From assembly GCF_020514235.1 (NCBI RefSeq), contig NZ_VTLB01000003.1, forward strand, positions 124,001 to 188,000: a stretch of 64,000 bases of DNA, in the 5' to 3' direction. Under the pieces are notes generated by a model, which saw only the letters and a program-made list of their open reading frames with translations, was not told the origin of the DNA and ran no database searches. The position numbers and the translations under genes are program-made. The stretch comes from Synechococcus sp. MU1617. GTDB lineage: Bacteria > Cyanobacteriota > Cyanobacteriia > PCC-6307 > Cyanobiaceae. Shown here piece by piece: positions 1 through 64,000 of this stretch; position 1 is the stretch's first letter, and every line of letters begins with the position of its first letter.

Positions 1-61
1 GGGCGGCATTCCCCTTGAAGTCGCCGACAACGGGGTTGAGTTGGGCCAGGGCGATGCGCAT
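1..61 (-). CDS. nadE: NAD+ synthase, N-terminal fragment (cut by window edge)
   Basis: Only the first 20 codons are present. They read MRIALAQLNPVVGDFKGNAA, the typical opening of the nitrilase-like glutaminase domain of glutamine-dependent NAD+ synthase. That enzyme converts deamido-NAD to NAD in the last step of NAD synthesis. The ATG shares its A with the TGA of nadD (TGATG), so the two consecutive steps of the pathway appear translationally coupled. The rest of the gene lies outside the window. Confidence 0.85.
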   Translation of the reverse strand, partial: MRIALAQLNPVVGDFKGNAA

Positions 62-642
62 CAGCAGGGGCTCCCTGAAAGGCCATAAAGATTGTGCTGG
101 AGCAAAAGCGGCCACACCGCTTCAGGGATCTGAGCTTCATTGGGTTGCTGCCGCAGTTGCGAACTGGCGGTGGCAGGAACCTCCAGATCCAGCAGTTCCA
201 CCCGTCCACCCAGATCGCGGAGGGCCTGCAGCGTGGCTTCTTCGAGGGGCCAACCCTTGCGCGGGGCGATCGCTAAACGGCACTGCGGTAGCCAGCAATC
301 GCTCTGTTTCCAGCGGAGAATCTGGCTGGCGAGATCGCTACCGACCACAAACACCAGGTCCCTCTCAGGCCAATACTTGGCGGCCCGCTGCAAGGTGATC
401 AAGGTGTAAGGGCTGCTCAGATGCTGGGCCAGCTCCAGCCGTTCATCCTGCAGTTGCTGCACCAGCTGGCCGAGCAGCATCGCCCGCAACGCCAGGGGAG
501 CATCGTGCTGTTTCAGGGGGTTGTCGCTGGCCCAGGTCGCCACCTGGCCGTAGCGGTTCAGAAGCCCCTCCAGCAGCACCTGATGGCCGCGGGTGGGTGG
601 ATCGGCGCTGGTGCCCAGCAAGGCGATGGCAGCAGCGATCAT
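61..642 (-). CDS. nadD: Nicotinate-nucleotide adenylyltransferase
   Basis: This 193-residue protein has the nucleotidyltransferase opening IALLGTSADPPTRGH, a form of the (H/T)xGH nucleotide-binding motif. A VFVVGSD stretch in the middle fits the second nucleotide-binding region. It adenylates nicotinate mononucleotide, just before NadE. The reading frame stays open upstream to about position 813, but the family motif starts right after the ATG at 642, one base after the stop of the GTPase gene, so that start is chosen. It forms an operon with the GTPase upstream and nadE downstream. Confidence 0.85.
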   Translation of the reverse strand: MIAAAIALLGTSADPPTRGHQVLLEGLLNRYGQVATWASDNPLKQHDAPLALRAMLLGQLVQQLQDERLELAQHLSSPYTLITLQRAAKYWPERDLVFVVGSDLASQILRWKQSDCWLPQCRLAIAPRKGWPLEEATLQALRDLGGRVELLDLEVPATASSQLRQQPNEAQIPEAVWPLLLQHNLYGLSGSPC

Positions 643-643
643 C

Positions 644-1939
644 TCAGGGCAGCAGCGGTTGTAGATCCTGCTCCAGGGCTTTGGGCCAGCGCAACAGCCA
701 GTGGTGCACCACGGGATCCCGTTCGGCCAGGCGGCGCAGCAGGGCCCCCGGTTGACCGCCGCGTCGTCGTAGCAATTGCTGGGCGACCAGACGCCCCGTT
801 CGCCGGCTGGCATGCACCGCCAGGGCGGCCTGGGCCAGGGCCACTGGGGCTGCCGGGGCCAAGCTGCCGCCGCCGCTCACCGGCACCAGAAGCAGCAGTG
901 CTTGCTTCAGGGCCGCCAGCCCCAGCTGAACGCCGCCCAGCAGGGCGTTGTGGCTGGAGAGTCGGGTGAGCAGCAGTCGTGCCGCTGCTGGTGTCATCGG
1001 CAGGTTGTAAAGACGGCTGAGCTGCAGCACCAGGGCGGTGTCGCAGGCCATGCCTCCTGCCATATCCAACGCCATCACAGGGTTGACGGCCACGCCAGTG
1101 GCCTTAGCGGCTGCATAACGACCGATCAGGCTTTGGGCCGTGTGGCGGTGCTGCTGCAGCCGCAGTTCTTGGCAGGCCCTCTGGAAGCGGTCGGCCTGGC
1201 GCAGCGACTGAATCGCCAGCAGCAGGGTGCCTTCGTTCTCCAGCTGCTGGCAGAGCTGCTTCCGCAGATCCTGCACCTCCGGCGTCGTGATCGTGCTGCG
1301 CACCCGCCCATCAGCTTGGATCTGGGGCCTGCGGGGCGCTGCCGCTGCCGCGGTGATCGGCAGATCCACTGGCAGCCGGGCGCCGATGCTGCGCAGCAGC
1401 GCGGCGCGTTCCTGCTTCGGCCAGCGGTCGCTGCGGTTCAGCACCAGCTGCAGGGGCTTGCCGCTCTCTAGCAGCGTGCTTAAGGCCTCCAGGTCAGCTC
1501 GGGTCAGATCGCTGTCCACCACCAGCAGCACCAGGTCGGCACCCATGGCCACGCGAGAGGCCAAGCGAGCCCGCCCCCCGGCATCGATTTCATCAATGCC
1601 GGGGGTGTCCACCAATTCCACCCTGGTCAGCCCGGCAATCCCCACGGGCCATTCCACCGCCTGTTGACGCCGGGTGCTGCCGTGGGCGACATCCGTCTCC
1701 AGCAGCGGCCGGCGGATCAAGGCATTGATCAGGCTGGATTTGCCGACCCCAACCCGACCAAATAGGGCAATCCGCAGGCGCCGTTGCTGCAGCCGTTGCA
1801 GCTGGCGATCCAACAGCTGCAATTCACCCCCCAGCAGTCCCCGCTCCCGGGCGCTCAGCTGCAGCTGGCTGCGCCAGCGCTCCAGCAGCAGCTGGCAGCG
1901 TTCAACGGTGTGGGGCGGGGTGGGTTGCATCCCGTTCAT
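644..1939 (-). CDS. Era-like GTPase with C-terminal DUF697-like membrane region
   Basis: The 431-residue protein has the G1 loop GRVGVGKSS at about residues 61-69, the G3 motif DTPG at about 111-114 and a G4-like NRSD at about 168-171. The N-terminal 55 residues are Leu/Gln/Arg-rich and probably helical. The last 180 residues are Ala/Leu-rich and hydrophobic, as in DUF697-type cyanobacterial GTPases that associate with membranes. The ATG at 1939 overlaps the upstream CNNM gene as ATGA; an earlier in-frame ATG at 1957 exists but lies deeper inside that gene. The cellular target is unknown. Confidence 0.8.
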   Translation of the reverse strand: MNGMQPTPPHTVERCQLLLERWRSQLQLSARERGLLGGELQLLDRQLQRLQQRRLRIALFGRVGVGKSSLINALIRRPLLETDVAHGSTRRQQAVEWPVGIAGLTRVELVDTPGIDEIDAGGRARLASRVAMGADLVLLVVDSDLTRADLEALSTLLESGKPLQLVLNRSDRWPKQERAALLRSIGARLPVDLPITAAAAAPRRPQIQADGRVRSTITTPEVQDLRKQLCQQLENEGTLLLAIQSLRQADRFQRACQELRLQQHRHTAQSLIGRYAAAKATGVAVNPVMALDMAGGMACDTALVLQLSRLYNLPMTPAAARLLLTRLSSHNALLGGVQLGLAALKQALLLLVPVSGGGSLAPAAPVALAQAALAVHASRRTGRLVAQQLLRRRGGQPGALLRRLAERDPVVHHWLLRWPKALEQDLQPLLP

Positions 1940-2934
1940 GCTGCCGGCTTGCGCCACCAGCCCGCCAGCACTGCCAGCACGGATTCGGCCCCGATCACGC
2001 CGACGAAGCCACCGAATTCATCCACCACCACGCGCACGCCGCTGCTGTCGCGCCGGAAGCCTGTCAACAGCCGATCGGCTCGGATCATTTCCGGCACATA
2101 TTCCACCGGTTCGCAGAGGTCAACGGGCGTGAGCAGCCCACGGTTCTCCAACAAGGCGGTGAGCACCCGTTCGCGGCTGGCCACGCCAAGCACCTTGTCC
2201 ACCTGATCGCCTAGCACCACCCACCATGGGTCGTTGGTGCTCATCAGCTTGGCCCGCTGGGCTTCGATGCTCAGGCTGCCGTCCAGGGTGGGTGCCGCCA
2301 CCCGCGGCGTCATCAGGTCGCGGGCGGTGAGATCGTTCAGTTGAAACACCTTGCCGATCATCGCGGCTTCATCAGCTTCGATTTCTCCTTTCTGGGAGCC
2401 CAGGCGGGCCAGCAGACGGATCTCCTCTTCATTGGTGCTGAGTTCCGCTTCGGCAGTGATGGCTGGCAGCATCCGCTCAAGCAGCAGCACCATCGGCCGC
2501 AGCGCTAGGCCGAGCCAATGCAGTAAGGGGGCGCTGGCCAGGGCCACCGGCAAGGCCAGGCGGCTGCCGAGGGCTTTGGGCAGGATTTCCCCCAGCAGGA
2601 TCACCAGGATGGTGAGGCCTACAGAGAACACAGGTAGAGCGGCACCGCTGATGTTGCGTTGCTCGAACACCCAGGCGGCATAACCACCCAACATCAGGCT
2701 GCCGAAAATGTTGAAACCGTTGTTCGCGATCACCAGCGCCGACAAGGTTCGTCCCAGCCGTTGACGCAACTGCGCCAGCCGCCGGGCCCCTGCCACGGGG
2801 CGCTCTCGGGCCGCCAGCTCGTGCACCCGAATCGGACTCACCGTGAGTAGGGCGGCTTCCACGCCGGAACAGAGGGCCGAGCCCAGGAGCACCACCAACA
2901 CCAGCAGCAACAGCACCAGGAGATCGGAGCTCAT
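1936..2934 (-). CDS. CNNM/CBS-domain membrane protein (hemolysin-C/CorC-like)
   Basis: This 332-residue protein begins with a strongly hydrophobic Leu/Val helix and carries further membrane segments to about residue 160, forming a DUF21/CNNM transmembrane domain. A pair of CBS domains follows at about 190-315, recognisable by DLMTPRV and by VVDEFGGFVGVI. Family members are proposed to transport Mg2+ or other divalent ions or to sense nucleotides. The usual C-terminal CorC_HlyC domain is missing, so this is a short version. It is the first gene of the nad operon strand run. Confidence 0.8.
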   Translation of the reverse strand: MSSDLLVLLLLVLVVLLGSALCSGVEAALLTVSPIRVHELAARERPVAGARRLAQLRQRLGRTLSALVIANNGFNIFGSLMLGGYAAWVFEQRNISGAALPVFSVGLTILVILLGEILPKALGSRLALPVALASAPLLHWLGLALRPMVLLLERMLPAITAEAELSTNEEEIRLLARLGSQKGEIEADEAAMIGKVFQLNDLTARDLMTPRVAAPTLDGSLSIEAQRAKLMSTNDPWWVVLGDQVDKVLGVASRERVLTALLENRGLLTPVDLCEPVEYVPEMIRADRLLTGFRRDSSGVRVVVDEFGGFVGVIGAESVLAVLAGWWRKPAA

Positions 2935-3021
2935 TGCCGTCTGAAACTCCTTTCATCGTAGAGGCCCTGGCCAGTTCGGCCTTGCCAACTGCCATCCTGT
3001 TCTCCTGAACGCACTGTTGCT

Positions 3022-4347
3022 GTGAACGGCTTCGACTCCGGCATCCACGCGCGTCGTCGCGCCCTGTTCATGGAGCAACTCGGCGCCGCCGCCGCGGTGA
3101 TCCCGGCCGCGGCACTGGCGACCCATCACGCCGACTGCGAGTGGCCCTTCCGGCAGGACAGCGATTTCTTCTACCTCACTGGTTTTGATGAACCGGACGC
3201 GGTGGCCCTGCTGGTGCCGCATCGACCGGAGGGCGAGCGCTTTGTGCTGTTCGTGCAGCCCAAGGACCCGGCAGCTGAGGTGTGGACTGGCTTCCGCTGG
3301 GGTACAGAGGGAGCGGTGGAGCGCTACGGCGCTGATGTGGCCCATCCGCTGGATCGGCTGGGCGAAAAACTGCCGGAGTACCTCGCCGGTGCTGAAGCCA
3401 TCGCCTTCCGGGTGGGTCGCCACACATCGGTGGAGTCGATGGTGCTCTCGGCCTGGGGGCGGCAACTTGATACCTATGCCCGAACGGGTACTGCGGCTCT
3501 GGGACTGGTGGCGCCAACGCCAATCCTGCATCGCCTGCGCCTGCGCAAGGAGCCCCATGAGCTGGAGCGTTTGCGTGAGGCCTGTCGCATCTCCTCAGAG
3601 GCCCATGAGCTGGCCCGCTTGATCACCCGCCCGGGCATGAACGAGGCTGAGGTGCAGGCGGCGATGGAAGCTCACTTCCGGAGCAATGGGGCCCGTGGAC
3701 CGGCCTACGGCTCCATCGTTGCTGGTGGTGATAACGCCTGCGTGCTGCATTACACCGCCAATACGGCCCAGCTTCAGGACGGTGACCTGCTGCTGATCGA
3801 TGCCGGTTGTTCCCTGGAGGACTACTACAACGGCGACATCACCCGCACCTTCCCGGTGAATGGTCGTTTCACGGCGGAGCAGCGGGATCTCTACAGCCTG
3901 GTGTTGGCGTCCCAGGAGGCTGCGGTTGCCGTTGTGGCTCCCGGCGGTACCGCTGAGGCGGTGCACGACACAGCCCTGCGAATTCTGGTTGAGGGCCTGG
4001 TGGACCTAGGTCTGCTGATCGGAGATGTGGACGGAATCATCGAGCGAGGCGACTATCGACACCTGTACATGCACCGAACCGGCCATTGGCTGGGTCTTGA
4101 TGTGCATGACGTGGGGGCATATCGGCTCGGTGAGCAACCTGCGCCGCTGGAGCGAGGCATGGTGCTCACCGTTGAGCCCGGCATATACGTCAGCGATCGC
4201 CTCAGCGTGCCGGAAGGACAGCCTGAGATCGACGATCGCTGGAAAGGCATCGGCATCCGCATCGAAGACGACGTTGCCGTGACCGAGACCGGCCATGAGG
4301 TGCTCTCCGCGGGCGCCCTCAAGAGCGTTGCTGCGATGGAGCGCTGA
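3022..4347 (+). CDS. pepP: Xaa-Pro aminopeptidase (M24B)
   Basis: This is a 441-residue M24 metallopeptidase that removes N-terminal residues preceding proline. The N-terminal domain carries the AMP_N-like DFFYLTGFDEPDAVALL. The pita-bread catalytic domain shows the dinuclear metal ligands in order: Asp in LIDAGCSLEDYYNGDITR (two Asp, about residues 260 and 272), His in HRTGHWLGLDVHD (about 355), Glu in EPGIY (about 385) and Glu in GIRIEDD (about 415). Translation begins at a GTG. It is divergent from the CNNM gene and is a single gene. Length and motif order match the family. Confidence 0.92.
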   Translation: MNGFDSGIHARRRALFMEQLGAAAAVIPAAALATHHADCEWPFRQDSDFFYLTGFDEPDAVALLVPHRPEGERFVLFVQPKDPAAEVWTGFRWGTEGAVERYGADVAHPLDRLGEKLPEYLAGAEAIAFRVGRHTSVESMVLSAWGRQLDTYARTGTAALGLVAPTPILHRLRLRKEPHELERLREACRISSEAHELARLITRPGMNEAEVQAAMEAHFRSNGARGPAYGSIVAGGDNACVLHYTANTAQLQDGDLLLIDAGCSLEDYYNGDITRTFPVNGRFTAEQRDLYSLVLASQEAAVAVVAPGGTAEAVHDTALRILVEGLVDLGLLIGDVDGIIERGDYRHLYMHRTGHWLGLDVHDVGAYRLGEQPAPLERGMVLTVEPGIYVSDRLSVPEGQPEIDDRWKGIGIRIEDDVAVTETGHEVLSAGALKSVAAMER

Positions 4348-4386
4348 TCGCGTCCATAACGGGGGCTTCTCCAAGGACAACTGCCC

Positions 4387-5727
<1,341 letters not shown>

Positions 5728-5756
5728 TTCCGCTCCGCTTTTTAGCTTGTCCACAG

Positions 5757-5782
5757 AAACCTGCCTTCGGGCAGGTTTTTTT
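5757..5782 (+). terminator. Rho-independent terminator after PSRP-3
   Basis: The sequence CCTGCC-TTCG-GGCAGG forms a six-pair stem with a stable UUCG-type tetraloop and is followed by seven T residues. It lies 30 bases after the PSRP-3 stop codon. Confidence 0.85.
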
Positions 5783-5828
5783 GTGCCTGCCACCTAGCGC
5801 TCTGATTAAAGACCCAAAAACCACCATT

Positions 5829-5856
5829 AAAAAAGCCAGGGGAGGAAACCCCTGGC
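5829..5856 (-). terminator. Rho-independent terminator of the atpD-atpC operon
   Basis: On the minus strand GCCAGGGG pairs with CCCCTGGC around a small loop and is followed by six T residues (the A run at 5829-5834 on the plus strand). It lies 35 bases after the atpC stop. Confidence 0.85.
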
Positions 5857-5890
5857 GCGTTGAATGTCATCCGTTGAACAGTTGGATGAA

Positions 5891-6301
5891 TCAGTCGGCT
5901 GTTTTGCTGGCCTGAAGACGAGCGCGAGCTTCATTCAGCTGTTGCTGGGCTTTGAGCTTTTCCGGAGAAGCCGGTTGGCCTTCCATGCCAGCCACCACGG
6001 TGGCGGCTTTCTGGAAAGCGGTCTCGGCGGCAGCGCCATCGATGGCGCTGCCCAGTTCGGCCTTGTTCACCAGAACGGTGACTTCATCAGCATCCACTTC
6101 GGCGAAACCACCCATCAGGGCGATGGAGTTCCAAGCACCGTTGGCACGCACCCGAAGCACGCCAATGTCGATGGCGGTGAGCAGGGAGATGTGGCCAGGC
6201 AGGATTCCGAGTTGACCGGTGGTACTGGGCAGGATCACCTCGTCGGCGCTGCCATCAAAGACGTTCTGGTCTGTTGCCAGCACGCGGAGGGTGAGGGACA
6301 T
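5891..6301 (-). CDS. atpC: ATP synthase F1 epsilon subunit
   Basis: This 136-residue protein has the N-terminal beta-sandwich with the family signature STTGQLGILPGH and a C-terminal helical hairpin rich in Ala, Gln and Lys. It links the rotor to the F1 head and inhibits ATP hydrolysis. It is the second gene after atpD, with a hairpin in between, as in other cyanobacteria where atpBE (beta-epsilon) is split from the main atp operon. Confidence 0.95.
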   Translation of the reverse strand: MSLTLRVLATDQNVFDGSADEVILPSTTGQLGILPGHISLLTAIDIGVLRVRANGAWNSIALMGGFAEVDADEVTVLVNKAELGSAIDGAAAETAFQKAATVVAGMEGQPASPEKLKAQQQLNEARARLQASKTAD

Positions 6302-6343
6302 GAACCTTGGTTCGAAAAGAGAACGGACTGTCGAGAACGTGAT

Positions 6344-6366
6344 CGGGGGTGTGATTCACACCCCCG
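6344..6366 (-). promoter_or_regulatory. Perfect hairpin between atpD and atpC
   Basis: An 11-base inverted repeat (CGGGGGTGTGA and its complement) sits in the 71-base gap between the two genes. It has no T run on the minus strand, so it does not look like a full terminator. It may act in partial termination or mRNA processing; this is inference. Confidence 0.45.
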
Positions 6367-6372
6367 CAGTGA

Positions 6373-7896
<1,524 letters not shown>

Positions 7897-7979
7897 TTAC
7901 CACTGCTGTGGTTGCTCCCTATCGGTTCGGTCACCCGCACAGCTGGAGGTCTGGCCTGAGGGCTGGTCGGTTGAATACG

Positions 7980-8006
7980 TTGGCACTCATCGGCATCGAG
8001 TGCCAA
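7980..8006 (+). promoter_or_regulatory. CIRCE operator (HrcA binding site) upstream of groES
   Basis: The sequence TTGGCACTC, nine bases, then GAGTGCCAA is a perfect inverted repeat and differs from the classical CIRCE half-site TTAGCACTC by one base per arm. It lies about 50 bases before the groES ATG, where HrcA would repress groESL until heat stress. The hrcA gene is not in this window. Confidence 0.9.
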
Positions 8007-8058
8007 CTCGCGTCGATGCTTGGCGCATTGCGCCCTGTCCCTGCTCCTGCAAATACCC

Positions 8059-8370
8059 ATGGCTGCTGTTTCTCTCAGCGTCTCGACCGTCAAACCCCTC
8101 GGCGATCGCGTGTTCGTCAAGGTCTCTGAATCCGAAGAGAAGACCGCCGGCGGCATCCTTCTGCCTGACACCGCCAAAGAAAAGCCCCAGGTGGGTGAAG
8201 TGGTTCAGGTGGGCCCCGGCAAGTGCAACGACGACGGAAGCCGTCAGGCTCCCGAAGTTGGTGTGGGCGACAAGGTCCTCTACAGCAAGTACGCCGGCAC
8301 CGACATCAAGCTCGGCAGCGATGAATACGTACTGCTGTCCGAGAAGGACATCCTGGCTGTCGTCAACTGA
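8059..8370 (+). CDS. groES: Co-chaperonin GroES
   Basis: This 103-residue protein contains the Cpn10 core [13 protein letters not shown] and the mobile-loop region [13 protein letters not shown]. It forms the lid on GroEL. The ATG at 8059 is chosen because the homologous sequence starts there; an upstream in-frame ATG at 8020 would extend into the leader near CIRCE. It is followed after 78 bases by groEL. Confidence 0.95.
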
Positions 8371-8448
8371 GATCAGCCCCGCTGAAATTGCGGCTTGAGT
8401 CTCAACTCAGCCTTCCTTACCCATCCTCTTCATTAGGAAACGCCTTCC

Positions 8449-10080
8449 ATGGCAAAGCGCATCATCTACAACGAGAACGCCCGTCGCGCTCTCGAAAAAG
8501 GCATTGACATCCTCTGTGAAGCCGTCGCCGTGACTCTGGGTCCCAAGGGTCGCAACGTGGTGTTGGAGAAGAAGTTCGGTGCACCTCAGATCATCAATGA
8601 CGGTGTCACCATCGCCAAGGAGATCGAGCTCGAAGACCACATCGAGAACACCGGTGTTGCTCTGATCCGTCAGGCCGCCTCCAAAACCAACGACGCCGCC
8701 GGTGACGGCACCACCACCGCCACCGTTTTGGCCCATGCCATGGTCAAGGCGGGTCTGCGCAATGTGGCTGCCGGTGCCAATGCCATCACCCTGAAGAAGG
8801 GAATCGACAAGGCTTCCGATTTCCTGGTCAGCAAGATCAAGGAAATGGCCAAGCCCATCGCTGACAGCAACGCCATCGCCCAGGTCGGCACCATCTCTGC
8901 CGGCAACGACGAAGAAGTCGGCAAGATGATTGCCGATGCCATGGACAAAGTTGGCAAGGAAGGTGTGATTTCCCTCGAAGAGGGCAAGTCCATGGAGACC
9001 GAGCTCGAGGTCACCGAGGGCATGCGTTTCGACAAGGGCTACATCTCCCCTTATTTCGCGACTGACACCGAGCGGATGGAAGCCGTCCTCGACGAGCCCT
9101 ACATCCTGCTCACCGACAAGAAGATCGGTCTCGTGCAGGATCTCGTGCCTGTGCTGGAGCAGATCGCCCGCACCGGCAAGCCTCTGCTGATCATTGCCGA
9201 GGACATCGAGAAGGAAGCCCTCGCCACCCTGGTGGTGAACCGTCTGCGTGGCGTGCTCAACGTGGCCGCTGTGAAGGCTCCTGGTTTTGGTGATCGCCGC
9301 AAGGCCATGTTGGAAGACATGGCTGTCCTGACCAACGGTCAGCTGATCACCGAGGACGCCGGTCTCAAGCTGGAGAACGCCAAGCTGGAGATGCTGGGCA
9401 CCGCCCGCCGCATCACCATCAACAAGGACACCACCACCATCGTTGCCGAGGGCAACGAGGCGGCTGTCGGCGCCCGCTGCGAACAGATCAAGAAGCAGAT
9501 GGACGAGACCGACTCCACCTACGACAAGGAGAAGCTGCAGGAGCGTCTGGCTAAACTGGCCGGTGGCGTCGCTGTGGTGAAAGTGGGTGCAGCCACCGAA
9601 ACCGAGATGAAGGACAAGAAACTCCGTCTCGAAGATGCCATCAACGCCACCAAGGCAGCTGTTGAGGAAGGCATCGTTCCTGGTGGTGGCACCACCCTGG
9701 CTCACCTGGCTCCGGCTCTGGAGCAGTGGGCAGCCTCCAGCCTCTCCGGCGAGGAGCTGATCGGCGCCAACATCGTGGCTGCCGCTCTCACCGCTCCGCT
9801 GATGCGCATCGCTGAAAATGCAGGTGCCAACGGTGCTGTCGTGGCCGAGAACGTCAAGGCTCGCGCTGGTGCCGAAGGCTTCAACGCTGCTTCCGGCGAG
9901 TATGTCGACATGCTGGCTGCCGGCATCGTCGACCCCGCCAAGGTGACCCGCTCTGGTCTGCAAAATGCCGCGTCCATCGCTGGCATGGTGCTGACCACCG
10001 AGTGCATCGTGGCTGATCTTCCCGAGAAGAAGGAAGCAGCTCCTGCCGGTGGCATGGGCGGCGGCGACTTCGACTACTGA
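8449..10080 (+). CDS. groEL: Chaperonin GroEL (groESL-linked copy)
   Basis: This 543-residue 60-kDa chaperonin has the ATP-binding sequences TLGPKGRNV and [14 protein letters not shown] and the late [12 protein letters not shown]. The C-terminus ends in [10 protein letters not shown], with only a short Gly-Met tail. It folds proteins with GroES. Cyanobacteria usually have a second unlinked groEL; this one is the CIRCE-controlled operon copy. A terminator follows. Confidence 0.97.
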
Positions 10081-10133
10081 TTGAAGTGCGGGCGGTCGAG
10101 CGACCACCCGATCTCTCGAATTCCAGTCATTTC

Positions 10134-10159
10134 AAGAGGTCCCGCAGGACCTCTTTTTT
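10134..10159 (+). terminator. Rho-independent terminator after groEL
   Basis: AAGAGGTCC, loop CGCA, GGACCTCTT followed by T residues forms a nine-pair stem about 55 bases after the groEL stop. Confidence 0.88.
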
Positions 10160-10282
10160 ATGCCTGCATCTGTCTTGTGAAATCTAGATTTTGCAAGACA
10201 TGCTGCTCGAGGTGGGCGGTGTCAGTTGCAGGCCATGAAGGTTGTGAGGTGCATCTCTGCACCGGCTAGCGTCTTGCTACGT

Positions 10283-10654
10283 ATGGTTGTGTCGGGACAA
10301 ATGCCCCAGCGCCCCGGTGCCTTTGCCGCCCAGTTTGCTCCTGAGACGCTGCAGCGTTTCAAGGACCTCTGCCGACAGCAAGACAAGGCCTACTCCAAGG
10401 TGTTGGAGCGTCTTGCACTGTTGTACGTCGAAACCAACGGTGCAGTTCTGGCCGATCGTTCTGCTCCAGTTGGTGCAGCCCCAGGCGTTCAGAAGCGTCA
10501 GGTGCAGGTGGAAACTTTGCAGAACAAACTGCTTGAAGACTTGCTGAAGAGGGTCGAGATTTTGGAAAAGAAGGACGTCAAAATGTTGTACGAGCTTGAT
10601 CGGGTCTATAAAGAGTTGGCTTTTCTCAAATCAGGGTTACAAAGTCCTGGCTGA
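10283..10654 (+). CDS. Hypothetical protein with C-terminal coiled coil
   Basis: I do not recognise a named family. The 123-residue protein has a compact N-terminal part (FAPETLQRFKDLCRQQDK, then KVLERLALLYVETNG), a Ala/Pro/Val linker and a C-terminal heptad-like stretch LQNKLLEDLLKRVEILEKK that should form a coiled coil. Possible starts are ATG 10283, ATG 10301 or an upstream one at 10226. Codon use resembles the GC-rich host, and the AT-rich island begins right after its stop. Confidence 0.6.
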   Translation: MVVSGQMPQRPGAFAAQFAPETLQRFKDLCRQQDKAYSKVLERLALLYVETNGAVLADRSAPVGAAPGVQKRQVQVETLQNKLLEDLLKRVEILEKKDVKMLYELDRVYKELAFLKSGLQSPG

Positions 10655-10910
10655 CTTAATTTCTATCGCTTGATATCAAGTTCAATGGGGTTTGCCTGAA
10701 TTGAGAAACGATTTCGTTATTCCTTTTGATAGGCTACGCTTTTCAGCAAAGGGGATAGAAGGTTTGTGTTAAAAGTAAGATGAAAAAGTGGTGTGAATTC
10801 TGGAGGCAAGAATGACTATAAGAAGTAAGTCCTTATTCCAATAGTGCTTGGTATTTGCTGCAGTTCTTTTGATACTGATCTATGAATTGTCTGAAGTTGG
10901 CTGTGTAGAT

Positions 10911-11939
10911 TTAACTCTTTTGTGTTGCCTGTGTTGCGAGTAGGGCGGCGCATTTCGCGATTGAATTAATAACATCGCGAGGATTTGAAATTGGATCAGA
11001 GAACTTTAGCGATTCTTCTGCAAAAGAGGGACCTAGTAGTTTGTTCATTTCTTCCTTGAGTTGCTTGTATTGCTCTTTTATTAATTGGAATTCAACTTCA
11101 GTAAGTAAAAATCGGTCTCCCTGAAGCCTATCAAGGCCTTGCCGCAAAAGCTTGAAATTATTTTTACTGCACCGTTTTCGACTTTGCTCTGCATGAAACT
11201 CTTTATTGATGAGATTCATGGCACGCACTTGTGGGTTATTAAGAGACTCATTGCTACGAAAGCTGGAGTCATGGCGTATTGATTCCCAACTCACAGGAAT
11301 GCCGAGTTGCTCAAGACAGAAAGCCGCAGGCCCATCGCGGTGAGCCAGGGCTGTTGAAAAAGGCTGGAAATTAATATTTTCCCTAAATACTTTTTGAAGA
11401 GTTTCGATTTCTCCAGAGCGACTTGGCAATAGCCTCGTGATGGCCCGCTTGCGATGGGGCTGATCCAGCCCAACCAAGGGATTGAATTTCCCGGATTTGA
11501 TGTTCTCCTGCATTGCAGAGCATGCATAGGAGTAAGGAGGCCTCACTAAGGCTAAAACCTTCACTTTGAAGCCAAAGGTTTTGAGGTCTTCAAGGAGACG
11601 TAGGTAATTCTCCTCTGGCCATGCACAAAGTGCTTCACCACTGTAGAGAAGATCATACTCTTGCTGTAAAGCCTTGATCTGAATCTCTTGGTTGATTTGT
11701 CTTAATTCGCTTCGGCCTGTTTGCTTGGATTTTTTCCCCGTACTTTTCGCTATGCCCCGCTTGTAAATCACCGACAATGGACTTGAATGATTACAGCGAT
11801 TTTCTTTTTCAGGTGAATAGACAAATTGTGGGTAAAAAACACCTGCTTTCTTGAGTTCATCACGATTGCCCCCACATATTTGTTGGAATGTTGTCGTTGC
11901 GGTTTTATGAAAACCAATATGTAAGTAGCAGGTTTTCAT
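10911..11939 (-). CDS. Sulfotransferase-like protein (P-loop, PAPS-binding type)
   Basis: This 342-residue protein opens with CYLHIGFHKTATTTFQQ, the 5'-phosphosulfate-binding loop pattern of prokaryotic sulfotransferases (hxGxxKTxTTxxQ). A second element LALVRPPYSYACSAMQENI at about 130-150 resembles the 3'-phosphate loop. Such enzymes transfer sulfate from PAPS to glycans or other acceptors. The gene is AT-rich and full of codons unlike the flanking housekeeping genes, so recent transfer is likely. The acceptor cannot be deduced. Confidence 0.7.
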   Translation of the reverse strand: MKTCYLHIGFHKTATTTFQQICGGNRDELKKAGVFYPQFVYSPEKENRCNHSSPLSVIYKRGIAKSTGKKSKQTGRSELRQINQEIQIKALQQEYDLLYSGEALCAWPEENYLRLLEDLKTFGFKVKVLALVRPPYSYACSAMQENIKSGKFNPLVGLDQPHRKRAITRLLPSRSGEIETLQKVFRENINFQPFSTALAHRDGPAAFCLEQLGIPVSWESIRHDSSFRSNESLNNPQVRAMNLINKEFHAEQSRKRCSKNNFKLLRQGLDRLQGDRFLLTEVEFQLIKEQYKQLKEEMNKLLGPSFAEESLKFSDPISNPRDVINSIAKCAALLATQATQKS

Positions 11940-12144
11940 TTGCTTCTAAGTGAATTTAATATAATTCTATCAAAGCGACGATCTATGCATTGTCTAGTTT
12001 TATTCGTTGTGTAATTATCCATTTTTAGCAATTTTCTCTCGGCTGGCCTTGGGTGGTGCTTTGAAAAGATTGTAGTTTCGGCAGCTATGCCTCTGCTTTT
12101 TTTCTGATTCTTGCTTAGAGCAGATGGGCATCGTGGCGCTCACC

Positions 12145-13545
12145 CTATTCATTCAACTTCAACATTTCTATAATCATGTTGATTACAATTTCAATACTGA
12201 TGCTGTAACTGATTAATCCCGTTCCTGATCGCTCGGCTCTCTTGCCTTTGGCAAATAAATTACCGACATCCTTGACAAGTGATTTGTCGACTAATTGCAC
12301 GCTTGTGTTGTTAATGCCCATGGGGAAAACACAATGCTTCTCATTTGAATGAAGGATGCCTGGTTTTTTGCAGAACCGATGCGGAACGAGCTGGCCAGCT
12401 CCAGCATTGGCAATGAAAAAATCAGCAGATTCGCATCGTTGAATTTTTTTTCGATAGGTTTGGCCTACCAGGCAGACAATAGAAGCATTTGAAAAAGATG
12501 ACAGTTTCTTTTGAATTGAATCGACTACCTCAAGATCTTGGTTGACGGGCGTCTCCTTGCTTCCTTGTATCGGAACATATGCATTGTCTTCATATTGCGT
12601 AAATCCATCAATCAAAAATACAAACGAATCGAACCAAGGGCTCAGTCGCTCAACAAGAGTTGGAAGAAAATCTTCTTGTTCGACCCAGATTCTTTTCTGG
12701 CCTGAAATTCCAAACCAAAGTGTAAGAGTTCTCTTTTTGCCCGATATTTTCTTGATTTGTTTGATAAATTGTTCCCACCGATAATTTATTATGCCACCGC
12801 GCAAGCTTTTCAGGCTGTCTTGGTAGACAACGTTCTCCATTATTTCGGTGTATTCGTCAAGCTTCATCCCCATTTGATTGGATCCTATGACCAAGGGGAA
12901 TATTGAGAATTCGGGTTTATTTTTCCTGTTGCCAGTAGCATTTCTGTTCAAGTATTTAGGGCTGAAAAAAGAATTTTTACTGACGACTGGTTTTTTCGTC
13001 TCTAAATGCACCATCCATTTGAGTTGGTCGTAGAAGTGATGGTACGGTCTTGTTTGATCAAGCAAGTAGCCAGAAAAGATTGCCTTTTTGTTTTCATGCT
13101 GTTTTGAATTCTTCCTGGTTTCTTTTTTGAGAACTCTCTTGACTGAGTTGAGAATTGTCTCGTCGCTGATGGATGAATGATGTTTTCCAGAGTATGTCGT
13201 CGAAAAAAGAGCATCAATGAATGATGTGCATTGGCATAAGATCCATTGGTTCTTATTTTGTGAATCACTAAAAAAGATAAAGTTGCACATTCCTTGTCGT
13301 ACGCTTTTGACTGGGAATGTATCTACGGCTTCCATGAAGGGATGAGGTAAGCAGGGTGACCCCTTGTCCTTGTCGATTGCTTGGATGATCTCGAGGATTG
13401 GTTGAATTTCTTTATTCTCAATGGAATGAATAATCTTTTTCCATAGTGGGTTGCAGACTTCTTGGGCCAGTGTGTTGGGTAATTTTTTGGTTGGGATAAT
13501 GAATTGATGCTTAGCTGATTGTTTCCTGCCAATATTTTTCTTCAT
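12145..13545 (-). CDS. Unknown protein, possibly glycosyltransferase-like
   Basis: The 466-residue protein is Lys/Asn/Ile-rich and clearly AT-rich. I cannot place it firmly. Two features are reminiscent of GT61/DUF563-type glycosyltransferases: TRPYHHFYDQLKW at about 170-180 and ADFFIANAGAGQLVPHRF at about 390, the latter resembling the GAG-containing loop near the C-terminus of that family. An AAGG sequence precedes ATG 13545. It lies between two sulfotransferase-like genes on the same strand, which fits a role in glycan building, but this is inference. Confidence 0.55.
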   Translation of the reverse strand: MKKNIGRKQSAKHQFIIPTKKLPNTLAQEVCNPLWKKIIHSIENKEIQPILEIIQAIDKDKGSPCLPHPFMEAVDTFPVKSVRQGMCNFIFFSDSQNKNQWILCQCTSFIDALFSTTYSGKHHSSISDETILNSVKRVLKKETRKNSKQHENKKAIFSGYLLDQTRPYHHFYDQLKWMVHLETKKPVVSKNSFFSPKYLNRNATGNRKNKPEFSIFPLVIGSNQMGMKLDEYTEIMENVVYQDSLKSLRGGIINYRWEQFIKQIKKISGKKRTLTLWFGISGQKRIWVEQEDFLPTLVERLSPWFDSFVFLIDGFTQYEDNAYVPIQGSKETPVNQDLEVVDSIQKKLSSFSNASIVCLVGQTYRKKIQRCESADFFIANAGAGQLVPHRFCKKPGILHSNEKHCVFPMGINNTSVQLVDKSLVKDVGNLFAKGKRAERSGTGLISYSISIEIVINMIIEMLKLNE

Positions 13546-13727
13546 TGCCTTGTTCTACTGCTTTCAGTGATTATACATCCTTATTGCTCATGTTATACCT
13601 GTCTTCGATCTATTTTATGGGCTATGGCGCTTTGGCATATGTGGTTACTTGTTCGGATGAATTAATCTCGTTAACTCTGAAAATATAAAATGACGGATTT
13701 CCATTTTAAGTTTTGCTGCCTCGAGGA

Positions 13728-14888
13728 TTACGGTTTTGCGAGTTCTTTGCGTGCTCGCTCCAGCAGCTGTGCAAGTTTTTGGCCTTGTGGTCGATTCTCT
13801 TTGGCGACTTCCAAGAGTTCAACTTCCGTGGTTTTGGATACTTGCCCCGACTGGCTTAAAGCGATGATTGCATCGACAGTGCCGTTGGAGAGTTTTCGCT
13901 TTGACTCATTGGTTAATGTTTGGAGCAGTGTATCTCCCATAAGACTTACGGAAATGGCCTCTTCTTCGCGTATTTTCTGGGCTTGTTCTGGTGAATCCAC
14001 CTGAGCTATTTCTTGGCTGAGATTTGCAAGTGATGTCAACTGTTCCTTTGAGTCTAGGAATGCATTAATGGTCTGTAGGTAAGGATCGTTTGTCTCATAG
14101 ACTTTTTGGAGCTGCTGCTTTGCGATTTTGCATTGCTGTGCTTCAAGTTTTGGTTGATTTTTAATTAATGCATCTGAAATTCTTGCGCTAATCCAGGGAA
14201 ATCTGCTGAAGTAAAGAGCATTAATCGTGATCAGAATCTCAAGCTCTTTGCGGCTCAGGCTCCTATTGATGACGGCTCCGGCCATCTGGCTTGTGGGATA
14301 GAGGTCTTCTGCACCGATGAGTTTGAAAATCAATTGGGAAATATCGCGTTTGTGCTCTGAGTAATTGATGATCGTATTTGTGATGTTTGACTGAGCTATT
14401 AATTCAATGACTTCAGCTGCTTTTGCATGATGTGATGAAACAAAATGCCTGGCTCTCAGAAATTGTTCCAGTGGCATTGCGTCACCATGCCGCTTAACGC
14501 GTTGTTGGTATTCCGAAGACAGCATCTCTTCGATCTCTCGGACCGCCAAGATTATGTGTAGGTCGATATGAGTTTCCCAAGTGCTCTTGTTTTGAATCAA
14601 TTCTGGAACTAGCCAGAATAGTGATTCTGAGCTCAAGATTATTTTTGAATTTTTGTAGTTGCTTTTTGCTATTTCGAGCAATTGATTGGTCAAGCTTGCT
14701 TCGGACGTGGGCTCCCAATTGCCGGATGTGATTTCAAGTCTAGATGCTCGGTCGCGAAGAGATTGCTGGATGGGGTAATTGATACCTCGCTTGGCTAAAT
14801 CTTCCGAAGCGATTGCTAGTGCGGACTGGATTGCGGAGGTTCCAGTTTTTCCGTGGCCGATGTGCAGGAAAAGTTTTGTTTTTTTCAC
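13728..14888 (-). CDS. Sulfotransferase-like protein (P-loop, PAPS-binding type)
   Basis: The 386-residue product opens with KLFLHIGHGKTGTSAIQSAL, a clean PAPS 5'-loop. The element IILAVREIEEMLSSEYQQRV at about 120 fits the 3'-phosphate-binding region (R..E...S.Y). The C-terminal third is a charged, helical, Gln/Lys/Glu-rich region of unknown role. The start is GTG 14888, preceded by AAAGGAGT. It is the most convincing sulfotransferase of the island and may share a transcript with the two genes downstream of it. Confidence 0.75.
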   Translation of the reverse strand: MKKTKLFLHIGHGKTGTSAIQSALAIASEDLAKRGINYPIQQSLRDRASRLEITSGNWEPTSEASLTNQLLEIAKSNYKNSKIILSSESLFWLVPELIQNKSTWETHIDLHIILAVREIEEMLSSEYQQRVKRHGDAMPLEQFLRARHFVSSHHAKAAEVIELIAQSNITNTIINYSEHKRDISQLIFKLIGAEDLYPTSQMAGAVINRSLSRKELEILITINALYFSRFPWISARISDALIKNQPKLEAQQCKIAKQQLQKVYETNDPYLQTINAFLDSKEQLTSLANLSQEIAQVDSPEQAQKIREEEAISVSLMGDTLLQTLTNESKRKLSNGTVDAIIALSQSGQVSKTTEVELLEVAKENRPQGQKLAQLLERARKELAKP

Positions 14889-15025
14889 TGCACTCCTTTT
14901 TATCCCTCTTACTTTAGCATCGTCTCTGATGTGGTTGTTTACAGGGTGTCGTGAAACTTTTGGGCATTGCGTTTAGCCACTATTTTGCTCTAATCTTTTC
15001 TGAAATAGGGGTTTCGAGGTCTTAG

Positions 15026-16138
15026 ATGGAGCGAAGGCTGGTCATTCATGTTGGGGCTCAGAAGTGTGCGTCCTCTTCGCTGCAAGCCTCTCTTCGTTTG
15101 GTGGCTCAGGCGTCGAAGGGTGCTCTGGGATTTTGCTTTTTGAATCCTGCTCAACTTCGCAATGCTGACCAAGCTCTACAGCGGAATCGTGACACCGCTT
15201 TTGACTATATTGATCGCGTTCTATCTGCCGAGTCAGGTTCGCAGGTTGTTGTGAGCCATGAAATGCTTGGCAATCGCCCAGCATTGGTGTGTTCGATTGC
15301 AGAGCGTGCTTTGGATCAGCATGATTTTGATCATGTTGTGATCTCTGGATACTCAAGACTGCAATCTAGTTATCATATCTCTGCTTATTCTCAGTGGTTT
15401 TTCCGCGACAGGAAGAAACTTCACGAAGACCTAAAGGTATTGGCTGGTTATGATCTGGATTGGAAAAAATTTACGGCGTTAGAGCGAAGTCTTCTTGTAC
15501 TGTCTCTGGTTGGCCAGGATCGTAATTGGTTTGGTAACTATCAACGTTTTTGTGGCGGCGTTAAAAGCCTTGGTGGTTCAGTCAGTGTCGTGAGTTCACA
15601 TATCCCAACACGATCTCTCCCTTATTCCTTGCTTGCACACTTCCTGTCTTCGACGGGGCTGGCTTTGGAGCTTGATGACCTCAGCTCATTCGACGTGCGA
15701 AAGAATCTTTCCTTCAATCAAGCATTAATTCATGCCATGTCTGCCCATCTCAGTGCTCTTCGACCACGCCAGCAGTCGTTTTTCCCAGGACCCCATGAAG
15801 GAAATCGCTGGCTCTTCCGTGTGTGCAGTCGACTCTCGGCTGCAGACCAATTGATGTCTGAATTTGATGCATTGTTTTCCCCTCATCTCCAACAGTCGCT
15901 TGTTGGGCACCTCGATAGCAGAGCGTCCTCAAGTAACCAGCAGTATTGCGAATTGATGTCTGTCGACTTCAACTATTTCAAGCCATCTGATCAGGCCTCG
16001 CTGCTATCGGAAAACGAATTGATTGCTTTGGCTGGTGATATCGCGCAGAGTCGGAATTCGGAAGATATTGAGCAATTCAATGGCCAGGTTGAAAATGCCT
16101 GCATGCAGAGCATGCGTGCTGAAATTGTGAGTTCCTAA
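15026..16138 (+). CDS. Sulfotransferase-like protein (divergent)
   Basis: This 370-residue protein starts RLVIHVGAQKCASSSLQASL, again a P-loop of the sulfotransferase type in which KT is replaced by KC. Later hallmarks are weak; VVISGYSRLQSSYHISAYSQ at about 105-125 may be the 3'-phosphate loop. Its base composition is between that of the island and of the core genome. It is transcribed divergently from the other island genes and converges on secG with ten bases between stops. Function is inferred from the N-terminal motif and the neighbours. Confidence 0.6.
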   Translation: MERRLVIHVGAQKCASSSLQASLRLVAQASKGALGFCFLNPAQLRNADQALQRNRDTAFDYIDRVLSAESGSQVVVSHEMLGNRPALVCSIAERALDQHDFDHVVISGYSRLQSSYHISAYSQWFFRDRKKLHEDLKVLAGYDLDWKKFTALERSLLVLSLVGQDRNWFGNYQRFCGGVKSLGGSVSVVSSHIPTRSLPYSLLAHFLSSTGLALELDDLSSFDVRKNLSFNQALIHAMSAHLSALRPRQQSFFPGPHEGNRWLFRVCSRLSAADQLMSEFDALFSPHLQQSLVGHLDSRASSSNQQYCELMSVDFNYFKPSDQASLLSENELIALAGDIAQSRNSEDIEQFNGQVENACMQSMRAEIVSS

Positions 16139-16148
16139 GCGGGTTGAT

Positions 16149-16379
16149 TCAGTTCAGCCAACCTGCACTCAGGATCACGGCCAAAGACAAAAACAATGCC
16201 AGGCATGTCCATGTCAACCGGTTCAACGTTGCCTCCGCACTGCTGGCGCTGCTGAACATGGAGCTGCCGCTCGCCGCCAACCCACCCATGCCATCACCTT
16301 TGGGGCTATGCAGCAGCACCAAGACGATCAAAATAAGGCCGGTACCGATCCAGCTCCAGGACAAAATTGAGGTCAACAT
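16149..16379 (-). CDS. secG: Protein translocase subunit SecG
   Basis: The 76-residue protein has two hydrophobic segments separated by the conserved LLHSPKGDGMGG loop, the standard SecG layout. It assists SecYE in protein export. Its ATG shares bases with the gpmI stop, so the two genes are coupled. Confidence 0.88.
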   Translation of the reverse strand: MLTSILSWSWIGTGLILIVLVLLHSPKGDGMGGLAASGSSMFSSASSAEATLNRLTWTCLALFLSLAVILSAGWLN

Positions 16380-18016
16380 CAGACGGAAAGAGGAAGGCGA
16401 GCGGTCTTGGGGGTGGGATCCATGTGGGACATGGGTGCAATCAGGCTTTGGCCGGTCATGGCCGCCGGTTGAGGTAGATCGAGAATCTGTAGCAACGTCG
16501 GAGCGATATCGGCAAGGCCTCCGTTATCGCGGAGTGTGATCGCGTTGCCATGGCCAGGAAGTTTGCGCCGTTCTCCCTCGATCAGGATCGCGGGTACAGG
16601 ATTGGTGGTGTGGGCGGTCCAGGCTTGACCATCCGGCCCTTGCATCAATTCAGCATTGCCGTGATCAGCCGTGATCAGCATGGTTCCGCCCTGACGTCCC
16701 ACCGCATCCAACAACCGGCCAATGCAGCCGTCCACGGTTTGGATGGCCTCCTTAGCGGCATCCATCACACCGGTGTGCCCCACCATGTCGGGGTTGGCGT
16801 AGTTGATCACAACCAGCGAATAGTCCGCCTTCTCAATGGCTGCAATACAGCTGTCGGTGAGTTGCTCGGCCGACATCGCCGGTGAAAGGTCGTAGGTGGC
16901 GACCCTCGGCGATGGCACCAAGTGACGCTCTTCTCCTGACAGTGGCTGTTCGATGCCACCGTTCATGAAATATGTGACGTGGGGATACTTCTCCGTTTCG
17001 GCAGTGCGGTATTGCTTCAGCCCGGCGTCGGCCACCACCTGCCCCAACAGTTGGTCGAGCGGCTCAGGAGGGAAGACGACTTGAACGGGCAGGTCTTGTT
17101 CCACCTGAGTGAAGGTCACCACGTCTAAATCCGGAGTGTGGCTGCGCTCGAAGCCCTCGAAGTTGCGCAGGCATAGCGCCTGCACGATCTGGCGGGCGCG
17201 ATCGGGTCGGAAGTTGAACACCAGAACACTGTCACCGTCCTTGATGACGCTGTTCTGGAGCCGCACCGGTTCGAGGAATTCATCGGTGATCTCCTCGGCA
17301 TAACTGTTTGCCAGCACCTGGTCTGCAGTGCGGCTATCAACAGCGATGTTTGGATCGGTGTAGAGGTTGTAAGCCTTTTCGATTCGCTCCCAGCGCTTGT
17401 CCCGGTCCATGGCCCAATACCGGCCACAGAGGCTGGCGAGCTGGCCCACGCCGCTTCGGCTCAAGGCTGCTTCTACCTGGCTGATGTATCCCGGTGCGCT
17501 CTGGGTGGGTGTGTCGCGACCATCGGTGATGGCATGCACGGCGAGATGGGAGATGCCGCTGTCGGCAGCCCACTGGATCAGACCACAGAGATGGTCCACA
17601 TGGCTGTGGACGCCGCCATCGGAACAGAGGCCAAGCAGGTGCAGTGTCCCGCCCCGCTTTTGAGTGCGTTCAGCCAGTTCCGTCAGCGCTTGGGTGTCGC
17701 CCAGTTGATTGCTGCGCACCGTGTCGCTGATCCGCACCAACTCCTGGCGAATGATGCGGCCTGCACCGATGGTCAGGTGGCCTACTTCAGAGTTGCCCAT
17801 CTGTTGATCGGGGAGTCCCACATGGGAGCCACTGGCCTCAATCAAGGTGTGTGGATAGGCATGCCACAGGGCATCCATCACAGGAGTGCCGCTTTGCTGG
17901 ATCGCGTTGTGCTCGCTTGCGCTCCTGTAACCCCAGCCATCAAGAATGGCCAGAACGACCGGTGCAACTGTCCCGGAGCGTCCTGAACCGTTGGTAGTGC
18001 TTTTCCCCACGTTCAC
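16379..18016 (-). CDS. gpmI: 2,3-bisphosphoglycerate-independent phosphoglycerate mutase
   Basis: This 545-residue Mn-dependent enzyme interconverts 3- and 2-phosphoglycerate. It shows [12 protein letters not shown] with the metal-binding Asp, the catalytic Ser in [27 protein letters not shown] and the C-terminal metal site ITADHGNAE. The start is a GTG at 18016; the catalytic core begins about 20 residues later. It is divergent from pyrR and precedes secG. Confidence 0.95.
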
Positions 18017-18124
18017 CCGCGACCGACGGTTCTTAAGGACTCTTGCAGAATCAACTTAACGCCACGCCAGCCCTCAAGCTGCAGTTTCATCCAATCCCCA
18101 CACCCCTGCACCGCTCAACCCTCC

Positions 18125-18676
18125 ATGGCCGACCCAAACCGGATCGAAATTCTCTCGGAGCGTGAGCTTGGTTTAACCCTGGCGCGTTTGGCGTCACAGG
18201 TGCTGGAGAGTGCCGAAGACAGCCGTCGATTGATGCTGTTGGGGATCCCCACCCGTGGCGTTCAGTTGTCCAGGGTTTTGGCGCGGGAATTGGAGCGGTT
18301 GACGGGCCATGCCATCTCCCAGGGGGCCATTGATCCCACGTTCCATCGCGATGATCTGGAGCGCATCGGCACCCGTCTGCCCCAGCTCACGACACTGCCC
18401 ACCAGCATTGAGGACCGCCAGGTGATCCTGGTGGACGATGTGATCTTCACGGGGCGGACGGTGCGTGCCGCGTTGGAGGCCATGCAGAGCTGGGGGCGGC
18501 CGCAACGGGTGATGCTGCTGGCCATGGTGGATCGAGGCCATCGGGAGCTCCCGATTCAGCCTGATTTCTGTGGCCGCGATGTTCCGACCCGCCGCAGCGA
18601 AACCATCGAGCTGCGCCTCAGGGACGTTGATGGTGAGGAGGGGGTGTTCCTCAGCCGTGTCAGCCGGCAGGCTTGA
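18125..18676 (+). CDS. pyrR: PyrR: pyr regulatory protein / uracil phosphoribosyltransferase
   Basis: The 183-residue protein has the type I phosphoribosyltransferase PRPP loop VILVDDVIFTGRT and LLGIPTRGVQLS near the N-terminus. PyrR proteins bind uracil nucleotides and in many bacteria control pyr mRNA attenuation; some also have uracil phosphoribosyltransferase activity. There is no pyr gene next to it here. Its 3' end overlaps ftrV tail to tail by 17 bases. Confidence 0.88.
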   Translation: MADPNRIEILSERELGLTLARLASQVLESAEDSRRLMLLGIPTRGVQLSRVLARELERLTGHAISQGAIDPTFHRDDLERIGTRLPQLTTLPTSIEDRQVILVDDVIFTGRTVRAALEAMQSWGRPQRVMLLAMVDRGHRELPIQPDFCGRDVPTRRSETIELRLRDVDGEEGVFLSRVSRQA

Positions 18677-18881
18677 GTTCGTCGGCGCGGAAATGAGCCT
18701 TGTAGCGGCCGAAGGCAACGATCACGGGAAGCGTTGGGCTGATCACCCGACCTTTCCAATCATCGAGAACGTTCGCCACCTCACCGGTCTGGCCTTTCAT
18801 GTCAAAGGCCTGCCCCCGATGTTCGGGATGGTTGAACACAACGACGGATGCCTCCACCGTCACCCTGTCGCCCGCCTGCAT
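18660..18881 (-). CDS. ftrV: Ferredoxin-thioredoxin reductase, variable (alpha) chain
   Basis: The short SH3-like protein carries the family pattern GDRVTVEASVVVFNHPEHRG, then GQAFDMKGQTGEV and VIVAFGRYKAHFRADEL. It forms the non-catalytic half of the heterodimer that passes electrons from ferredoxin to thioredoxins, linking photosynthesis to redox control. ATG 18881 is favoured as the family starts there; ATG 18899 is also possible. The catalytic chain is not in the window. Confidence 0.82.
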   Translation of the reverse strand: MQAGDRVTVEASVVVFNHPEHRGQAFDMKGQTGEVANVLDDWKGRVISPTLPVIVAFGRYKAHFRADELKPAG

Positions 18882-18911
18882 CGCACCTGAGTCATCCACG
18901 GGCTCATTTTG

Positions 18912-19865
18912 TCACGGGCTCGGGGACGATCGTCGACAGAAACTTTCCGGTCCGTCCTCTTCGACGCGACCACCAAGGTGGCTGCAGCCCATGGAAAAGG
19001 CCGTCCAGGGGTCCAATCCTTGGAGCAACTGGTCCTCGACGGCGGCATCAAGCCTGTCACCGCTGATCACGTCGTTATGCACCGCTGGATGTTGTTGGTG
19101 TTGCTGGGCCTCGTCGAGGGCCTGAATGGCGCTCTCCACCTGTTGACGGGTGGCGCTTGCCTGCTTCTGCCACCACGGATGGTCGAGTTTGTTGAGGCTG
19201 TCCAAGGCCTCCCACCAGCGTTTCTGCCCCACCAGTTGGACCAACCGACGCTCTTCCAACTGGTTGCGGTTCCAAATCTCTACCAGTGATGCACTGAGTT
19301 GGCCGATCGAACTGCGTGCAGGGGCTTTCAGGGGATCCAGCAACTCGAGTGCCTGCTGCAGGTCTCCCTCACGAAATAGAGCAATCGCCTGATCCATCAG
19401 GGCCTGGCGCCAGCGTTCGAGGGTTTTGCGATGGAGGTCTAGATCGCCATGGCCAGAGGCGACCAGTTGCTGCTGCAGCGTGAGGGCAGCGATCGAATCG
19501 CCTTGGTCCCAGAGATCTTCGGCGTGCTTCTGGCGGCAGAGGGCCTGCTCTTCCGGTGCTCCTTCGCCCAACCAGCGCAGGGATGCGAGTTGCTCACTGG
19601 TGCGGATGCAGGCCTCGTAGTCATTCGCGTCGAGGGCGCTCTGGAGCCGCTCCGGAAGTTGTTGTTCCCACAAGTAGGCACCTGTCGCAATCGCAAGAAC
19701 CAGTCCCAGGGTTCCAACACCCCAGAGCCGCAGCAGCAATTGGCGCGGTGCCGCCACGAAGGGTGGAGCTGAACGTTGGTTCTGTTCTATGGAGTGACAG
19801 CTCCCGTTCCAAGGGCCTGTGGACGGACGTCTTATCGGACGGCCCCCAGCGTTGGGTGGGACCAC
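18912..19865 (-). CDS. Membrane-anchored hypothetical protein, partner of Hsp70-like gene
   Basis: The 317-residue protein has a polar N-terminus of about 45 residues, one hydrophobic helix (LLLRLWGVGTLGLVLAIATG) and a long soluble part built of helical Leu/Ala/Gln-rich segments, which look TPR- or solenoid-like though no clear TPR consensus is visible. Its start overlaps the 3' end of the Hsp70-like gene by 34 bases, so the pair is coupled. Family unknown to me; the topology would put the helical domain outside the cytoplasm or leave it anchored, depending on orientation. Confidence 0.6.
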   Translation of the reverse strand: MVPPNAGGRPIRRPSTGPWNGSCHSIEQNQRSAPPFVAAPRQLLLRLWGVGTLGLVLAIATGAYLWEQQLPERLQSALDANDYEACIRTSEQLASLRWLGEGAPEEQALCRQKHAEDLWDQGDSIAALTLQQQLVASGHGDLDLHRKTLERWRQALMDQAIALFREGDLQQALELLDPLKAPARSSIGQLSASLVEIWNRNQLEERRLVQLVGQKRWWEALDSLNKLDHPWWQKQASATRQQVESAIQALDEAQQHQQHPAVHNDVISGDRLDAAVEDQLLQGLDPWTAFSMGCSHLGGRVEEDGPESFCRRSSPSP

Positions 19866-21406
19866 GTCCGTCCGGAGCGCAAATCGTTGATTTCCAGCTG
19901 AAGCTGCGCTTCCTTGCCGATGCTCCAGCGCAGCCGCAGGCAGTCTTCGCCCTGTTCTGCGGCGGGTTCCAGGGGCAGCACCAGCTCGCCGCCCGGCCAG
20001 GGCTGTTGGGCGACCTCTCCGGCGGTCTGCTCCTGCAGGGTCGGTAAACCATCGACAAAGATCACACTGTGGCTCCCTTGGGGGATGGGTTCCGCCAGCA
20101 CCAGCTCCAAGCTGCGTTGGCCGGTCCGGCTGGCGGCCAGAACGAGCTCCAGGGGGGCTGGGCTTGGCCAGGGTTGACCGGCCACGAAGAGGGGATGCCA
20201 GCGGTGGCTGTTGCTGCGCTGATCCCAGAAGCGGAGGGAAACGCCGTGTTGCAGCACATCCCGAATGGAAACCCCTGGCGTGAGTTGAAGCGCACCCAGG
20301 GCCACGGCTTCAACCGGTGGCGGTGTGAGTAAGGGGGCTGGCGCTGTGTGCTCGGTGAGCCATTGGCGCAGGAGGGGCAGCTGGGCACCGCCTCCGACGG
20401 CCACAACGCCCTCCAGATCCTCAAGGCTGCAGTTGTTGCGGCGACCGCCGGCGAGACAGGTCTCCAGCAGGTGTTCGAGCGCGTCTCCGAAGCCGCGCTC
20501 CATCAGCAGAGTGTTGAGTTCGCTGCGCGACAGCCGGAGAACATGCTCCTGCTCATCCACCGCCAATTCCATCAGTGGCTCGCGTTCGGCCAAGGCAGTG
20601 TCACTCAGCCGGCATTTGAGTCGTTCGGCGGCATTGAGCAGGGGGGCGCTGGCGGGTTGTCCCGGGCAACAGCGGTCCACAATCCACCGATCGATGTCAC
20701 GGCCCCCGAGGCGCAGCCCCGCCTTGCCTAGGACCTTGGCTGTGCGCAGCATCTGGCGGCTGTTGTCCCCCAGGCTGCGTCCCCCCAGCCGTAGCAATTG
20801 TGCGATCGGTGCGGCACGACCTTCCCCTCCTTCCAGAGCTACCAGGGCCAGATCCAGGGTGCTTCCGCCCAGGTCCACCACCAGCAGGGTGGAACCAGCT
20901 GGAAGGCCGGCACCCATGGCGGCTGCAGTGGGTTCATCCACCAGGGCGATCTCGGCCACCGGCAGCGTGGTGCAGGCCTGCAGCAACCAGCTGCGATAAG
21001 CCCGGTAGCACTCAACCGGGGCGGTCAGCACCAGCCGCTCGACCGCGAGATCGCTGGGGAGCCGGCTCCAGATTTGCTGAAGCAGCTGTTCTCCAGCCCA
21101 GCGGGCTGCTTGCTGCTCTGGGGCATCCGCTTGACCGATGCGGCCCTTGAAGTCGCGATGCAGACGGATGTCCACGGAGTCATTGAGTCCTGACTCGAGC
21201 ACCTGCCGGCCAATCAGGGGCCGTTGCGTCGCCTCCCAAACCAGGCTTGGAATTTCACCGGCCCGGCTACAGATGGCGGGCAGGTTCAGCAGATCGGCTG
21301 TTGTGGATGTGGCCCCTTGATAGGCCACCACCGTGGTGGTGCTGCCCAAATCGATGGCGAGTGTTCCGCCCCGTTGGTCTGAATGCTGAAGCTTTTCTTC
21401 GCCCAC
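19832..21406 (-). CDS. Short Hsp70/DnaK-like ATPase
   Basis: The actin-like ATPase fold is clear: phosphate 1 LAIDLGSTTTVVAYQG, ALVDEPTAAAMGAG, phosphate 2 LLVVDLGGSTLDLAL and the adenosine loop VVAVGGGAQLPLLRQW. At 524 residues it lacks about 110 residues compared with a standard DnaK, and there is no recognisable C-terminal lid with an EEVD- or Gly-rich tail. Start is a GTG at 21406. It is one of the divergent cyanobacterial Hsp70 proteins rather than a housekeeping DnaK; clients are unknown. It is coupled to a membrane protein downstream. Confidence 0.8.
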   Translation of the reverse strand: MGEEKLQHSDQRGGTLAIDLGSTTTVVAYQGATSTTADLLNLPAICSRAGEIPSLVWEATQRPLIGRQVLESGLNDSVDIRLHRDFKGRIGQADAPEQQAARWAGEQLLQQIWSRLPSDLAVERLVLTAPVECYRAYRSWLLQACTTLPVAEIALVDEPTAAAMGAGLPAGSTLLVVDLGGSTLDLALVALEGGEGRAAPIAQLLRLGGRSLGDNSRQMLRTAKVLGKAGLRLGGRDIDRWIVDRCCPGQPASAPLLNAAERLKCRLSDTALAEREPLMELAVDEQEHVLRLSRSELNTLLMERGFGDALEHLLETCLAGGRRNNCSLEDLEGVVAVGGGAQLPLLRQWLTEHTAPAPLLTPPPVEAVALGALQLTPGVSIRDVLQHGVSLRFWDQRSNSHRWHPLFVAGQPWPSPAPLELVLAASRTGQRSLELVLAEPIPQGSHSVIFVDGLPTLQEQTAGEVAQQPWPGGELVLPLEPAAEQGEDCLRLRWSIGKEAQLQLEINDLRSGRTWSHPTLGAVR

Positions 21407-21468
21407 GCGATCTCTGACCGTGCTCAGGGCACGGTGAAGTCAAGATGAGACTAGGGGGACTGGCGGCG

Positions 21469-21753
21469 ATGGATCGATTGCAACAGCTGATCTTCTCTTT
21501 CTACAGGGAAGATCCTGAACTGCAGGACAGGCTGGAGCCGCTGCGGAGCTGTCGCATGCGTCGCAGCTGGGGCAGCATCCGCATCGAGTGCATCGACGAT
21601 GCTCATCTCGAGGAATTGAGTGGTTTGGTCGCTGATCTGCGCTTGCCCTTGGCGGCCTTGGGGATGGGACGCCAGATCGTTTTGCGGGTTCAAGGGTCCC
21701 GTCAGCGGGCTTACCCCATGCACGTGCCGTTTCACACCGATCAGTTGGCCTGA
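21469..21753 (+). CDS. Conserved hypothetical protein (cyanobacterial)
   Basis: The 94-residue soluble protein begins MDRLQQLIFSFYREDPELQ and has a mixed alpha/beta character with no recognised motif. The ATG at 21469 is preceded by AGGGGGA, which supports this start over the ATG at 21445. It is divergent from the Hsp70-like gene and lies upstream of rpoZ in the same direction. Confidence 0.6.
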   Translation: MDRLQQLIFSFYREDPELQDRLEPLRSCRMRRSWGSIRIECIDDAHLEELSGLVADLRLPLAALGMGRQIVLRVQGSRQRAYPMHVPFHTDQLA

Positions 21754-21795
21754 GACGGCCACCACTTAATCTGAAGTTGTTTGATAAAGAAGCCT

Positions 21796-22023
21796 GTGCT
21801 TTCGGCCGGAGTTGATTCCACAGATCTCGCCAAGCGTGGCGAAAGCTTGATTCGACAATCAAGCAACCGTTATTTGACGACGGTGCGGATTGCCTTCCGG
21901 GCCAAACAGCGCCGCTTTGACGACTTTGATGGCCTGCTGGAAGAGTCCAGCGTCAAGCCTGTGCAGCGGGCCATCGTGGAATTGAGCGACGAGCAAGATC
22001 AGCCCGATCTGCTGCCTGGTTGA
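21796..22023 (+). CDS. rpoZ: RNA polymerase omega subunit
   Basis: The 75-residue protein has the cyanobacterial omega core [20 protein letters not shown] and [12 protein letters not shown]. It helps assemble the beta' subunit, which is split into RpoC1 and RpoC2 in cyanobacteria. The start is placed at GTG 21796; a TTG at 21781 would add five residues. It is followed by a DUF1818 gene after ten bases. Confidence 0.88.
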
Positions 22024-22033
22024 TCAATCGGCT

Positions 22034-22405
22034 GTGATTCAGCAGGAGGGGGACGGTTGGCGGGTGTCGCGTGATCCCTCCCGTGGCAAATATTGCTTTC
22101 TTGTAGGAGGAGAACGCTGGGCGTTTGAGTTGACCGAACCGGAGTGGCGAGATCTGGTGGATCTCGTGGTGACCCTGGAGCAGCAGCACAGGGGTCTGGT
22201 TGACCAACTGATGCCAGAGGAATCGATTGAGCTTGAGCTGGATCGAGGCGTCTGGTGGGGGTGCTTGAGCGGTGATCGCAGCCAATGGGGGCTGCGCATT
22301 CTGCTCACTCCGCTGGAGGGGCGTGCTGCGGAGGGGGAATGGCCGGCCCCAGTGGCGGCGGCGGTCGTTGCGGCGTTGAGAACGTTGTGGGACTCACAGC
22401 ATTGA
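22034..22405 (+). CDS. DUF1818 family protein
   Basis: This 123-residue protein with a GTG start matches the cyanobacterial DUF1818 pattern: GKYCFLVGGERWAFELTEPEW, cut here to its key features FLVGGERWAFEL and TEPEW, followed by LIELELD-type strands. Function unknown. It is in the rpoZ operon, ten bases downstream. Confidence 0.75.
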   Translation: MIQQEGDGWRVSRDPSRGKYCFLVGGERWAFELTEPEWRDLVDLVVTLEQQHRGLVDQLMPEESIELELDRGVWWGCLSGDRSQWGLRILLTPLEGRAAEGEWPAPVAAAVVAALRTLWDSQH

Positions 22406-22718
22406 TTAATCCAGCTAATCGTTTTTGAATCATTGATTTCTCCCGACCTTTTCCTGCTGCTCTGCACAGCTTTTCCACAGGCCATGGGGCATGAGCGCCG
22501 TTGTGGTGGACTGCTGTGGAAATCTCTTGGTTGTTGTTGATTTCGCTTGACGCTGGCGGCAGGCTGCGCGGATCCGCCTAGGCCGGTGGTTGTGCCAGTG
22601 CAGGAGCGTCTTCCTGGCTGAAATCTCGTCTGGAGATTGATGAGAATGCCCCCGTTTGGGTGGTCCTTGACGGTGGGGCTGTGGTGTGGAGAACTAGTGT
22701 TCGTTTCGAAAAGAAAAA
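22406..22718. other. Intergenic region without a gene, with two DnaA-box-like sites
   Basis: No convincing coding frame is seen. TTTTCCACA at 22471-22479 matches the cyanobacterial DnaA box form, and an inverted near-match (tgtggaaat) lies at 22515-22523. An A-rich stretch precedes the next ATG. No clear terminator for the upstream genes was found. Confidence 0.4.
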
Positions 22719-22964
22719 ATGCCGGAAGGCCTTGAGCAAGCCGCGGCTGAGTCCAGTGTTGTGAGTTTCCAATCGGAAGTACCGCAGCCCCTTCAGCAGG
22801 CCATGACCCAGTTCATCGAGGGGCACCCGAACTGGGATCAATACCGTTTGGTTCAGGCGGCTCTTGCCGGCTTTCTGGTGCAGAACGGCCAAGCATCCCG
22901 TGAGATCACCCGGGTTTATGTCGGGAACATGTTCCGCCGGGAATCGCTGACCAATGGGGCTTGA
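22719..22964 (+). CDS. DUF2811 family protein
   Basis: The 81-residue protein has the DUF2811 core VPQPLQQAMTQFIEGHPNWD and LVQAALAGFLVQNG, then VYVGNMF. It is a small helical protein found in cyanobacteria; function unknown. Its last 49 bases overlap the end of the convergent membrane-protein gene. Confidence 0.75.
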   Translation: MPEGLEQAAAESSVVSFQSEVPQPLQQAMTQFIEGHPNWDQYRLVQAALAGFLVQNGQASREITRVYVGNMFRRESLTNGA

Positions 22965-23644
22965 GGCCGGCAGCAAGCCATCAGCACCAGGGCGCTGAAG
23001 GGGAGGCTGAGCAGCAGACCCAGGGTCGCCCCGATCAGCCCTAGAAGATTGAGCCCGAGCAGCATTCCCAGCAGCGCCAGCACCTTGAGCCCGTTGCGGT
23101 GCACCAGCTGGCGGCTGTGGTCCATCGCCTGAAGTGCTCGGCAGCGCTCGTGCACGAGTAGGGGTAATGCCAGGGTTTGGCTAAACAGCCAGCTCAGCAG
23201 CACCAATCCCCCAAGCAGCACGCTGAGGCCTGCCAGGGCTGTGCTCCAGCGTCCGAGCATCCAGCTCAACGACTGAATCAATCCGACGCCTCCCAGCACG
23301 AGAACCAGCTCAAGCAGTACCAGGGTGAAGGCCTGCCGCAGCAGCTGTCTCCAGCTCTGCTTTGGGCGATCGTCGCCTCGATCGGGGAGTAGGCCATCCG
23401 TGAGCCTTAGCAGGGCCAGGAGGGGCACGAGGGGAAGCACCAGGCTGATCAACACTGATAGGTCACCCAGTCGGTTCAACCATGGGGATCCCGCCAGGCG
23501 CAGGTCGTGACCGATCACCGCAGGGCCACTGGCGCTGATCAACACCAGTGCTGCGAAGCCAACACAACGCCAGGGCCCTCGGCTGAAGCCGATCCAGGCC
23601 CTTGGCAGCAGGGTGACCAGTGGGATCTCAGTGGAGCTGGCCAA
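22916..23644 (-). CDS. Polytopic membrane protein, unknown function
   Basis: The 242-residue protein has about five to six Leu/Val-rich hydrophobic segments and a central cytoplasmic-looking loop. No family motif is recognised. Its start overlaps the 3' end of the EVE-domain gene by 17 bases, so the two are likely co-transcribed. The 3' end overlaps DUF2811 on the other strand. Confidence 0.6.
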   Translation of the reverse strand: MASSTEIPLVTLLPRAWIGFSRGPWRCVGFAALVLISASGPAVIGHDLRLAGSPWLNRLGDLSVLISLVLPLVPLLALLRLTDGLLPDRGDDRPKQSWRQLLRQAFTLVLLELVLVLGGVGLIQSLSWMLGRWSTALAGLSVLLGGLVLLSWLFSQTLALPLLVHERCRALQAMDHSRQLVHRNGLKVLALLGMLLGLNLLGLIGATLGLLLSLPFSALVLMACCRPQAPLVSDSRRNMFPT

Positions 23645-24089
23645 GCCGTGAAAGGAGGTCGTTGGCGGTATCGGTGGGAACCGGAAGGATCGAGAGCCGG
23701 TTGCCGCGTTTGATCACGGGCAGCTGCTCTTCGCTGTAAAGCTCCCGCAGCTGGTCGAGACTGAGCAGAGCGTCGAATTCTCCGAGAAATCGCAGGCGTG
23801 CGCAGTCCCAGCGTGGTTTCTCAGGGGTTGATTTGGGGTCGTAATACTTGGCCGTGGGATCAAACTGAGTGGTGTCCACCAGGCCGGTCTCCATCACTTC
23901 CATCAGCCCGATGATCCCGGGCGGTTTGCAATTGGAGTGGTAAAAAAACGCCCGGTCGCCCGCCTCCATGCTTCGCATGAAATTGCGAGCCTGGTAATTG
24001 CGAATGCCATCCCAAAGTGTGCTGCCCTCGCGACGCAGGTCATCGATCCCGTACGCGTCGGGCTCGCTTTTCATCAACCAGAAGGCCAC
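23628..24089 (-). CDS. EVE domain-containing protein
   Basis: This 153-residue protein is a single EVE (PUA-like) domain: FWLMKSEPDAYGIDDL at the start, TLWDGIRNYQARNFM and GDRAFFYHSNCKPPGIIG. EVE domains bind modified bases in nucleic acids. It lies downstream of murD and overlaps the start of a membrane-protein gene. Confidence 0.88.
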   Translation of the reverse strand: MAFWLMKSEPDAYGIDDLRREGSTLWDGIRNYQARNFMRSMEAGDRAFFYHSNCKPPGIIGLMEVMETGLVDTTQFDPTAKYYDPKSTPEKPRWDCARLRFLGEFDALLSLDQLRELYSEEQLPVIKRGNRLSILPVPTDTANDLLSRLGQLH

Positions 24090-24159
24090 GTCACAAGGCT
24101 TGTCTCACCTCATCATCGGACCGTCAGGCCCAGGTGCATCTAATTGCGTTCGTTTGGTC

Positions 24160-25545
24160 TCAGGCGACGTCCAGCAGGGGTTGGATCAGGGAGCGGAAGT
24201 GCTCCCCTCTGGCCTCAAAATCCGGGTACTGATCAAAGCTTGCGCAGGCCGGTGACAGCAGCAGCGACGAGGCCTGATGCCGCTGCACGGCCGTTGCAGC
24301 CAGGCTGACGGCGCTTTCGAGCTCCAGGCACTGCAGCAGTTCTCCTGGGTATCCAGCAGCTTTGGCGAGGCTGGCCAGCTCGTTGGCCCCCGCACCGAAC
24401 AGGATCAGGCAGCAGGCCTTGGTGTGCAGCTGCTTCAGCCATCCACTGGCATCGCCCTGTTTGGTCTGCCCCCCGGCCAGCGCCACGACGGGCTCCTGCA
24501 CGGCCCGCAAGCCAACCTCAGCTGCGTCGTAATTGGTGGCTTTGCTGTCGTTGAACACTCTTGCTCCCGCCAAAGTGCCCAGGTGTTCAAGGCGGTGCGG
24601 CACGCCCGGAAACGTGCGCAAGGCGTCGGCGATCTGCTGGGGGGAGAGGCCGACCTCCAAGGCAGCAGCGGTCACCAGCAAGAGGTTTTGGCGGTTGTGG
24701 CGGCCCGGCATCGCCAGGGCATCAGCCGCAAACAATCTGGTGGCGTTGTTGCGCACCATGCCCTCTTCATCAATCCAGAGGTCGGCGGGCTGGCCATCCG
24801 GACGAGCTCCCTCACTGCTCACCCAGGTGCCGCGGTCCCAGCTGCTGCGTTGCTGGCGTAGGTCTGGATCATCGGCATTGAAGAGGGCGTACTCCGAGCG
24901 TTCGAGCAGCCCACGTTTAATGGCCCGATAGGCCTCCAGGCTGCCGTGGCGCTCGAGATGGTCGGGGGTCAGCGTGGTCCAGATGCCGATCTTGGGGGCC
25001 ACAGCGGGCGCCGCCTCAATCTGGTAGCTGCTCAGTTCCATGATGAGCCAATCCGGCCGGGGAACGGCACCTGAGGCGATCTGGTAGGCCAGTTCAGCCG
25101 CGGACTGGCCCATGTTCCCCCCCATCGGTGCCATGAGGCCTGAGGCCTCCAACACGTGGCTGAGCAGATGCGTGACCGTGGTTTTGCCGTTGGTTCCTGT
25201 GATCCCGATCCAGGGGATCTGCTGAAGGGCATCCCAGGCCAGATCCATCTCGCCGCGCACTTGGACGCCTTCGGATCGCAGTTGGATCAGGGTTGGGTGA
25301 TCCCAAGGAATTCCAGGGCCGATCACCACAGCGCCCAGGTTGTCTCGCCAGGCGTCAAAGCTCTCCAGGGTCAGGGGCTGCCCCAGGACCACCTGAATAC
25401 CCTCTTCGGTGAGTGTTTTCGACGTGTGTTGGAGGGTTTCGTTATCGCCCCGTTCAAAAACAACAACATCGCGATTTTGCTGCTTGAGCAAACGAGCAGC
25501 CCCTAATCCTGAGCGACCCATGCCAACGACAATCGTGCGTGTCAT
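24160..25545 (-). CDS. murD: UDP-N-acetylmuramoylalanine-D-glutamate ligase
   Basis: The 461-residue Mur ligase adds D-Glu to UDP-MurNAc-Ala in peptidoglycan synthesis. The N-terminal Rossmann motif VVGMGRSGLGAARLL, the ATP loop GITGTNGKTTVTHLL and the C-terminal NDSKATNYDA are all present. ATG 25545 is chosen as the conserved sequence begins there. tRNA-Val lies 42 bases upstream on the same strand. Confidence 0.95.
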   Translation of the reverse strand: MTRTIVVGMGRSGLGAARLLKQQNRDVVVFERGDNETLQHTSKTLTEEGIQVVLGQPLTLESFDAWRDNLGAVVIGPGIPWDHPTLIQLRSEGVQVRGEMDLAWDALQQIPWIGITGTNGKTTVTHLLSHVLEASGLMAPMGGNMGQSAAELAYQIASGAVPRPDWLIMELSSYQIEAAPAVAPKIGIWTTLTPDHLERHGSLEAYRAIKRGLLERSEYALFNADDPDLRQQRSSWDRGTWVSSEGARPDGQPADLWIDEEGMVRNNATRLFAADALAMPGRHNRQNLLLVTAAALEVGLSPQQIADALRTFPGVPHRLEHLGTLAGARVFNDSKATNYDAAEVGLRAVQEPVVALAGGQTKQGDASGWLKQLHTKACCLILFGAGANELASLAKAAGYPGELLQCLELESAVSLAATAVQRHQASSLLLSPACASFDQYPDFEARGEHFRSLIQPLLDVA

Positions 25546-25587
25546 CGCAAGGTCTGAAGTCCGAGAACGCAGTCCCAACTGGGAAAG

Positions 25588-25659
25588 TGGGCGATACTGG
25601 ATTTGAACCAGTGACTCCTACAATGTCAATGTAGTGCTCTACCCCTGAGCTAATCGCCC
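25588..25659 (-). tRNA. tRNA-Val (anticodon GAC)
   Basis: Read on the minus strand, GGGCGAT pairs with ATCGCCC as the acceptor stem, the D arm contains TAGCTCAGGGGTAGAGC, the anticodon loop is TTGACAT (GAC) within CTACA/TGTAG, and the T arm contains GGTTCAAATCC. Length is 72 bases with discriminator A and no encoded CCA. Confidence 0.95.
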
Positions 25660-25733
25660 GACCATCGATCAAGTTGAAATCTTGTGATTTCACCGACCGA
25701 GGCTGAACAGTAGCAGCTGGCGGGGGGCTCAAC

Positions 25734-26513
25734 TCAGCTGCGGCGCAGTTCAACGCGCCAGCGCTCACGTTTGGTGTGGGTGAGCGAAAGCACCTCCACA
25801 GAGCCGCGATCCTGCAGCTGCAGCCGGTCGCCAACCACGAGTTCACGGCTGGCTTGACGCACGTTGCCCCAATTGAGCCGTAGACGCCCTGCTTTGACGT
25901 GGGTCACGATCTTGGCTCGGGACAGGCCGAATCCTGCCGATGCAATCGCATCCAGGCGACAGGAGGCCTCTACCGTTTGCAGGGTGCGAATGCTGCGTTG
26001 CACAGGGTGCTGCAACTGCTCCAAAGGACGGGATTCGCAGCGAATCTCCACCTCGCGCACGGCACCCAGGCGGCCATGCAGGGCTTCGGCAGCGCTGGGG
26101 GTGCAGATCCCTTGCCCGCCGCGATCGCCCCGCACCCAGAGATCGCCGATGCTGTCTGCTTCGACCCCCATGGCCTGCAACGCTTCGCGCAGGTCGTCAG
26201 GGGAGAGAGGGTCGAAGAGGAAATTACCCTCCATCAGCAGGCCTTGAACGGGGGGCTCTGAATCGGGGCTGTCATCCCGACGGTGGCAGAGCAGCCGGTG
26301 GCGTTCGGCGCCTGGATAGCCGCCATCACTCATCCAGGTCAATTCACTGAGGCTGCCCAGTCGAGCCAAGGCTTCCTCCCGCAGTGGCGCGCTGAGGAAG
26401 GGACTCCAGGACGGTTGCCATGTGCGCAGAACCTGCTCCGCCAGATCGAGCAGCACCGTCAGGCCTTCCCGGTTCTGGGCCCCTGCCAGCAGAGTCTCCC
26501 GAGGGAGCATCAC
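25734..26513 (-). CDS. S4-domain RNA-binding protein (photosystem II S4 / YlmH-like)
   Basis: The 259-residue protein ends with an S4 RNA-binding domain (LDAIASAGFGLSRAKIVTHV, then GRLRLNWGNVRQAS). The N-terminal region matches the cyanobacterial/plastid family TIGR03069, with WMSDGGYPGAERHRLL. The link to photosystem II is a family name rather than a demonstrated role. Its start overlaps the stop of the upstream membrane-protein gene as ATGA. Confidence 0.82.
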   Translation of the reverse strand: MMLPRETLLAGAQNREGLTVLLDLAEQVLRTWQPSWSPFLSAPLREEALARLGSLSELTWMSDGGYPGAERHRLLCHRRDDSPDSEPPVQGLLMEGNFLFDPLSPDDLREALQAMGVEADSIGDLWVRGDRGGQGICTPSAAEALHGRLGAVREVEIRCESRPLEQLQHPVQRSIRTLQTVEASCRLDAIASAGFGLSRAKIVTHVKAGRLRLNWGNVRQASRELVVGDRLQLQDRGSVEVLSLTHTKRERWRVELRRS

Positions 26514-27010
26514 AGGTCGTCGAGGCGAACCACTTGCTGTGGCCGCGACTTTTGAATCACCTGCCAGGGGGCTTCGATCCCATTGGGGGTTTCCAGCAGC
26601 ACCAGCCAGCGTCCTTCGTCGCGGCGGTTGCGCAGGATCCGCACGCCTGCATCGTTGTCTGAATCCACGCTGGCGGCTGCGGCGTAGCTCCCCATCAGGC
26701 CGGAGCCCATGCCCAGCAGGCCGCCGATCAGAGTTTCACCCCAGGGGCCAAAGCTGGCGAAGGTGGTGAGGGTGGTGATCTTGGTGAAAGTGACCCCAGC
26801 GAGGAAACCAAACGGCATCAGCCAGCGGGCCATGCCCCGCTGCCGCTGTTGGCGGGTCAGGTTGGGGTTCAGCAGTGCGACTTTGTCGATGGCATCCCCA
26901 TCAGGGGGGATCGTCAGGCACTTCAGCAACGGCAGATCGGTGTCCCGGAGCCGCTGGGTTAGGCCTTCCGCCGCAGGGGCGTCGGCCATCACCATCACAC
27001 AGACGGGCAT
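26510..27010 (-). CDS. Conserved cyanobacterial membrane protein
   Basis: The 166-residue protein has a cytoplasmic N-terminal part and a central hydrophobic hairpin (WLMPFGFLAGVTFTKITTL, then LIGGLLGMGSGLMGSYAAAA), followed by a soluble domain. No known function. ATG 27010 is preferred over the longer frame to 27094 as the upstream residues are Pro/Arg-rich and unlike the rest. It is divergent from serA and coupled to the S4 gene. Confidence 0.68.
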   Translation of the reverse strand: MPVCVMVMADAPAAEGLTQRLRDTDLPLLKCLTIPPDGDAIDKVALLNPNLTRQQRQRGMARWLMPFGFLAGVTFTKITTLTTFASFGPWGETLIGGLLGMGSGLMGSYAAAASVDSDNDAGVRILRNRRDEGRWLVLLETPNGIEAPWQVIQKSRPQQVVRLDDL

Positions 27011-27116
27011 GGGGCATTCAGATCCAATGCGTTGAATTCTGAACCCTGTGCTTCGAACTGGAGGGGGTGGTGGATGTCGATCTCTACAGTTCACCGCGGC
27101 AGTTCTGCGCCTTTCG

Positions 27117-28703
27117 ATGACGAAAGTTCTTGTCTCCGATCCGATCGACCAGGCCGGGATCGACCTCCTTGGCCAAGTGGCGCAGGTGGATCAGCGCACC
27201 GGCCTCTCAGAGGAGGAGCTGATCGGGATTATCGGTGAGTACGACGGATTGATGATCCGTTCCGGTACCCAGGTGACCGCAGCGGTGATCGCGGCGGCGA
27301 GCCGGCTCAAGATTATTGGCCGTGCGGGCGTCGGCGTCGACAATGTTGACGTCCCTGCTGCAACCCAGCGGGGTGTGCTGGTGGTGAATTCTCCCGAGGG
27401 CAACACCATTGCTGCAGCGGAGCACGCTCTGGCCATGATGCTGACCCTCTCTCGGCACATTCCCCAGGCCCATGGCGGCATGCGGGCCGGCAAGTGGGAC
27501 CGCAAGAAGTACGTCGGCAACGAGCTCTACAAGAAGACACTGGGGGTGGTTGGTCTCGGCAAGATCGGTTCCCATGTCGCCCGTGTCGCCCAGGCCATGG
27601 GCATGGAGGTGATCGCCTATGACCCGTTCATCGCAACTGATCGCGCCCAACAGATGCAGGTGAAGCTTCTGGAGCTGGATGAGCTGTTCCGCACCGCCGA
27701 CTACGTCACCCTGCATATCCCGCGCACCAAGGACACCGAGAACCTGGTGAATGCCGAGCTGTTGCGCACGATGAAGCCCACGGCGCGGATCGTGAACTGC
27801 GCCCGTGGCGGCGTGGTGGATGAGGCCGCGATCGCTGAAGCCATCGATAACGGTGTCATCGCTGGGGCGGGCCTTGATGTGTACGCAAGTGAGCCTCTGG
27901 CGGAAGACTCCCCCCTGCGGGCGGTGGAGCGTGGTCTGGTGCTGACGCCCCACCTCGGGGCATCAACGGAAGAGGCCCAGGAGAATGTGGCGATCGATGT
28001 GGCGGAGCAGATTCGTGACGTGCTGCTGGGTCTGCCGGCCCGCAGTGCGGTCAACATCCCCGGTCTCAGCGCCGAGATCATGGAGCGGCTCAAGCCCCAT
28101 CTCCAGCTCGCCGAGACCGTGGGTTTGCTGGTCAGTCAGCTGGCCGGCGGTCATGTGAAGGAGATGGAACTGCGGTTGCAGGGTGAATTCGCCAGCCATC
28201 CCTCCCAGCCTCTGGTGATCGCAGCTCTGAAGGGGCTGCTGAGTGCTGGCCTCGGCGACAGCATCAACTTTGTGAATGCCTCTTTGGAGGCCAAGGCCCG
28301 CGGCATTCAGGTGCTGGAGGTGAAAGATGAGAGCAGCCGTGACTTCGCCGGCGGCTCGCTTCAAATCACCACCCGCGGCGATCAGGGCAGTCGCAGTGTG
28401 ACCGGAGCTGTCTTTGCCGATGGCGATCTGCGCATCACCAGCATTGATGCCTTCCCGGTCAATGTGACGCCCAGTAGCCACATGCTGTTCACCAGACACC
28501 GGGACATGCCTGGCATCATTGGCCACCTGGGTTCTCTGCTGGGCGAACACAACGTCAACATCGCCTCCATGCAGGTGGGCCGCAAGATCGTGCGCGGTGA
28601 TGCGGTGATGGTGCTCAGCATCGATGATCCGATCCCAGCAGATCTGCTGCAGACGATCACGGCCATCGAGGGCATCCAGGAAGCACACCCGGTCACGCTC
28701 TGA
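27117..28703 (+). CDS. serA: D-3-phosphoglycerate dehydrogenase
   Basis: The 528-residue long-form enzyme oxidises 3-phosphoglycerate with NAD+ in the first step of serine synthesis. VSDPIDQAGIDLL opens the substrate domain, GVVGLGKIGSHVARVA is the NAD-binding loop and NCARGGVVDEAAI holds the catalytic Arg. A C-terminal ACT domain (RHRDMPGIIGHLGSLLGEH) allows serine feedback. ATG 27117 is chosen over an upstream frame. Its TGA overlaps the prmA ATG. Confidence 0.95.
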   Translation: MTKVLVSDPIDQAGIDLLGQVAQVDQRTGLSEEELIGIIGEYDGLMIRSGTQVTAAVIAAASRLKIIGRAGVGVDNVDVPAATQRGVLVVNSPEGNTIAAAEHALAMMLTLSRHIPQAHGGMRAGKWDRKKYVGNELYKKTLGVVGLGKIGSHVARVAQAMGMEVIAYDPFIATDRAQQMQVKLLELDELFRTADYVTLHIPRTKDTENLVNAELLRTMKPTARIVNCARGGVVDEAAIAEAIDNGVIAGAGLDVYASEPLAEDSPLRAVERGLVLTPHLGASTEEAQENVAIDVAEQIRDVLLGLPARSAVNIPGLSAEIMERLKPHLQLAETVGLLVSQLAGGHVKEMELRLQGEFASHPSQPLVIAALKGLLSAGLGDSINFVNASLEAKARGIQVLEVKDESSRDFAGGSLQITTRGDQGSRSVTGAVFADGDLRITSIDAFPVNVTPSSHMLFTRHRDMPGIIGHLGSLLGEHNVNIASMQVGRKIVRGDAVMVLSIDDPIPADLLQTITAIEGIQEAHPVTL

Positions 28704-29596
28704 TGTGGTGTCGTCTCACACTCCCGTGTCCTCCAGAGCTGGAGGAATCGCTGGTGTGGAAGCTGACGGATCTAGGGCTGCATCGCCATGCGGTGCAGCA
28801 TGCGCCTGAAACGCCAGACCGCAAGACGCTGTTGGTCTGGCTCCCGAAGCCGGAGTGGCCGGAGCCGCAGCGGCGGGAGCTGATTGCCAGTCTGCAGCCG
28901 CTGGCGGAGCCCTTTGGTCTCAGCCTGCCCGATGGGCATTGGGACGATGTGGCCGATGAGGATTGGAGCCTGAGCTGGAAGCAGCACTGGCAGGCCGATC
29001 CTGTCGGTGCTGGGCTGTTGATCCTGCCGGCCTGGCTGGAGGTTCCGCCAGAACATGACGACCGGCTGGTGATCAAGATGGACCCGGGTAGTGCATTTGG
29101 CACAGGAAGCCACCCCACCACCCGGCTCTGCCTGGAAGCTTTGGAGCAGTCGCCTCCGGTGGCGTCGCTCGTGGCCGATCTGGGGTGCGGCAGCGGGGTG
29201 CTGGGCCTTGCTGCGCTGGGCTTGGGGGCGGAGGCAGTGGTGGCCGCTGACACCGATTCCCTGGCGGTGCGTGCCACGACCGACAACCGCGGCCTCAACG
29301 ACCGATCGGAGGCTGAGCTGCAGGTGGCTCTTGGCTCTGTGGAGACACTGAGTGAGCTGCTCGCCCCCCGCCGCGCTGATCTACTCCTCTGCAACATCCT
29401 TGCTCCGGTGATTGAAGCCCTCTCCCCGGGTTTCGAGGGGCTGCTTCAGCCCGATGGGCGCGCTCTGCTCAGCGGGCTTCTGGTGGATCAGGCTCCGCGC
29501 CTGAAGCAGGTCCTGGGGGGATTGGGCTGGATGGTCACCGCTGAAGCGGAACAGGGCCGCTGGGGGCTGCTGGAGATCCGCCGCCGACAGGCCTAA
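28703..29596 (+). CDS. prmA: Ribosomal protein L11 methyltransferase
   Basis: This 297-residue SAM-dependent enzyme trimethylates ribosomal protein L11. Its signature motifs are WKQHWQ in the N-terminal region, KMDPGSAFGTGSHPTTRLCL, the SAM loop VADLGCGSGVLGLAAL and the substrate-site LLLCNILAPVI. It overlaps serA as TGATG. Confidence 0.92.
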   Translation: MWCRLTLPCPPELEESLVWKLTDLGLHRHAVQHAPETPDRKTLLVWLPKPEWPEPQRRELIASLQPLAEPFGLSLPDGHWDDVADEDWSLSWKQHWQADPVGAGLLILPAWLEVPPEHDDRLVIKMDPGSAFGTGSHPTTRLCLEALEQSPPVASLVADLGCGSGVLGLAALGLGAEAVVAADTDSLAVRATTDNRGLNDRSEAELQVALGSVETLSELLAPRRADLLLCNILAPVIEALSPGFEGLLQPDGRALLSGLLVDQAPRLKQVLGGLGWMVTAEAEQGRWGLLEIRRRQA

Positions 29597-29745
29597 CTCC
29601 ATAAGCCAGGCTTATCAGAGTGGGGTCTCCGATTGGTCCTCCTCCCCTGTGGCCCAGGAATCGTCAGGTTGAGCACCTATTTGCAGTAAAAATGTGGCGT
29701 TCTGCAGGACCGGATTGTCCGGAACCCTGTACGCATTCATCAATC

Positions 29746-30045
29746 ATGGCTTCCTACAAGGTCACCCTGGTCTCCGAGAGCGAAGGTCTGAACAAGACCA
29801 TCGAAGTACCTGACGACCAGTACATCCTCGACGCTGCTGAAGAGCAGGGCATCGACCTCCCCTACTCCTGCCGTGCTGGCGCTTGCTCCACCTGCGCCGG
29901 CAAGATCACCGCTGGCACTGTCGATCAGTCCGACCAGAGCTTCCTGGACGACGACCAGATCGAAGCTGGTTTCGTGCTGACCTGCGTCGCTTATCCCACC
30001 AGCGACTGCACCATCAAGACCCACGCCGAAGAAGAGCTCTATTGA
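29746..30045 (+). CDS. petF: Plant-type [2Fe-2S] ferredoxin
   Basis: The 99-residue ferredoxin shows the cluster cysteines in CRAGACSTC (Cys-X4-Cys-X2-Cys) and the fourth in VLTCVAYP. It accepts electrons from photosystem I and supplies FNR, FTR and nitrogen and sulfur reductases. ATG 29746 fits the family start; the 149 bases upstream probably hold its promoter. A strong terminator follows. Confidence 0.95.
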
Positions 30046-30076
30046 GCCTCTGTCCTTCAACTGGACGTGTCCTCTG

Positions 30077-30102
30077 CCACCCCTTCGGGGGTGGTTTTTT
30101 TT
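30077..30102 (+). terminator. Rho-independent terminator after petF
   Basis: CCACCCC-TTCG-GGGGTGG with eight T residues, 32 bases after the petF stop. Confidence 0.88.
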
Positions 30103-30144
30103 GGTCTGGTCGTCTTCCATGCGTGTCCCTTGTTCTCTCCTGCC

Positions 30145-30531
30145 GTGAGCCGCCCCGAAGTCGACGATCTTCTGGAGCCCGGCAGCATTCACACCAGCCC
30201 CGGTGGTCAGTACAGCTTTCGTGTCATCGGTCCCTGTTGCCGGTTGTTCGATCGCGAAGAACTGCCCTGGCCCTGCTGTCGCCTGGCCTGGCGCAGCAAA
30301 GAGCCGAGCTGGCGACGGATCGGACGGCGGTTTGTGCCTGATCTGGCGGCCCGGCGCTGCCCTTCCTACGCGGTGGAACTGCTGCAGCCGGGTGGACGAC
30401 CCACGCCCACGGTGCTGACCCTGTTCTCCGTTCGCTTCAGCCGGGATCTGCAGGAGTGGTGGTACAGCCGCCATCCCAATTCCATGGCACCTGAGCAGGT
30501 CAGTCCCCAACAAAAAGCCCCGACGACCTGA
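30145..30531 (+). CDS. Hypothetical protein, Cys/Arg-rich
   Basis: The 128-residue protein starts at GTG 30145 with SRPEVDDLLEPGSIHTSPGG and contains CCRLFDREELPWPCCRLAW. It is basic and Trp-rich; the family is unknown to me. The reading frame is open back to 30067, but that would include the petF terminator, so the internal GTG is preferred. Its 3' end overlaps the psbV terminator of the other strand. Confidence 0.55.
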   Translation: MSRPEVDDLLEPGSIHTSPGGQYSFRVIGPCCRLFDREELPWPCCRLAWRSKEPSWRRIGRRFVPDLAARRCPSYAVELLQPGGRPTPTVLTLFSVRFSRDLQEWWYSRHPNSMAPEQVSPQQKAPTT

Positions 30532-30543
30532 GGCCGCCGGGGA
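30512..30543 (-). terminator. Rho-independent terminator of psbV
   Basis: On the minus strand a GC-rich, slightly imperfect stem (CCCCGGCGGCC with GGTCGTCGGGG) is followed by five T residues, 43 bases after the psbV stop. Confidence 0.7.
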
Positions 30544-30585
30544 CAAACAATTTCGATCAGTTGAGGATTGATCAGCAGGAGCTGA

Positions 30586-31098
30586 TCAGAAGTAGATCTT
30601 GCCGCCACCCCAGGCACTGCCCTGAACTTTGGGCGACACCAGGATGTAGCCGGCCATCAGGCGCAGATCCTCATCATCGAGGTCGCGCATGGCGGGGTAG
30701 AGCTCAGCGTCGCGCATGCTCGGGTGCAGGTCAGCAATGCTGTACTCACCGTCATAGGAGGTGGGGTCTTTCATGTAATCGACCAGGGCCTCGACGTTGT
30801 CGCGGGCCGGGGTGGCCAAGGCCAGGGTCTCAGGATCCAACCCCACGTTTTGGTTGGTCTTGGTGATGCCACCGGCGTGGCAGGTGCCGCAGCTGGTGTT
30901 GAACACCTTGCGGCCAGCATCGATTTCGCGATCGCTGAAGGTCACCTCTGTGCCGGAGGGATCTGCCGGAACCGTCAGGGTCTCAGCGTCCCACTGGGCC
31001 GCCTGAGCCGGAGAGATAACGGCCAAACCGATCAGCACCGGGATGAGGACCAGAAGGCCCTTCAGGGACCGTCGCAAGGAAGAGAACACAGAGGCCAT
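30586..31098 (-). CDS. psbV: Photosystem II cytochrome c550
   Basis: The 170-residue precursor has a signal peptide ending SPAQA and one heme site CGTCHAGG. Family residues follow: ITKTNQNVGL, TLALATPARDNVEALVDYMK, LHPSMR and the C-terminal GGGKIYF. Mature PsbV sits on the lumenal face of photosystem II and stabilises the oxygen-evolving cluster. ATG 31098 is the start that gives a proper signal peptide; the frame is open further upstream. Confidence 0.94.
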   Translation of the reverse strand: MASVFSSLRRSLKGLLVLIPVLIGLAVISPAQAAQWDAETLTVPADPSGTEVTFSDREIDAGRKVFNTSCGTCHAGGITKTNQNVGLDPETLALATPARDNVEALVDYMKDPTSYDGEYSIADLHPSMRDAELYPAMRDLDDEDLRLMAGYILVSPKVQGSAWGGGKIYF

Positions 31099-31171
31099 GA
31101 AGGTAAGGGGGTGTGACGCATTCACCGCACCAAGCTCTTGTATCACGGGGAAGTGACCCTCTGAGGCCGGA

Positions 31172-32131
31172 TCACGAACTGTTGCAGCGTGGTTTGACGT
31201 CAATGCTCAGGAAGTCTTTGGCCAGCAGCGTGTTTGGGAAGATCGCCTTGGCCTCGTCCAATAGGTCTTGGGGCGTTACTGGGTTGCCTGGTACGTAGCG
31301 CGGGCTGAGGTGGGTCAGCACCAGTTGCCCCACACCGGCTTCAGCGGCCGTCTGGGCAGCCATGGTGCTGGTGGAGTGCTGTTTCTGGAACGCCATCTCC
31401 GCCTCTCCATGGGCAAAGGTGGATTCGTGGATCAGCAGGTCCGCCCCACGGGCAAGCTCCACGGCCGCCTCGCAGAACACGGTGTCGGTGCAATAGACGA
31501 CGCTCACACCGGGCCGTTCCTCGCCGCAGAGGCTGGTGCCGTCGATGCTGCGACCGTCCTCAAGGGTCACCGTTTCACCCCGCTTCAACTGGGCGTAGAT
31601 AGGCCCGGGCGGGATGTTCAGTTCCCGTGCTTTCTCAATGTCGAAGCGACCGGCCAGGGGCTTCTGTTCGATGCGATAGGCGTAGGCCGGCACACGGTGG
31701 GTGAGTGGGGTGCAGCGCACCGTGAAGTCGTCGTCCTCGAACAGCAGCGTGCCCTGCTCAGCTGCATCCCTGACCCGGTGGACGGTGAGGGGATAGCCGA
31801 TGCGGGTGGAGCTTGTACGCAGCACACCGCTGAGGTAGCTCTCCAACGGGTCCGGCCCGTAGAGATCCACCCCTGCGGGGCTGCTGCCGGCGAGTCCGAG
31901 GCTGGCGAGGAGTCCTGGCAGGCCGAACACATGGTCGCCATGCATGTGGGTGATGAACACACGGCGCAGCTGCGACAGCCGCAGATCACTGCGCAAAAAC
32001 TGATGTTGGGTGCCCTCGCCGCAGTCGAACAGCCACATCTCCGAGCGCTGCGGCAAGCGCAGAGCCACGGCTGAAACGTTGCGGGCCCGGGTGGGCACCC
32101 CAGAACTCGTGCCGAGAAAAGTGACCTGCAA
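31172..32131 (-). CDS. rnz: Ribonuclease Z (tRNA 3' endonuclease)
   Basis: The 319-residue beta-lactamase-fold nuclease removes the 3' trailer of tRNA precursors. It shows [13 protein letters not shown], the zinc motif [15 protein letters not shown], and later Asp (YCTDTVFC) and His ligands ([22 protein letters not shown]). It is divergent from the SpoIID-like gene with five bases between starts of the open frames. Confidence 0.93.
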
Positions 32132-32214
32132 GGCCGGTGCTCCTCAGGGCTCATGCTGCCATCTGGCTGAACCCAGGAACAGGCGGCACACTGGGACGCC
32201 CTTCGATCTCCAGC

Positions 32215-33624
32215 GTGCGCCGCGCCTTCGTTGCCGTCGGGCTGGTGCTCGTCGCTGTGATCGCTCCATCGCCGATGGCGCTGGCCCGCGGCCGCGAGCC
32301 GCAGATGCGCGTGTTGCTGCTGGAGAACAACCAGGTCAGCCTGCGCTCCGATGGAGCACAGCCGCTGCGGGTGCAGGGACTCCCTGGCGGCGTGCGACGG
32401 CCGCAGCGGCTGCAGCTCAGCCTCCGTGGAACCCGCCTGAGCGCCAGTGTGGATGGCCGATCGATGCTGCTGGCCCCCAGCACCCTGGTGACGGTGCAAA
32501 ACGACGACCCACGGGGCATCTGGCTCGGGTCCCGTCGGTACCGCGGTGTGCTGCGCATCAGTGGCCGAGGCGGGAGTTTGCGGGTGGTCAACAGCCTGGG
32601 CGTCGAGACCTATCTGGCCAGTGTTGTCGGCAGCGAAATGCCCCACCGCTGGCCTCTGGCCGCCCTGCAGGCTCAGGCAGTGGCGGCCCGCACGTATGCC
32701 CTGAAACAACGCAGCCGCGGTGGTGCCTGGGATGTGAAGGCCACGGTGGCGAGTCAGGTATACCGCGGCGTGGAGTCGGAAACCCCGAGCACCCGGAAGG
32801 CGGTGGCCAGCACCCGTTCGCTGGTGCTCGTGCACGGTGGTCGCTTGATCGATGCTGTCTTTCACAGCAGTTCTGGTGGGGTGACCGAGGCGAGCGGGAT
32901 GGTCTGGCGCCGTCAGTATCCCTATCTGGTCAGCGTCCCCGACCATGACCAGCACAGCCCGGTGCACCGCTGGGAACAATGGTTTGATCCGGCTGGGCTA
33001 CGTCAGCGGCTGCCCGAAACCGGTGGGCTCCAGGCCGTTGAGGTGCTGAGTCGTTCAGGCAGCGGTCGCGTCCGCCAGGCCCGCGTGCGCGGCCCTGGCG
33101 GGTCACTGGTGCTCAGCGGCAGCGAGCTGCGCAAGCGGTTGGGTCTCAAAAGCACTCTGGTTAACTTTGAAATGGTGACGGGGAGGCAGCGCTCCCCTGT
33201 TGAGCGTCATGTGCGGCGGGTGAACGCAGCCGCCAGTGGTGGCTCCCGCATCGATCGGATCACGGCATCGGTGGCCCGCCAGAGGGGAGGACGCCCGCCC
33301 CTGTTGGCGGCCCCTCCGCCGTTGCTGGTCAGTAAGACCTCGGTGCGTCGTTGGTCCGCGGGCGGCCTTCAGCTGTTGGTGAAGGGCCAGGGCTATGGCC
33401 ATGGCGTTGGCATGAGTCAGTGGGGAGCCCACGGTCTGGCGGAGCAGGGTGCCGACTTCCGCTCGATTCTTCAGCACTACTACCGCGGGGCTGAGGTCAT
33501 TCCCTACCGGCCGCACCACGACCCATCGCTGGCGCTGAAGCCCCCAACGGAGCCACTCTGGAGAGACATGCCGATTTCGCCTTTTGGCACGGTTTCCCTG
33601 TCATCTGCAACGCCATTCCAGTGA
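32215..33624 (+). CDS. SpoIID/LytB domain protein, exported
   Basis: About 469 residues with a GTG start and an N-terminal signal sequence (AFVAVGLVLVAVIAP then MALARG). The SpoIID core reads SEMPHRWPLAALQAQAVAAR and TYALKQ, and the C-terminal part ends with GQGYGHGVGMSQWGAHGLAE. SpoIID proteins are lytic transglycosylases or amidase enhancers acting on peptidoglycan; in non-sporulating cyanobacteria the role is open. An earlier in-frame ATG at 32137 would obscure the signal peptide. The 3' end overlaps nagB by 41 bases. Confidence 0.82.
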   Translation: MRRAFVAVGLVLVAVIAPSPMALARGREPQMRVLLLENNQVSLRSDGAQPLRVQGLPGGVRRPQRLQLSLRGTRLSASVDGRSMLLAPSTLVTVQNDDPRGIWLGSRRYRGVLRISGRGGSLRVVNSLGVETYLASVVGSEMPHRWPLAALQAQAVAARTYALKQRSRGGAWDVKATVASQVYRGVESETPSTRKAVASTRSLVLVHGGRLIDAVFHSSSGGVTEASGMVWRRQYPYLVSVPDHDQHSPVHRWEQWFDPAGLRQRLPETGGLQAVEVLSRSGSGRVRQARVRGPGGSLVLSGSELRKRLGLKSTLVNFEMVTGRQRSPVERHVRRVNAAASGGSRIDRITASVARQRGGRPPLLAAPPPLLVSKTSVRRWSAGGLQLLVKGQGYGHGVGMSQWGAHGLAEQGADFRSILQHYYRGAEVIPYRPHHDPSLALKPPTEPLWRDMPISPFGTVSLSSATPFQ

Positions 33625-34351
33625 CACGGATCTCTGCGCTGTGCTGGCGGCCCATCTGGAGCGACATCTGCGCAGTTGGCAGGGGCCGGATCCCTTGAAG
33701 CCCTTGGGTCTGGCTACCGGCCGCACGATGGAGCCGCTGTATCGCACCCTGGTCGAACGGCTGCTGTCCTGGTCTGCCGATGAGCTGGAGGCCCTGCGCG
33801 GCCGATGGTGCAGTTTCAACCTGGACGAATACCTCGGACTCTCGGCGGAAGATCCCCGGGGCTACCGGGCCTACATGACCCACCACCTGGCTGCACCGTT
33901 GGGCTTGCCCGCCTCAGCGGTGCATCTTCCCGACAGCACTGCCGCTGACGGAGCGGCTGCTGCGCGGCGTTACGGCGAGCAGCTCAGCGGTTGTGGGGGC
34001 ATCGGCCTGCAGCTTCTGGGGCTCGGCAGCAATGGTCATGTGGGTTTCAATGAGCCGCCTTGCCCTCCTGATCAGCACTGCCATGAGGTGGAGCTGACCT
34101 CTGCGACCCGGCAGCAGAACGCGGTGCTCTTCGATGGTCGCGTTGAGGCTGTTCCCCAGCGGGCCATCACCCTGGGCCTCTGGGAGATCCTCGAGGCCGC
34201 TGAAATTCATCTTGTGGTGACCGGCGCTGCCAAGGCCGGCATCCTCAAGCGGCTGCTGGCTTTAAGCGAGCCGGATCCTGCGCTGCCCGCCAGCTGGCTG
34301 CTGACCCATCCAAATGTCTGGCTCTGGTGCGATGCAGCGGCTTTAGCTTGA
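33584..34351 (+). CDS. nagB: Glucosamine-6-phosphate deaminase family protein
   Basis: This 255-residue protein carries LGLATGRTMEPLY, the catalytic-Asp region FNLDEYLGL and LGLGSNGHVGFNEP, all diagnostic of NagB. It would convert glucosamine-6-phosphate to fructose-6-phosphate and ammonia. The start is TTG 33584 within the previous gene; a more downstream start would cut the N-terminal strand. Confidence 0.85.
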   Translation: MARFPCHLQRHSSDTDLCAVLAAHLERHLRSWQGPDPLKPLGLATGRTMEPLYRTLVERLLSWSADELEALRGRWCSFNLDEYLGLSAEDPRGYRAYMTHHLAAPLGLPASAVHLPDSTAADGAAAARRYGEQLSGCGGIGLQLLGLGSNGHVGFNEPPCPPDQHCHEVELTSATRQQNAVLFDGRVEAVPQRAITLGLWEILEAAEIHLVVTGAAKAGILKRLLALSEPDPALPASWLLTHPNVWLWCDAAALA

Positions 34352-34370
34352 ACGGCCTAAAGCAGTGGCG

Positions 34371-34634
34371 ATGAGTATCGACCCCGTGGAACGGCGCCTT
34401 GAGCAGAGTTTTGAGGCGGAACGCTGGACGCGCTTCATTCAGGACTGCCAGGACCTGGAGCAGTTGCGCGAGATGGCCTTGGCTTTGGTACAGCAGTTGG
34501 CCCAGCAGAAGGCAGCCAGTGCCTGGATGGCAACCCGTGCCTCGGAATCGGAGAACGCCAAGTTGGAGATGCTGGCCCGGCTGATTCGTCAGCAACCCGA
34601 TGGAACGGGGGAGGAGGCGGCCGGCCCCCCCTGA
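34371..34634 (+). CDS. Hypothetical helical protein
   Basis: The 87-residue protein reads MSIDPVERRLEQSFEAERW, then LEQLREMALALVQQLAQQK and is almost fully helical and charged. No family recognised. It follows nagB after 19 bases and likely shares its transcript. Confidence 0.55.
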   Translation: MSIDPVERRLEQSFEAERWTRFIQDCQDLEQLREMALALVQQLAQQKAASAWMATRASESENAKLEMLARLIRQQPDGTGEEAAGPP

Positions 34635-34663
34635 GGAATCCCGCCGCCGGTTGTGTCGGGTCT

Positions 34664-34834
34664 TCAGTGTTCCTTTTGCCAGCGGCTCAGGTGTGATGGG
34701 GAGAACTTGTGGCCGTGTTTGGCGCCGACCTTGACCACGCAGGAGTTGTCCTTGCCGCAGCGCTGCACCTCATCGCGTAGGGAGTCGTTGCTCTGCACCC
34801 GCGACATGAACGTCTCCAGCTGTTTCATGGACAT
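34664..34834 (-). CDS. Nif11-like small protein
   Basis: The 56-residue protein MSMKQLETFMSRVQSNDSLR then AKHGHKFSPSHLSRW matches the Nif11 domain pattern (LexFlxkVqsdxxLrexv...agf.fs). Nif11 domains occur as leader regions of modified peptides in marine picocyanobacteria and as free small proteins. Here there is no core peptide and no Gly-Gly cleavage site after it, so it looks like the stand-alone type. ATG 34834 has a GAGG ribosome-binding sequence. It lies between a small gene and yebC. Confidence 0.6.
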   Translation of the reverse strand: MSMKQLETFMSRVQSNDSLRDEVQRCGKDNSCVVKVGAKHGHKFSPSHLSRWQKEH

Positions 34835-34938
34835 GGCGATCCTCAAGAAGGGATGCCTTCGGCCTAGCGCTGGCATTGCCCTGGGCTCAGGGGCACAAGC
34901 TTTGGTGCGGATTTGCTGACGACAAACTTCAAGGAGGC

Positions 34939-35682
34939 TCAGTCGAGCTCCATCCCGTCGGCGAGATCGAGGTTGGCGCTGACGCTGCGCACATCGTCGA
35001 GCCCTTCGAGGGCGTCCAGCAGTTTCAGGCAGCTGCGGGCGATGTCGGGATCACTTACCGAAACGCTGGTCTGGGCGGACCAGTGATGGCCCCACTCCCG
35101 CACATCCCAGTCAGCACAGCGCAAGCCGTCCTGAAGGCTCTCCAAGGTCTCGAATGGACCATGCACCATCACAGCCCCGTCCAAGAGCTCATAGCCATCG
35201 GCGTCCAGCTCCAGGAGGCTTTCCAGCAGCCGTTCCTCGTCCTCGGGGCCGGCGTTCAGGATCACTTCGCTGCGGTGCTCAAACAGATAGGCCACGCAGC
35301 CGTTTTCCCCAAGGTTTCCCCCGTTCTTGCTGAAGGCCAGTCGTAGATCTGCAGCGGTGCGGTTGCGGTTGTCGGTGAGCGCCTCCACCAGCACTGCCAT
35401 TCCGTTGGGGCCATAGCCCTCGTATCGCACCTCCTCCAGTTGAGCTCCATCACCCGCCTGTCCTGAACCTTTGGCGATGGCGCGATCGATGTTGGAAGCG
35501 GGAACTCCAGCGGCGCGGGCTTTGCTGATGGCCGTCCGCAACTGAAAATTCCCGGCGGGATCGGCTCCGGCACGGGCCGCCACCATGATTTCTCGCCCCA
35601 GCCGGGTGAACACCGCACCTCTTTTGGCGTCGATGACGGCCTTGGTGCGTTTGATCTGGGACCATTTGCTGTGGCCAGCCAT
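34939..35682 (-). CDS. YebC/TACO1 family protein
   Basis: The 247-residue protein begins [20 protein letters not shown], then [13 protein letters not shown], typical of the YebC family. Family members act as DNA-binding regulators in some bacteria, and as translation factors for proline-rich motifs in others. The start at ATG 35682 fits the family; the open frame extends upstream to 35826 without homology. Confidence 0.9.
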
Positions 35683-35735
35683 CGCGTCAGGGCAGGGCGG
35701 GATGCGCTCGGAGAGTACAGACCGACAGGGTGGTT

Positions 35736-36644
35736 TCAGCCTGCTGCATCGAACACCACCTTGGGTCGCAACAGACCTTCGCTCTCGCGGTGGCCGATGC
35801 CGGCCATGCTCCCATCCGCGTTGCACACCACCACCGCCTCTCCAGCACCGGGATCCATCGCGATGCGACGGCCACAGCGCCAGTCGTTCTGTTCGGCTTC
35901 GCTGAGATCACGCCGGGGCAGGGCCCCCAGGGCCACAAGCGGGGACAGGGGATCGGGCGGCGCAGCATCTCGTTCCGGCAGCGGATGGGCCTGGTGTGCA
36001 TGGAACCCCAGGGCCTGGGTGCGGCGCAGCGAGGCCAGACAGCCTCCACAGCCGATGCTGGCCCCCAGATCCCGGGCAATCGAGCGGATGTAGGTGCCAG
36101 CGGAGCAGTGCACCTCGAGGCTCAGCTGCCCCTGGGCCGCATCCCAGTGCAACAACTCCAGCCGGTGCACGGTGACGGCCCGCGGCGGAAGGTCCATGGC
36201 TTCACCGCGCCGGGCCCTGGCATGGGCCCGTTCGCCATCCACATGGACGGCGGAGACCTGTGGCGGACGCTGCTCAATCGCGCCACGGAACGCGTCCAGG
36301 CTGCTGTTGACCTCGGCCTCATTGAGGGAAGGCCAGTCCTGCTGCTCCAGCAGCTCTCCTTCCAGGTCGTCAGTGCTGGTGCGCCTGCCCAGTTGGACCA
36401 CACCGGTGTAGGTCTTCTCCCCGGGGAGGTAGGGCAGCAATCGGGTGGCCGGCCCCAGGGCGATGGGGAGAACCCCGGTGACGGCAGGGTCGAGGGTGCC
36501 ACCATGGCCCACGCGCTTGAGGCCGTAGCTGCGGCGCAGGCGGCTGACGCAGGCATGGGAGGTGAGGCCTGCGGGCTTGTCGATCACCACGAAGCCGAAG
36601 GGGCCGTTCACCGGAGCTGGAGCGGGATGCCCTGACTGTTGCAT
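35736..36644 (-). CDS. truB: tRNA pseudouridine-55 synthase
   Basis: The catalytic motif [19 protein letters not shown] contains the conserved Asp, and [13 protein letters not shown] opens the domain. The [15 protein letters not shown] motif is also present. TruB makes pseudouridine 55 in the T loop of tRNAs. The start is ATG 36644 or a GTG 11 codons later; the 36683 ATG is less likely. It is divergent from the methyltransferase gene. Confidence 0.92.
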
Positions 36645-36685
36645 TCCGGCGGCTGCGTAGGTTGGCCGCGCCCTGAAGCCCATCC

Positions 36686-37438
36686 ATGCCCCAGCTCCGC
36701 AGCAGCACGGATGTGGACGTCTCCGCTTTCCTGGCGGACGGTTTGGGCATCAAGCAACACCTCAGCCGTTATCTCGACCTGACGCTGGAACAGCTCGAGC
36801 AGCGTCTGCCCAGCAGCACCGACGACCTGGCGGACTTGCACCCGGGTGCGTTCCGGCCGGAGGACGCCACCGCCTTCTATGAGGACACGGTGGGAACGGG
36901 GCACCTGCTGGAGCTGGCGGCCTGGCATCTCTCCAGTGCGGACTACATCGCGGACACGCTGCGGCTTCAGGGCATGGCGGTGCAGGGCCAGGTGCTGGAT
37001 TTCGGTGGTGGCATCGGCACCCATGCCCTCTCGGCTGCGGCGCTGCCGGGGGTCGATCACGTCTGGTTTGTTGATCTCAATCCCCACAACCAGGCTTTTG
37101 TTCAGCAACGGGCGCAAAGCCTGGGGCTGGCGGACAAGCTCTCGGTCCATCGCGACCTCAGCAGCACGGGCGATGTGCGTTTCGATGCGGTGGTCTGCCT
37201 CGATGTGCTGGAACACCTGCCGGATCCCTCGGCGCAGTTGCTGGAGTTTCACCAGCGGATGGCCCCCGGGGCCATCGCTCTTCTGAACTGGTACTTCTTC
37301 AAAGGGCATCAGGGCGAGTACCCCTTCCATTTCGATGATCCGGCCCTGGTGGATGGGTTTTTCCGCACCCTGCAGGTCCAGTTCCTGGAGGTGTTTCACC
37401 CCCTGTTGATCACGGCCCGGCTGTACCGGCGTTCCTGA
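36686..37438 (+). CDS. Class I SAM-dependent methyltransferase
   Basis: This 250-residue protein has the SAM loop [18 protein letters not shown], motif [12 protein letters not shown] and motif [22 protein letters not shown]. The first 90 residues form a separate helical domain. The substrate is unknown. Confidence 0.78.
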
Positions 37439-37463
37439 GGCTGCGACAACAAAAGCTGCCAAC

Positions 37464-37495
37464 AAAAAAGCCCCGGTGCCAGCTGGCACCGGGGC
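37464..37495 (-). terminator. Rho-independent terminator of rplU-rpmA, possibly bidirectional
   Basis: A perfect 26-base palindrome GCCCCGGTGCCA/TGGCACCGGGGC is flanked by six A residues on the left (T run for the minus strand). On the plus strand it is followed by only three T residues. It lies between the convergent methyltransferase and rpmA genes. Confidence 0.85.
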
Positions 37496-37520
37496 TTTGG
37501 ATTGGTGTTGGCCTCGAAAC

Positions 37521-37787
37521 TCAGATCGCTGCTGTGATGTTGATGCGCTTGCGGTTGCGCAGGCCGCGGCGGATCGATTCGAACTTCACGATCCCATCGG
37601 TCAGAGCAAACAGGGTGTCGTCCTTGCCTTTGCCGACATTGACGCCGGGCAGAACGGAGGTGCCGCGCTGGCGGATCAGGATGGATCCGGCGGTGACGGT
37701 TTCGCCGCCGTAGGCCTTCACACCCAGGCGTTTGGCGTTCGAGTCGCGGCCGTTACGGGTTGAGCCTGTGCCTTTTTTATGTGCCAT
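37521..37787 (-). CDS. rpmA: 50S ribosomal protein L27
   Basis: The 88-residue protein begins [20 protein letters not shown] and contains [19 protein letters not shown], the full L27 pattern. The N-terminal tail reaches the peptidyl-transferase centre. It follows rplU by 45 bases. Confidence 0.97.
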
Positions 37788-37832
37788 GAGAAGAGATGCT
37801 GGTGGGGCGGTTGATGGAGCGAGGGGGGGAGG

Positions 37833-38198
37833 TCAGCTGATGGCCTTGCCGCCCACGGAGATGGACTCAACCATCACCCGGGTGAGTTCCTGCCGGTGAC
37901 CATTCTTGCGGCGGGTTTTCTTTTTTGGGCGCATCTTGTAAACGATCACCTTGGGGCCGCGGCGATGGGCCATCACCTTGAGCGACACGGTGGCGTCTTT
38001 GACGTAGGGCTGGCCGAGGGTGGTGCCCTTGCCGTCCTTCACCAGGAGAACGTTCTCAAGCTTGATGGTGTCGTCCACCTCGGCCTGAAGCCGATCGATG
38101 TCGTAATAGCGGTTGGGCTGCAGCCAGATCTGGGTGCCCGACGCCTCAACGATGGCGTAGGTCCCGCTCTGTTCCGCGGCTGGTTTGGTGTCGGCCAT
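37833..38198 (-). CDS. rplU: 50S ribosomal protein L21
   Basis: The 121-residue protein shows TYAIVEASGTQIWLQPNRYY, VLLVKDGKGTTLGQPYV and a basic KMRPKKKTRRKNGHRQ segment. The first dozen residues are a short acidic extension. It is first in the rplU-rpmA operon and is divergent from kaiA. Confidence 0.95.
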   Translation of the reverse strand: MADTKPAAEQSGTYAIVEASGTQIWLQPNRYYDIDRLQAEVDDTIKLENVLLVKDGKGTTLGQPYVKDATVSLKVMAHRRGPKVIVYKMRPKKKTRRKNGHRQELTRVMVESISVGGKAIS

Positions 38199-38330
38199 AA
38201 GGTGAAAAGACGCGTTCAGGCTCGGCGAACCGATTTAGGCCTGACCCGCAATCGAAAGACAAACAAAGATCTTCGTCTCTGACGCGCCCCATCGTCAAGA
38301 TTCAGATGTTTCGACGTTGCGGATGTACGG

Positions 38331-39215
38331 ATGGCCAGGCCGGCCCTCACTGTTGCTCTCGTGCTGGCCAGCCCAGCTTTGGTGGAGGCCTGCCGCCCAT
38401 GGCTGCCGGCCAACCGCTACGAGTCTGTTGTACTGACTGTCGATCCTGGGGAGACCCTGGCGTCTGTTCTCGGCCCCAGGCAGGAGGATTTTGACGCTGT
38501 GGTGCTCGAGCAGAGCCTGCTTGATGCTGAGGCCAAGGAGCAATTACTGGCGGCGGGTCTGCTCTTCCCCGCCGTGATCGTTGGGGATCTGAAGGGGCAG
38601 GTGGACTACCACCCTGAGGAGTTGCATCTGCCCGACGACCAGCTGGCCCAGCTGGGATACAACGTGGACGCGGCGATTTCTCGCTTTCTGCGCCAAGGCC
38701 GCGCCGATGGACGTCAGGACGACAGCAGCTCTTCATCCCGCGCCGTCAGCAACCTCTCCCAACGCCTTCAGGAACGGCTTGGCTATCTAGGGGTCTTTTA
38801 CAAGCGAGATCCATCCCGCTTCCTGGGCAGCTTGCCCCCCGAGGAACGCCGGGATCTGCTGCTGTCCCTCCAACGTACCTATCGGGACCTGCTGGCGAGT
38901 TATTTCAGCGATCCGGCCGCTGCCAATCAGGCCTTGGAAAGCTTTGTGAACACCGCTTTTTTCAGTGATCTGCCGATCACCCGCACCGTTGAGATCCACG
39001 TGGATCTGATCGATGAATTCTGGAAACAACTGAGTTTGGAGGGCCACAAACATGACTTTCTTCAGGATTACCGCCTTGCGCTTCTCGACGTAATGGCCCA
39101 TCTGTGTGAGATGTACCGGCGTTCCATTCCGCCGGACTTTCCTCTATCGGGCACGGCCTCCAGCCGTGTACGTCGCCCGATGGATCAGCTCGATGCCTCG
39201 GAGGAGTCGTCATGA
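38331..39215 (+). CDS. kaiA: Circadian clock protein KaiA
   Basis: The 294-residue protein has an N-terminal pseudo-receiver domain ([20 protein letters not shown]) and a C-terminal helical domain with [18 protein letters not shown] and [20 protein letters not shown], the KaiC-binding bundle. KaiA stimulates KaiC autophosphorylation by holding the A-loop exposed. Its TGA overlaps the kaiB ATG (ATGA). Prochlorococcus lacks this gene. The start ATG 38331 gives an N-terminus similar in length to other KaiA proteins. Confidence 0.94.
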
Positions 39216-39577
39216 GTCCCCGCAAGACCTACATCCTCAAGCTCTACGTGGCGGGCAACACGCCCAACTCGATGCGGGCGCTGAAAACCTTGCGCAACAT
39301 CCTTGAAACCGAATTTCGGGGCGTCTATGCCCTGAAGGTGATTGATGTGTTGAAAAATCCCCAATTGGCGGAGGAGGACAAAATTTTGGCAACGCCAACG
39401 TTGTCCAAGATTCTTCCCCCGCCGGTGCGCCGCATCATTGGTGATCTCTCGGATCGGGAACGGGTTTTGATCGGTCTCGATCTTCTCTACGACGAGCTGT
39501 CCGACACGGCCCTCAACTCGAGTGTCATCGACGCTGTCGATGAGGAGACCGACACGACGATCACGTCGGATCCTTAA
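39212..39577 (+). CDS. kaiB: Circadian clock protein KaiB, C-terminally extended
   Basis: The 121-residue protein carries the thioredoxin-like KaiB core [36 protein letters not shown] and [20 protein letters not shown]. KaiB binds phosphorylated KaiC, sequesters KaiA and changes fold to do so. It is about 15-20 residues longer than freshwater KaiB (near 102), owing to an acidic/Thr-rich tail [19 protein letters not shown]. It is translationally coupled to kaiA and separated from kaiC by 65 bases. Confidence 0.95.
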
Positions 39578-39642
39578 GCGACATGGTGCTCTCAAGCATG
39601 GTTTGTTTCCTGCTCTCTACCGTCAAGTCATAGGTCTTTGCT

Positions 39643-41181
39643 ATGCAGTTCCCTCCGACCAGCGGTCAGCCTCAGATGCAGGTGCAAAAGCTCCCGACGG
39701 GGATCGAGGGCTTTGATGATGTGTGCCAGGGCGGCCTACCGATCGGCCGCAGCACGCTGATCAGCGGCACGTCCGGCACCGGAAAGACGGTGTTCTCGCT
39801 GCACTTCCTCCACAACGGCATCAAGGATTTCGACGAACCCGGCATCTTCGTCACCTTCGAGGAATCGCCCCTAGACATCCTGCGCAACTCCGCCAGTTTC
39901 GGCTGGAACCTGCAGGAGATGGTCGAGCAGGACAAGTTATTCATCCTTGATGCCTCGCCAGATCCCGACGGCCAGGACGTGGCTGGCAGCTTTGATCTCT
40001 CGGGTCTGATCGAGCGGATTAACTACGCCATCCGCAAGTACAAGGCCAAGCGCGTCGCCATTGATTCGATCACGGCGGTGTTCCAGCAATACGACGCAGT
40101 CTTTGTGGTGCGTCGTGAGATTTTCCGCTTGATCGCCCGGCTCAAGGAAATTGGCGTCACCACGGTGATGACCACCGAGCGCATCGACGAGTACGGCCCG
40201 ATTGCCCGTTACGGCGTTGAAGAATTTGTTTCCGACAACGTGGTGATCCTTCGCAACGTGCTCGAGGGAGAGCGGCGTCGGCGCACTGTTGAAATCCTCA
40301 AGCTGCGGGGCACCACCCACATGAAGGGCGAGTTCCCTTTCACCATGGGGACCCACGGCATCAGCATCTTCCCGCTGGGGGCCATGCGCCTAACTCAGCG
40401 ATCGTCCAACGTGCGGGTGAGCTCTGGTGTGCCCCGTCTGGACGACATGTGTGGTGGTGGTTTCTTCAAGGATTCGATCATCCTCGCCACCGGAGCCACA
40501 GGAACAGGCAAGACGATGCTCGTCTCCAAATTCATCGAAGATGCCTGCCGCAACAAGGAACGAGCGATCCTGTTTGCCTATGAGGAATCGCGAGCCCAGC
40601 TACTGCGGAACGGCACCAGCTGGGGCATCGACTTCGAGCAGATGGAGCAGGACGGTCTGCTCAAGATCATCTGCGCTTACCCCGAATCAACGGGCCTTGA
40701 AGATCACCTGCAGATCATCAAGACGGAGATCAGCCAATTCAAGCCCTCGCGGATGGCGATCGACTCCCTCTCTGCCCTGGCTCGTGGTGTGAGCCACAAC
40801 GCCTTCCGACAGTTCGTGATCGGTGTGACCGGTTACGCCAAGCAGGAGGAGATCGCTGGTTTCTTCACGAACACTTCCGAGGAGTTCATGGGCAGCCACT
40901 CGATCACCGACTCCCATATCTCCACCATCACCGACACGATCCTGCTGCTGCAGTACGTGGAGATCCGCGGGGAGATGGCCCGAGCCTTGAACGTGTTCAA
41001 GATGCGTGGCTCCTGGCACGACAAGGGCATCCGCGAATTTGTGATTACGGGCAATGGTCCGCAGATCAAGGATTCCTTCTCCAACTTTGAGCGGATCATT
41101 TCCGGTGTGCCCCATCGGGTGACCACCGATGAGCGCAGCGAGTTGTCGCGAATTGCCCGCGGTGTTTCCACCGAGGACTGA
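39643..41181 (+). CDS. kaiC: Circadian clock ATPase/kinase KaiC
   Basis: This 512-residue tandem RecA-type protein has Walker A loops SGTSGTGKT (CI) and TGATGTGKT (CII), with catalytic Glu pairs in FVTFEES and FAYEES. The phosphorylation triad of SITDSHISTITD is intact: T422, S427 and T428 here match T426, S431 and T432 of Synechococcus elongatus. The A-loop and C-tail (DERSELSRIARGVSTED) are shorter than in S. elongatus. It is the oscillator core and is convergent with nblS, one base apart. Confidence 0.97.
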   Translation: MQFPPTSGQPQMQVQKLPTGIEGFDDVCQGGLPIGRSTLISGTSGTGKTVFSLHFLHNGIKDFDEPGIFVTFEESPLDILRNSASFGWNLQEMVEQDKLFILDASPDPDGQDVAGSFDLSGLIERINYAIRKYKAKRVAIDSITAVFQQYDAVFVVRREIFRLIARLKEIGVTTVMTTERIDEYGPIARYGVEEFVSDNVVILRNVLEGERRRRTVEILKLRGTTHMKGEFPFTMGTHGISIFPLGAMRLTQRSSNVRVSSGVPRLDDMCGGGFFKDSIILATGATGTGKTMLVSKFIEDACRNKERAILFAYEESRAQLLRNGTSWGIDFEQMEQDGLLKIICAYPESTGLEDHLQIIKTEISQFKPSRMAIDSLSALARGVSHNAFRQFVIGVTGYAKQEEIAGFFTNTSEEFMGSHSITDSHISTITDTILLLQYVEIRGEMARALNVFKMRGSWHDKGIREFVITGNGPQIKDSFSNFERIISGVPHRVTTDERSELSRIARGVSTED

Positions 41182-41182
41182 C

Positions 41183-43249
41183 CTAGAGCTCTGCGGACTC
41201 TGCGATGGCATTGCGGCTGCGTCGTTCCGCCTGCAGTTGCAGCTCATCCTTGTCGGCTTCTGCTAGCGGAAGCTCAAACCAGAAAGTGGTGCCGATCTCG
41301 GGCTCGCTCACCATTTGTACTTGTGCACCGTGCTTCTCGAGGATGCCCCGCACGATCGAGAGCCCCAGTCCGGTGCCCACTTCCGTGTGAACGGCATTTT
41401 CCACTCGGAAGAAACGATCGAAGATGCGTTCCTGATCGGAGTTACTGATCCCGCAGCCCGTGTCGGCGATCTCCACCCTCAACTTGGGCAGCGGTGAGGT
41501 GAGGGCGCAGGTGGGTCCGTCACTTCCCGTGATCGCTGTCCCCTCCACCGAACATGTGTCGGGCCAGGGATAGGCCCGCAGCGCCAGGGGACCACCGGGT
41601 CGGCTGAACTTGAGGGCATTGCCCATCAGGTTGTCGAGCACTTGGAGCAGCAGGTCCCAGTTGCCCAACACGTCAGGCAGATCTTCGGGCGCATCGAGAA
41701 CCAGTTCCACCTGGCGCTCTTCCGCATTCAGCCGGTAAGTGCGCAGGGTCTGTTCCATCGCTGGTCGCATGCTGATCGGTTCGAACTGCAGGGTTCGACC
41801 CGACTCCAGCCTGGAGAGATCCAGCACATCGTTCACCAGCCGGGTGAGCCGATCGGTTTCATCGTTGGCAACTCCAAGAAACTCTTTCTGCTCATCGGGG
41901 CTGAGCTGGTCGCCGAGGTCATGCAGGGTTTCGACGTAGCTCTTGATGTTGAACAGCGGCGTGCGCAGTTCATGGGAGACGTTGCTGATGAAACGGCTCT
42001 GGGCTGCATTCAGCTCCACCTCCCGTGTGAGGTCCTGGATGGTGACGGCGATGCCTTTGAGGGTTTCACCACTGGCATCACGCACGGCCTGCAGAACAAT
42101 GCGCAGTGTGCGGGCTGGTTCCCCCACGCTGCAGCGAAGGTCTTCACTATCTGAGCCGCCACCGAGCAGGGCATCGAGGGGGCTGTGCAGCTCGATCGCC
42201 AACAGTTCAGGCAGTTCCCCCACCAGCTCCTGGCCTTCCAAGCTGCGCCCTTCCCAGCGGAACAGGCGCCGCGCCGTTGGATTGGCCAGCACGATGCGGC
42301 CGTCGGCGTCGAGCAGCATGGCGCCATCGGCCATGGTGGCGATCAACGACTGCTGCTTCACTTGCGCGGCCGTGAGCTCCTCGATGTTGGCTTCGTCATA
42401 TGCCTCGAGCTGGGAGGCCATGGCGTTGAAGCCGGTGAGCAATTCCCCCAGTTCTCCGCCCACCGGCAGGTCAACCCGGGCGCCGAAGTTGCCGGAGGCG
42501 ACGGAGCGCACCCCCCGCAGCAGTTCCTTCACCGGTCGGGTGATGGTGAGGGCATTGAACACCGCGCCCAGGATCACCAACACCCAGATTGAGATGAACA
42601 CAGCCACGGTCACCTCCCGGGTGAGGGCGGCACTGGCCAGGGCGGTTTCATTCGGGTTCACCCCGAGGCCGAGAACGCCGTAGTACTGCCCCCCCCGGAT
42701 CAGGGGGACGAACACATCGGTGACAGCACCCTGGGGCGTGAGATGTTGCCGCACCAGGGGGTTCTGGGGGCGTCGACGCAGCTCATCGGGCAGTTCCAGC
42801 CGTCGGTTGAGACGGAGCTCGCCATCGCCACTGCTGGGGGTGGCGCTGATGGGGATTCCCAGATAGACGACGCCTTCGGGATCGGCAAAGAAGATGTAGC
42901 GGACGCTGCGGCTGGAGCGCCAGAACTTTTCGGCGACGTTGGCCAGCTCACGGTCCTGCCCCTGCGCCACCAGCTCGGTGACGTTGCCGGCTAGCAGCAA
43001 GCCCAGATCCCTGGCGTAGCGCGTGTCGTTCATCACGGCATCGCGCTGGATTCCGTTCAGCGCGAAGAAGGTGATGCCCGTCATCATCAGGCTCACCACA
43101 AGTGTGGCAATCGCCAGCAGCTTGGTCTGAAGGGTGAACTCCGCCCACCAGGCGGTGATGCGGTCCCAGAGGTTCTGGTCTTCCCCCGGCGGTTTGCCAT
43201 TGGGGGGAAGTGCCCAATCAGCGATCGCTGCTCCGCTGCCGCTGCTCAT
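41183..43249 (-). CDS. nblS: Sensor histidine kinase, NblS/Hik33 type
   Basis: The 688-residue kinase has two membrane helices (about 40-65 and 220-240) flanking an extracellular sensor region, a HAMP domain (ITRPVKELLRGV), a PAS domain (about 300-400), the H-box SNVSHELRTPLFNIKSYVET and N, G1 and G2 boxes (DNLMGNALKF, ADTGCGIS, GTGLGLSI). NblS/Hik33 controls high-light and nutrient-stress responses, including phycobilisome degradation. The start overlaps purD as ATGA. Confidence 0.85.
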   Translation of the reverse strand: MSSGSGAAIADWALPPNGKPPGEDQNLWDRITAWWAEFTLQTKLLAIATLVVSLMMTGITFFALNGIQRDAVMNDTRYARDLGLLLAGNVTELVAQGQDRELANVAEKFWRSSRSVRYIFFADPEGVVYLGIPISATPSSGDGELRLNRRLELPDELRRRPQNPLVRQHLTPQGAVTDVFVPLIRGGQYYGVLGLGVNPNETALASAALTREVTVAVFISIWVLVILGAVFNALTITRPVKELLRGVRSVASGNFGARVDLPVGGELGELLTGFNAMASQLEAYDEANIEELTAAQVKQQSLIATMADGAMLLDADGRIVLANPTARRLFRWEGRSLEGQELVGELPELLAIELHSPLDALLGGGSDSEDLRCSVGEPARTLRIVLQAVRDASGETLKGIAVTIQDLTREVELNAAQSRFISNVSHELRTPLFNIKSYVETLHDLGDQLSPDEQKEFLGVANDETDRLTRLVNDVLDLSRLESGRTLQFEPISMRPAMEQTLRTYRLNAEERQVELVLDAPEDLPDVLGNWDLLLQVLDNLMGNALKFSRPGGPLALRAYPWPDTCSVEGTAITGSDGPTCALTSPLPKLRVEIADTGCGISNSDQERIFDRFFRVENAVHTEVGTGLGLSIVRGILEKHGAQVQMVSEPEIGTTFWFELPLAEADKDELQLQAERRSRNAIAESAEL

Positions 43250-44553
43250 CCTCCCGAGCGCACCTGATGGCCGATGTCTCGACGGTAGGTGATTCCGGCG
43301 TAATCCAGCTGATTGAGGCCGTTGTAGGCCCCGGAAAAGGCTGCATCGAAGTCATCGCCTTGGGCGACGACGGCCAGCACCCGGCCCCCTGCGGTGAGCA
43401 GTTCGCCGGAGCTGTTGCGGCGGGTGCCGGCATGAAACAGCTGATGGTCTGGGCTGGGGGCAAGGGCGATGCGAATCGCATCACCCTTGCGAGGAGCCTC
43501 CGGGTAGCCCTCTGCAGCCGCCACAACGCAGGCACTGCAGCGTTCGGCAATGCTCAGTTGCGGGGCCAGATCGAGGCGGCCCATTGCACAGGCCTGCAGC
43601 ACGGCGCCGATCTCAGGGCCGAGCAGAGGCATCAACGTCTGGCATTCGGGATCGCCGAAGCGACAGTTGAACTCGATCACCTGAGGGCCATCGGCCGTGA
43701 TCATCAGGCCGGCATAGATCACGCCGCGGTAATCAATGCCGCGTTGGCGCAGGGCCTTGAGGGTGGGCTCGAGCACGATGCGGCGCACCTCCTCCAGACC
43801 CTCGGCATCCAGAAGTGGGGCGGGGGCATAGGCGCCCATGCCGCCGGTGTTGGGACCGCGATCGCCGTCCTTAAGTCGTTTGTGGTCCTGCGCCGGTGGT
43901 AACAGCACCATCCGCTCCCCATCGCAGAGAGCGAACACCGACACTTCAGGCCCCTCCATCCGCTCCTCCAGCACCAGCTGGGAGCCCGCAGCACCGAAAC
44001 GCCCTTCAAAGGCTTCGCGGATGGCGGTTTCCGATTCCTCCACGGTGTCCGCCACCGTGACGCCCTTGCCGGCGGCCAAGCCATCGGCTTTGACCACTAG
44101 AGGACGTTGGACTTCCCGCAACACCGCCAGAGCTTCGGCTTCATTGGTTACCGCCCAGTGGCCAGCCGTGGGGACCCCCGCCTCTTGCATCAGCTGCTTG
44201 GCCCAGGCTTTGCTCGCCTCCAACTGGGCACCCTCTGCTCCAGGGCCGAACACGGCAAAGCCCGCATCACGCAGGGCATCGGCGATGCCAGCGGCCAGAG
44301 GAGCTTCCGGACCCACAACCACCAGGTCGACGGCGTTCTGCTGGCAAAGCGCAATCAACCCAGCGCTATCGGTTTCGCCCACCGCCAGGGTGCTGCCTTC
44401 AGCGCCACCGTTGCCAGGGGTGATCCAAACCGTGTCCAGGCCCGGACAACGGCCCAGGGCCCAGGCCAGGGCCTGTTCCCTGCCGCCGCCACCGACGACG
44501 AGGGCACGTTGGAGGGCGGGCAGCGTGTTGGGACGGGTGGACGACATGGCCAT
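43246..44553 (-). CDS. purD: Phosphoribosylamine-glycine ligase
   Basis: The ATP-grasp enzyme makes GAR in purine synthesis. It begins RALVVGGGGREQALAWALG, has VKADGLAAGKGVTV and EERMEGPEVSVFALCDG, and the later PNTGGMGAYAPAPL. ATG 44553 is chosen; the frame is open to 44661. Its 3' end overlaps nblS, so the two may be co-expressed. purC lies nearby on the other strand. Confidence 0.94.
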   Translation of the reverse strand: MAMSSTRPNTLPALQRALVVGGGGREQALAWALGRCPGLDTVWITPGNGGAEGSTLAVGETDSAGLIALCQQNAVDLVVVGPEAPLAAGIADALRDAGFAVFGPGAEGAQLEASKAWAKQLMQEAGVPTAGHWAVTNEAEALAVLREVQRPLVVKADGLAAGKGVTVADTVEESETAIREAFEGRFGAAGSQLVLEERMEGPEVSVFALCDGERMVLLPPAQDHKRLKDGDRGPNTGGMGAYAPAPLLDAEGLEEVRRIVLEPTLKALRQRGIDYRGVIYAGLMITADGPQVIEFNCRFGDPECQTLMPLLGPEIGAVLQACAMGRLDLAPQLSIAERCSACVVAAAEGYPEAPRKGDAIRIALAPSPDHQLFHAGTRRNSSGELLTAGGRVLAVVAQGDDFDAAFSGAYNGLNQLDYAGITYRRDIGHQVRSGG

Positions 44554-44611
44554 GGTTGTGGGAGGAACGGTTTGGGCCTCGTAGGTTTTCCTTTGTAGAC
44601 CGCAGCCCGCC

Positions 44612-45520
44612 ATGGGGACCCCTCTTTTCCCCTTCGCCCTCACCCTTCTGGCTGCTGTCACGGCAGCCCCTGATCCCCAGGTGATGCGCGAGGAACCCTT
44701 TCAGAGCGCGCTGGCCTCCATGGATGTGGCCGCGGCGGAGCAGGCCTGTCTCGACCCCCGCATCGCCAACTCCGATGGCCGTCGCCAGGCCTTGCGCGAT
44801 CGGCTTCTAGCGCTGCATCCGGTCATCGATTCGTTGGAGCTGGTGCTGGCGAACGCCGAAGCTCTGATGAGCTGCGGAGCCCCCGAAGCCGCGGCGGTGG
44901 TGCTGAACCGGTATGTCCCGCTGGTTGGCGATGAACGGAGGCAGTGGTTGGTGTTGCGCTGGCGGGCTGCCGCCGCCGCCCTGGATCACCGCCAGGCGGT
45001 TTTGGCGCTGCGCCGTTTGGTGGATGGCAACTTGATCGCCCTTGACGCGCCTTTATTTCCTGATCAGCCGTTGCCGGATCAGGGAAATGGGCTGGATCAG
45101 TTGGCTTTCCATGAAGCGGCCTTAGGCCGCAACGCTGTGGCTGTGGAGGTGCAGCTGCTGGGGGACCTGAAAGGTCTGCAGGGGGCGAAACGACTGGCGC
45201 GGGCGGCGCAATGGCTGGATGCGGATCAGTTCGAGCAGGCGGATCAACTGCTGGAAACCGCTTTGGATCAAGCGGCGGCAGCGGAGGCCTGGGGACTGGC
45301 CATGGACCTGCTCCATCAACAGCTCCAGCTGCAGTTAGCGGCTGGTGGCGATGGCGAGCGCCCGCGTCAGCGGATGCAGCGGCTCGCCAGTGTTCTGAAT
45401 GACCGCTATGCGCTTCAGCAACTGAATCCTGAGGCCGAGCCCGATCCCCTGCTGCGTTCTCCCCGGCATCCTGGAGGCCATGCTGATGTAAGACCGTCAG
45501 CCGTTGCACCGTCGCCATGA
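44612..45520 (+). CDS. Hypothetical exported or Ala/Leu-rich helical protein
   Basis: The 302-residue protein starts with a short hydrophobic segment ([17 protein letters not shown]) that may be a signal peptide. Most of the protein is Ala/Leu/Asp-rich helical repeat-like sequence, in the manner of TPR solenoids, without a clear TPR consensus. Its stop overlaps the purC ATG (ATGA). No family recognised. Confidence 0.6.
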
Positions 45521-46269
45521 CGCCCGATCACGGAGAGTTGCTCTACGAAGGCAAGGCCAAGCGGGTGTTCGCCAGCACGGATCCCGACCGGGTGTTGGTG
45601 GAGTTCAAGAACGACGCCACCGCTTTCAATGCCCAGAAGAAAGCCCAGCTGGACGATAAAGGTCGGCTGAATTGCCAGATCTCAGCGCGGTTGTTCGAGC
45701 TGCTTGAGCGTGAGGGGGTGCCGACCCATTACTGCGGTCTGGCCGGGGAGACTTGGATGCTGGTACGTCGGGTGGAGATCATTCCCCTGGAGGTGGTTCT
45801 CAGGAACACCGCCACCGGATCGCTGTGCCGGCAGACGCCGATCGCGGAGGGCACAGCCATCGAACCCGCCCTGTTGGATCTCTACTACAAGGACGATTCA
45901 CTTGGCGATCCGCTGCTGACTGAGGCGCGCGTGCAGCTGCTGGGGGTGGCGGACCCTGCTCGACTGTCAGCGATTGAACAACTGGCCCGCCGGGTGAATG
46001 CGGTGCTGCTGCCGTTCTTTGAGGGACTTGATCTGCAACTGGTGGATTTCAAGCTGGAGTTGGGGCTTGCATCGGATGGAACACTCCTGCTCGCCGATGA
46101 GATCAGCCCTGACACCTGCAGGCTCTGGGATCGCCGCAGTAGCAACGTTGAGGACCGGATTTTGGATAAGGACCGCTTCCGTAAGGATCTCGGTGGGGTG
46201 ATGGAGGCCTACGGGGAGGTCCTTAAACGGGTCCAAGGCAGCTGCCCCAATCCCAGCAACTGCCTGTAA
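45517..46269 (+). CDS. purC: SAICAR synthetase
   Basis: The 250-residue enzyme shows [39 protein letters not shown] and [12 protein letters not shown], the complete PurC signature. It joins aspartate to CAIR in purine synthesis. It lies close to purD, on the opposite strand, and upstream of the Omp85 gene. Confidence 0.95.
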
Positions 46270-46312
46270 GGTCAGCGCACGTTTTTGTGGCTTCGGCCCA
46301 GCCTGCGTCTAG

Positions 46313-48496
46313 ATGACCCGCCGTTCGTCCCGCCGCTCCTCGGTTGCTGTTCGTCACACGGTTCTGGGTCTGATGCTCGGGATCCCCCTGGTGGCTCCGC
46401 CCGTGATGGCTCAGGAGGCCGCGCCTGCGAACCAATCCGTAGAGGCGGAAGAGGTCGTGGTGGAAGACACCGTGGTGGAACAGCCTCGGGTGCTGATCTC
46501 CGAGGTGTTGATTGAGGGCATCGATGGGCACCCGGAAGAAGAACGTCTTCAGATCTCCACTTACGACGCCATGCAGGTGCGTCCGGGGATGCGTGTCACC
46601 CGCGAGGAGCTCCAGAACGATCTGAATGGCATTCAGGCCACGGGTTGGTTCTCTGATGTGCGGATCGTTCCCCAAAACGGACCGCTCGGGGTTCAAGTGG
46701 TTGTTCAAGTGGAGCCCTTTCCTCCGCTGAGTGCTGTGGAGATCAGCGGCGACGATGAGGATCTCCTTTCGGATGAGGTGATTGAGGAGACGTTTGCCTC
46801 CGATTACGGCCGCACGCTGAACCTCAACGATCTGCAGCAGCGGATGAAGGCCCTGCAATCCTCAGTGGCCGATCAGGGCTATTCCCTGGCTCGGGTGTCC
46901 GGTCCAGAACGGGTCAGCCCTGAGGGTGTGGTCACGCTGAAATTGCTCCAGGGCAGCGTGTCTGGTGTTGAGGTCAAATTCCTCACCAAAGAGGGTGATG
47001 ACACCGATGAGAACGGCAATCCCATCCGTGGCAAAACCAGGGAGTGGGTGATCACCCGGGAGGTTTCGATTCAGCCCGGCGATCCGTTCAACCGCAACCA
47101 GTTGGAGCGTGATATCAAGCGGCTGTACGGCACCCAGCTGTTCAGTGATGTGAAGGTCACTCTGCGGCCTGTGCCAGAAATGCCCGGCGATGTGGTGATC
47201 GTGCTGGGCATCGTTGAGCAGTCCACCGGTCAGCTCTCTGGCGGTCTCGGCTACAGCCAAAGCCAGGGTGTGTTTGGCCAGGTGCAGCTGCAGGAAAGCA
47301 ATCTTTTTGGTCGTGCTTGGAATCTGGGCACCAACATCACCTATGGCCAATACGGCGGATTGGCCAACCTCAACTTCACGGATCCCTGGATCTACGGCGA
47401 CAAGCACCGCACCAGCTTCCGCACTTCGGTCTTCTTGAGCCAGCAGGTGCCCCAGGTCTTCCAAAGCGAAGACAACGGCAACATCCGCACGGCGAAGGAC
47501 TATGTCGACAACGGCTCCAACAAGGCTTATGAGACCGGCCGCAGTTACGGGTTCACCGATGGAGATAAGGCTCCGGGTGAGGTGAACAAGGCCGACAGCG
47601 ATTACCCCAACCGCAGTTGGTTCGACTACGAGGGCGACACGGTGGTGCTGCGCAAGATCGGCGGCAACTTCTCCTTCTCCCGGCCCCTGAACGGTGGTGA
47701 TCCGTATAAGGACAGCAAGTGGAATGTGCTGGCAGGTATGTCGTTCGCTGAAGTGCGGCCGATCAACTTTGCTGGTGATACGAGGCCCTATGGCGTGTCC
47801 AACAACAAATTGCGCAAGGGCAAGGTCAACAACGACGACGTCATTTGCGTGTCGTACAACTGCGCCGACACCAACAACCTGGTGGGGGTGCGTTTCGCCA
47901 CCACTTACAACAACTTCAATAACCCCCGTAATCCCACCAGCGGCAACTTCTTCACCGCCGGAACCGAGCAGTTCCTCGGCATCAATAACGACTCTCCCAC
48001 CTTCAACCGGCTAAGGGCGAGTTACACCCAGTTCTTCCCCGTGGATTGGCTGAAGATCCACAAGGGCTGCCGTCCCAAGCCCGGTGAGCAGGCCGATTGC
48101 CCCCAGGCCATCGGTGTGCAGATCAAGGGTGGCGCGATCATGGGCGAAGCGCCTCCGTACGAGGCGTTCTGCATGGGTGGATCCAACTCGATTCGGGGTT
48201 GGTACGACTGCGATCTTGCAGTGTCCAAGGCCTTCAGCGAACTCACGATCGAGTACCGCTTCCCGCTGATCAGCATCTTCTCTGGCGAGGTGTTCATGGA
48301 CGCCGGCACCGATTTCGGTACCCAAAAGGATGTGCCCGGTAAGCCTGGTTTGCTCTTGGGTAAGGACGGCTCCGGTGTTTCTCTCGGTACCGGCGTGATC
48401 GTGACCACGCCGGTTGGTCCAATCCGCGTCGAGGTGGCCACCAAAGACTTCACATCCGATTACCGCTTCAACCTGGGCGTGGGCTGGAAGTTCTAG
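46313..48496 (+). CDS. Outer membrane assembly factor, Omp85/BamA/Toc75 family
   Basis: This 727-residue protein has an N-terminal signal peptide (VLGLMLGIPLVAPPVMA) and an acidic segment, then about three POTRA domains (e.g. VLISEVLIEGIDGH; YGTQLFSDVKVTL). A C-terminal beta-barrel follows from about residue 305 (SGGLGYSQSQGVFGQVQL) with the conserved L6 loop GGSNSIRGW, a form of the VRGF/Y motif. The last residues (FNLGVGWKF) end in Phe as needed for barrel insertion. It inserts outer-membrane proteins. Its TAG overlaps the lpxC GTG. Confidence 0.92.
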   Translation: MTRRSSRRSSVAVRHTVLGLMLGIPLVAPPVMAQEAAPANQSVEAEEVVVEDTVVEQPRVLISEVLIEGIDGHPEEERLQISTYDAMQVRPGMRVTREELQNDLNGIQATGWFSDVRIVPQNGPLGVQVVVQVEPFPPLSAVEISGDDEDLLSDEVIEETFASDYGRTLNLNDLQQRMKALQSSVADQGYSLARVSGPERVSPEGVVTLKLLQGSVSGVEVKFLTKEGDDTDENGNPIRGKTREWVITREVSIQPGDPFNRNQLERDIKRLYGTQLFSDVKVTLRPVPEMPGDVVIVLGIVEQSTGQLSGGLGYSQSQGVFGQVQLQESNLFGRAWNLGTNITYGQYGGLANLNFTDPWIYGDKHRTSFRTSVFLSQQVPQVFQSEDNGNIRTAKDYVDNGSNKAYETGRSYGFTDGDKAPGEVNKADSDYPNRSWFDYEGDTVVLRKIGGNFSFSRPLNGGDPYKDSKWNVLAGMSFAEVRPINFAGDTRPYGVSNNKLRKGKVNNDDVICVSYNCADTNNLVGVRFATTYNNFNNPRNPTSGNFFTAGTEQFLGINNDSPTFNRLRASYTQFFPVDWLKIHKGCRPKPGEQADCPQAIGVQIKGGAIMGEAPPYEAFCMGGSNSIRGWYDCDLAVSKAFSELTIEYRFPLISIFSGEVFMDAGTDFGTQKDVPGKPGLLLGKDGSGVSLGTGVIVTTPVGPIRVEVATKDFTSDYRFNLGVGWKF

Positions 48497-49323
48497 TGAA
48501 CAGCTGGCCTCAGGACTACTCCGCTGCCTGGACACTGGCGGCGGAGACATCACGCTCTGGCGTCGGCCTCCACAGTGGAGCTGAGTCCACGGTGGAGCTG
48601 CGGCCGACCGATCAGCCTGGGTTTCACATGCGTTTGCCGGGGATGGAGCAGCCGATCCAGCTACGGCCGGATCAGGTGCGCGACAGCCCGTTATGTACAA
48701 CCTTGGATCTGGGCTCCAGCACGGTGGCCACCGTTGAACATCTGCTGGCGGCCCTGGCTGGTTGTGGGCTCAGCCATGTGGAGATCGGTCTCAGCGGCCA
48801 TGAAGTTCCTTTGCTGGATGGTTCAGCCCTGGGCTGGGTTGAGGCCATCTCCGCAGCTGGTTTGGCCCCTGCAGCGACACCAAGGCCGGCTCCTCCGCGG
48901 TTGGAGAAACCCCTGCTGCGCACCCGCGGCAACAGTGTGATCACCGCCACCCCGTCGGATCGCTTTGGTGTTGTGGGCATCATCGATTTTCCGCAGGCGG
49001 CCATCGGCCGTCAGCAGTTCGCCTTGGAGCTCACGCCCCAACGCTTCGTCGATGAGATCGCTCCGGCACGCACCTTTGGTTTCCGGGAGCAGGTGGAGCA
49101 GCTGCGTGCTGCCGGTTTGATCCAGGGCGGAGCCCTGGACAATGCCCTGGTCTGTGACGGTGATCAGTGGATGAATCCACCGCTGCGGTTCGAGGATGAA
49201 CCGGTGCGCCATAAGCTCTTGGACCTAATCGGCGACCTGGCACTCGTCGGTTTTCCCCAGGCACAAGTTCTTGTGTACAAGGGATCCCATGGTCTTCACA
49301 CCGATCTCGCAGCCGCTTTGTGA
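48496..49323 (+). CDS. lpxC: UDP-3-O-acyl-N-acetylglucosamine deacetylase
   Basis: The 275-residue zinc hydrolase begins at a GTG sharing the G of the upstream TAG. Zinc ligands are the His in [11 protein letters not shown] (about residue 82) and the His and Asp in [10 protein letters not shown] (about 239 and 243). GVGLHSG near the N-terminus and [12 protein letters not shown] are also conserved. It commits the pathway to lipid A. Compared with E. coli LpxC it is about 30 residues shorter. It overlaps fabZ (GTGA). Confidence 0.93.
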
Positions 49324-49775
49324 CTGAATCCACCACCCCAGATGTCGTGCTCACCAGCGAGCAGATCGCCGGTTTGCTCCCGCACCGTTACCCCTTCGCT
49401 CTGGTGGATCGGGTCATCGCCCATGAGCCCGGGGTTTCGGCCACGGCAATCAAGAACGTGACCATGAACGAGCCCCAGTTCCAGGGGCATTTCCCCGAGC
49501 GTCCGCTGATGCCAGGGGTGCTGATTGTCGAGGCGATGGCGCAGGTAGGTGGTCTGATCGTGACCCAGATGCCCGATCTGCCGAAGGGACTGTTCGTTTT
49601 TGCTGGCATTGACGGGGTACGCTTCCGGCGCCCTGTGGTTCCTGGAGATCAGCTGGTGATCCGCTGTGAACTGCTCAGCCTCAAGCGCAAACGCTTCGGC
49701 AAGGTCAAGGCTGAGGCCACAGTGGACGGCGATTTGGCCTGTTCCGGTGAATTGATGTTCTCCCTGGTGGACTGA
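49320..49775 (+). CDS. fabZ: 3-hydroxyacyl-ACP dehydratase
   Basis: The 151-residue hot-dog-fold enzyme carries [15 protein letters not shown] and the active-site His/Glu region [11 protein letters not shown] then VLIVEAMAQ. It dehydrates hydroxyacyl-ACP in fatty acid synthesis and competes with LpxA/LpxC for the same pool, which explains its place in the lpx operon. Start is GTG 49320, overlapping lpxC. Confidence 0.95.
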
Positions 49776-49780
49776 GCGTG

Positions 49781-50605
49781 ATGTCGCAGCAAACGGCGTC
49801 ACAGCAGATTCACCCCATGGCGGTGGTGGACCCAAAGGCCGAGCTGGCTGCCGGCGTGGTGATCGGCCCTGGTGCGGTGGTCGGCCCCGAGGTGGTGATC
49901 GGAGAGAACACCTGGATCGGTCCCCATGCCGTTTTGGACGGACGGCTGACTCTTGGTCGTGACAACAAGGTGTTCCCGGGTGCTTGCCTGGGTCTTCCGC
50001 CGCAGGATCTCAAGTACCGCGGTGCCAACACCGAGGTGTTGATCGGTGATGGAAACACGCTGCGGGAATGCGTGACGATCAATCGTGCTACCGAAGAGGG
50101 TGAGGTGACCCGCATCGGCAACGGCAACCTGCTGATGGCCTATTGCCATCTGGGGCACAACTGCGATTTGGGCAACAACATCGTGATGTCCAATGCCATT
50201 CAGGTGGCGGGCCACGTGGTGATCGAAGACCGTGCGGTGATTGGTGGCTGTTTGGGAATTCACCAGTTCGTTCACATCGGCGGGATGGCGATGGTGGGCG
50301 GCATGACCCGCGTCGACCGAGATGTTCCCCCCTATTGCCTGGTGGAAGGCCATCCGGGCCGGGTGCGGGGTCTGAACCGTGTGGGGCTGCGGCGCAGTGG
50401 CCTGTCTGCCAATCACGATGGCGCTGAACTCAAGCAACTTCAGGAGGTCTGGACCCTGATGTATCGCTCTGACCTGGTGATTGCCGACGCGCTTCAGCGG
50501 GCCCGCAGCCAGCCGTTGCTGCCGGCGGCTGAACACTTTTGCCGGTTCCTTGAAGCCTCCACTGCGCAGGACCGACGTGGGCCGATGCCTGTGCAGGGGC
50601 GCTGA
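49781..50605 (+). CDS. lpxA: UDP-N-acetylglucosamine O-acyltransferase
   Basis: Left-handed beta-helix hexapeptide repeats ([21 protein letters not shown]) run through the first 190 residues. The catalytic-His region is [13 protein letters not shown], and the C-terminal part is helical. It acylates UDP-GlcNAc with hydroxyacyl-ACP in the first lipid A step. ATG 49781 is preferred; a GTG three bases earlier is also in frame. Its TGA overlaps the lpxB ATG. Confidence 0.95.
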
Positions 50606-51786
50606 TGGTTCGGCTGCTGATCAGCACTGGAGAGGTCTCCGGTGATCTGCAGGGCAGCCTGTTGATTCGCGCCCTGCGGTTGGAGGCGGACCGACGGGGG
50701 CTGGAGCTTGAGGTGCTGGCCCTGGGAGGCCCGCGCATGGAGGCGGCGGGTGCGGTGTTGATCGCCGACACCGCTCCGATGGGGGCGATTGGCCTGTGGG
50801 AGGCCGTCCCATTGATTCTTCCCACGCTGCGGCTGCAGGCCCGGGTGGATGCGCTGCTGAAGGCCCGGCCCCTTGATGGGGTCGTGTTGATTGACTACGT
50901 CGGGGCCAATGTGCGTCTGGGCACACGGCTGCGGAGACAGCGGCCCGATCTGCCGATCACTTACTACATCGCCCCCCAGGAGTGGGCCTGGCGCTTTGGC
51001 GATGGCAGCACCACCCGTCTTCTTGGGTTCACCGACAAGATCCTGGCGATCTTCCCGGCGGAGGCCGAGTTCTATGCCGCCCGTGGTGCGGATGTGAGCT
51101 GGGTGGGCCATCCCCTGTTGGACAGCTTCCAGAACCTGCCCGATCGCGCCAGCGCCCGCCGCCAACTGGGTCTGGATCCTGAGGCGCCGGTGCTGCTGCT
51201 GTTGCCAGCCTCGCGGCCCCAGGAGTTGCGCTACCTGATGCCACCGTTGGCCCAGGCGGCGGCCCTGTTGCAGCAAAGCCACCCTGATCTTCAGGTGCTT
51301 CTGCCCGCTGGGCTTGCGCAGTTCGAAGCGCCCTTGGCTGCAGCGCTGCAGGAGGCCGGCGTGCGCCAGAGCCGGGTGATTCCCGCCGCTGAAGCCGATG
51401 GGCTGAAGACCACCTTCTGTGCGGCCGCGGATCTCGCTTTGGGTAAATCCGGCACGGTGAATCTGGAACTGGCCCTGCAGGGGGTGCCCCAGGTGGTGGG
51501 GTACCGCGTGAGCCGACTCACGGCCTGGGTTGCCCGCCACGTGCTGCGCTTCCAGGTTGATCACATCTCGCCGGTGAATCTGTTGCTCAAGCAGCGGTTG
51601 GTGCCGGAGCTGCTGCAGGACGAACTCACCGCCGAAGCCCTGGTGGAGAGGGCTCTTCCTCTGTTGACCGCCACCCCTGAGCGCCACGCCATGCTGGAAG
51701 GCTATGAGCGGCTGCGGGCCACCCTTGGTGCTCCTGGAGTAACCGAGCGGGCGGCCAAGGCCATCTTTGATCAGGTGCTCGGATGA
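50605..51786 (+). CDS. lpxB: Lipid-A-disaccharide synthase
   Basis: The 393-residue GT-B enzyme begins [19 protein letters not shown] and has [26 protein letters not shown] and a C-terminal [20 protein letters not shown]. It joins two acylated glucosamine units to the lipid A disaccharide. It is coupled to lpxA upstream and msrA downstream (ATGA). Confidence 0.95.
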
Positions 51787-52406
51787 AACGAACGCTGCTG
51801 CTGCTGTTCACCTGCCTGATGCTGCTTAGCTGGCCCCAACAGGCCATGGCTGAGTTGCAGACGGCGGTCTTTGCCGGTGGCTGTTTCTGGTGTCTGGAGC
51901 ACGACCTGGAGGATCTGCCGGGGGTGCGGGAGGCCGTGAGCGGCTACAGCGGCGGGCAGCTGGAGCGCCCCACGTACCGGCAGGTGAGCAGTGAGACCAC
52001 AGGTCACCAGGAAGCGGTGCAGGTGCGTTTTGACTCGGATCTGATCAGCTATGCGGAGCTGTTGCGCAGCTACTGGCGCAATGTGGATCCTCTGGACGGC
52101 GGCGGTCAGTTCTGTGACCGCGGCGACTCCTATCGGCCGGTGATTTTCACGGCCGATCCCGTCCAGGCTCAGGCCGCTGAGGCCAGTGCTGAGGCGGCGG
52201 CCCGCGAGCTCGGGCAATCCCGGTCTGCTTTGAAGGTGGAGCTCAGGCCGGCGGCTCGCTTCTGGCCCGCCGAGGGTTACCACCAGAACTACGCGGAGAA
52301 CAACGCCGTCAAATACAACTTTTACCGGTTCAGCTGCGGTCGTGATCGCAGGCTCGACACCGTCTGGGGGGACAACGCTCGTTCCGGTAACGCCTGGGGG
52401 AATTAG
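51783..52406 (+). CDS. msrA: Peptide methionine sulfoxide reductase A, exported
   Basis: The catalytic motif is [12 protein letters not shown], with [13 protein letters not shown] and [11 protein letters not shown] following. A signal peptide of 23 residues ([19 protein letters not shown]) suggests periplasmic or lumenal location, unlike most MsrA. The last 30 residues hold an extra Cys (FSCGRDRR) that may serve as resolving Cys. It is the last gene of the outer-membrane operon, so it may protect exported proteins. Confidence 0.92.
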
Positions 52407-52424
52407 AGCTCAGTTCCGGTGGCC

Positions 52425-52733
52425 TTAAGGCCTCAGCCTTCCGACGCCATAGCCGAGCAACAGGCCAACAGCTCCTCCAACGGAACCAGCTGTCAGTTGC
52501 ATGCGTTGAGTCGAGCTGAGCCGGTCTGCGAACACCAGTACGGCTGAGACAACGAACAGCAACAGCGCCGTGACAAGCACGGCATCCAGCGATCTGTTGC
52601 CTGACTTCCCTGTCTGTCCTCCACCACCCTGACCACCGCCTCGCTTCACAGGTGGTTCCCCTCCAGGTTGGTTGTTCGCATCCAGCTCACGTTCAATGCG
52701 GTTGAGCTCTTTTTCGGCAGGAGATCGGTCCAT
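52425..52733 (-). CDS. Small membrane protein, two TM segments
   Basis: The 102-residue protein has a charged N-terminus, a Gly-rich linker (KRGGGQGGGGQTGKSG) and two hydrophobic helices (AVLVTALLLFVVSAVLVFA and a C-terminal Gly/Leu/Val helix). No family recognised. It converges on msrA. Confidence 0.6.
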   Translation of the reverse strand: MDRSPAEKELNRIERELDANNQPGGEPPVKRGGGQGGGGQTGKSGNRSLDAVLVTALLLFVVSAVLVFADRLSSTQRMQLTAGSVGGAVGLLLGYGVGRLRP

Positions 52734-52751
52734 GCCTAAAGGATGGCAGCC

Positions 52752-52865
52752 TCAATCCTCGGCAGAGCGCCCCCGGGTGCGCGCACGGTCGCTCAGCCAG
52801 ATGATCACCCGTGTGATCGCCCACGCGAGCGCGAAACCCAGCAGGATCGAGAGCAGTGACTCCAC
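52752..52865 (-). CDS. Tiny membrane protein (37 residues)
   Basis: A GTG-started frame encodes ESLLSILLGFALAWAITRV plus a short Arg-rich tail: one transmembrane helix with a positive C-terminus. It lies 18 bases upstream of the two-TM gene on the same strand. No ribosome-binding site is obvious, so this is tentative. Confidence 0.45.
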   Translation of the reverse strand: MESLLSILLGFALAWAITRVIIWLSDRARTRGRSAED

Positions 52866-52949
52866 AGCACAGCACTTGAGGACACCGGCAAGTGCCGGAT
52901 GACCCTCAATATGCCGATCTGATCAAGGAATGCGTGAGGACTGTTGCGA

Positions 52950-53102
52950 TCAGTCGCTTGCTTTGGCGTCCTTGTCGTTGTCTTTGGCTGGCTGTGTTGT
53001 GGCCTGAGGCTTGGATGCCGTTTTGCAGGCCAAGGAAGCTTCCAGGCGCTGCAGCTGCGCTTCGCGCAGTGCATCGGAAATGCTGAGAGTGCGGTCAGTC
53101 AT
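52950..53102 (-). CDS. Small soluble hypothetical protein (50 residues)
   Basis: An ATG-started frame gives TLSISDALREAQLQRLEASL followed by a Lys/Asp/Thr-rich hydrophilic tail ending KDAKASD. The first half would be an amphipathic helix. It is in line with the two small membrane genes downstream. Competing frames in this stretch are less protein-like. Tentative. Confidence 0.45.
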   Translation of the reverse strand: MTDRTLSISDALREAQLQRLEASLACKTASKPQATTQPAKDNDKDAKASD

Positions 53103-53332
53103 CGATTGGCGTTCTCGACAGCGGCAGGCTCAGGGCCTAGTGCGATCGAAAGTGGACCTACAGATCTGAAGACTGACGAAACCTAGACGCCCGTGGGCCT
53201 ACGTCCAGGGAGCAAAAGTGCTTACGTCAGTGTCTGGCAACACACCCGCACCAAGACGCCAGCGCGATCCACGGGTTGCCAAACCTGGACCGCTATGGCT
53301 ATGAGTACAGGAGTACTATTCATGGGCGGCGT

Positions 53333-53623
53333 ATGTCTATTGATCACAGCGATCTCGCGGTGAAGGCGGAAGCTCCATTCCTCCATGTCCGCCCAGGGCA
53401 CTTTGTGATCGTTGGTGGAGACCAGCTCGATCAAGGGGATTGGTGGATGGGGCAGGTGATCTTCTGTGAGGGGAGTGCGCGTCACCCCAGGCTCCCGTCT
53501 CTGTTTCAGGTGGCTGATGTGGACACGGGCGTCATCACGTGGATCAATGCCGATGCGATTTCTGATGTGATCTGGTCGATGGATGGATGGCCGGCCAGTG
53601 CGCTCGTCCGTGAAGAGCGTTGA
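53333..53623 (+). CDS. DUF3104 family protein
   Basis: About 96 residues from ATG 53333, with HVRPGHFVIVGGDQL, GDWWMGQVIFCEGSAR and SLFQVADVDTGVITWINAD, the pattern of DUF3104, a family found mainly in marine picocyanobacteria. Function unknown. An upstream ATG at 53276 is also in frame. Confidence 0.7.
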   Translation: MSIDHSDLAVKAEAPFLHVRPGHFVIVGGDQLDQGDWWMGQVIFCEGSARHPRLPSLFQVADVDTGVITWINADAISDVIWSMDGWPASALVREER

Positions 53624-53685
53624 TCAAGGGGCCGTATGTGTCCGCGTCAATAACGCGGGGTTGACGGTTGTCCTATAAAGGCTGT

Positions 53686-53699
53686 GTAGCAGTTGCTAC
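53686..53699 (+). promoter_or_regulatory. NtcA-box-like palindrome GTAN8TAC
   Basis: GTAGCAGTTGCTAC is a perfect palindrome that fits the NtcA consensus GTAN8TAC. It lies about 80 bases before the DUF4278 start. A matching -10 element at the distance normal for NtcA-activated promoters (20-24 bases, TAN3T) was not found, so this is a candidate only. Confidence 0.3.
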
Positions 53700-53777
53700 A
53701 GAACGTTCACCCCTTTAGAGGGGCGCAGACGCTCCAAGCCACGGAACGGGGACTTGGATTTCTTCGAGGAACTTCCA

Positions 53778-53945
53778 ATGACGGCACTTCTTTATCGAGG
53801 TCACGCCTACGCAGCAGCGGTATCAGCACCCAAAGCCTGCGTTGAGCTGACCTACCGACGCGAGCACTACAACACCTGTCGGGAGGAGGTCGCGCGCGAC
53901 GTGCACCCCACCCTGACCTATCGAGGCGTCTCCTACACCAAGTAG
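53778..53945 (+). CDS. DUF4278-like small protein
   Basis: The 55-residue protein starts MTALLYRGHAYAA and ends PTLTYRGVSYTK, the LxYRGxxY pattern appearing twice, as in DUF4278. A GAGGA sequence seven bases before ATG 53778 supports this start rather than 53754. A strong terminator follows. Confidence 0.7.
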   Translation: MTALLYRGHAYAAAVSAPKACVELTYRREHYNTCREEVARDVHPTLTYRGVSYTK

Positions 53946-53967
53946 GCCGAAGCTTCTTTCAGGCCTT

Positions 53968-53993
53968 GCCCCTGCCATTGGCGGGGGTTTTTT
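53968..53993 (+). terminator. Rho-independent terminator after DUF4278 gene
   Basis: CCCCTGCC, loop ATT, GGCGGGGG forms a near-perfect stem followed by six T residues, 23 bases after the stop. Confidence 0.82.
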
Positions 53994-54073
53994 ATTGGGC
54001 CGCTTGGTGGATGGCCGACCACGATCCAAGCGGGATTTCGTCATTGTGTGCGCGAAACAGTCAAAGCCCGCCA

Positions 54074-54226
54074 GTGGGAACGGACCTCACCGCCATCGTG
54101 ATCTCCTCGGTGTTTCTTGGGGTGGGATTTGTGATTGCCAAGTTCTTCCCAGAAGCCGCGTTGTTGGCGGCGGTGTTCTTGGTGGGGCTGGCGATTCTCA
54201 ACATCGCCCTTGTCCTTGTGGCCTGA
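54074..54226 (+). CDS. Small membrane protein (50 residues, two helices)
   Basis: From GTG 54074 the protein reads TDLTAIVISSVFLGVGFVIA and KFF then LLAAVFLVGLAILNIALVLVA, i.e. two transmembrane helices linked by a short loop. The frame is open upstream to 53966, but that would start inside the previous terminator. No family recognised. Confidence 0.55.
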   Translation: MGTDLTAIVISSVFLGVGFVIAKFFPEAALLAAVFLVGLAILNIALVLVA

Positions 54227-54230
54227 TGCC

Positions 54231-54262
54231 AAAAAAAAGGGGGGTGTTCCCTAGGCACCCCC
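54231..54262 (-). terminator. Hairpin with minus-strand T run
   Basis: GGGGGGTG and CACCCCC form a GC-rich stem around CCTAGG. Eight A residues precede it, so the T run belongs to the minus strand. No minus-strand gene to its right is convincing, so either it ends an unannotated antisense transcript or it serves as a T-less hairpin for the upstream plus-strand gene. Confidence 0.45.
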
Positions 54263-54453
54263 GCGTTCGACGCGTTGCCCCTTCACCGAAAGAAGCCTCC
54301 GCAGGATGGCCTGGACTCCCGTGGCTGGTCGTCGCCATCACGACAAAACGGTTTTGGTGTGAGGGACCCAAGAAAAAGGAGTCGTCCTCTGCGGACGGTC
54401 CCGTTGCGTTGACAAGGGTTGCACCATGAACATGTTCACTGTGAACTTTCCCC

Positions 54454-54621
54454 ATGGCAAATGTCCGCGAGATGATTAACACCCATCTGCCTGTCGCGCT
54501 CAAGTTGATCAACAGCGCCGCCCTGGTCGCGATCGCGCTCTCGACCCTCTGCGCTGCGGGTTCTCTGCGCGAAATGTCAGGCAGGTCTGCTGCTTCAGCG
54601 GCTGTGACTGACGTCAACTGA
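54454..54621 (+). CDS. Small hydrophobic hypothetical protein (55 residues)
   Basis: ATG 54454 opens a frame encoding MANVREMINTHLPVALKLIN followed by SAALVAIALSTLCAAG and a short Ser/Ala tail. One hydrophobic helix is predicted by eye. A CTGGAG/CTCCAG hairpin without T run follows. No clear ribosome-binding site; tentative. Confidence 0.45.
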   Translation: MANVREMINTHLPVALKLINSAALVAIALSTLCAAGSLREMSGRSAASAAVTDVN

Positions 54622-54845
54622 GCCCAATACCCCTGGAGTGATACGAGGTCTCGCTCCAGGGGGGCGAGCCGGCCGTTACCTGATCAAATCCGGTCGAATT
54701 CCTTAAGAAACCAACACTCAACCTGTTGAAAAGATTAAGCGCGGCGACCTGAATGATTCAGCAAGTTCTCAGTGAACAGACGGGTTTCCAGCCATCGACC
54801 AAGGTGGAAGCCATGCTTACGATCTGGCGGTGAGAGGAGGGTTGT

Positions 54846-55028
54846 ATGTATTTGCTGACCATTAAGGATGGTCTTGGCACCCGTCATATCGGTCCCTACG
54901 CGTCGCCGAAGCATGCGTCGGATGATCTCGATCGGGTGTTGGAAACTTGCTCCGAGCGAGCAAGGTGGCAGATCCATGCGCTTGAAACACCCGACCGTTC
55001 CCTTGAATTGCAAGCGGTTGCATCCTGA
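54846..55028 (+). CDS. Small hypothetical protein (60 residues)
   Basis: The protein starts MYLLTIKDGLGTRHIGPYAS and contains ASDDLDRVLETCSERARWQI. An ideal AGGAGG lies five bases before the ATG, which makes translation likely. It is soluble with a beta-alpha character. No family recognised. Confidence 0.6.
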   Translation: MYLLTIKDGLGTRHIGPYASPKHASDDLDRVLETCSERARWQIHALETPDRSLELQAVAS

Positions 55029-55043
55029 TTGGGCGCGTCCCGA

Positions 55044-55280
55044 TCAGCCCTGACGTCGCCCTGGAAAACCACGGGTCAGCCCGCTGTCGATCATCAGGCC
55101 GATTCCGGCGTTGATGCAGATCAGGCTGAGGGTGCCGTACCAGAACCAGGGGCCTCCATCCTTGCCCAGCATCTGAACCACCTTGCGGCTCACCGCTTCG
55201 CCGAACAGGCAAAGCCCTACCGGGAGCAGAAGTACCCCCAATTGGGCCTTGATGTACCAGCGCACCGGGGAGCGGCTCAT
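55044..55280 (-). CDS. Small membrane protein downstream of pepA
   Basis: The 78-residue protein has two hydrophobic helices (AQLGVLLLPVGLCLFGEAV; FWYGTLSLICINAGIGLMI) and a basic C-terminus. Its ATG overlaps the pepA stop (ATGA), so it is co-translated with pepA. No function known. Confidence 0.68.
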   Translation of the reverse strand: MSRSPVRWYIKAQLGVLLLPVGLCLFGEAVSRKVVQMLGKDGGPWFWYGTLSLICINAGIGLMIDSGLTRGFPGRRQG

Positions 55281-56746
55281 GACTGGGCCAGCACCCAGTT
55301 CACCAGGGTGCGCACGCCGTAGCCGGTGGCTCCAGCGGGATTGACCCCTTTGCCCTTGTCACTCCAGACCGGTCCGGCGATGTCGATGTGGGCCCAGGCG
55401 GTGTCTTTGGCCACGAACTCCTTGAGGAACAGGGCGGCTGTGATCGAACCGCCTGGCCGCGGGCCGGTGTTCTTCATATCGGCTAGCAACGACTTCAATC
55501 CATCCCTGTAGGACTGCCGCAGTGGCATGCGCCAGAGGCCTTCCCCACCCGTCTGAGCAGCGGCATCGAGGGCCTCCGCTAGGTCGTCATTGTTGGACCA
55601 CAGCCCGGCCATCTCATCACCCAGGGCAATGACGCAGGCTCCGGTGAGGGTGGCCAGATCCACCACGGCATCGGGCTTCTGCTCGCAGGCGTAGAGCAGC
55701 GCATCGGCGAGGGTGAGGCGGCCTTCGGCGTCGGTGTTGTTGATCTCAATCGTCATGCCGTTGGCGGCCGTGACGATGTCTCCGGGGTGGACGGCGGAGC
55801 CATTCACCATGTTTTCGCAGGAGGCCACCACCATGTGAACCTCAACGCCGGCAGGCTTCAGTTCAGCGATGCTGCGCATGGCACCGAGAACAGCGGCACT
55901 GCCGCCCATGTCGAACTTCATCATGTCGATCTGGGCTGCGCCCACCTTGAGGTTGTAACCGCCGGAATCGAAGGTGAGGCCTTTGCCCACCAGGGCAACG
56001 CGGCGTTTCACTTCGCCCTCGGGGCGATAGATCAGGTGGATGAACTTGGGGGGCAGATCAGAGCCCTGGCTGACGGCTAGGAAGGCGCCCATACCCTTGG
56101 CTTCACAGTCGCTGCGCTCGAGCACCTTGAGCTCAAGGCCATGGTCTCGAGCCATGCCAGCGGCCGTGTCTGCGAGGGCTGCAGGGGTGACCACGTTCGG
56201 GGGGGCAGCCACCAGCTCTCGGGCCAGTTCCACACCGGCGCATGTGGCATTGACTGCCGTAAAGCCGCTGGCGGCGGCGGGGTCGAGGTCGATCAGCTCC
56301 AGGGCATCGGGGATCCGGCGCGGGTCCGGTTCCTTGCGGAAGCGCTGGTCTTTGTAGAGGCAGAGCCGTACCGCTTCAGCGCAAATGCGGGCTGCTTCTG
56401 TTGCATCGGTTCCTGTCCAGGGCAAGTGCAGGCCGAGGTTGCCCTCACAGCCGATGGCGGCTTTGGCAGCCCGGGCGGCGGCGGCGCGCAGGTGGTCGGT
56501 ATCGATTCCATCGCTCTCGCCCAGGCCCAGCACCACCAGGCGCTGCGGGCCCCCGCCCAGTGGCGTGATCACCAGCTGGTCCCCAGGCTTGCCTTTGAAC
56601 TCCTGCTGCTTGAGGGCATCGGTGATGCCGGTAAAGCGTTGTTCCAGGGCTGTTGCCGTGGCATCGACATCGCCCTGGGGCAGCCCCACCGCCAGCACAT
56701 CGCCGTTCCACTCCTGCAGGCCGGTGGAGGACAGGGAGAAGCGCAT
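55277..56746 (-). CDS. pepA: Leucyl aminopeptidase (M17)
   Basis: The 489-residue protein has the M17 metal and active-site motifs VGKGLTFDSGGYNLK, KFDMGGSAAVLGAM and NTDAEGRLTLADALLYA. It removes N-terminal residues, often Leu, with two metal ions. ATG 56746 is chosen; an ATG at 56764 is also in frame. Confidence 0.95.
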   Translation of the reverse strand: MRFSLSSTGLQEWNGDVLAVGLPQGDVDATATALEQRFTGITDALKQQEFKGKPGDQLVITPLGGGPQRLVVLGLGESDGIDTDHLRAAAARAAKAAIGCEGNLGLHLPWTGTDATEAARICAEAVRLCLYKDQRFRKEPDPRRIPDALELIDLDPAAASGFTAVNATCAGVELARELVAAPPNVVTPAALADTAAGMARDHGLELKVLERSDCEAKGMGAFLAVSQGSDLPPKFIHLIYRPEGEVKRRVALVGKGLTFDSGGYNLKVGAAQIDMMKFDMGGSAAVLGAMRSIAELKPAGVEVHMVVASCENMVNGSAVHPGDIVTAANGMTIEINNTDAEGRLTLADALLYACEQKPDAVVDLATLTGACVIALGDEMAGLWSNNDDLAEALDAAAQTGGEGLWRMPLRQSYRDGLKSLLADMKNTGPRPGGSITAALFLKEFVAKDTAWAHIDIAGPVWSDKGKGVNPAGATGYGVRTLVNWVLAQS

Positions 56747-56801
56747 GGGTGGACGCATCAACAAAGGACGAGCGTAGCGATCCCGCGTGTTGGCTTCGGC
56801 C

Positions 56802-57374
56802 TTAGAGCTCTGCGGTGAAGGGGGTGGCCCAGCGTTGGCGGGTTTCCTTGTTGAAAGGCGGCCACCAGCGTTGGATCAGCTGTTGTTCCAAGGCTCGCCG
56901 GGCCCGGGTGGCCCGGGGCACATCGCAGCTGAAGCGGATGCTCAGCTGAGCGCTGAGCTCACAGCGCTGCAGGGCTTCGCCGTAGGCAGCGAGGTAGGCC
57001 TTGCAGTCGTGATCGCCTTTCCAGCGGCGCTCGGCGGCCAGGGTTTCGCCCACATAAAGCAGAAGCGGGTGCTCCAGCTGTGTTGGCCTGTCCATCACCA
57101 GGTAGATCGCTGCTCCGCGGTGGGAGGGTTCCGGCCAGCGCCAGAAACTCATCGCCAGGGGTGTGAGGGCCAGCGGATCGATGGCCGCAGCAGCGTCATC
57201 GGGGTCGGAACCGAATAGATCCCCCTGGGTTGCTCCCGCGCTCTCCCCCCGGAACAGCGGCGCCTGATGGGCATGCAGACGCTCCTGCCACGCGAGCAGC
57301 TGCTCCCGTTGCAGGGGCAGGTCAGGCCCGTTGCTGAAGGCCAGTGCGCCGGTGGAGAACAGATCCCCCTGCAT
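56802..57374 (-). CDS. GIY-YIG nuclease-like protein with two clamp-binding-like motifs
   Basis: The 190-residue protein shows a GIY-YIG-like pattern: AAIYLVMD (Tyr 91), LLLYVGET (Tyr 107), ERRWKGDHDC (Arg 116/117), LEQQLIQRW (Glu 163) and PPFNKE (Asn 175). These match the order of catalytic residues in UvrC-type nuclease domains. The N-terminal part holds QGDLF at residues 2-6 and again at 50-54, a good match to the bacterial beta-clamp-binding pentapeptide QL(S/D)LF. Its ATG overlaps the stop of the HhH gene. A DNA-repair or replication role is inferred. Confidence 0.65.
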   Translation of the reverse strand: MQGDLFSTGALAFSNGPDLPLQREQLLAWQERLHAHQAPLFRGESAGATQGDLFGSDPDDAAAAIDPLALTPLAMSFWRWPEPSHRGAAIYLVMDRPTQLEHPLLLYVGETLAAERRWKGDHDCKAYLAAYGEALQRCELSAQLSIRFSCDVPRATRARRALEQQLIQRWWPPFNKETRQRWATPFTAEL

Positions 57375-57943
57375 TAGGGCAGCGGCAGGCTGGGCCCGGC
57401 GCGTCGGCTGCCGAAACTCACCCGGCCGATCAGGGCTTCAACGCTGCTGGCGGGTAGGCAGAGTCGCTCCTGCAGATCAGCCAGGTTCTTGAAACCGGCG
57501 CGTCGGCGCTCCCGCATCAGGTTGGCCAGTCGTTGTTCCGGCCAGCCGAGCAGCGTCAGCTGATCGGCGCTGGCGTTGTTGATGTCGAGGGGAGCGGCCT
57601 GGGGCTGCTGTGGAGCATCACCGTGCCACTGGAAGAGGAGATGGGGTGTCCAGAGCCTGATCAGATCGCTCGGCAGCTCCAGCAGCCGGAACAGATCATC
57701 GGCGCAGGCGAATTGCACACCCCCCTGTTGCAGCCGCACCAGCAGATCGGCTGTGTCCTGACTGCAGCCCGGCAGTTGCAGCCACTGATCGCGGCTGGCG
57801 CGATTCACATCCATCACCCAGGCGGGCGGCTCGGGGGCGATCGGTAATGGCAGAGCTTGTGGTGGACGGGCTGGCGCCGGCAGCTGCCCTGTGGCCTGCA
57901 GCACCCGCCTGGCTAGGGGATCCAACCAGTGGCTGCGGGGCAT
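57374..57943 (-). CDS. Tandem helix-hairpin-helix (ComEA-like) protein
   Basis: The 189-residue protein has two related helix-hairpin-helix repeats: VMDVNRASRDQWLQLPGCS and PLDINNASADQLTLLGWPEQ, each followed by a FxxxxDLxxxLxLP stretch. Such repeats bind DNA without sequence specificity. There is no signal peptide, unlike ComEA, so it is probably cytoplasmic. It is coupled to the GIY-YIG-like gene. Confidence 0.72.
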   Translation of the reverse strand: MPRSHWLDPLARRVLQATGQLPAPARPPQALPLPIAPEPPAWVMDVNRASRDQWLQLPGCSQDTADLLVRLQQGGVQFACADDLFRLLELPSDLIRLWTPHLLFQWHGDAPQQPQAAPLDINNASADQLTLLGWPEQRLANLMRERRRAGFKNLADLQERLCLPASSVEALIGRVSFGSRRAGPSLPLP

Positions 57944-57991
57944 GCGGCTCAGCAGAGTTGGGCCGACATTAACGAGGGTCCTGGGGCTGCG

Positions 57992-58306
57992 TCAGCGCAG
58001 CTTTCGGACGAGATCCTTGCAACCCCCCTGTTGGTCGATGTAACTGCGCATTAGATCGTCGTAGCCAGGAGTGGTTTTCACCTCGTCCCGGTCGGTGTCG
58101 CTCACCCCCTTGCTGAGCAAGAAGCGGTTGGCGATGTCTTGGGCTTGGGCGGGTCTCATCTGCTTGGTTTCGATCAGGCAGCGGGCATTGGCTTCGGCGA
58201 TGGTGACCAAAGCTGTGGTGCGCTCGCTGGCGGCGAAGCTTGCCTGTTGAACGAGGCTGCTGACGCTGAGAACCACCAGGGCTGTGGTGGCGGCGCGTTG
58301 GACCAT
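57992..58306 (-). CDS. Small exported protein
   Basis: The 104-residue protein starts with a signal peptide (TTALVVLSVSSLVQQASFA) and has a helical mature part with two Cys (NARCLIETKQ and QGGCKDLVRK) that could pair. No family recognised. Confidence 0.6.
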   Translation of the reverse strand: MVQRAATTALVVLSVSSLVQQASFAASERTTALVTIAEANARCLIETKQMRPAQAQDIANRFLLSKGVSDTDRDEVKTTPGYDDLMRSYIDQQGGCKDLVRKLR

Positions 58307-58343
58307 GGCGTCAGGATCCTTGGACTTGCCTCAGGATGGACCT

Positions 58344-59078
58344 TCAGGGCGAAGGGGTCCAGCGGGGAATCGGCAGCGGTGGATCCACCAGGTTGCGCTG
58401 AAATGCGATCAGCACAGCCTGGGTGCGGCTTTTGGCATTGAGTTTGCGCAGCAGTGCTGTGACGCAGTGCTTGGTGGTTTCAATCGAGAGGTGCAGCTGA
58501 TCGGCAATCTCCTGATTGCTGAGGCCCTTGCAAAGACCGCGCAGCACGTCTTCTTCCCGCAGGCTCAGCACGTCGCTGAGGGGATGGTCGATGTTTCCTG
58601 AACCGCGGCCGTGGTTGGCCACCCCGGCAATCACCGGATCCATGTGGCTGCCATCGCTCTCCATGGCGCGTAGAACGCTGAGCAGGCCGCCGTTGCCGAT
58701 CCGCTCATGGCTGCAGAGCCCCTCGCATTGCGCCTTGGCTGCGGCGTGAATTGTGCTCAGCAACGGGCGCTGAATCAACATCAGGCACCGCAGGGAGGGT
58801 TGGCGTGCCTTGGCGGCTGCTACCAGGGAGGGGCCATGACCGCGCTCGAGCTGATCGCTGCAGATCAGTAGATCAGCGGCCGTGCTGCTGAGGCAGGCGA
58901 GGGCTTCCGCTTCGGTGCTAGCGGCCCCCACCAGGGAGCCAATGCCAGCGAGGCTATGAACCAGGCCGCTGATCAAAACGCGATCGGCGGAGGCGACCAC
59001 GATGCGACGCCCCTCCAACAAGGGCCGGTGGCGTTGAGGAAGCTCACGCATCGCGGCCAGCTGAGGGGTGAAGTCCAC
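58344..59078 (-). CDS. LuxR-family response regulator with atypical receiver
   Basis: The 244-residue protein has a CheY-like N-terminal domain (RRIVVASADRVLISGLVHSL) and a C-terminal LuxR helix-turn-helix at about 165-225 (SNQEIADQLHLSIETTKHCV). In the receiver, only one acidic-pocket Asp is seen (D32), and the strand ADLLICSD places Ser 74 where the phospho-Asp is expected, with Asp 75 next. It may work without phosphorylation. No kinase is adjacent. Confidence 0.8.
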   Translation of the reverse strand: MDFTPQLAAMRELPQRHRPLLEGRRIVVASADRVLISGLVHSLAGIGSLVGAASTEAEALACLSSTAADLLICSDQLERGHGPSLVAAAKARQPSLRCLMLIQRPLLSTIHAAAKAQCEGLCSHERIGNGGLLSVLRAMESDGSHMDPVIAGVANHGRGSGNIDHPLSDVLSLREEDVLRGLCKGLSNQEIADQLHLSIETTKHCVTALLRKLNAKSRTQAVLIAFQRNLVDPPLPIPRWTPSP

Positions 59079-59251
59079 ATCCTGAAGGCAGCCCGAATCT
59101 CACCATGAATCGGATGCCGCAGGAGGGCGGTGCTGGTCAGCAAGACCGTACAAAAGGCTTCAGTGCAGGCCAACGCAAGGTGCGGCGATCACCCCCGTTG
59201 CCACTTGCGAATCCTTGGCAAACTTTGCCGAAGCAGTGATTCACGCCGACG

Positions 59252-59581
59252 ATGGCCTTCTTCGATTCCGACATTGTTCAGGACGAAGCCAAGCGCCTGT
59301 TCAGCGACTACCAGCAGCTGATGCAGCTGGGCAGTGAGTACGGAAAGTTCGATCGAGAGGGCAAGAAGAAATTCATCGAGACGATGGAGCAGCTGATGGG
59401 CCGCTACCGCGTGTTCATGAAGCGCTTCGAGCTCTCGGAGGATTTCCAGGCCAAGTTGACTGTGGAGCAGCTGCGCACCCAGCTCAGCCAGTTCGGCATC
59501 ACCCCCGAGCAGATGTTCGAGCAGATGAACTCCACCCTCGAGCGGATGAAAGCTCAGATCGAGGAGCCCCCCTCCAGCTGA
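59252..59581 (+). CDS. DUF1825 family protein
   Basis: The 109-residue all-helical protein shows FFDSDIVQDEAKRLFSDYQQ, LMGRYRVFMKRFELSEDF and TVEQLRTQLSQFGITPEQM, the DUF1825 pattern found across cyanobacteria. Function unknown. It precedes tyrS by 46 bases. Confidence 0.8.
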   Translation: MAFFDSDIVQDEAKRLFSDYQQLMQLGSEYGKFDREGKKKFIETMEQLMGRYRVFMKRFELSEDFQAKLTVEQLRTQLSQFGITPEQMFEQMNSTLERMKAQIEEPPSS

Positions 59582-59627
59582 ACTAGCACTCGTACGATCG
59601 CCAGCGCCCGCTTGATGCGCCTCCCCC

Positions 59628-60875
59628 ATGTCGGACTCCACCCCGTCGTTGCCGGATTGGCTGTCCCGGGGCATGGCCGACCTGTTCCCGGCCGGGGATC
59701 CCAGTGATGCGGATCAGGCCCTGGCGGCCCGATTGGCCCAGGCCGAAAAGGAGGGTCGGCCGCTGCGGGTGAAGCTGGGCATCGACCCCACTGGCAGCAA
59801 CATTCATCTGGGCCACAGCATCCTGTTCCGCAAGTTGCGGGCCTTCCAGGACGCGGGCCACACGGCGGTGCTGATCATCGGTGACTTCACGGCGCGGATC
59901 GGGGATCCCACCGGCAAGAGCGCCACGCGGGTGCAGCTCAGCAAAGAGCAGGTGGCCGCTAACGCCTCCACCTACCTGCGCCAGTTGGGGCAGGACCAGC
60001 CCAAGGAAACGGCGCTGCTCGATTTCGAGACCCCTGGCCGGTTGGAGGTGCGTTACAACTCCGAGTGGTTGGAGGGTATGGACCTGCCGGCAGTGATCGG
60101 CTTGCTCGGCACCGGCACTGTGGGCCAGATGCTGGCCAAGGACGACTTCTCCAAGCGCTACGGCAGCGGCACTCCGATTGCCCTGCATGAATTCCTCTAT
60201 CCGCTGCTGCAGGGCTACGACTCGGTGGCGGTGAACGCTGATGTGGAGCTGGGCGGCACGGATCAGAAGTTCAACGTCGCCATGGGCCGTGATCTGCAGC
60301 GCCATTTCGATAAGGGCACCCAGTTCGGCCTACTGCTGCCGATCCTGGTGGGTCTCGACGGGGTGCAGAAGATGAGCAAGAGCCTCGGCAACGTGGTGGG
60401 CCTGGAGGAAGACCCGCTTTCGATGTACTCCAAGCTGGAGAAGGTTGGCGATGGGGCGATCGATGACTACGTCACGTTGCTGACCAACCTTGATCTGTCC
60501 TCATTACCGGAAAATCCGCGCGAAAAGCAGAAGGCCATGGCCCTGGCGGTGACCGCCAGCCGTCATGGTCCGGAGGCTGCCTCCAAGGCCCAGAGCGATG
60601 CCGCCACCCTGGTGGGAGGAAGCGGTGATGCCGGCGCGGATGTGCCCGAGGCCTCCCTGGCAGAGGTGAACTTTCCGGCCAAGGCGTTCTATCTGCTTAG
60701 TGCCGTGGGGATTTGCGCCAGCAGCAGTGAGGCCCGCCGCCAGATCAAGGGCGGTGCGGCTCGTTTGGAAGGTGAAAAGATCACCGACCCCAACCATGAG
60801 TTCGCCTCAGCGGCGGAACTGGAGGGCAAGGTGTTGCAGCTGGGTAAGAAAACTTTTCGGAGGCTTGTTGCTTGA
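59628..60875 (+). CDS. tyrS: Tyrosyl-tRNA synthetase
   Basis: The 415-residue class I synthetase has the HIGH-type motif NIHLGHSIL and the KMSKS motif [21 protein letters not shown] fits the tyrosine site, and a C-terminal S4-type domain ([13 protein letters not shown]) ends the protein. Its TGA overlaps the pyrF ATG. Confidence 0.95.
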
Positions 60876-61597
60876 TGGAGAACCTGCATCCTGCCGATCG
60901 GATCATCGTGGCGCTCGATGGCATGGCACCCGAGCAGGCACTGCGCTTTGCCGCTCAGGTGAAGGGGCTGCGCTGGGTGAAGGTGGGCCTGGAGCTGTTT
61001 GTGCAGGCTGGGCCGGTGGTGGTGGAGCAACTGCGCGCGCAGGGGCTGCGGGTGTTCCTTGATCTCAAATTTCACGACATCCCCGCCACCATGGCTGGAG
61101 CCTGCCGGCGGGCAGCGGCGCTGGGGGCGGAGTTGATCACGGTGCATGCCTGCGCTGGCAGCGAAGCGCTGCAGGCAGCCGAGGCCGCGGCGGTGGAAGG
61201 GGCCCAAGGCGCTGGCCAACCCGCCCCCACCCTGTTGGCGGTGACGGTGCTCACCAGCTGGGAAGAGCAGCGATTGCAACGGGAACTCGCCATCACCCAG
61301 GCCATCGCCGAACGGGTGCCGGCGTTGGCGCAGCTGTCGGCAATCTCCGGCATTGGTGGTTGTGTGTGTTCTCCCCTGGAGGCCGCGGCGTTGCGGGCGC
61401 AGCACCCCGAGCCGTTTGCCTTGGTGACTCCTGGCATTCGCCCTAAAGGCGCTGCCTTTGGTGATCAGGCCCGGGTGATGGGTCCCGCCGAGGCGATTGC
61501 AGCGGGCGCCAGCCAGCTGGTGATCGGCCGGCCGATCACCAAAGCCGACAACCCCAGCGTTGCTTTTGCCCAGTGCTGCGCTGAGCTGATCGATTAG
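60875..61597 (+). CDS. pyrF: Orotidine 5'-phosphate decarboxylase
   Basis: The 240-residue TIM-barrel enzyme makes UMP. It shows IIVALDGM, the catalytic [12 protein letters not shown], and VTPGIRPKG with the phosphate site VIGRPIT near the C-terminus. ATG 60875 shares the A of the tyrS TGA; a TTG codon just before is also in frame. Confidence 0.94.
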
Positions 61598-61610
61598 GGC
61601 GCAGCCCGGA

Positions 61611-61934
61611 TCAATACTTTGCAGAACATGCCCGTGTTTCTGGAGCCATCATCAGGTTGATAATGGTCGGACCATTGTCTCCAAGCACAGCGATCGAATT
61701 GCTGATCGCCGCGAGTTCCTGGCCGCTGTAGCGCTTGCCGTAAGCGTTGGCCATGCAACGGCAATAGCCTCTTTGGTTTTCGACGCCGGATTTTTTGCGT
61801 TGATTGCAACCCTGCTCGAAGCCCTCTTTGAACTGCCTGGTGAGTTGCCTGTCGCTCTGGGCCTGTACTGGAATGGTGAAAGCGGCAAGAACAAGGACGA
61901 GCGTGGTGAATCGTCTCAAGGGATTTGAAGTCAA
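61611..61934 (-). CDS. Small exported Cys-containing protein
   Basis: The 107-residue protein has a signal peptide (TTLVLVLAAFTIPVQAQ) and a mature part with four Cys (EQGCNQRKK, GYCRCMANAYG and the near-terminal RACSAKY). It has a helical, charged character. Family unknown. It converges on pyrF. Confidence 0.62.
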   Translation of the reverse strand: MTSNPLRRFTTLVLVLAAFTIPVQAQSDRQLTRQFKEGFEQGCNQRKKSGVENQRGYCRCMANAYGKRYSGQELAAISNSIAVLGDNGPTIINLMMAPETRACSAKY

Positions 61935-62248
61935 TGAGGCAAGGTTGGCAGCGTTTTGGGGATCTTCAGCCCTGTTGAGCAGATTGTTGCTTGGCCAGCA
62001 GTCTTAAAGCGATTTCATCAGTATTGGTTTCACAACGCCCATGTTCTGGGCTGTTCATCGCTCATCGAAGCCCAGCATTCAGCTGGATTAAGGCTGTAAC
62101 AGGCAAAAATGCCCGAGAGAATCATGTCTTTCTGATCAGAAGTAATTGCACTCTTTTTGATCCCTGATCAAGGTTGAGTGGCTTAACAATTCAACCTTTT
62201 TTGTTCAACCGCCCTTTAATGGCGGGGTAATGGCTGCTTTGGGTTGCG
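61935..62248. other. Intergenic region, no gene seen; orphan terminator inside
   Basis: This stretch is more AT-rich than its surroundings and shows no convincing coding frame. It contains a GCCCA/TGGGC short inverted repeat near 62040 and the plus-strand terminator listed separately. A small RNA here is possible. Confidence 0.4.
62171..62202 (+). terminator. Orphan Rho-independent terminator
   Basis: AGGTTGA and TCAACCT form a seven-pair stem around an 13-base loop, followed by T residues. No plus-strand gene ends within 500 bases upstream except pyrF at 61597. Confidence 0.5.
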
Positions 62249-64000
62249 GTGGTGTTGATTGCAAACACGTCGCAGGCAGCATTGGTAGTGGAGCGTGCCC
62301 GCTGGTTGCTCTGTCCCCTCCCCAAGGTGGCTTCAACCCTGCTCAAACGATTGGCGGTCATCGCCGATGGAGGCGAGCCCTTTGAGGGTGCAGCCCTCGG
62401 TGAAACCCGGCCGGCTTTGGCGATTCACCAACCTTGGGTTCATGGCCTGCCGGCTCTGGCTCAACTCTCTTTGGTTGATCAGAAGCAGTGGAGAGATGAT
62501 CCCCATGCCCTTCGCCTGGCGGTGACCCGTCATCCCGGAGAGCGGTTGTTGTCGTTTTGGCACGACAAGCTTCACCTGATGGATCCCGCTTATGCACCGT
62601 TGAATGCGTCGGTGCAGGCGTCCAACGGGCTGGCCCCTGAAGAGGCCTGCAGCTTTGTTGCCTTCCTCAACCACCTAGGCGAGCACTGGGAGTTGTTGCG
62701 GGGTGATGGCCATCTCACTCCGCAGCATCAGACCCTCGCTGACGCTGAGCTGTTCAACCTGCGCCTGGATCGCAACCAGCTGGTGCAGGAGCTGCCCAGG
62801 TGCTTGGAGCCATTGCTGGCGGCCGATCGGCTGGACCGGATCAACCAAGAGTTGAAAACCTACGGCCAGCAATGCCAACAGCACTTGAGTCGTCGCTGGC
62901 AGGACGCCTACAACAAAGATGGATTGGCCCTGCTGGATCGGCTGTACGGCCAGGACTTGGAGGCCTATGGCTACAGCCTTCCCCGCCGCCGCCGTGCTGC
63001 CTTGAAGCCCTTGGCGCCCGTTGATGGTGATGCCCTGGTGGATCCGCTTCAGCAACTGCGTGATCGCCATCAGCAGATTGCCGGGTTGCAGCAGCAGGTG
63101 ATCGAGCTTCAGCAACAACTGGCGATGGCTCAGCAGTCCCTGGCCCAACCCCCACTCCCAACGCTGACGCCACCAACGGGAACTTGGACGGATCACAACG
63201 CACCGGAGGCGGGGCTGGCGCACCTCTATGAGGCATTGGCCCAGGACCGTTTTCAGGAGGTGCTTGATCAGATTGCCGCCCTGGAGGGGCATTCCCATCC
63301 AGGCGAAGTGGCCTACATCGAAGGTCTCGGCCATGCCGGAGTGGGCTGTCATCAGTTGGCCCTGAGTTGCTTTGAGGCTGCTCAAGCCGCTGGCTTTTTC
63401 ACACCGTTTGTGTTGTTCAACGGTGGCAATGCCTGCCGTGCACTCGGCAATACCTCAGAAGGGCTGCGTCTGTACCGGGAAGCACTGGAGGTGCATCCGA
63501 GCTTCAGTGAATGCCGTCACAACCTGGCCCTTGCGCTGTTGGAAGCGGGTCAGCCGATGGAGGCCGAACGCGAATTGCGGCTGTTGCTGCGCGATCAACC
63601 CAGTTATGCCCAGGCCGCTTTCTGCTTGGCCAATCTGCTGCGGGATCACAAACGCATCCCAGAGGCGATTGAAGCCTTCCGCCTCTGCCTGGAGCATGCG
63701 CCCAGCTACCCCGATGCCTGGAACAACCTTGGGCTGGTGCAGGCCGGTATTGGCGAAATCGATGCCGCCATGGCCAGTTACCGCCAGGCGCTTTCTCTGG
63801 ATGCCGGGTTCCAGCCCTCCCGCCAGAACCTGGCTCAGGCCCTGGTTCAACAAAAACGCCACAGCGAGGCCCTTGAGCAGTTCGAATGTTTGCGACAGAC
63901 CGCCGACCTCTCCGTGATGGGGCAAGCGGTGGGCCTGCAGGGCCAGATTGCCTGCCTGATGGAGCTGGATCGCTACGGCGATGGCTTAGCGATTGCTGAT
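62249..64000 (+). CDS. Sulfotransferase-TPR fusion protein (cut by window edge)
   Basis: The open frame starts at GTG 62249 or GTG 62252 (an in-frame TAA lies at 62228) and runs past the window end, at least 583 codons. Residues 20-35 read LLCPLPKVASTLLKRL, the PAPS 5'-loop of Sulfotransfer_2-type enzymes, and about 90-110 read RLAVTRHPGERLLSFWHDKL, the matching 3'-phosphate loop. A Gln-rich coiled-coil stretch follows at about 265-300, then several TPR units from about 330 (e.g. GLRLYREALEVHPSFSECRH; AWNNLGLVQAGIGEIDAAMA). Composition is GC-rich like the host genome. Confidence 0.78.
   Translation, partial: MVLIANTSQAALVVERARWLLCPLPKVASTLLKRLAVIADGGEPFEGAALGETRPALAIHQPWVHGLPALAQLSLVDQKQWRDDPHALRLAVTRHPGERLLSFWHDKLHLMDPAYAPLNASVQASNGLAPEEACSFVAFLNHLGEHWELLRGDGHLTPQHQTLADAELFNLRLDRNQLVQELPRCLEPLLAADRLDRINQELKTYGQQCQQHLSRRWQDAYNKDGLALLDRLYGQDLEAYGYSLPRRRRAALKPLAPVDGDALVDPLQQLRDRHQQIAGLQQQVIELQQQLAMAQQSLAQPPLPTLTPPTGTWTDHNAPEAGLAHLYEALAQDRFQEVLDQIAALEGHSHPGEVAYIEGLGHAGVGCHQLALSCFEAAQAAGFFTPFVLFNGGNACRALGNTSEGLRLYREALEVHPSFSECRHNLALALLEAGQPMEAERELRLLLRDQPSYAQAAFCLANLLRDHKRIPEAIEAFRLCLEHAPSYPDAWNNLGLVQAGIGEIDAAMASYRQALSLDAGFQPSRQNLAQALVQQKRHSEALEQFECLRQTADLSVMGQAVGLQGQIACLMELDRYGDGLAIAD

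Follow-up and report, generated by a model that had tools for sequence, protein, structure and literature searches.

A variable cassette of divergent PAPS-sulfotransferase superfamily genes between groEL and secG in Synechococcus

Genes of the groEL-secG interval

What lies between groEL and secG in Synechococcus sp. MU1617? The window, by which we mean the whole stretch of DNA analysed, comprises 64,000 nt (NZ_VTLB01000003.1, positions 124,001-188,000, forward strand), and all coordinates given here are positions within it. The left conserved flank is groEL (8449..10080, plus strand), recognised by its ORF and sequence; the right conserved flank consists of secG (16149..16379, minus strand), recognised in the same way, and a gpmI-type phosphoglycerate mutase ORF (16379..18016, minus strand), which also served to locate the interval in other genomes. 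The original prediction described the block at 10655-16148 as an AT-rich island, and the GC profile bears this out: the block is 43.0% GC versus 62.4% in the remainder of the window, and the minimum over 476 overlapping windows of equal length, taken every 100 bases and avoiding the block, is 60.0%.

The ORF listing places all four predicted genes where they had been expected. Three are sulfotransferase-like, namely gene A (10911..11939, minus strand, 342 aa), gene C (13728..14888, minus strand, 386 aa) and gene D (15026..16138, plus strand, 370 aa), and the P-loops proposed for them, HIGFHKTATTT, HIGHGKTGTS and HVGAQKCASSS, are present in the sequence. Gene B (12145..13545, minus strand, 466 aa) is unclassified. 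C and D start divergently, and according to the ORF coordinates 137 bases (14889..15025), presumably a promoter region, separate them; scanning this gap for consensus promoters revealed no site, and the promoter and terminator scan as a whole gave results at chance level. Next to groEL, a 142-aa gene (10226..10654, plus strand) weakly resembles ribbon-helix-helix proteins (RHH_9, E 0.027; 14.8 bits, below the Pfam cut-off of 23.4). Of the 25 intervals compared across the genus, 15 have it as a resident, including all four that are nearly empty.

Proteins A-D match nothing above cut-off in Pfam, NCBIfam, PHROGs or PADLOC. For B, which has homologues in 7 of 34 genomes of the genus, Pfam yielded no match, GT61 (PF04577) included. 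Its C-terminal part weakly resembles GT61 in profile comparison: hhalign against a set of 15 GT61 sequences gave a probability of about 8-12% (7.6-11.7%) and a score of 30-32, where 40 column shuffles reached at most 17.8, and two smaller GT61 sets gave 0.1-1.1%. The AlphaFold model of B (pLDDT 38) is too poor for a fold search. These comparisons provide a hint that B may be a GT61-like glycosyltransferase.

Sulfotransferase relationship of A, C and D

Standard annotation is silent on A, C and D. None of them reaches a Pfam or NCBIfam cut-off or matches Pfam Sulfotransfer_1, 2, 3 or 4 at E<=10, A has no Pfam match of any kind, and profile searches of PDB sequences with the four family alignments returned chance-level matches only. 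Comparison of profiles nevertheless links C to Sulfotransfer_1. A C profile widened to 35 sequences (14 from the genus and 21 others) reached 96.5% over 220 columns against Sulfotransfer_1 members, with a score of 79, whereas none of 30 column shuffles exceeded 16. A and D are linked to the superfamily through C. Without widening, A and C reached 95.4% over 147 columns; against the widened C profile A reached 99.2% over 269 columns, a value that is partly circular because L123-L125 in that profile were found with A, whereas the unwidened value is free of this circularity. D reached 92.4% over 194 columns against the widened C profile, which was needed for this link, since the plain D-C comparison gave 31% and covered the P-loop only. 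The plain A-D comparison gave 1.5%. Direct comparison with the Sulfotransfer_1 profile was weak for D (44% over 21 columns, all in the P-loop) and for A it did not reach significance (3.7%; score 27, with a maximum of 23 over 30 shuffles); the shuffle controls cover these direct comparisons with Sulfotransfer_1 for C and A, at 30 shuffles each.

The putative active-site residues tell the same story. The P-loop Lys, a Glu, and the Arg and Ser of an R-x7-S motif (K12, E102 and R133/S141 in A; K14, E88 and R117/S125 in C; K13, E79 and R111/S119 in D) are kept in all 14 A/E, all 10 D and all 14 C sequences, the sole exception being one unread residue (X) at the Arg of one C sequence. We take R-x7-S to be the 3'-phosphate motif of PAPS sulfotransferases; the same spacing is present in the Sulfotransfer_1 profile, with which the motifs of A, C and D align. 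The original prediction held that beyond their P-loops the three proteins are unlike one another. Given the A-C and D-C profile links and the common Lys, Glu and R-x7-S, this part of it is wrong.

The fold evidence for the superfamily comes from D, the one protein of the three considered here at that level, whose predicted structure is good (pLDDT 88.9, pTM 0.86). Under VIA-align the best 16 matches to this model are all sulfotransferases, with heparan sulfate 3-O-sulfotransferases on top (Z 12.3, 220 residues, 3.6 A); the glycopeptide-antibiotic and tyrosylprotein sulfotransferases Teg12, StaL and TPST lie at Z 8.8-9.2, the first unrelated match at Z 8.8, and adenylate kinases at Z 8.6-8.7. 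Foldseek placed ATPases and SRP GTPases first (TM 0.17), with no sulfotransferase among the best 50 matches listed. The two programs thus differ: VIA-align puts heparan sulfate 3-O-sulfotransferases closest to the modelled fold of D, and Foldseek does not. D resembles these enzymes and the bacterial PAPS sulfotransferases of the Sulfotransfer_1 superfamily in fold, P-loop Lys and R-x7-S. Its candidate catalytic Glu, however, follows the P-loop Lys at a distance of 66 residues, while in 3-OST-3 the spacing from Lys162 to Glu184 is 22 according to PMC8341778, and the two are therefore probably not the same residue.

Fold, profile links and active-site residues together support the sulfotransferase-type assignment made originally: A, C and D are members of one PAPS-sulfotransferase superfamily, C via Sulfotransfer_1 and A and D via C. 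PAPS-dependent sulfuryl transfer is their predicted activity. Selection on all three is purifying (dN/dS 0.06-0.25 in 11 pairs).

Variation, loss and exchange across the genus

Orthologues of groEL (E<=1e-200) and gpmI occur in 30 and 31 of 34 genomes of the genus, respectively, and in 25 of the 34 the two lie on one contig, which located the interval. At least one sulfotransferase-like gene is present in 21 of these 25 intervals, and four are nearly empty. C is the most widely kept family (14 of 25), with strongly divergent alleles whose identity falls to 40%. The same gene families occur in one order and orientation at this address in many species of the genus; D is degraded in G162, and further genes carried in this position are of the GT2/GT92, GT61, methyltransferase and GSCFA types. 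The expected absence of an integrase or transposase holds for the window's own block, where Pfam, NCBIfam and PHROGs reveal no recombinase or transposase among five proteins (A-D and the 142-aa protein), but not for every relative, as a serine recombinase and a tyrosine-recombinase-like gene occur in two of the 25 intervals (G162 and G163).

Are the near-empty sites ancestral or derived? We searched G131, G153, G172 and G173 for scars, using only the D gene as query. G153 retains 64 nt of D (E 3e-7) and G172 34 nt (E 2e-4), and in G173 the scar is visible only as an in-frame reading. A 30-nt match on the other strand in G164 (E 0.002) marks the chance level of this search, and a 30-nt piece of D matches in G089 as well (E 5e-5). 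The D scars identify the sites that bear them as losses; at least two, and probably three, of the four near-empty sites are thus deletions.

Cassettes have also moved between lineages. G177 and G000 share 95% identity in GpmI and 53% in C, and G089 and G000 share 77% in GpmI and 72% in C. The grouping in the C tree and that in the flank tree are mutually rejected (p-AU 0.0027 for the flank tree and 1.3e-10 for the C tree), for two clades picked after the identities were known. The trees cover 13 of the 14 C-bearing genomes, G159 with its incomplete groEL being left out, and the C tree leaves 6 of its 10 inner branches open. It is this conflict that points to movement. The suggested route, homologous recombination at the conserved flanks, fits the conflicting trees, and the mechanism itself would be an extrapolation from them. 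In sum, whole gene sets have passed from one lineage to another or disappeared; such exchange is common among surface-coat genes. The original suggestion was that the block may be strain-specific; its content does vary between strains across the 25 intervals, but it did not arrive recently, for the families are shared by many species of the genus, their order is fixed and losses have occurred. It is a resident, fast-changing cassette.

Proposed role and its alternatives

We propose, as the probable explanation, that the groEL-secG interval holds a swappable cassette of divergent PAPS-dependent sulfotransferases acting on a cell-surface glycan. A, C and D would each take PAPS, for which the genome encodes an APS kinase, and move its sulfuryl group to a hydroxyl of the glycan; B would be a glycan-modifying partner, perhaps a glycosyltransferase; and exchange through homologous recombination in groEL, secG or gpmI would alter the sulfation marks that a strain displays. 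Surface-glycan sulfation is the likeliest role on circumstantial evidence from neighbouring genes: glycosyltransferase, methyltransferase and GSCFA genes are found at this address in other intervals, in three of six inspected Rhodobacterales relatives glycosyltransferase or sugar-nucleotide genes lie nearby, and the C paralogue of this genome has a sulfatase gene next to it. The window's block contains no recognised polysaccharide gene. More tentatively, the locus may be a sulfation-type switch at which lineages swap acceptor-specific sulfotransferase sets, altering the sulfate pattern of the surface glycan in a serotype-like manner under phage and grazer pressure.

The most serious competitor, to which we assign a minor share of the probability, is that the acceptors of these sulfotransferases are small molecules, lipids or secreted peptides and not a surface polysaccharide. 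Teg12, StaL and TPST among the fold neighbours of D, the absence of an adjoining glycan biosynthesis operon in the window, and the solitary occurrence of several relatives elsewhere speak for such acceptors, whereas D's best fold matches are glycan sulfotransferases, glycosyltransferases and GSCFA genes are among the other cargo at the address, and the C paralogue lies beside a sulfatase gene. It is improbable that A, C and D are instead P-loop kinases or other NTPases: the Foldseek ranking of ATPases and SRP GTPases and the adenylate kinase Z-scores would suit them, but sulfotransferases score clearly higher under VIA-align (220 aligned residues versus 127-164), and R-x7-S is kept and aligned with Sulfotransfer_1 members.

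Two further readings concern the block rather than the enzymes. A recently acquired mobile island that has since lost its integration machinery would account for the low GC relative to the chromosome, for the presence of conserved, low-GC families in the species of a single genus, and for the recombinases of G162 and G163; we consider it unlikely, as the fixed order and orientation across species, the D scars and degraded D, and the strong divergence of alleles argue for long residence, loss and exchange. An anti-phage defence island is least credible of all: variable content at a fixed address with recombinases in two relatives resembles defence hot spots, but no PADLOC model matches the five block proteins at E<=0.1.

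How does the favoured sulfotransferase cassette compare with known systems? Sulfated polysaccharides are widespread in cyanobacteria, and to our knowledge few genes for them are known. The synechan (xss) cluster of Synechocystis 6803, according to PMC8205485, includes more than one sulfotransferase of distinct subfamilies, tied to a sulfated exopolysaccharide; it is a large operon, located on a plasmid, which also encodes eight glycosyltransferases, Wzx/Wzy and regulators. The cassette is likewise cyanobacterial and has multiple distinct sulfotransferases, but it is chromosomal and made up of three to six genes standing by themselves; in the window, the flanks enclose no Wzx/Wzy with several glycosyltransferases, as an xss-type cluster would have. 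The Pfam search described in that paper (PF00685, PF03567, PF13469) would miss A, C and D. Marine Synechococcus genomic islands, as described in PMC2441476, share with the cassette low-homology genes, envelope functions and lateral transfer; the groEL-secG locus differs in its stable gene order and few families, and the main text of that paper makes no mention of sulfotransferase, groEL or secG.

Loci for serotype-type surface antigens have conserved flanks, between which lineages carry and exchange differing sets of genes. The cassette is like them in that its sets differ at one address and are swapped, and unlike them in its components, which are sulfotransferases instead of glycosyltransferases and polymerases. 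Our literature searches found no paper on a groEL-secG sulfotransferase locus. The finding concerns three divergent sulfotransferase families, missed by standard annotation, at one common address in marine picocyanobacteria. Finally, since close relatives such as G000 and G172 (GpmI 98% identical) differ only in the cassette, these natural pairs allow direct tests of surface sulfation, and would make its effect on phage adsorption and grazing addressable.

Three divergent relatives of the sulfotransferases

What do the genes between groEL and secG encode? The block at 10655-16148 has a GC content of 43.0% versus 62.4% for the remainder of the window, which bears out the original prediction of an AT-rich island at this place in a genome of 2.32 Mb (10 contigs). 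Its four open reading frames and their P-loops were likewise found as first described: A (10911-11939, minus strand), C (13728-14888, minus strand) and D (15026-16138, plus strand) carry the P-loop, and B (12145-13545, minus strand) is unclassified. Third-position GC is 41-46% in A-D, 76% in groEL and 69% in gpmI (16379-18016, minus strand), the neighbor of secG. None of the four proteins reached a cut-off in Pfam, NCBIfam or PHROG.

The sequences of A, C and D are divergent, yet they are joined by a chain of profile comparisons. With unwidened profiles the probabilities were 95.4% for A-C, 31% for C-D and 1.5% for A-D. Once relatives found in other bacteria and in viral contigs had been added to widen the C profile, it matched A at 99.2% over 269 columns and D at 92.4% over 194 columns. 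The widened profile also matched a 25-row Sulfotransfer_1 profile (23 Cyanobiaceae proteins found with Sulfotransfer_1 and two from the groEL-secG address) at 96.5% probability over 220 columns, with a score of 79 and at most 16 in 30 column shuffles. Direct matches to the Sulfotransfer_1 profile were weak (D, 44% over 21 columns; A, 3.7%), and four of ten scanned relatives of A or C gave a sub-threshold Sulfotransfer_1 match. Judged by the chain from A and D to C, the three enzymes are mutually related; the earlier view that they are unlike each other beyond the P-loop does not hold.

The predicted structure of D is good (pLDDT 88.9). Foldseek ranked ATPases first, with poor TM; VIA-align, run over 997 Foldseek candidates, placed sulfotransferases at ranks 1-16. 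Heparan sulfate 3-O-sulfotransferases and one bacterial sulfotransferase scored Z 11.6-12.3, other sulfotransferases Z 8.8-9.2, and the first unrelated P-loop proteins Z 8.8 (127 residues). Three elements are invariant: the Lys in the P-loop (K12 in A, K14 in C, K13 in D), a Glu just past a later strand (E102 in A, E88 in C, E79 in D) and an Arg-x7-Ser motif (A R133/S141, C R117/S125, D R111/S119). Of the 35 sequences that make up the widened C set, Lys and Glu are present in all, Arg in 34 (X in the other) and Ser in 34. A candidate for the catalytic base is this Glu, which sits at a different position from Glu184 of 3-OST-3, as given in an excerpt of PMC8341778. Membership of the sulfotransferase superfamily, at first guessed from the P-loops alone, was thus correct, given the profile chain, the conserved active-site positions and the D fold.

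A genus-wide locus with alternative gene sets

Across the genus, the groEL-secG address is a sulfotransferase locus that holds alternative sets of genes. Among 34 genus genomes, groEL was found in 30 and gpmI in 31, both on one contig in 25, with intervals of 1.08-14.4 kb. Six intervals carry families E, C and D plus as many as two A genes (G151, G177, G061, G160, G159 and G161, where E is broken), about two of them with a further Sulfotransfer_2-like gene, H. Another six (G004, G156, G152, G089, G169, G162) carry B and C; D is present as well in two of them and in decayed form in one. Only the window's interval (A, B, C, D) joins A with B. The remainder hold C alone (G174), a distant D (G112) or, in six intervals, other genes of sulfotransferase-like type: family F (G154, G155, G147), a Sulfotransfer_4 gene (G163), a sub-threshold Sulfotransfer_3 match (G164) or an open H-type frame (G168); four are near-empty (G153, G131, G172, G173). 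A, B, C, D and E have identical order and orientation at every occurrence; F lies on either strand. The GC content of intact occupied intervals is 26-46%, with the exception of G147 (63%).

In 40 picked intervals from other genera of the family, no open reading frame of at least 100 aa had the P-loop pattern, and as far as sampled the cassette is therefore typical of this genus. Named by eye, the genes in these intervals include those for an ammonium transporter and methionine sulfoxide reductase. In several other genera (L129, L130, L135, L136) a low-GC frame 711-751 aa long occupies this interval.

Beside the cassette, and in near-empty sites too, a 142-aa gene (10226-10654, plus strand) with weak ribbon-helix-helix resemblance is kept; it might be a cassette regulator. 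Extra DNA with serine recombinase and tyrosine-recombinase-like genes lies between groEL and this gene in G162 (L075 ~400-7500) and on both sides of it in G163 (L076 ~370-9600). A contig labelled uncultured proteobacterium MAG (L097), probably a mis-binned Synechococcus contig, encodes a protein 85% identical to the window's C.

Loss and exchange of cassettes

At least some of the near-empty sites arose by loss. G153 and G172 retain the 3' end of D in frame, as does G173 by reading, so the first two sites are deletions and the third probably is too. By GpmI, G172 is the nearest relative of the window's genome (98%).

Functional cassettes have been exchanged between lineages. In the flank tree, G177 falls inside the group of the window's genome, G152 and G169, and G089 groups with G151 and G161; in the C tree, G177 groups with G061, and G089 joins the window's genome and its group. 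Forcing the opposite groupings on the flank and C trees was rejected (p-AU 0.0027 and 1.3e-10). In 11 pairs of A/E, B, C and D genes, dN/dS was 0.06-0.25, values that are approximate since several dS exceed 1. Homologous recombination at the flanks would be the simplest mechanism of exchange.

Gene B and the likely role of the cassette

B was found in seven of the 34 genus genomes, four of which encode a longer relative (~585 aa) at another place; two such relatives scanned had no Pfam match. The C-terminal part of B gave a weak profile match to GT61, and B is possibly a glycan enzyme.

What might A, C and D modify? The window's genome encodes APS kinase, so PAPS can be made. In relatives, GT2/GT92, GT61, methyltransferase and GSCFA genes are among the other cargo at the address. 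A C paralogue on contig 2 of the window's genome lies next to a sulfatase gene, and a recognised Sulfotransfer_1 gene is ~5 kb off. In genome G140, a four-gene array of sulfotransferase-like genes lies beside one sugar epimerase gene and one glycosyltransferase gene. Among six Rhodobacterales-type loci, with proteins for the Pfam scan chosen by eye, the relative lies close to glycosyltransferase or UDP-sugar dehydrogenase genes in three, and no such sugar genes were recognised in the other three. We also note that the G140 array (L095 4776-10821), with four P-loop genes, has 42-46% GC in a 60-70% context, and that contig 2 of the window's genome holds a second sulfation-like neighborhood (L089 4932-13984) of Sulfotransfer_1, Sulfatase, C-type paralogue and nucleotidyltransferase-like genes. 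From the APS kinase, the cargo and the neighborhoods of paralogue and relatives, our best guess is that A, C and D sulfate a surface glycan, for which synechan of Synechocystis, as presented in an excerpt of PMC8205485, is the nearest characterised parallel.
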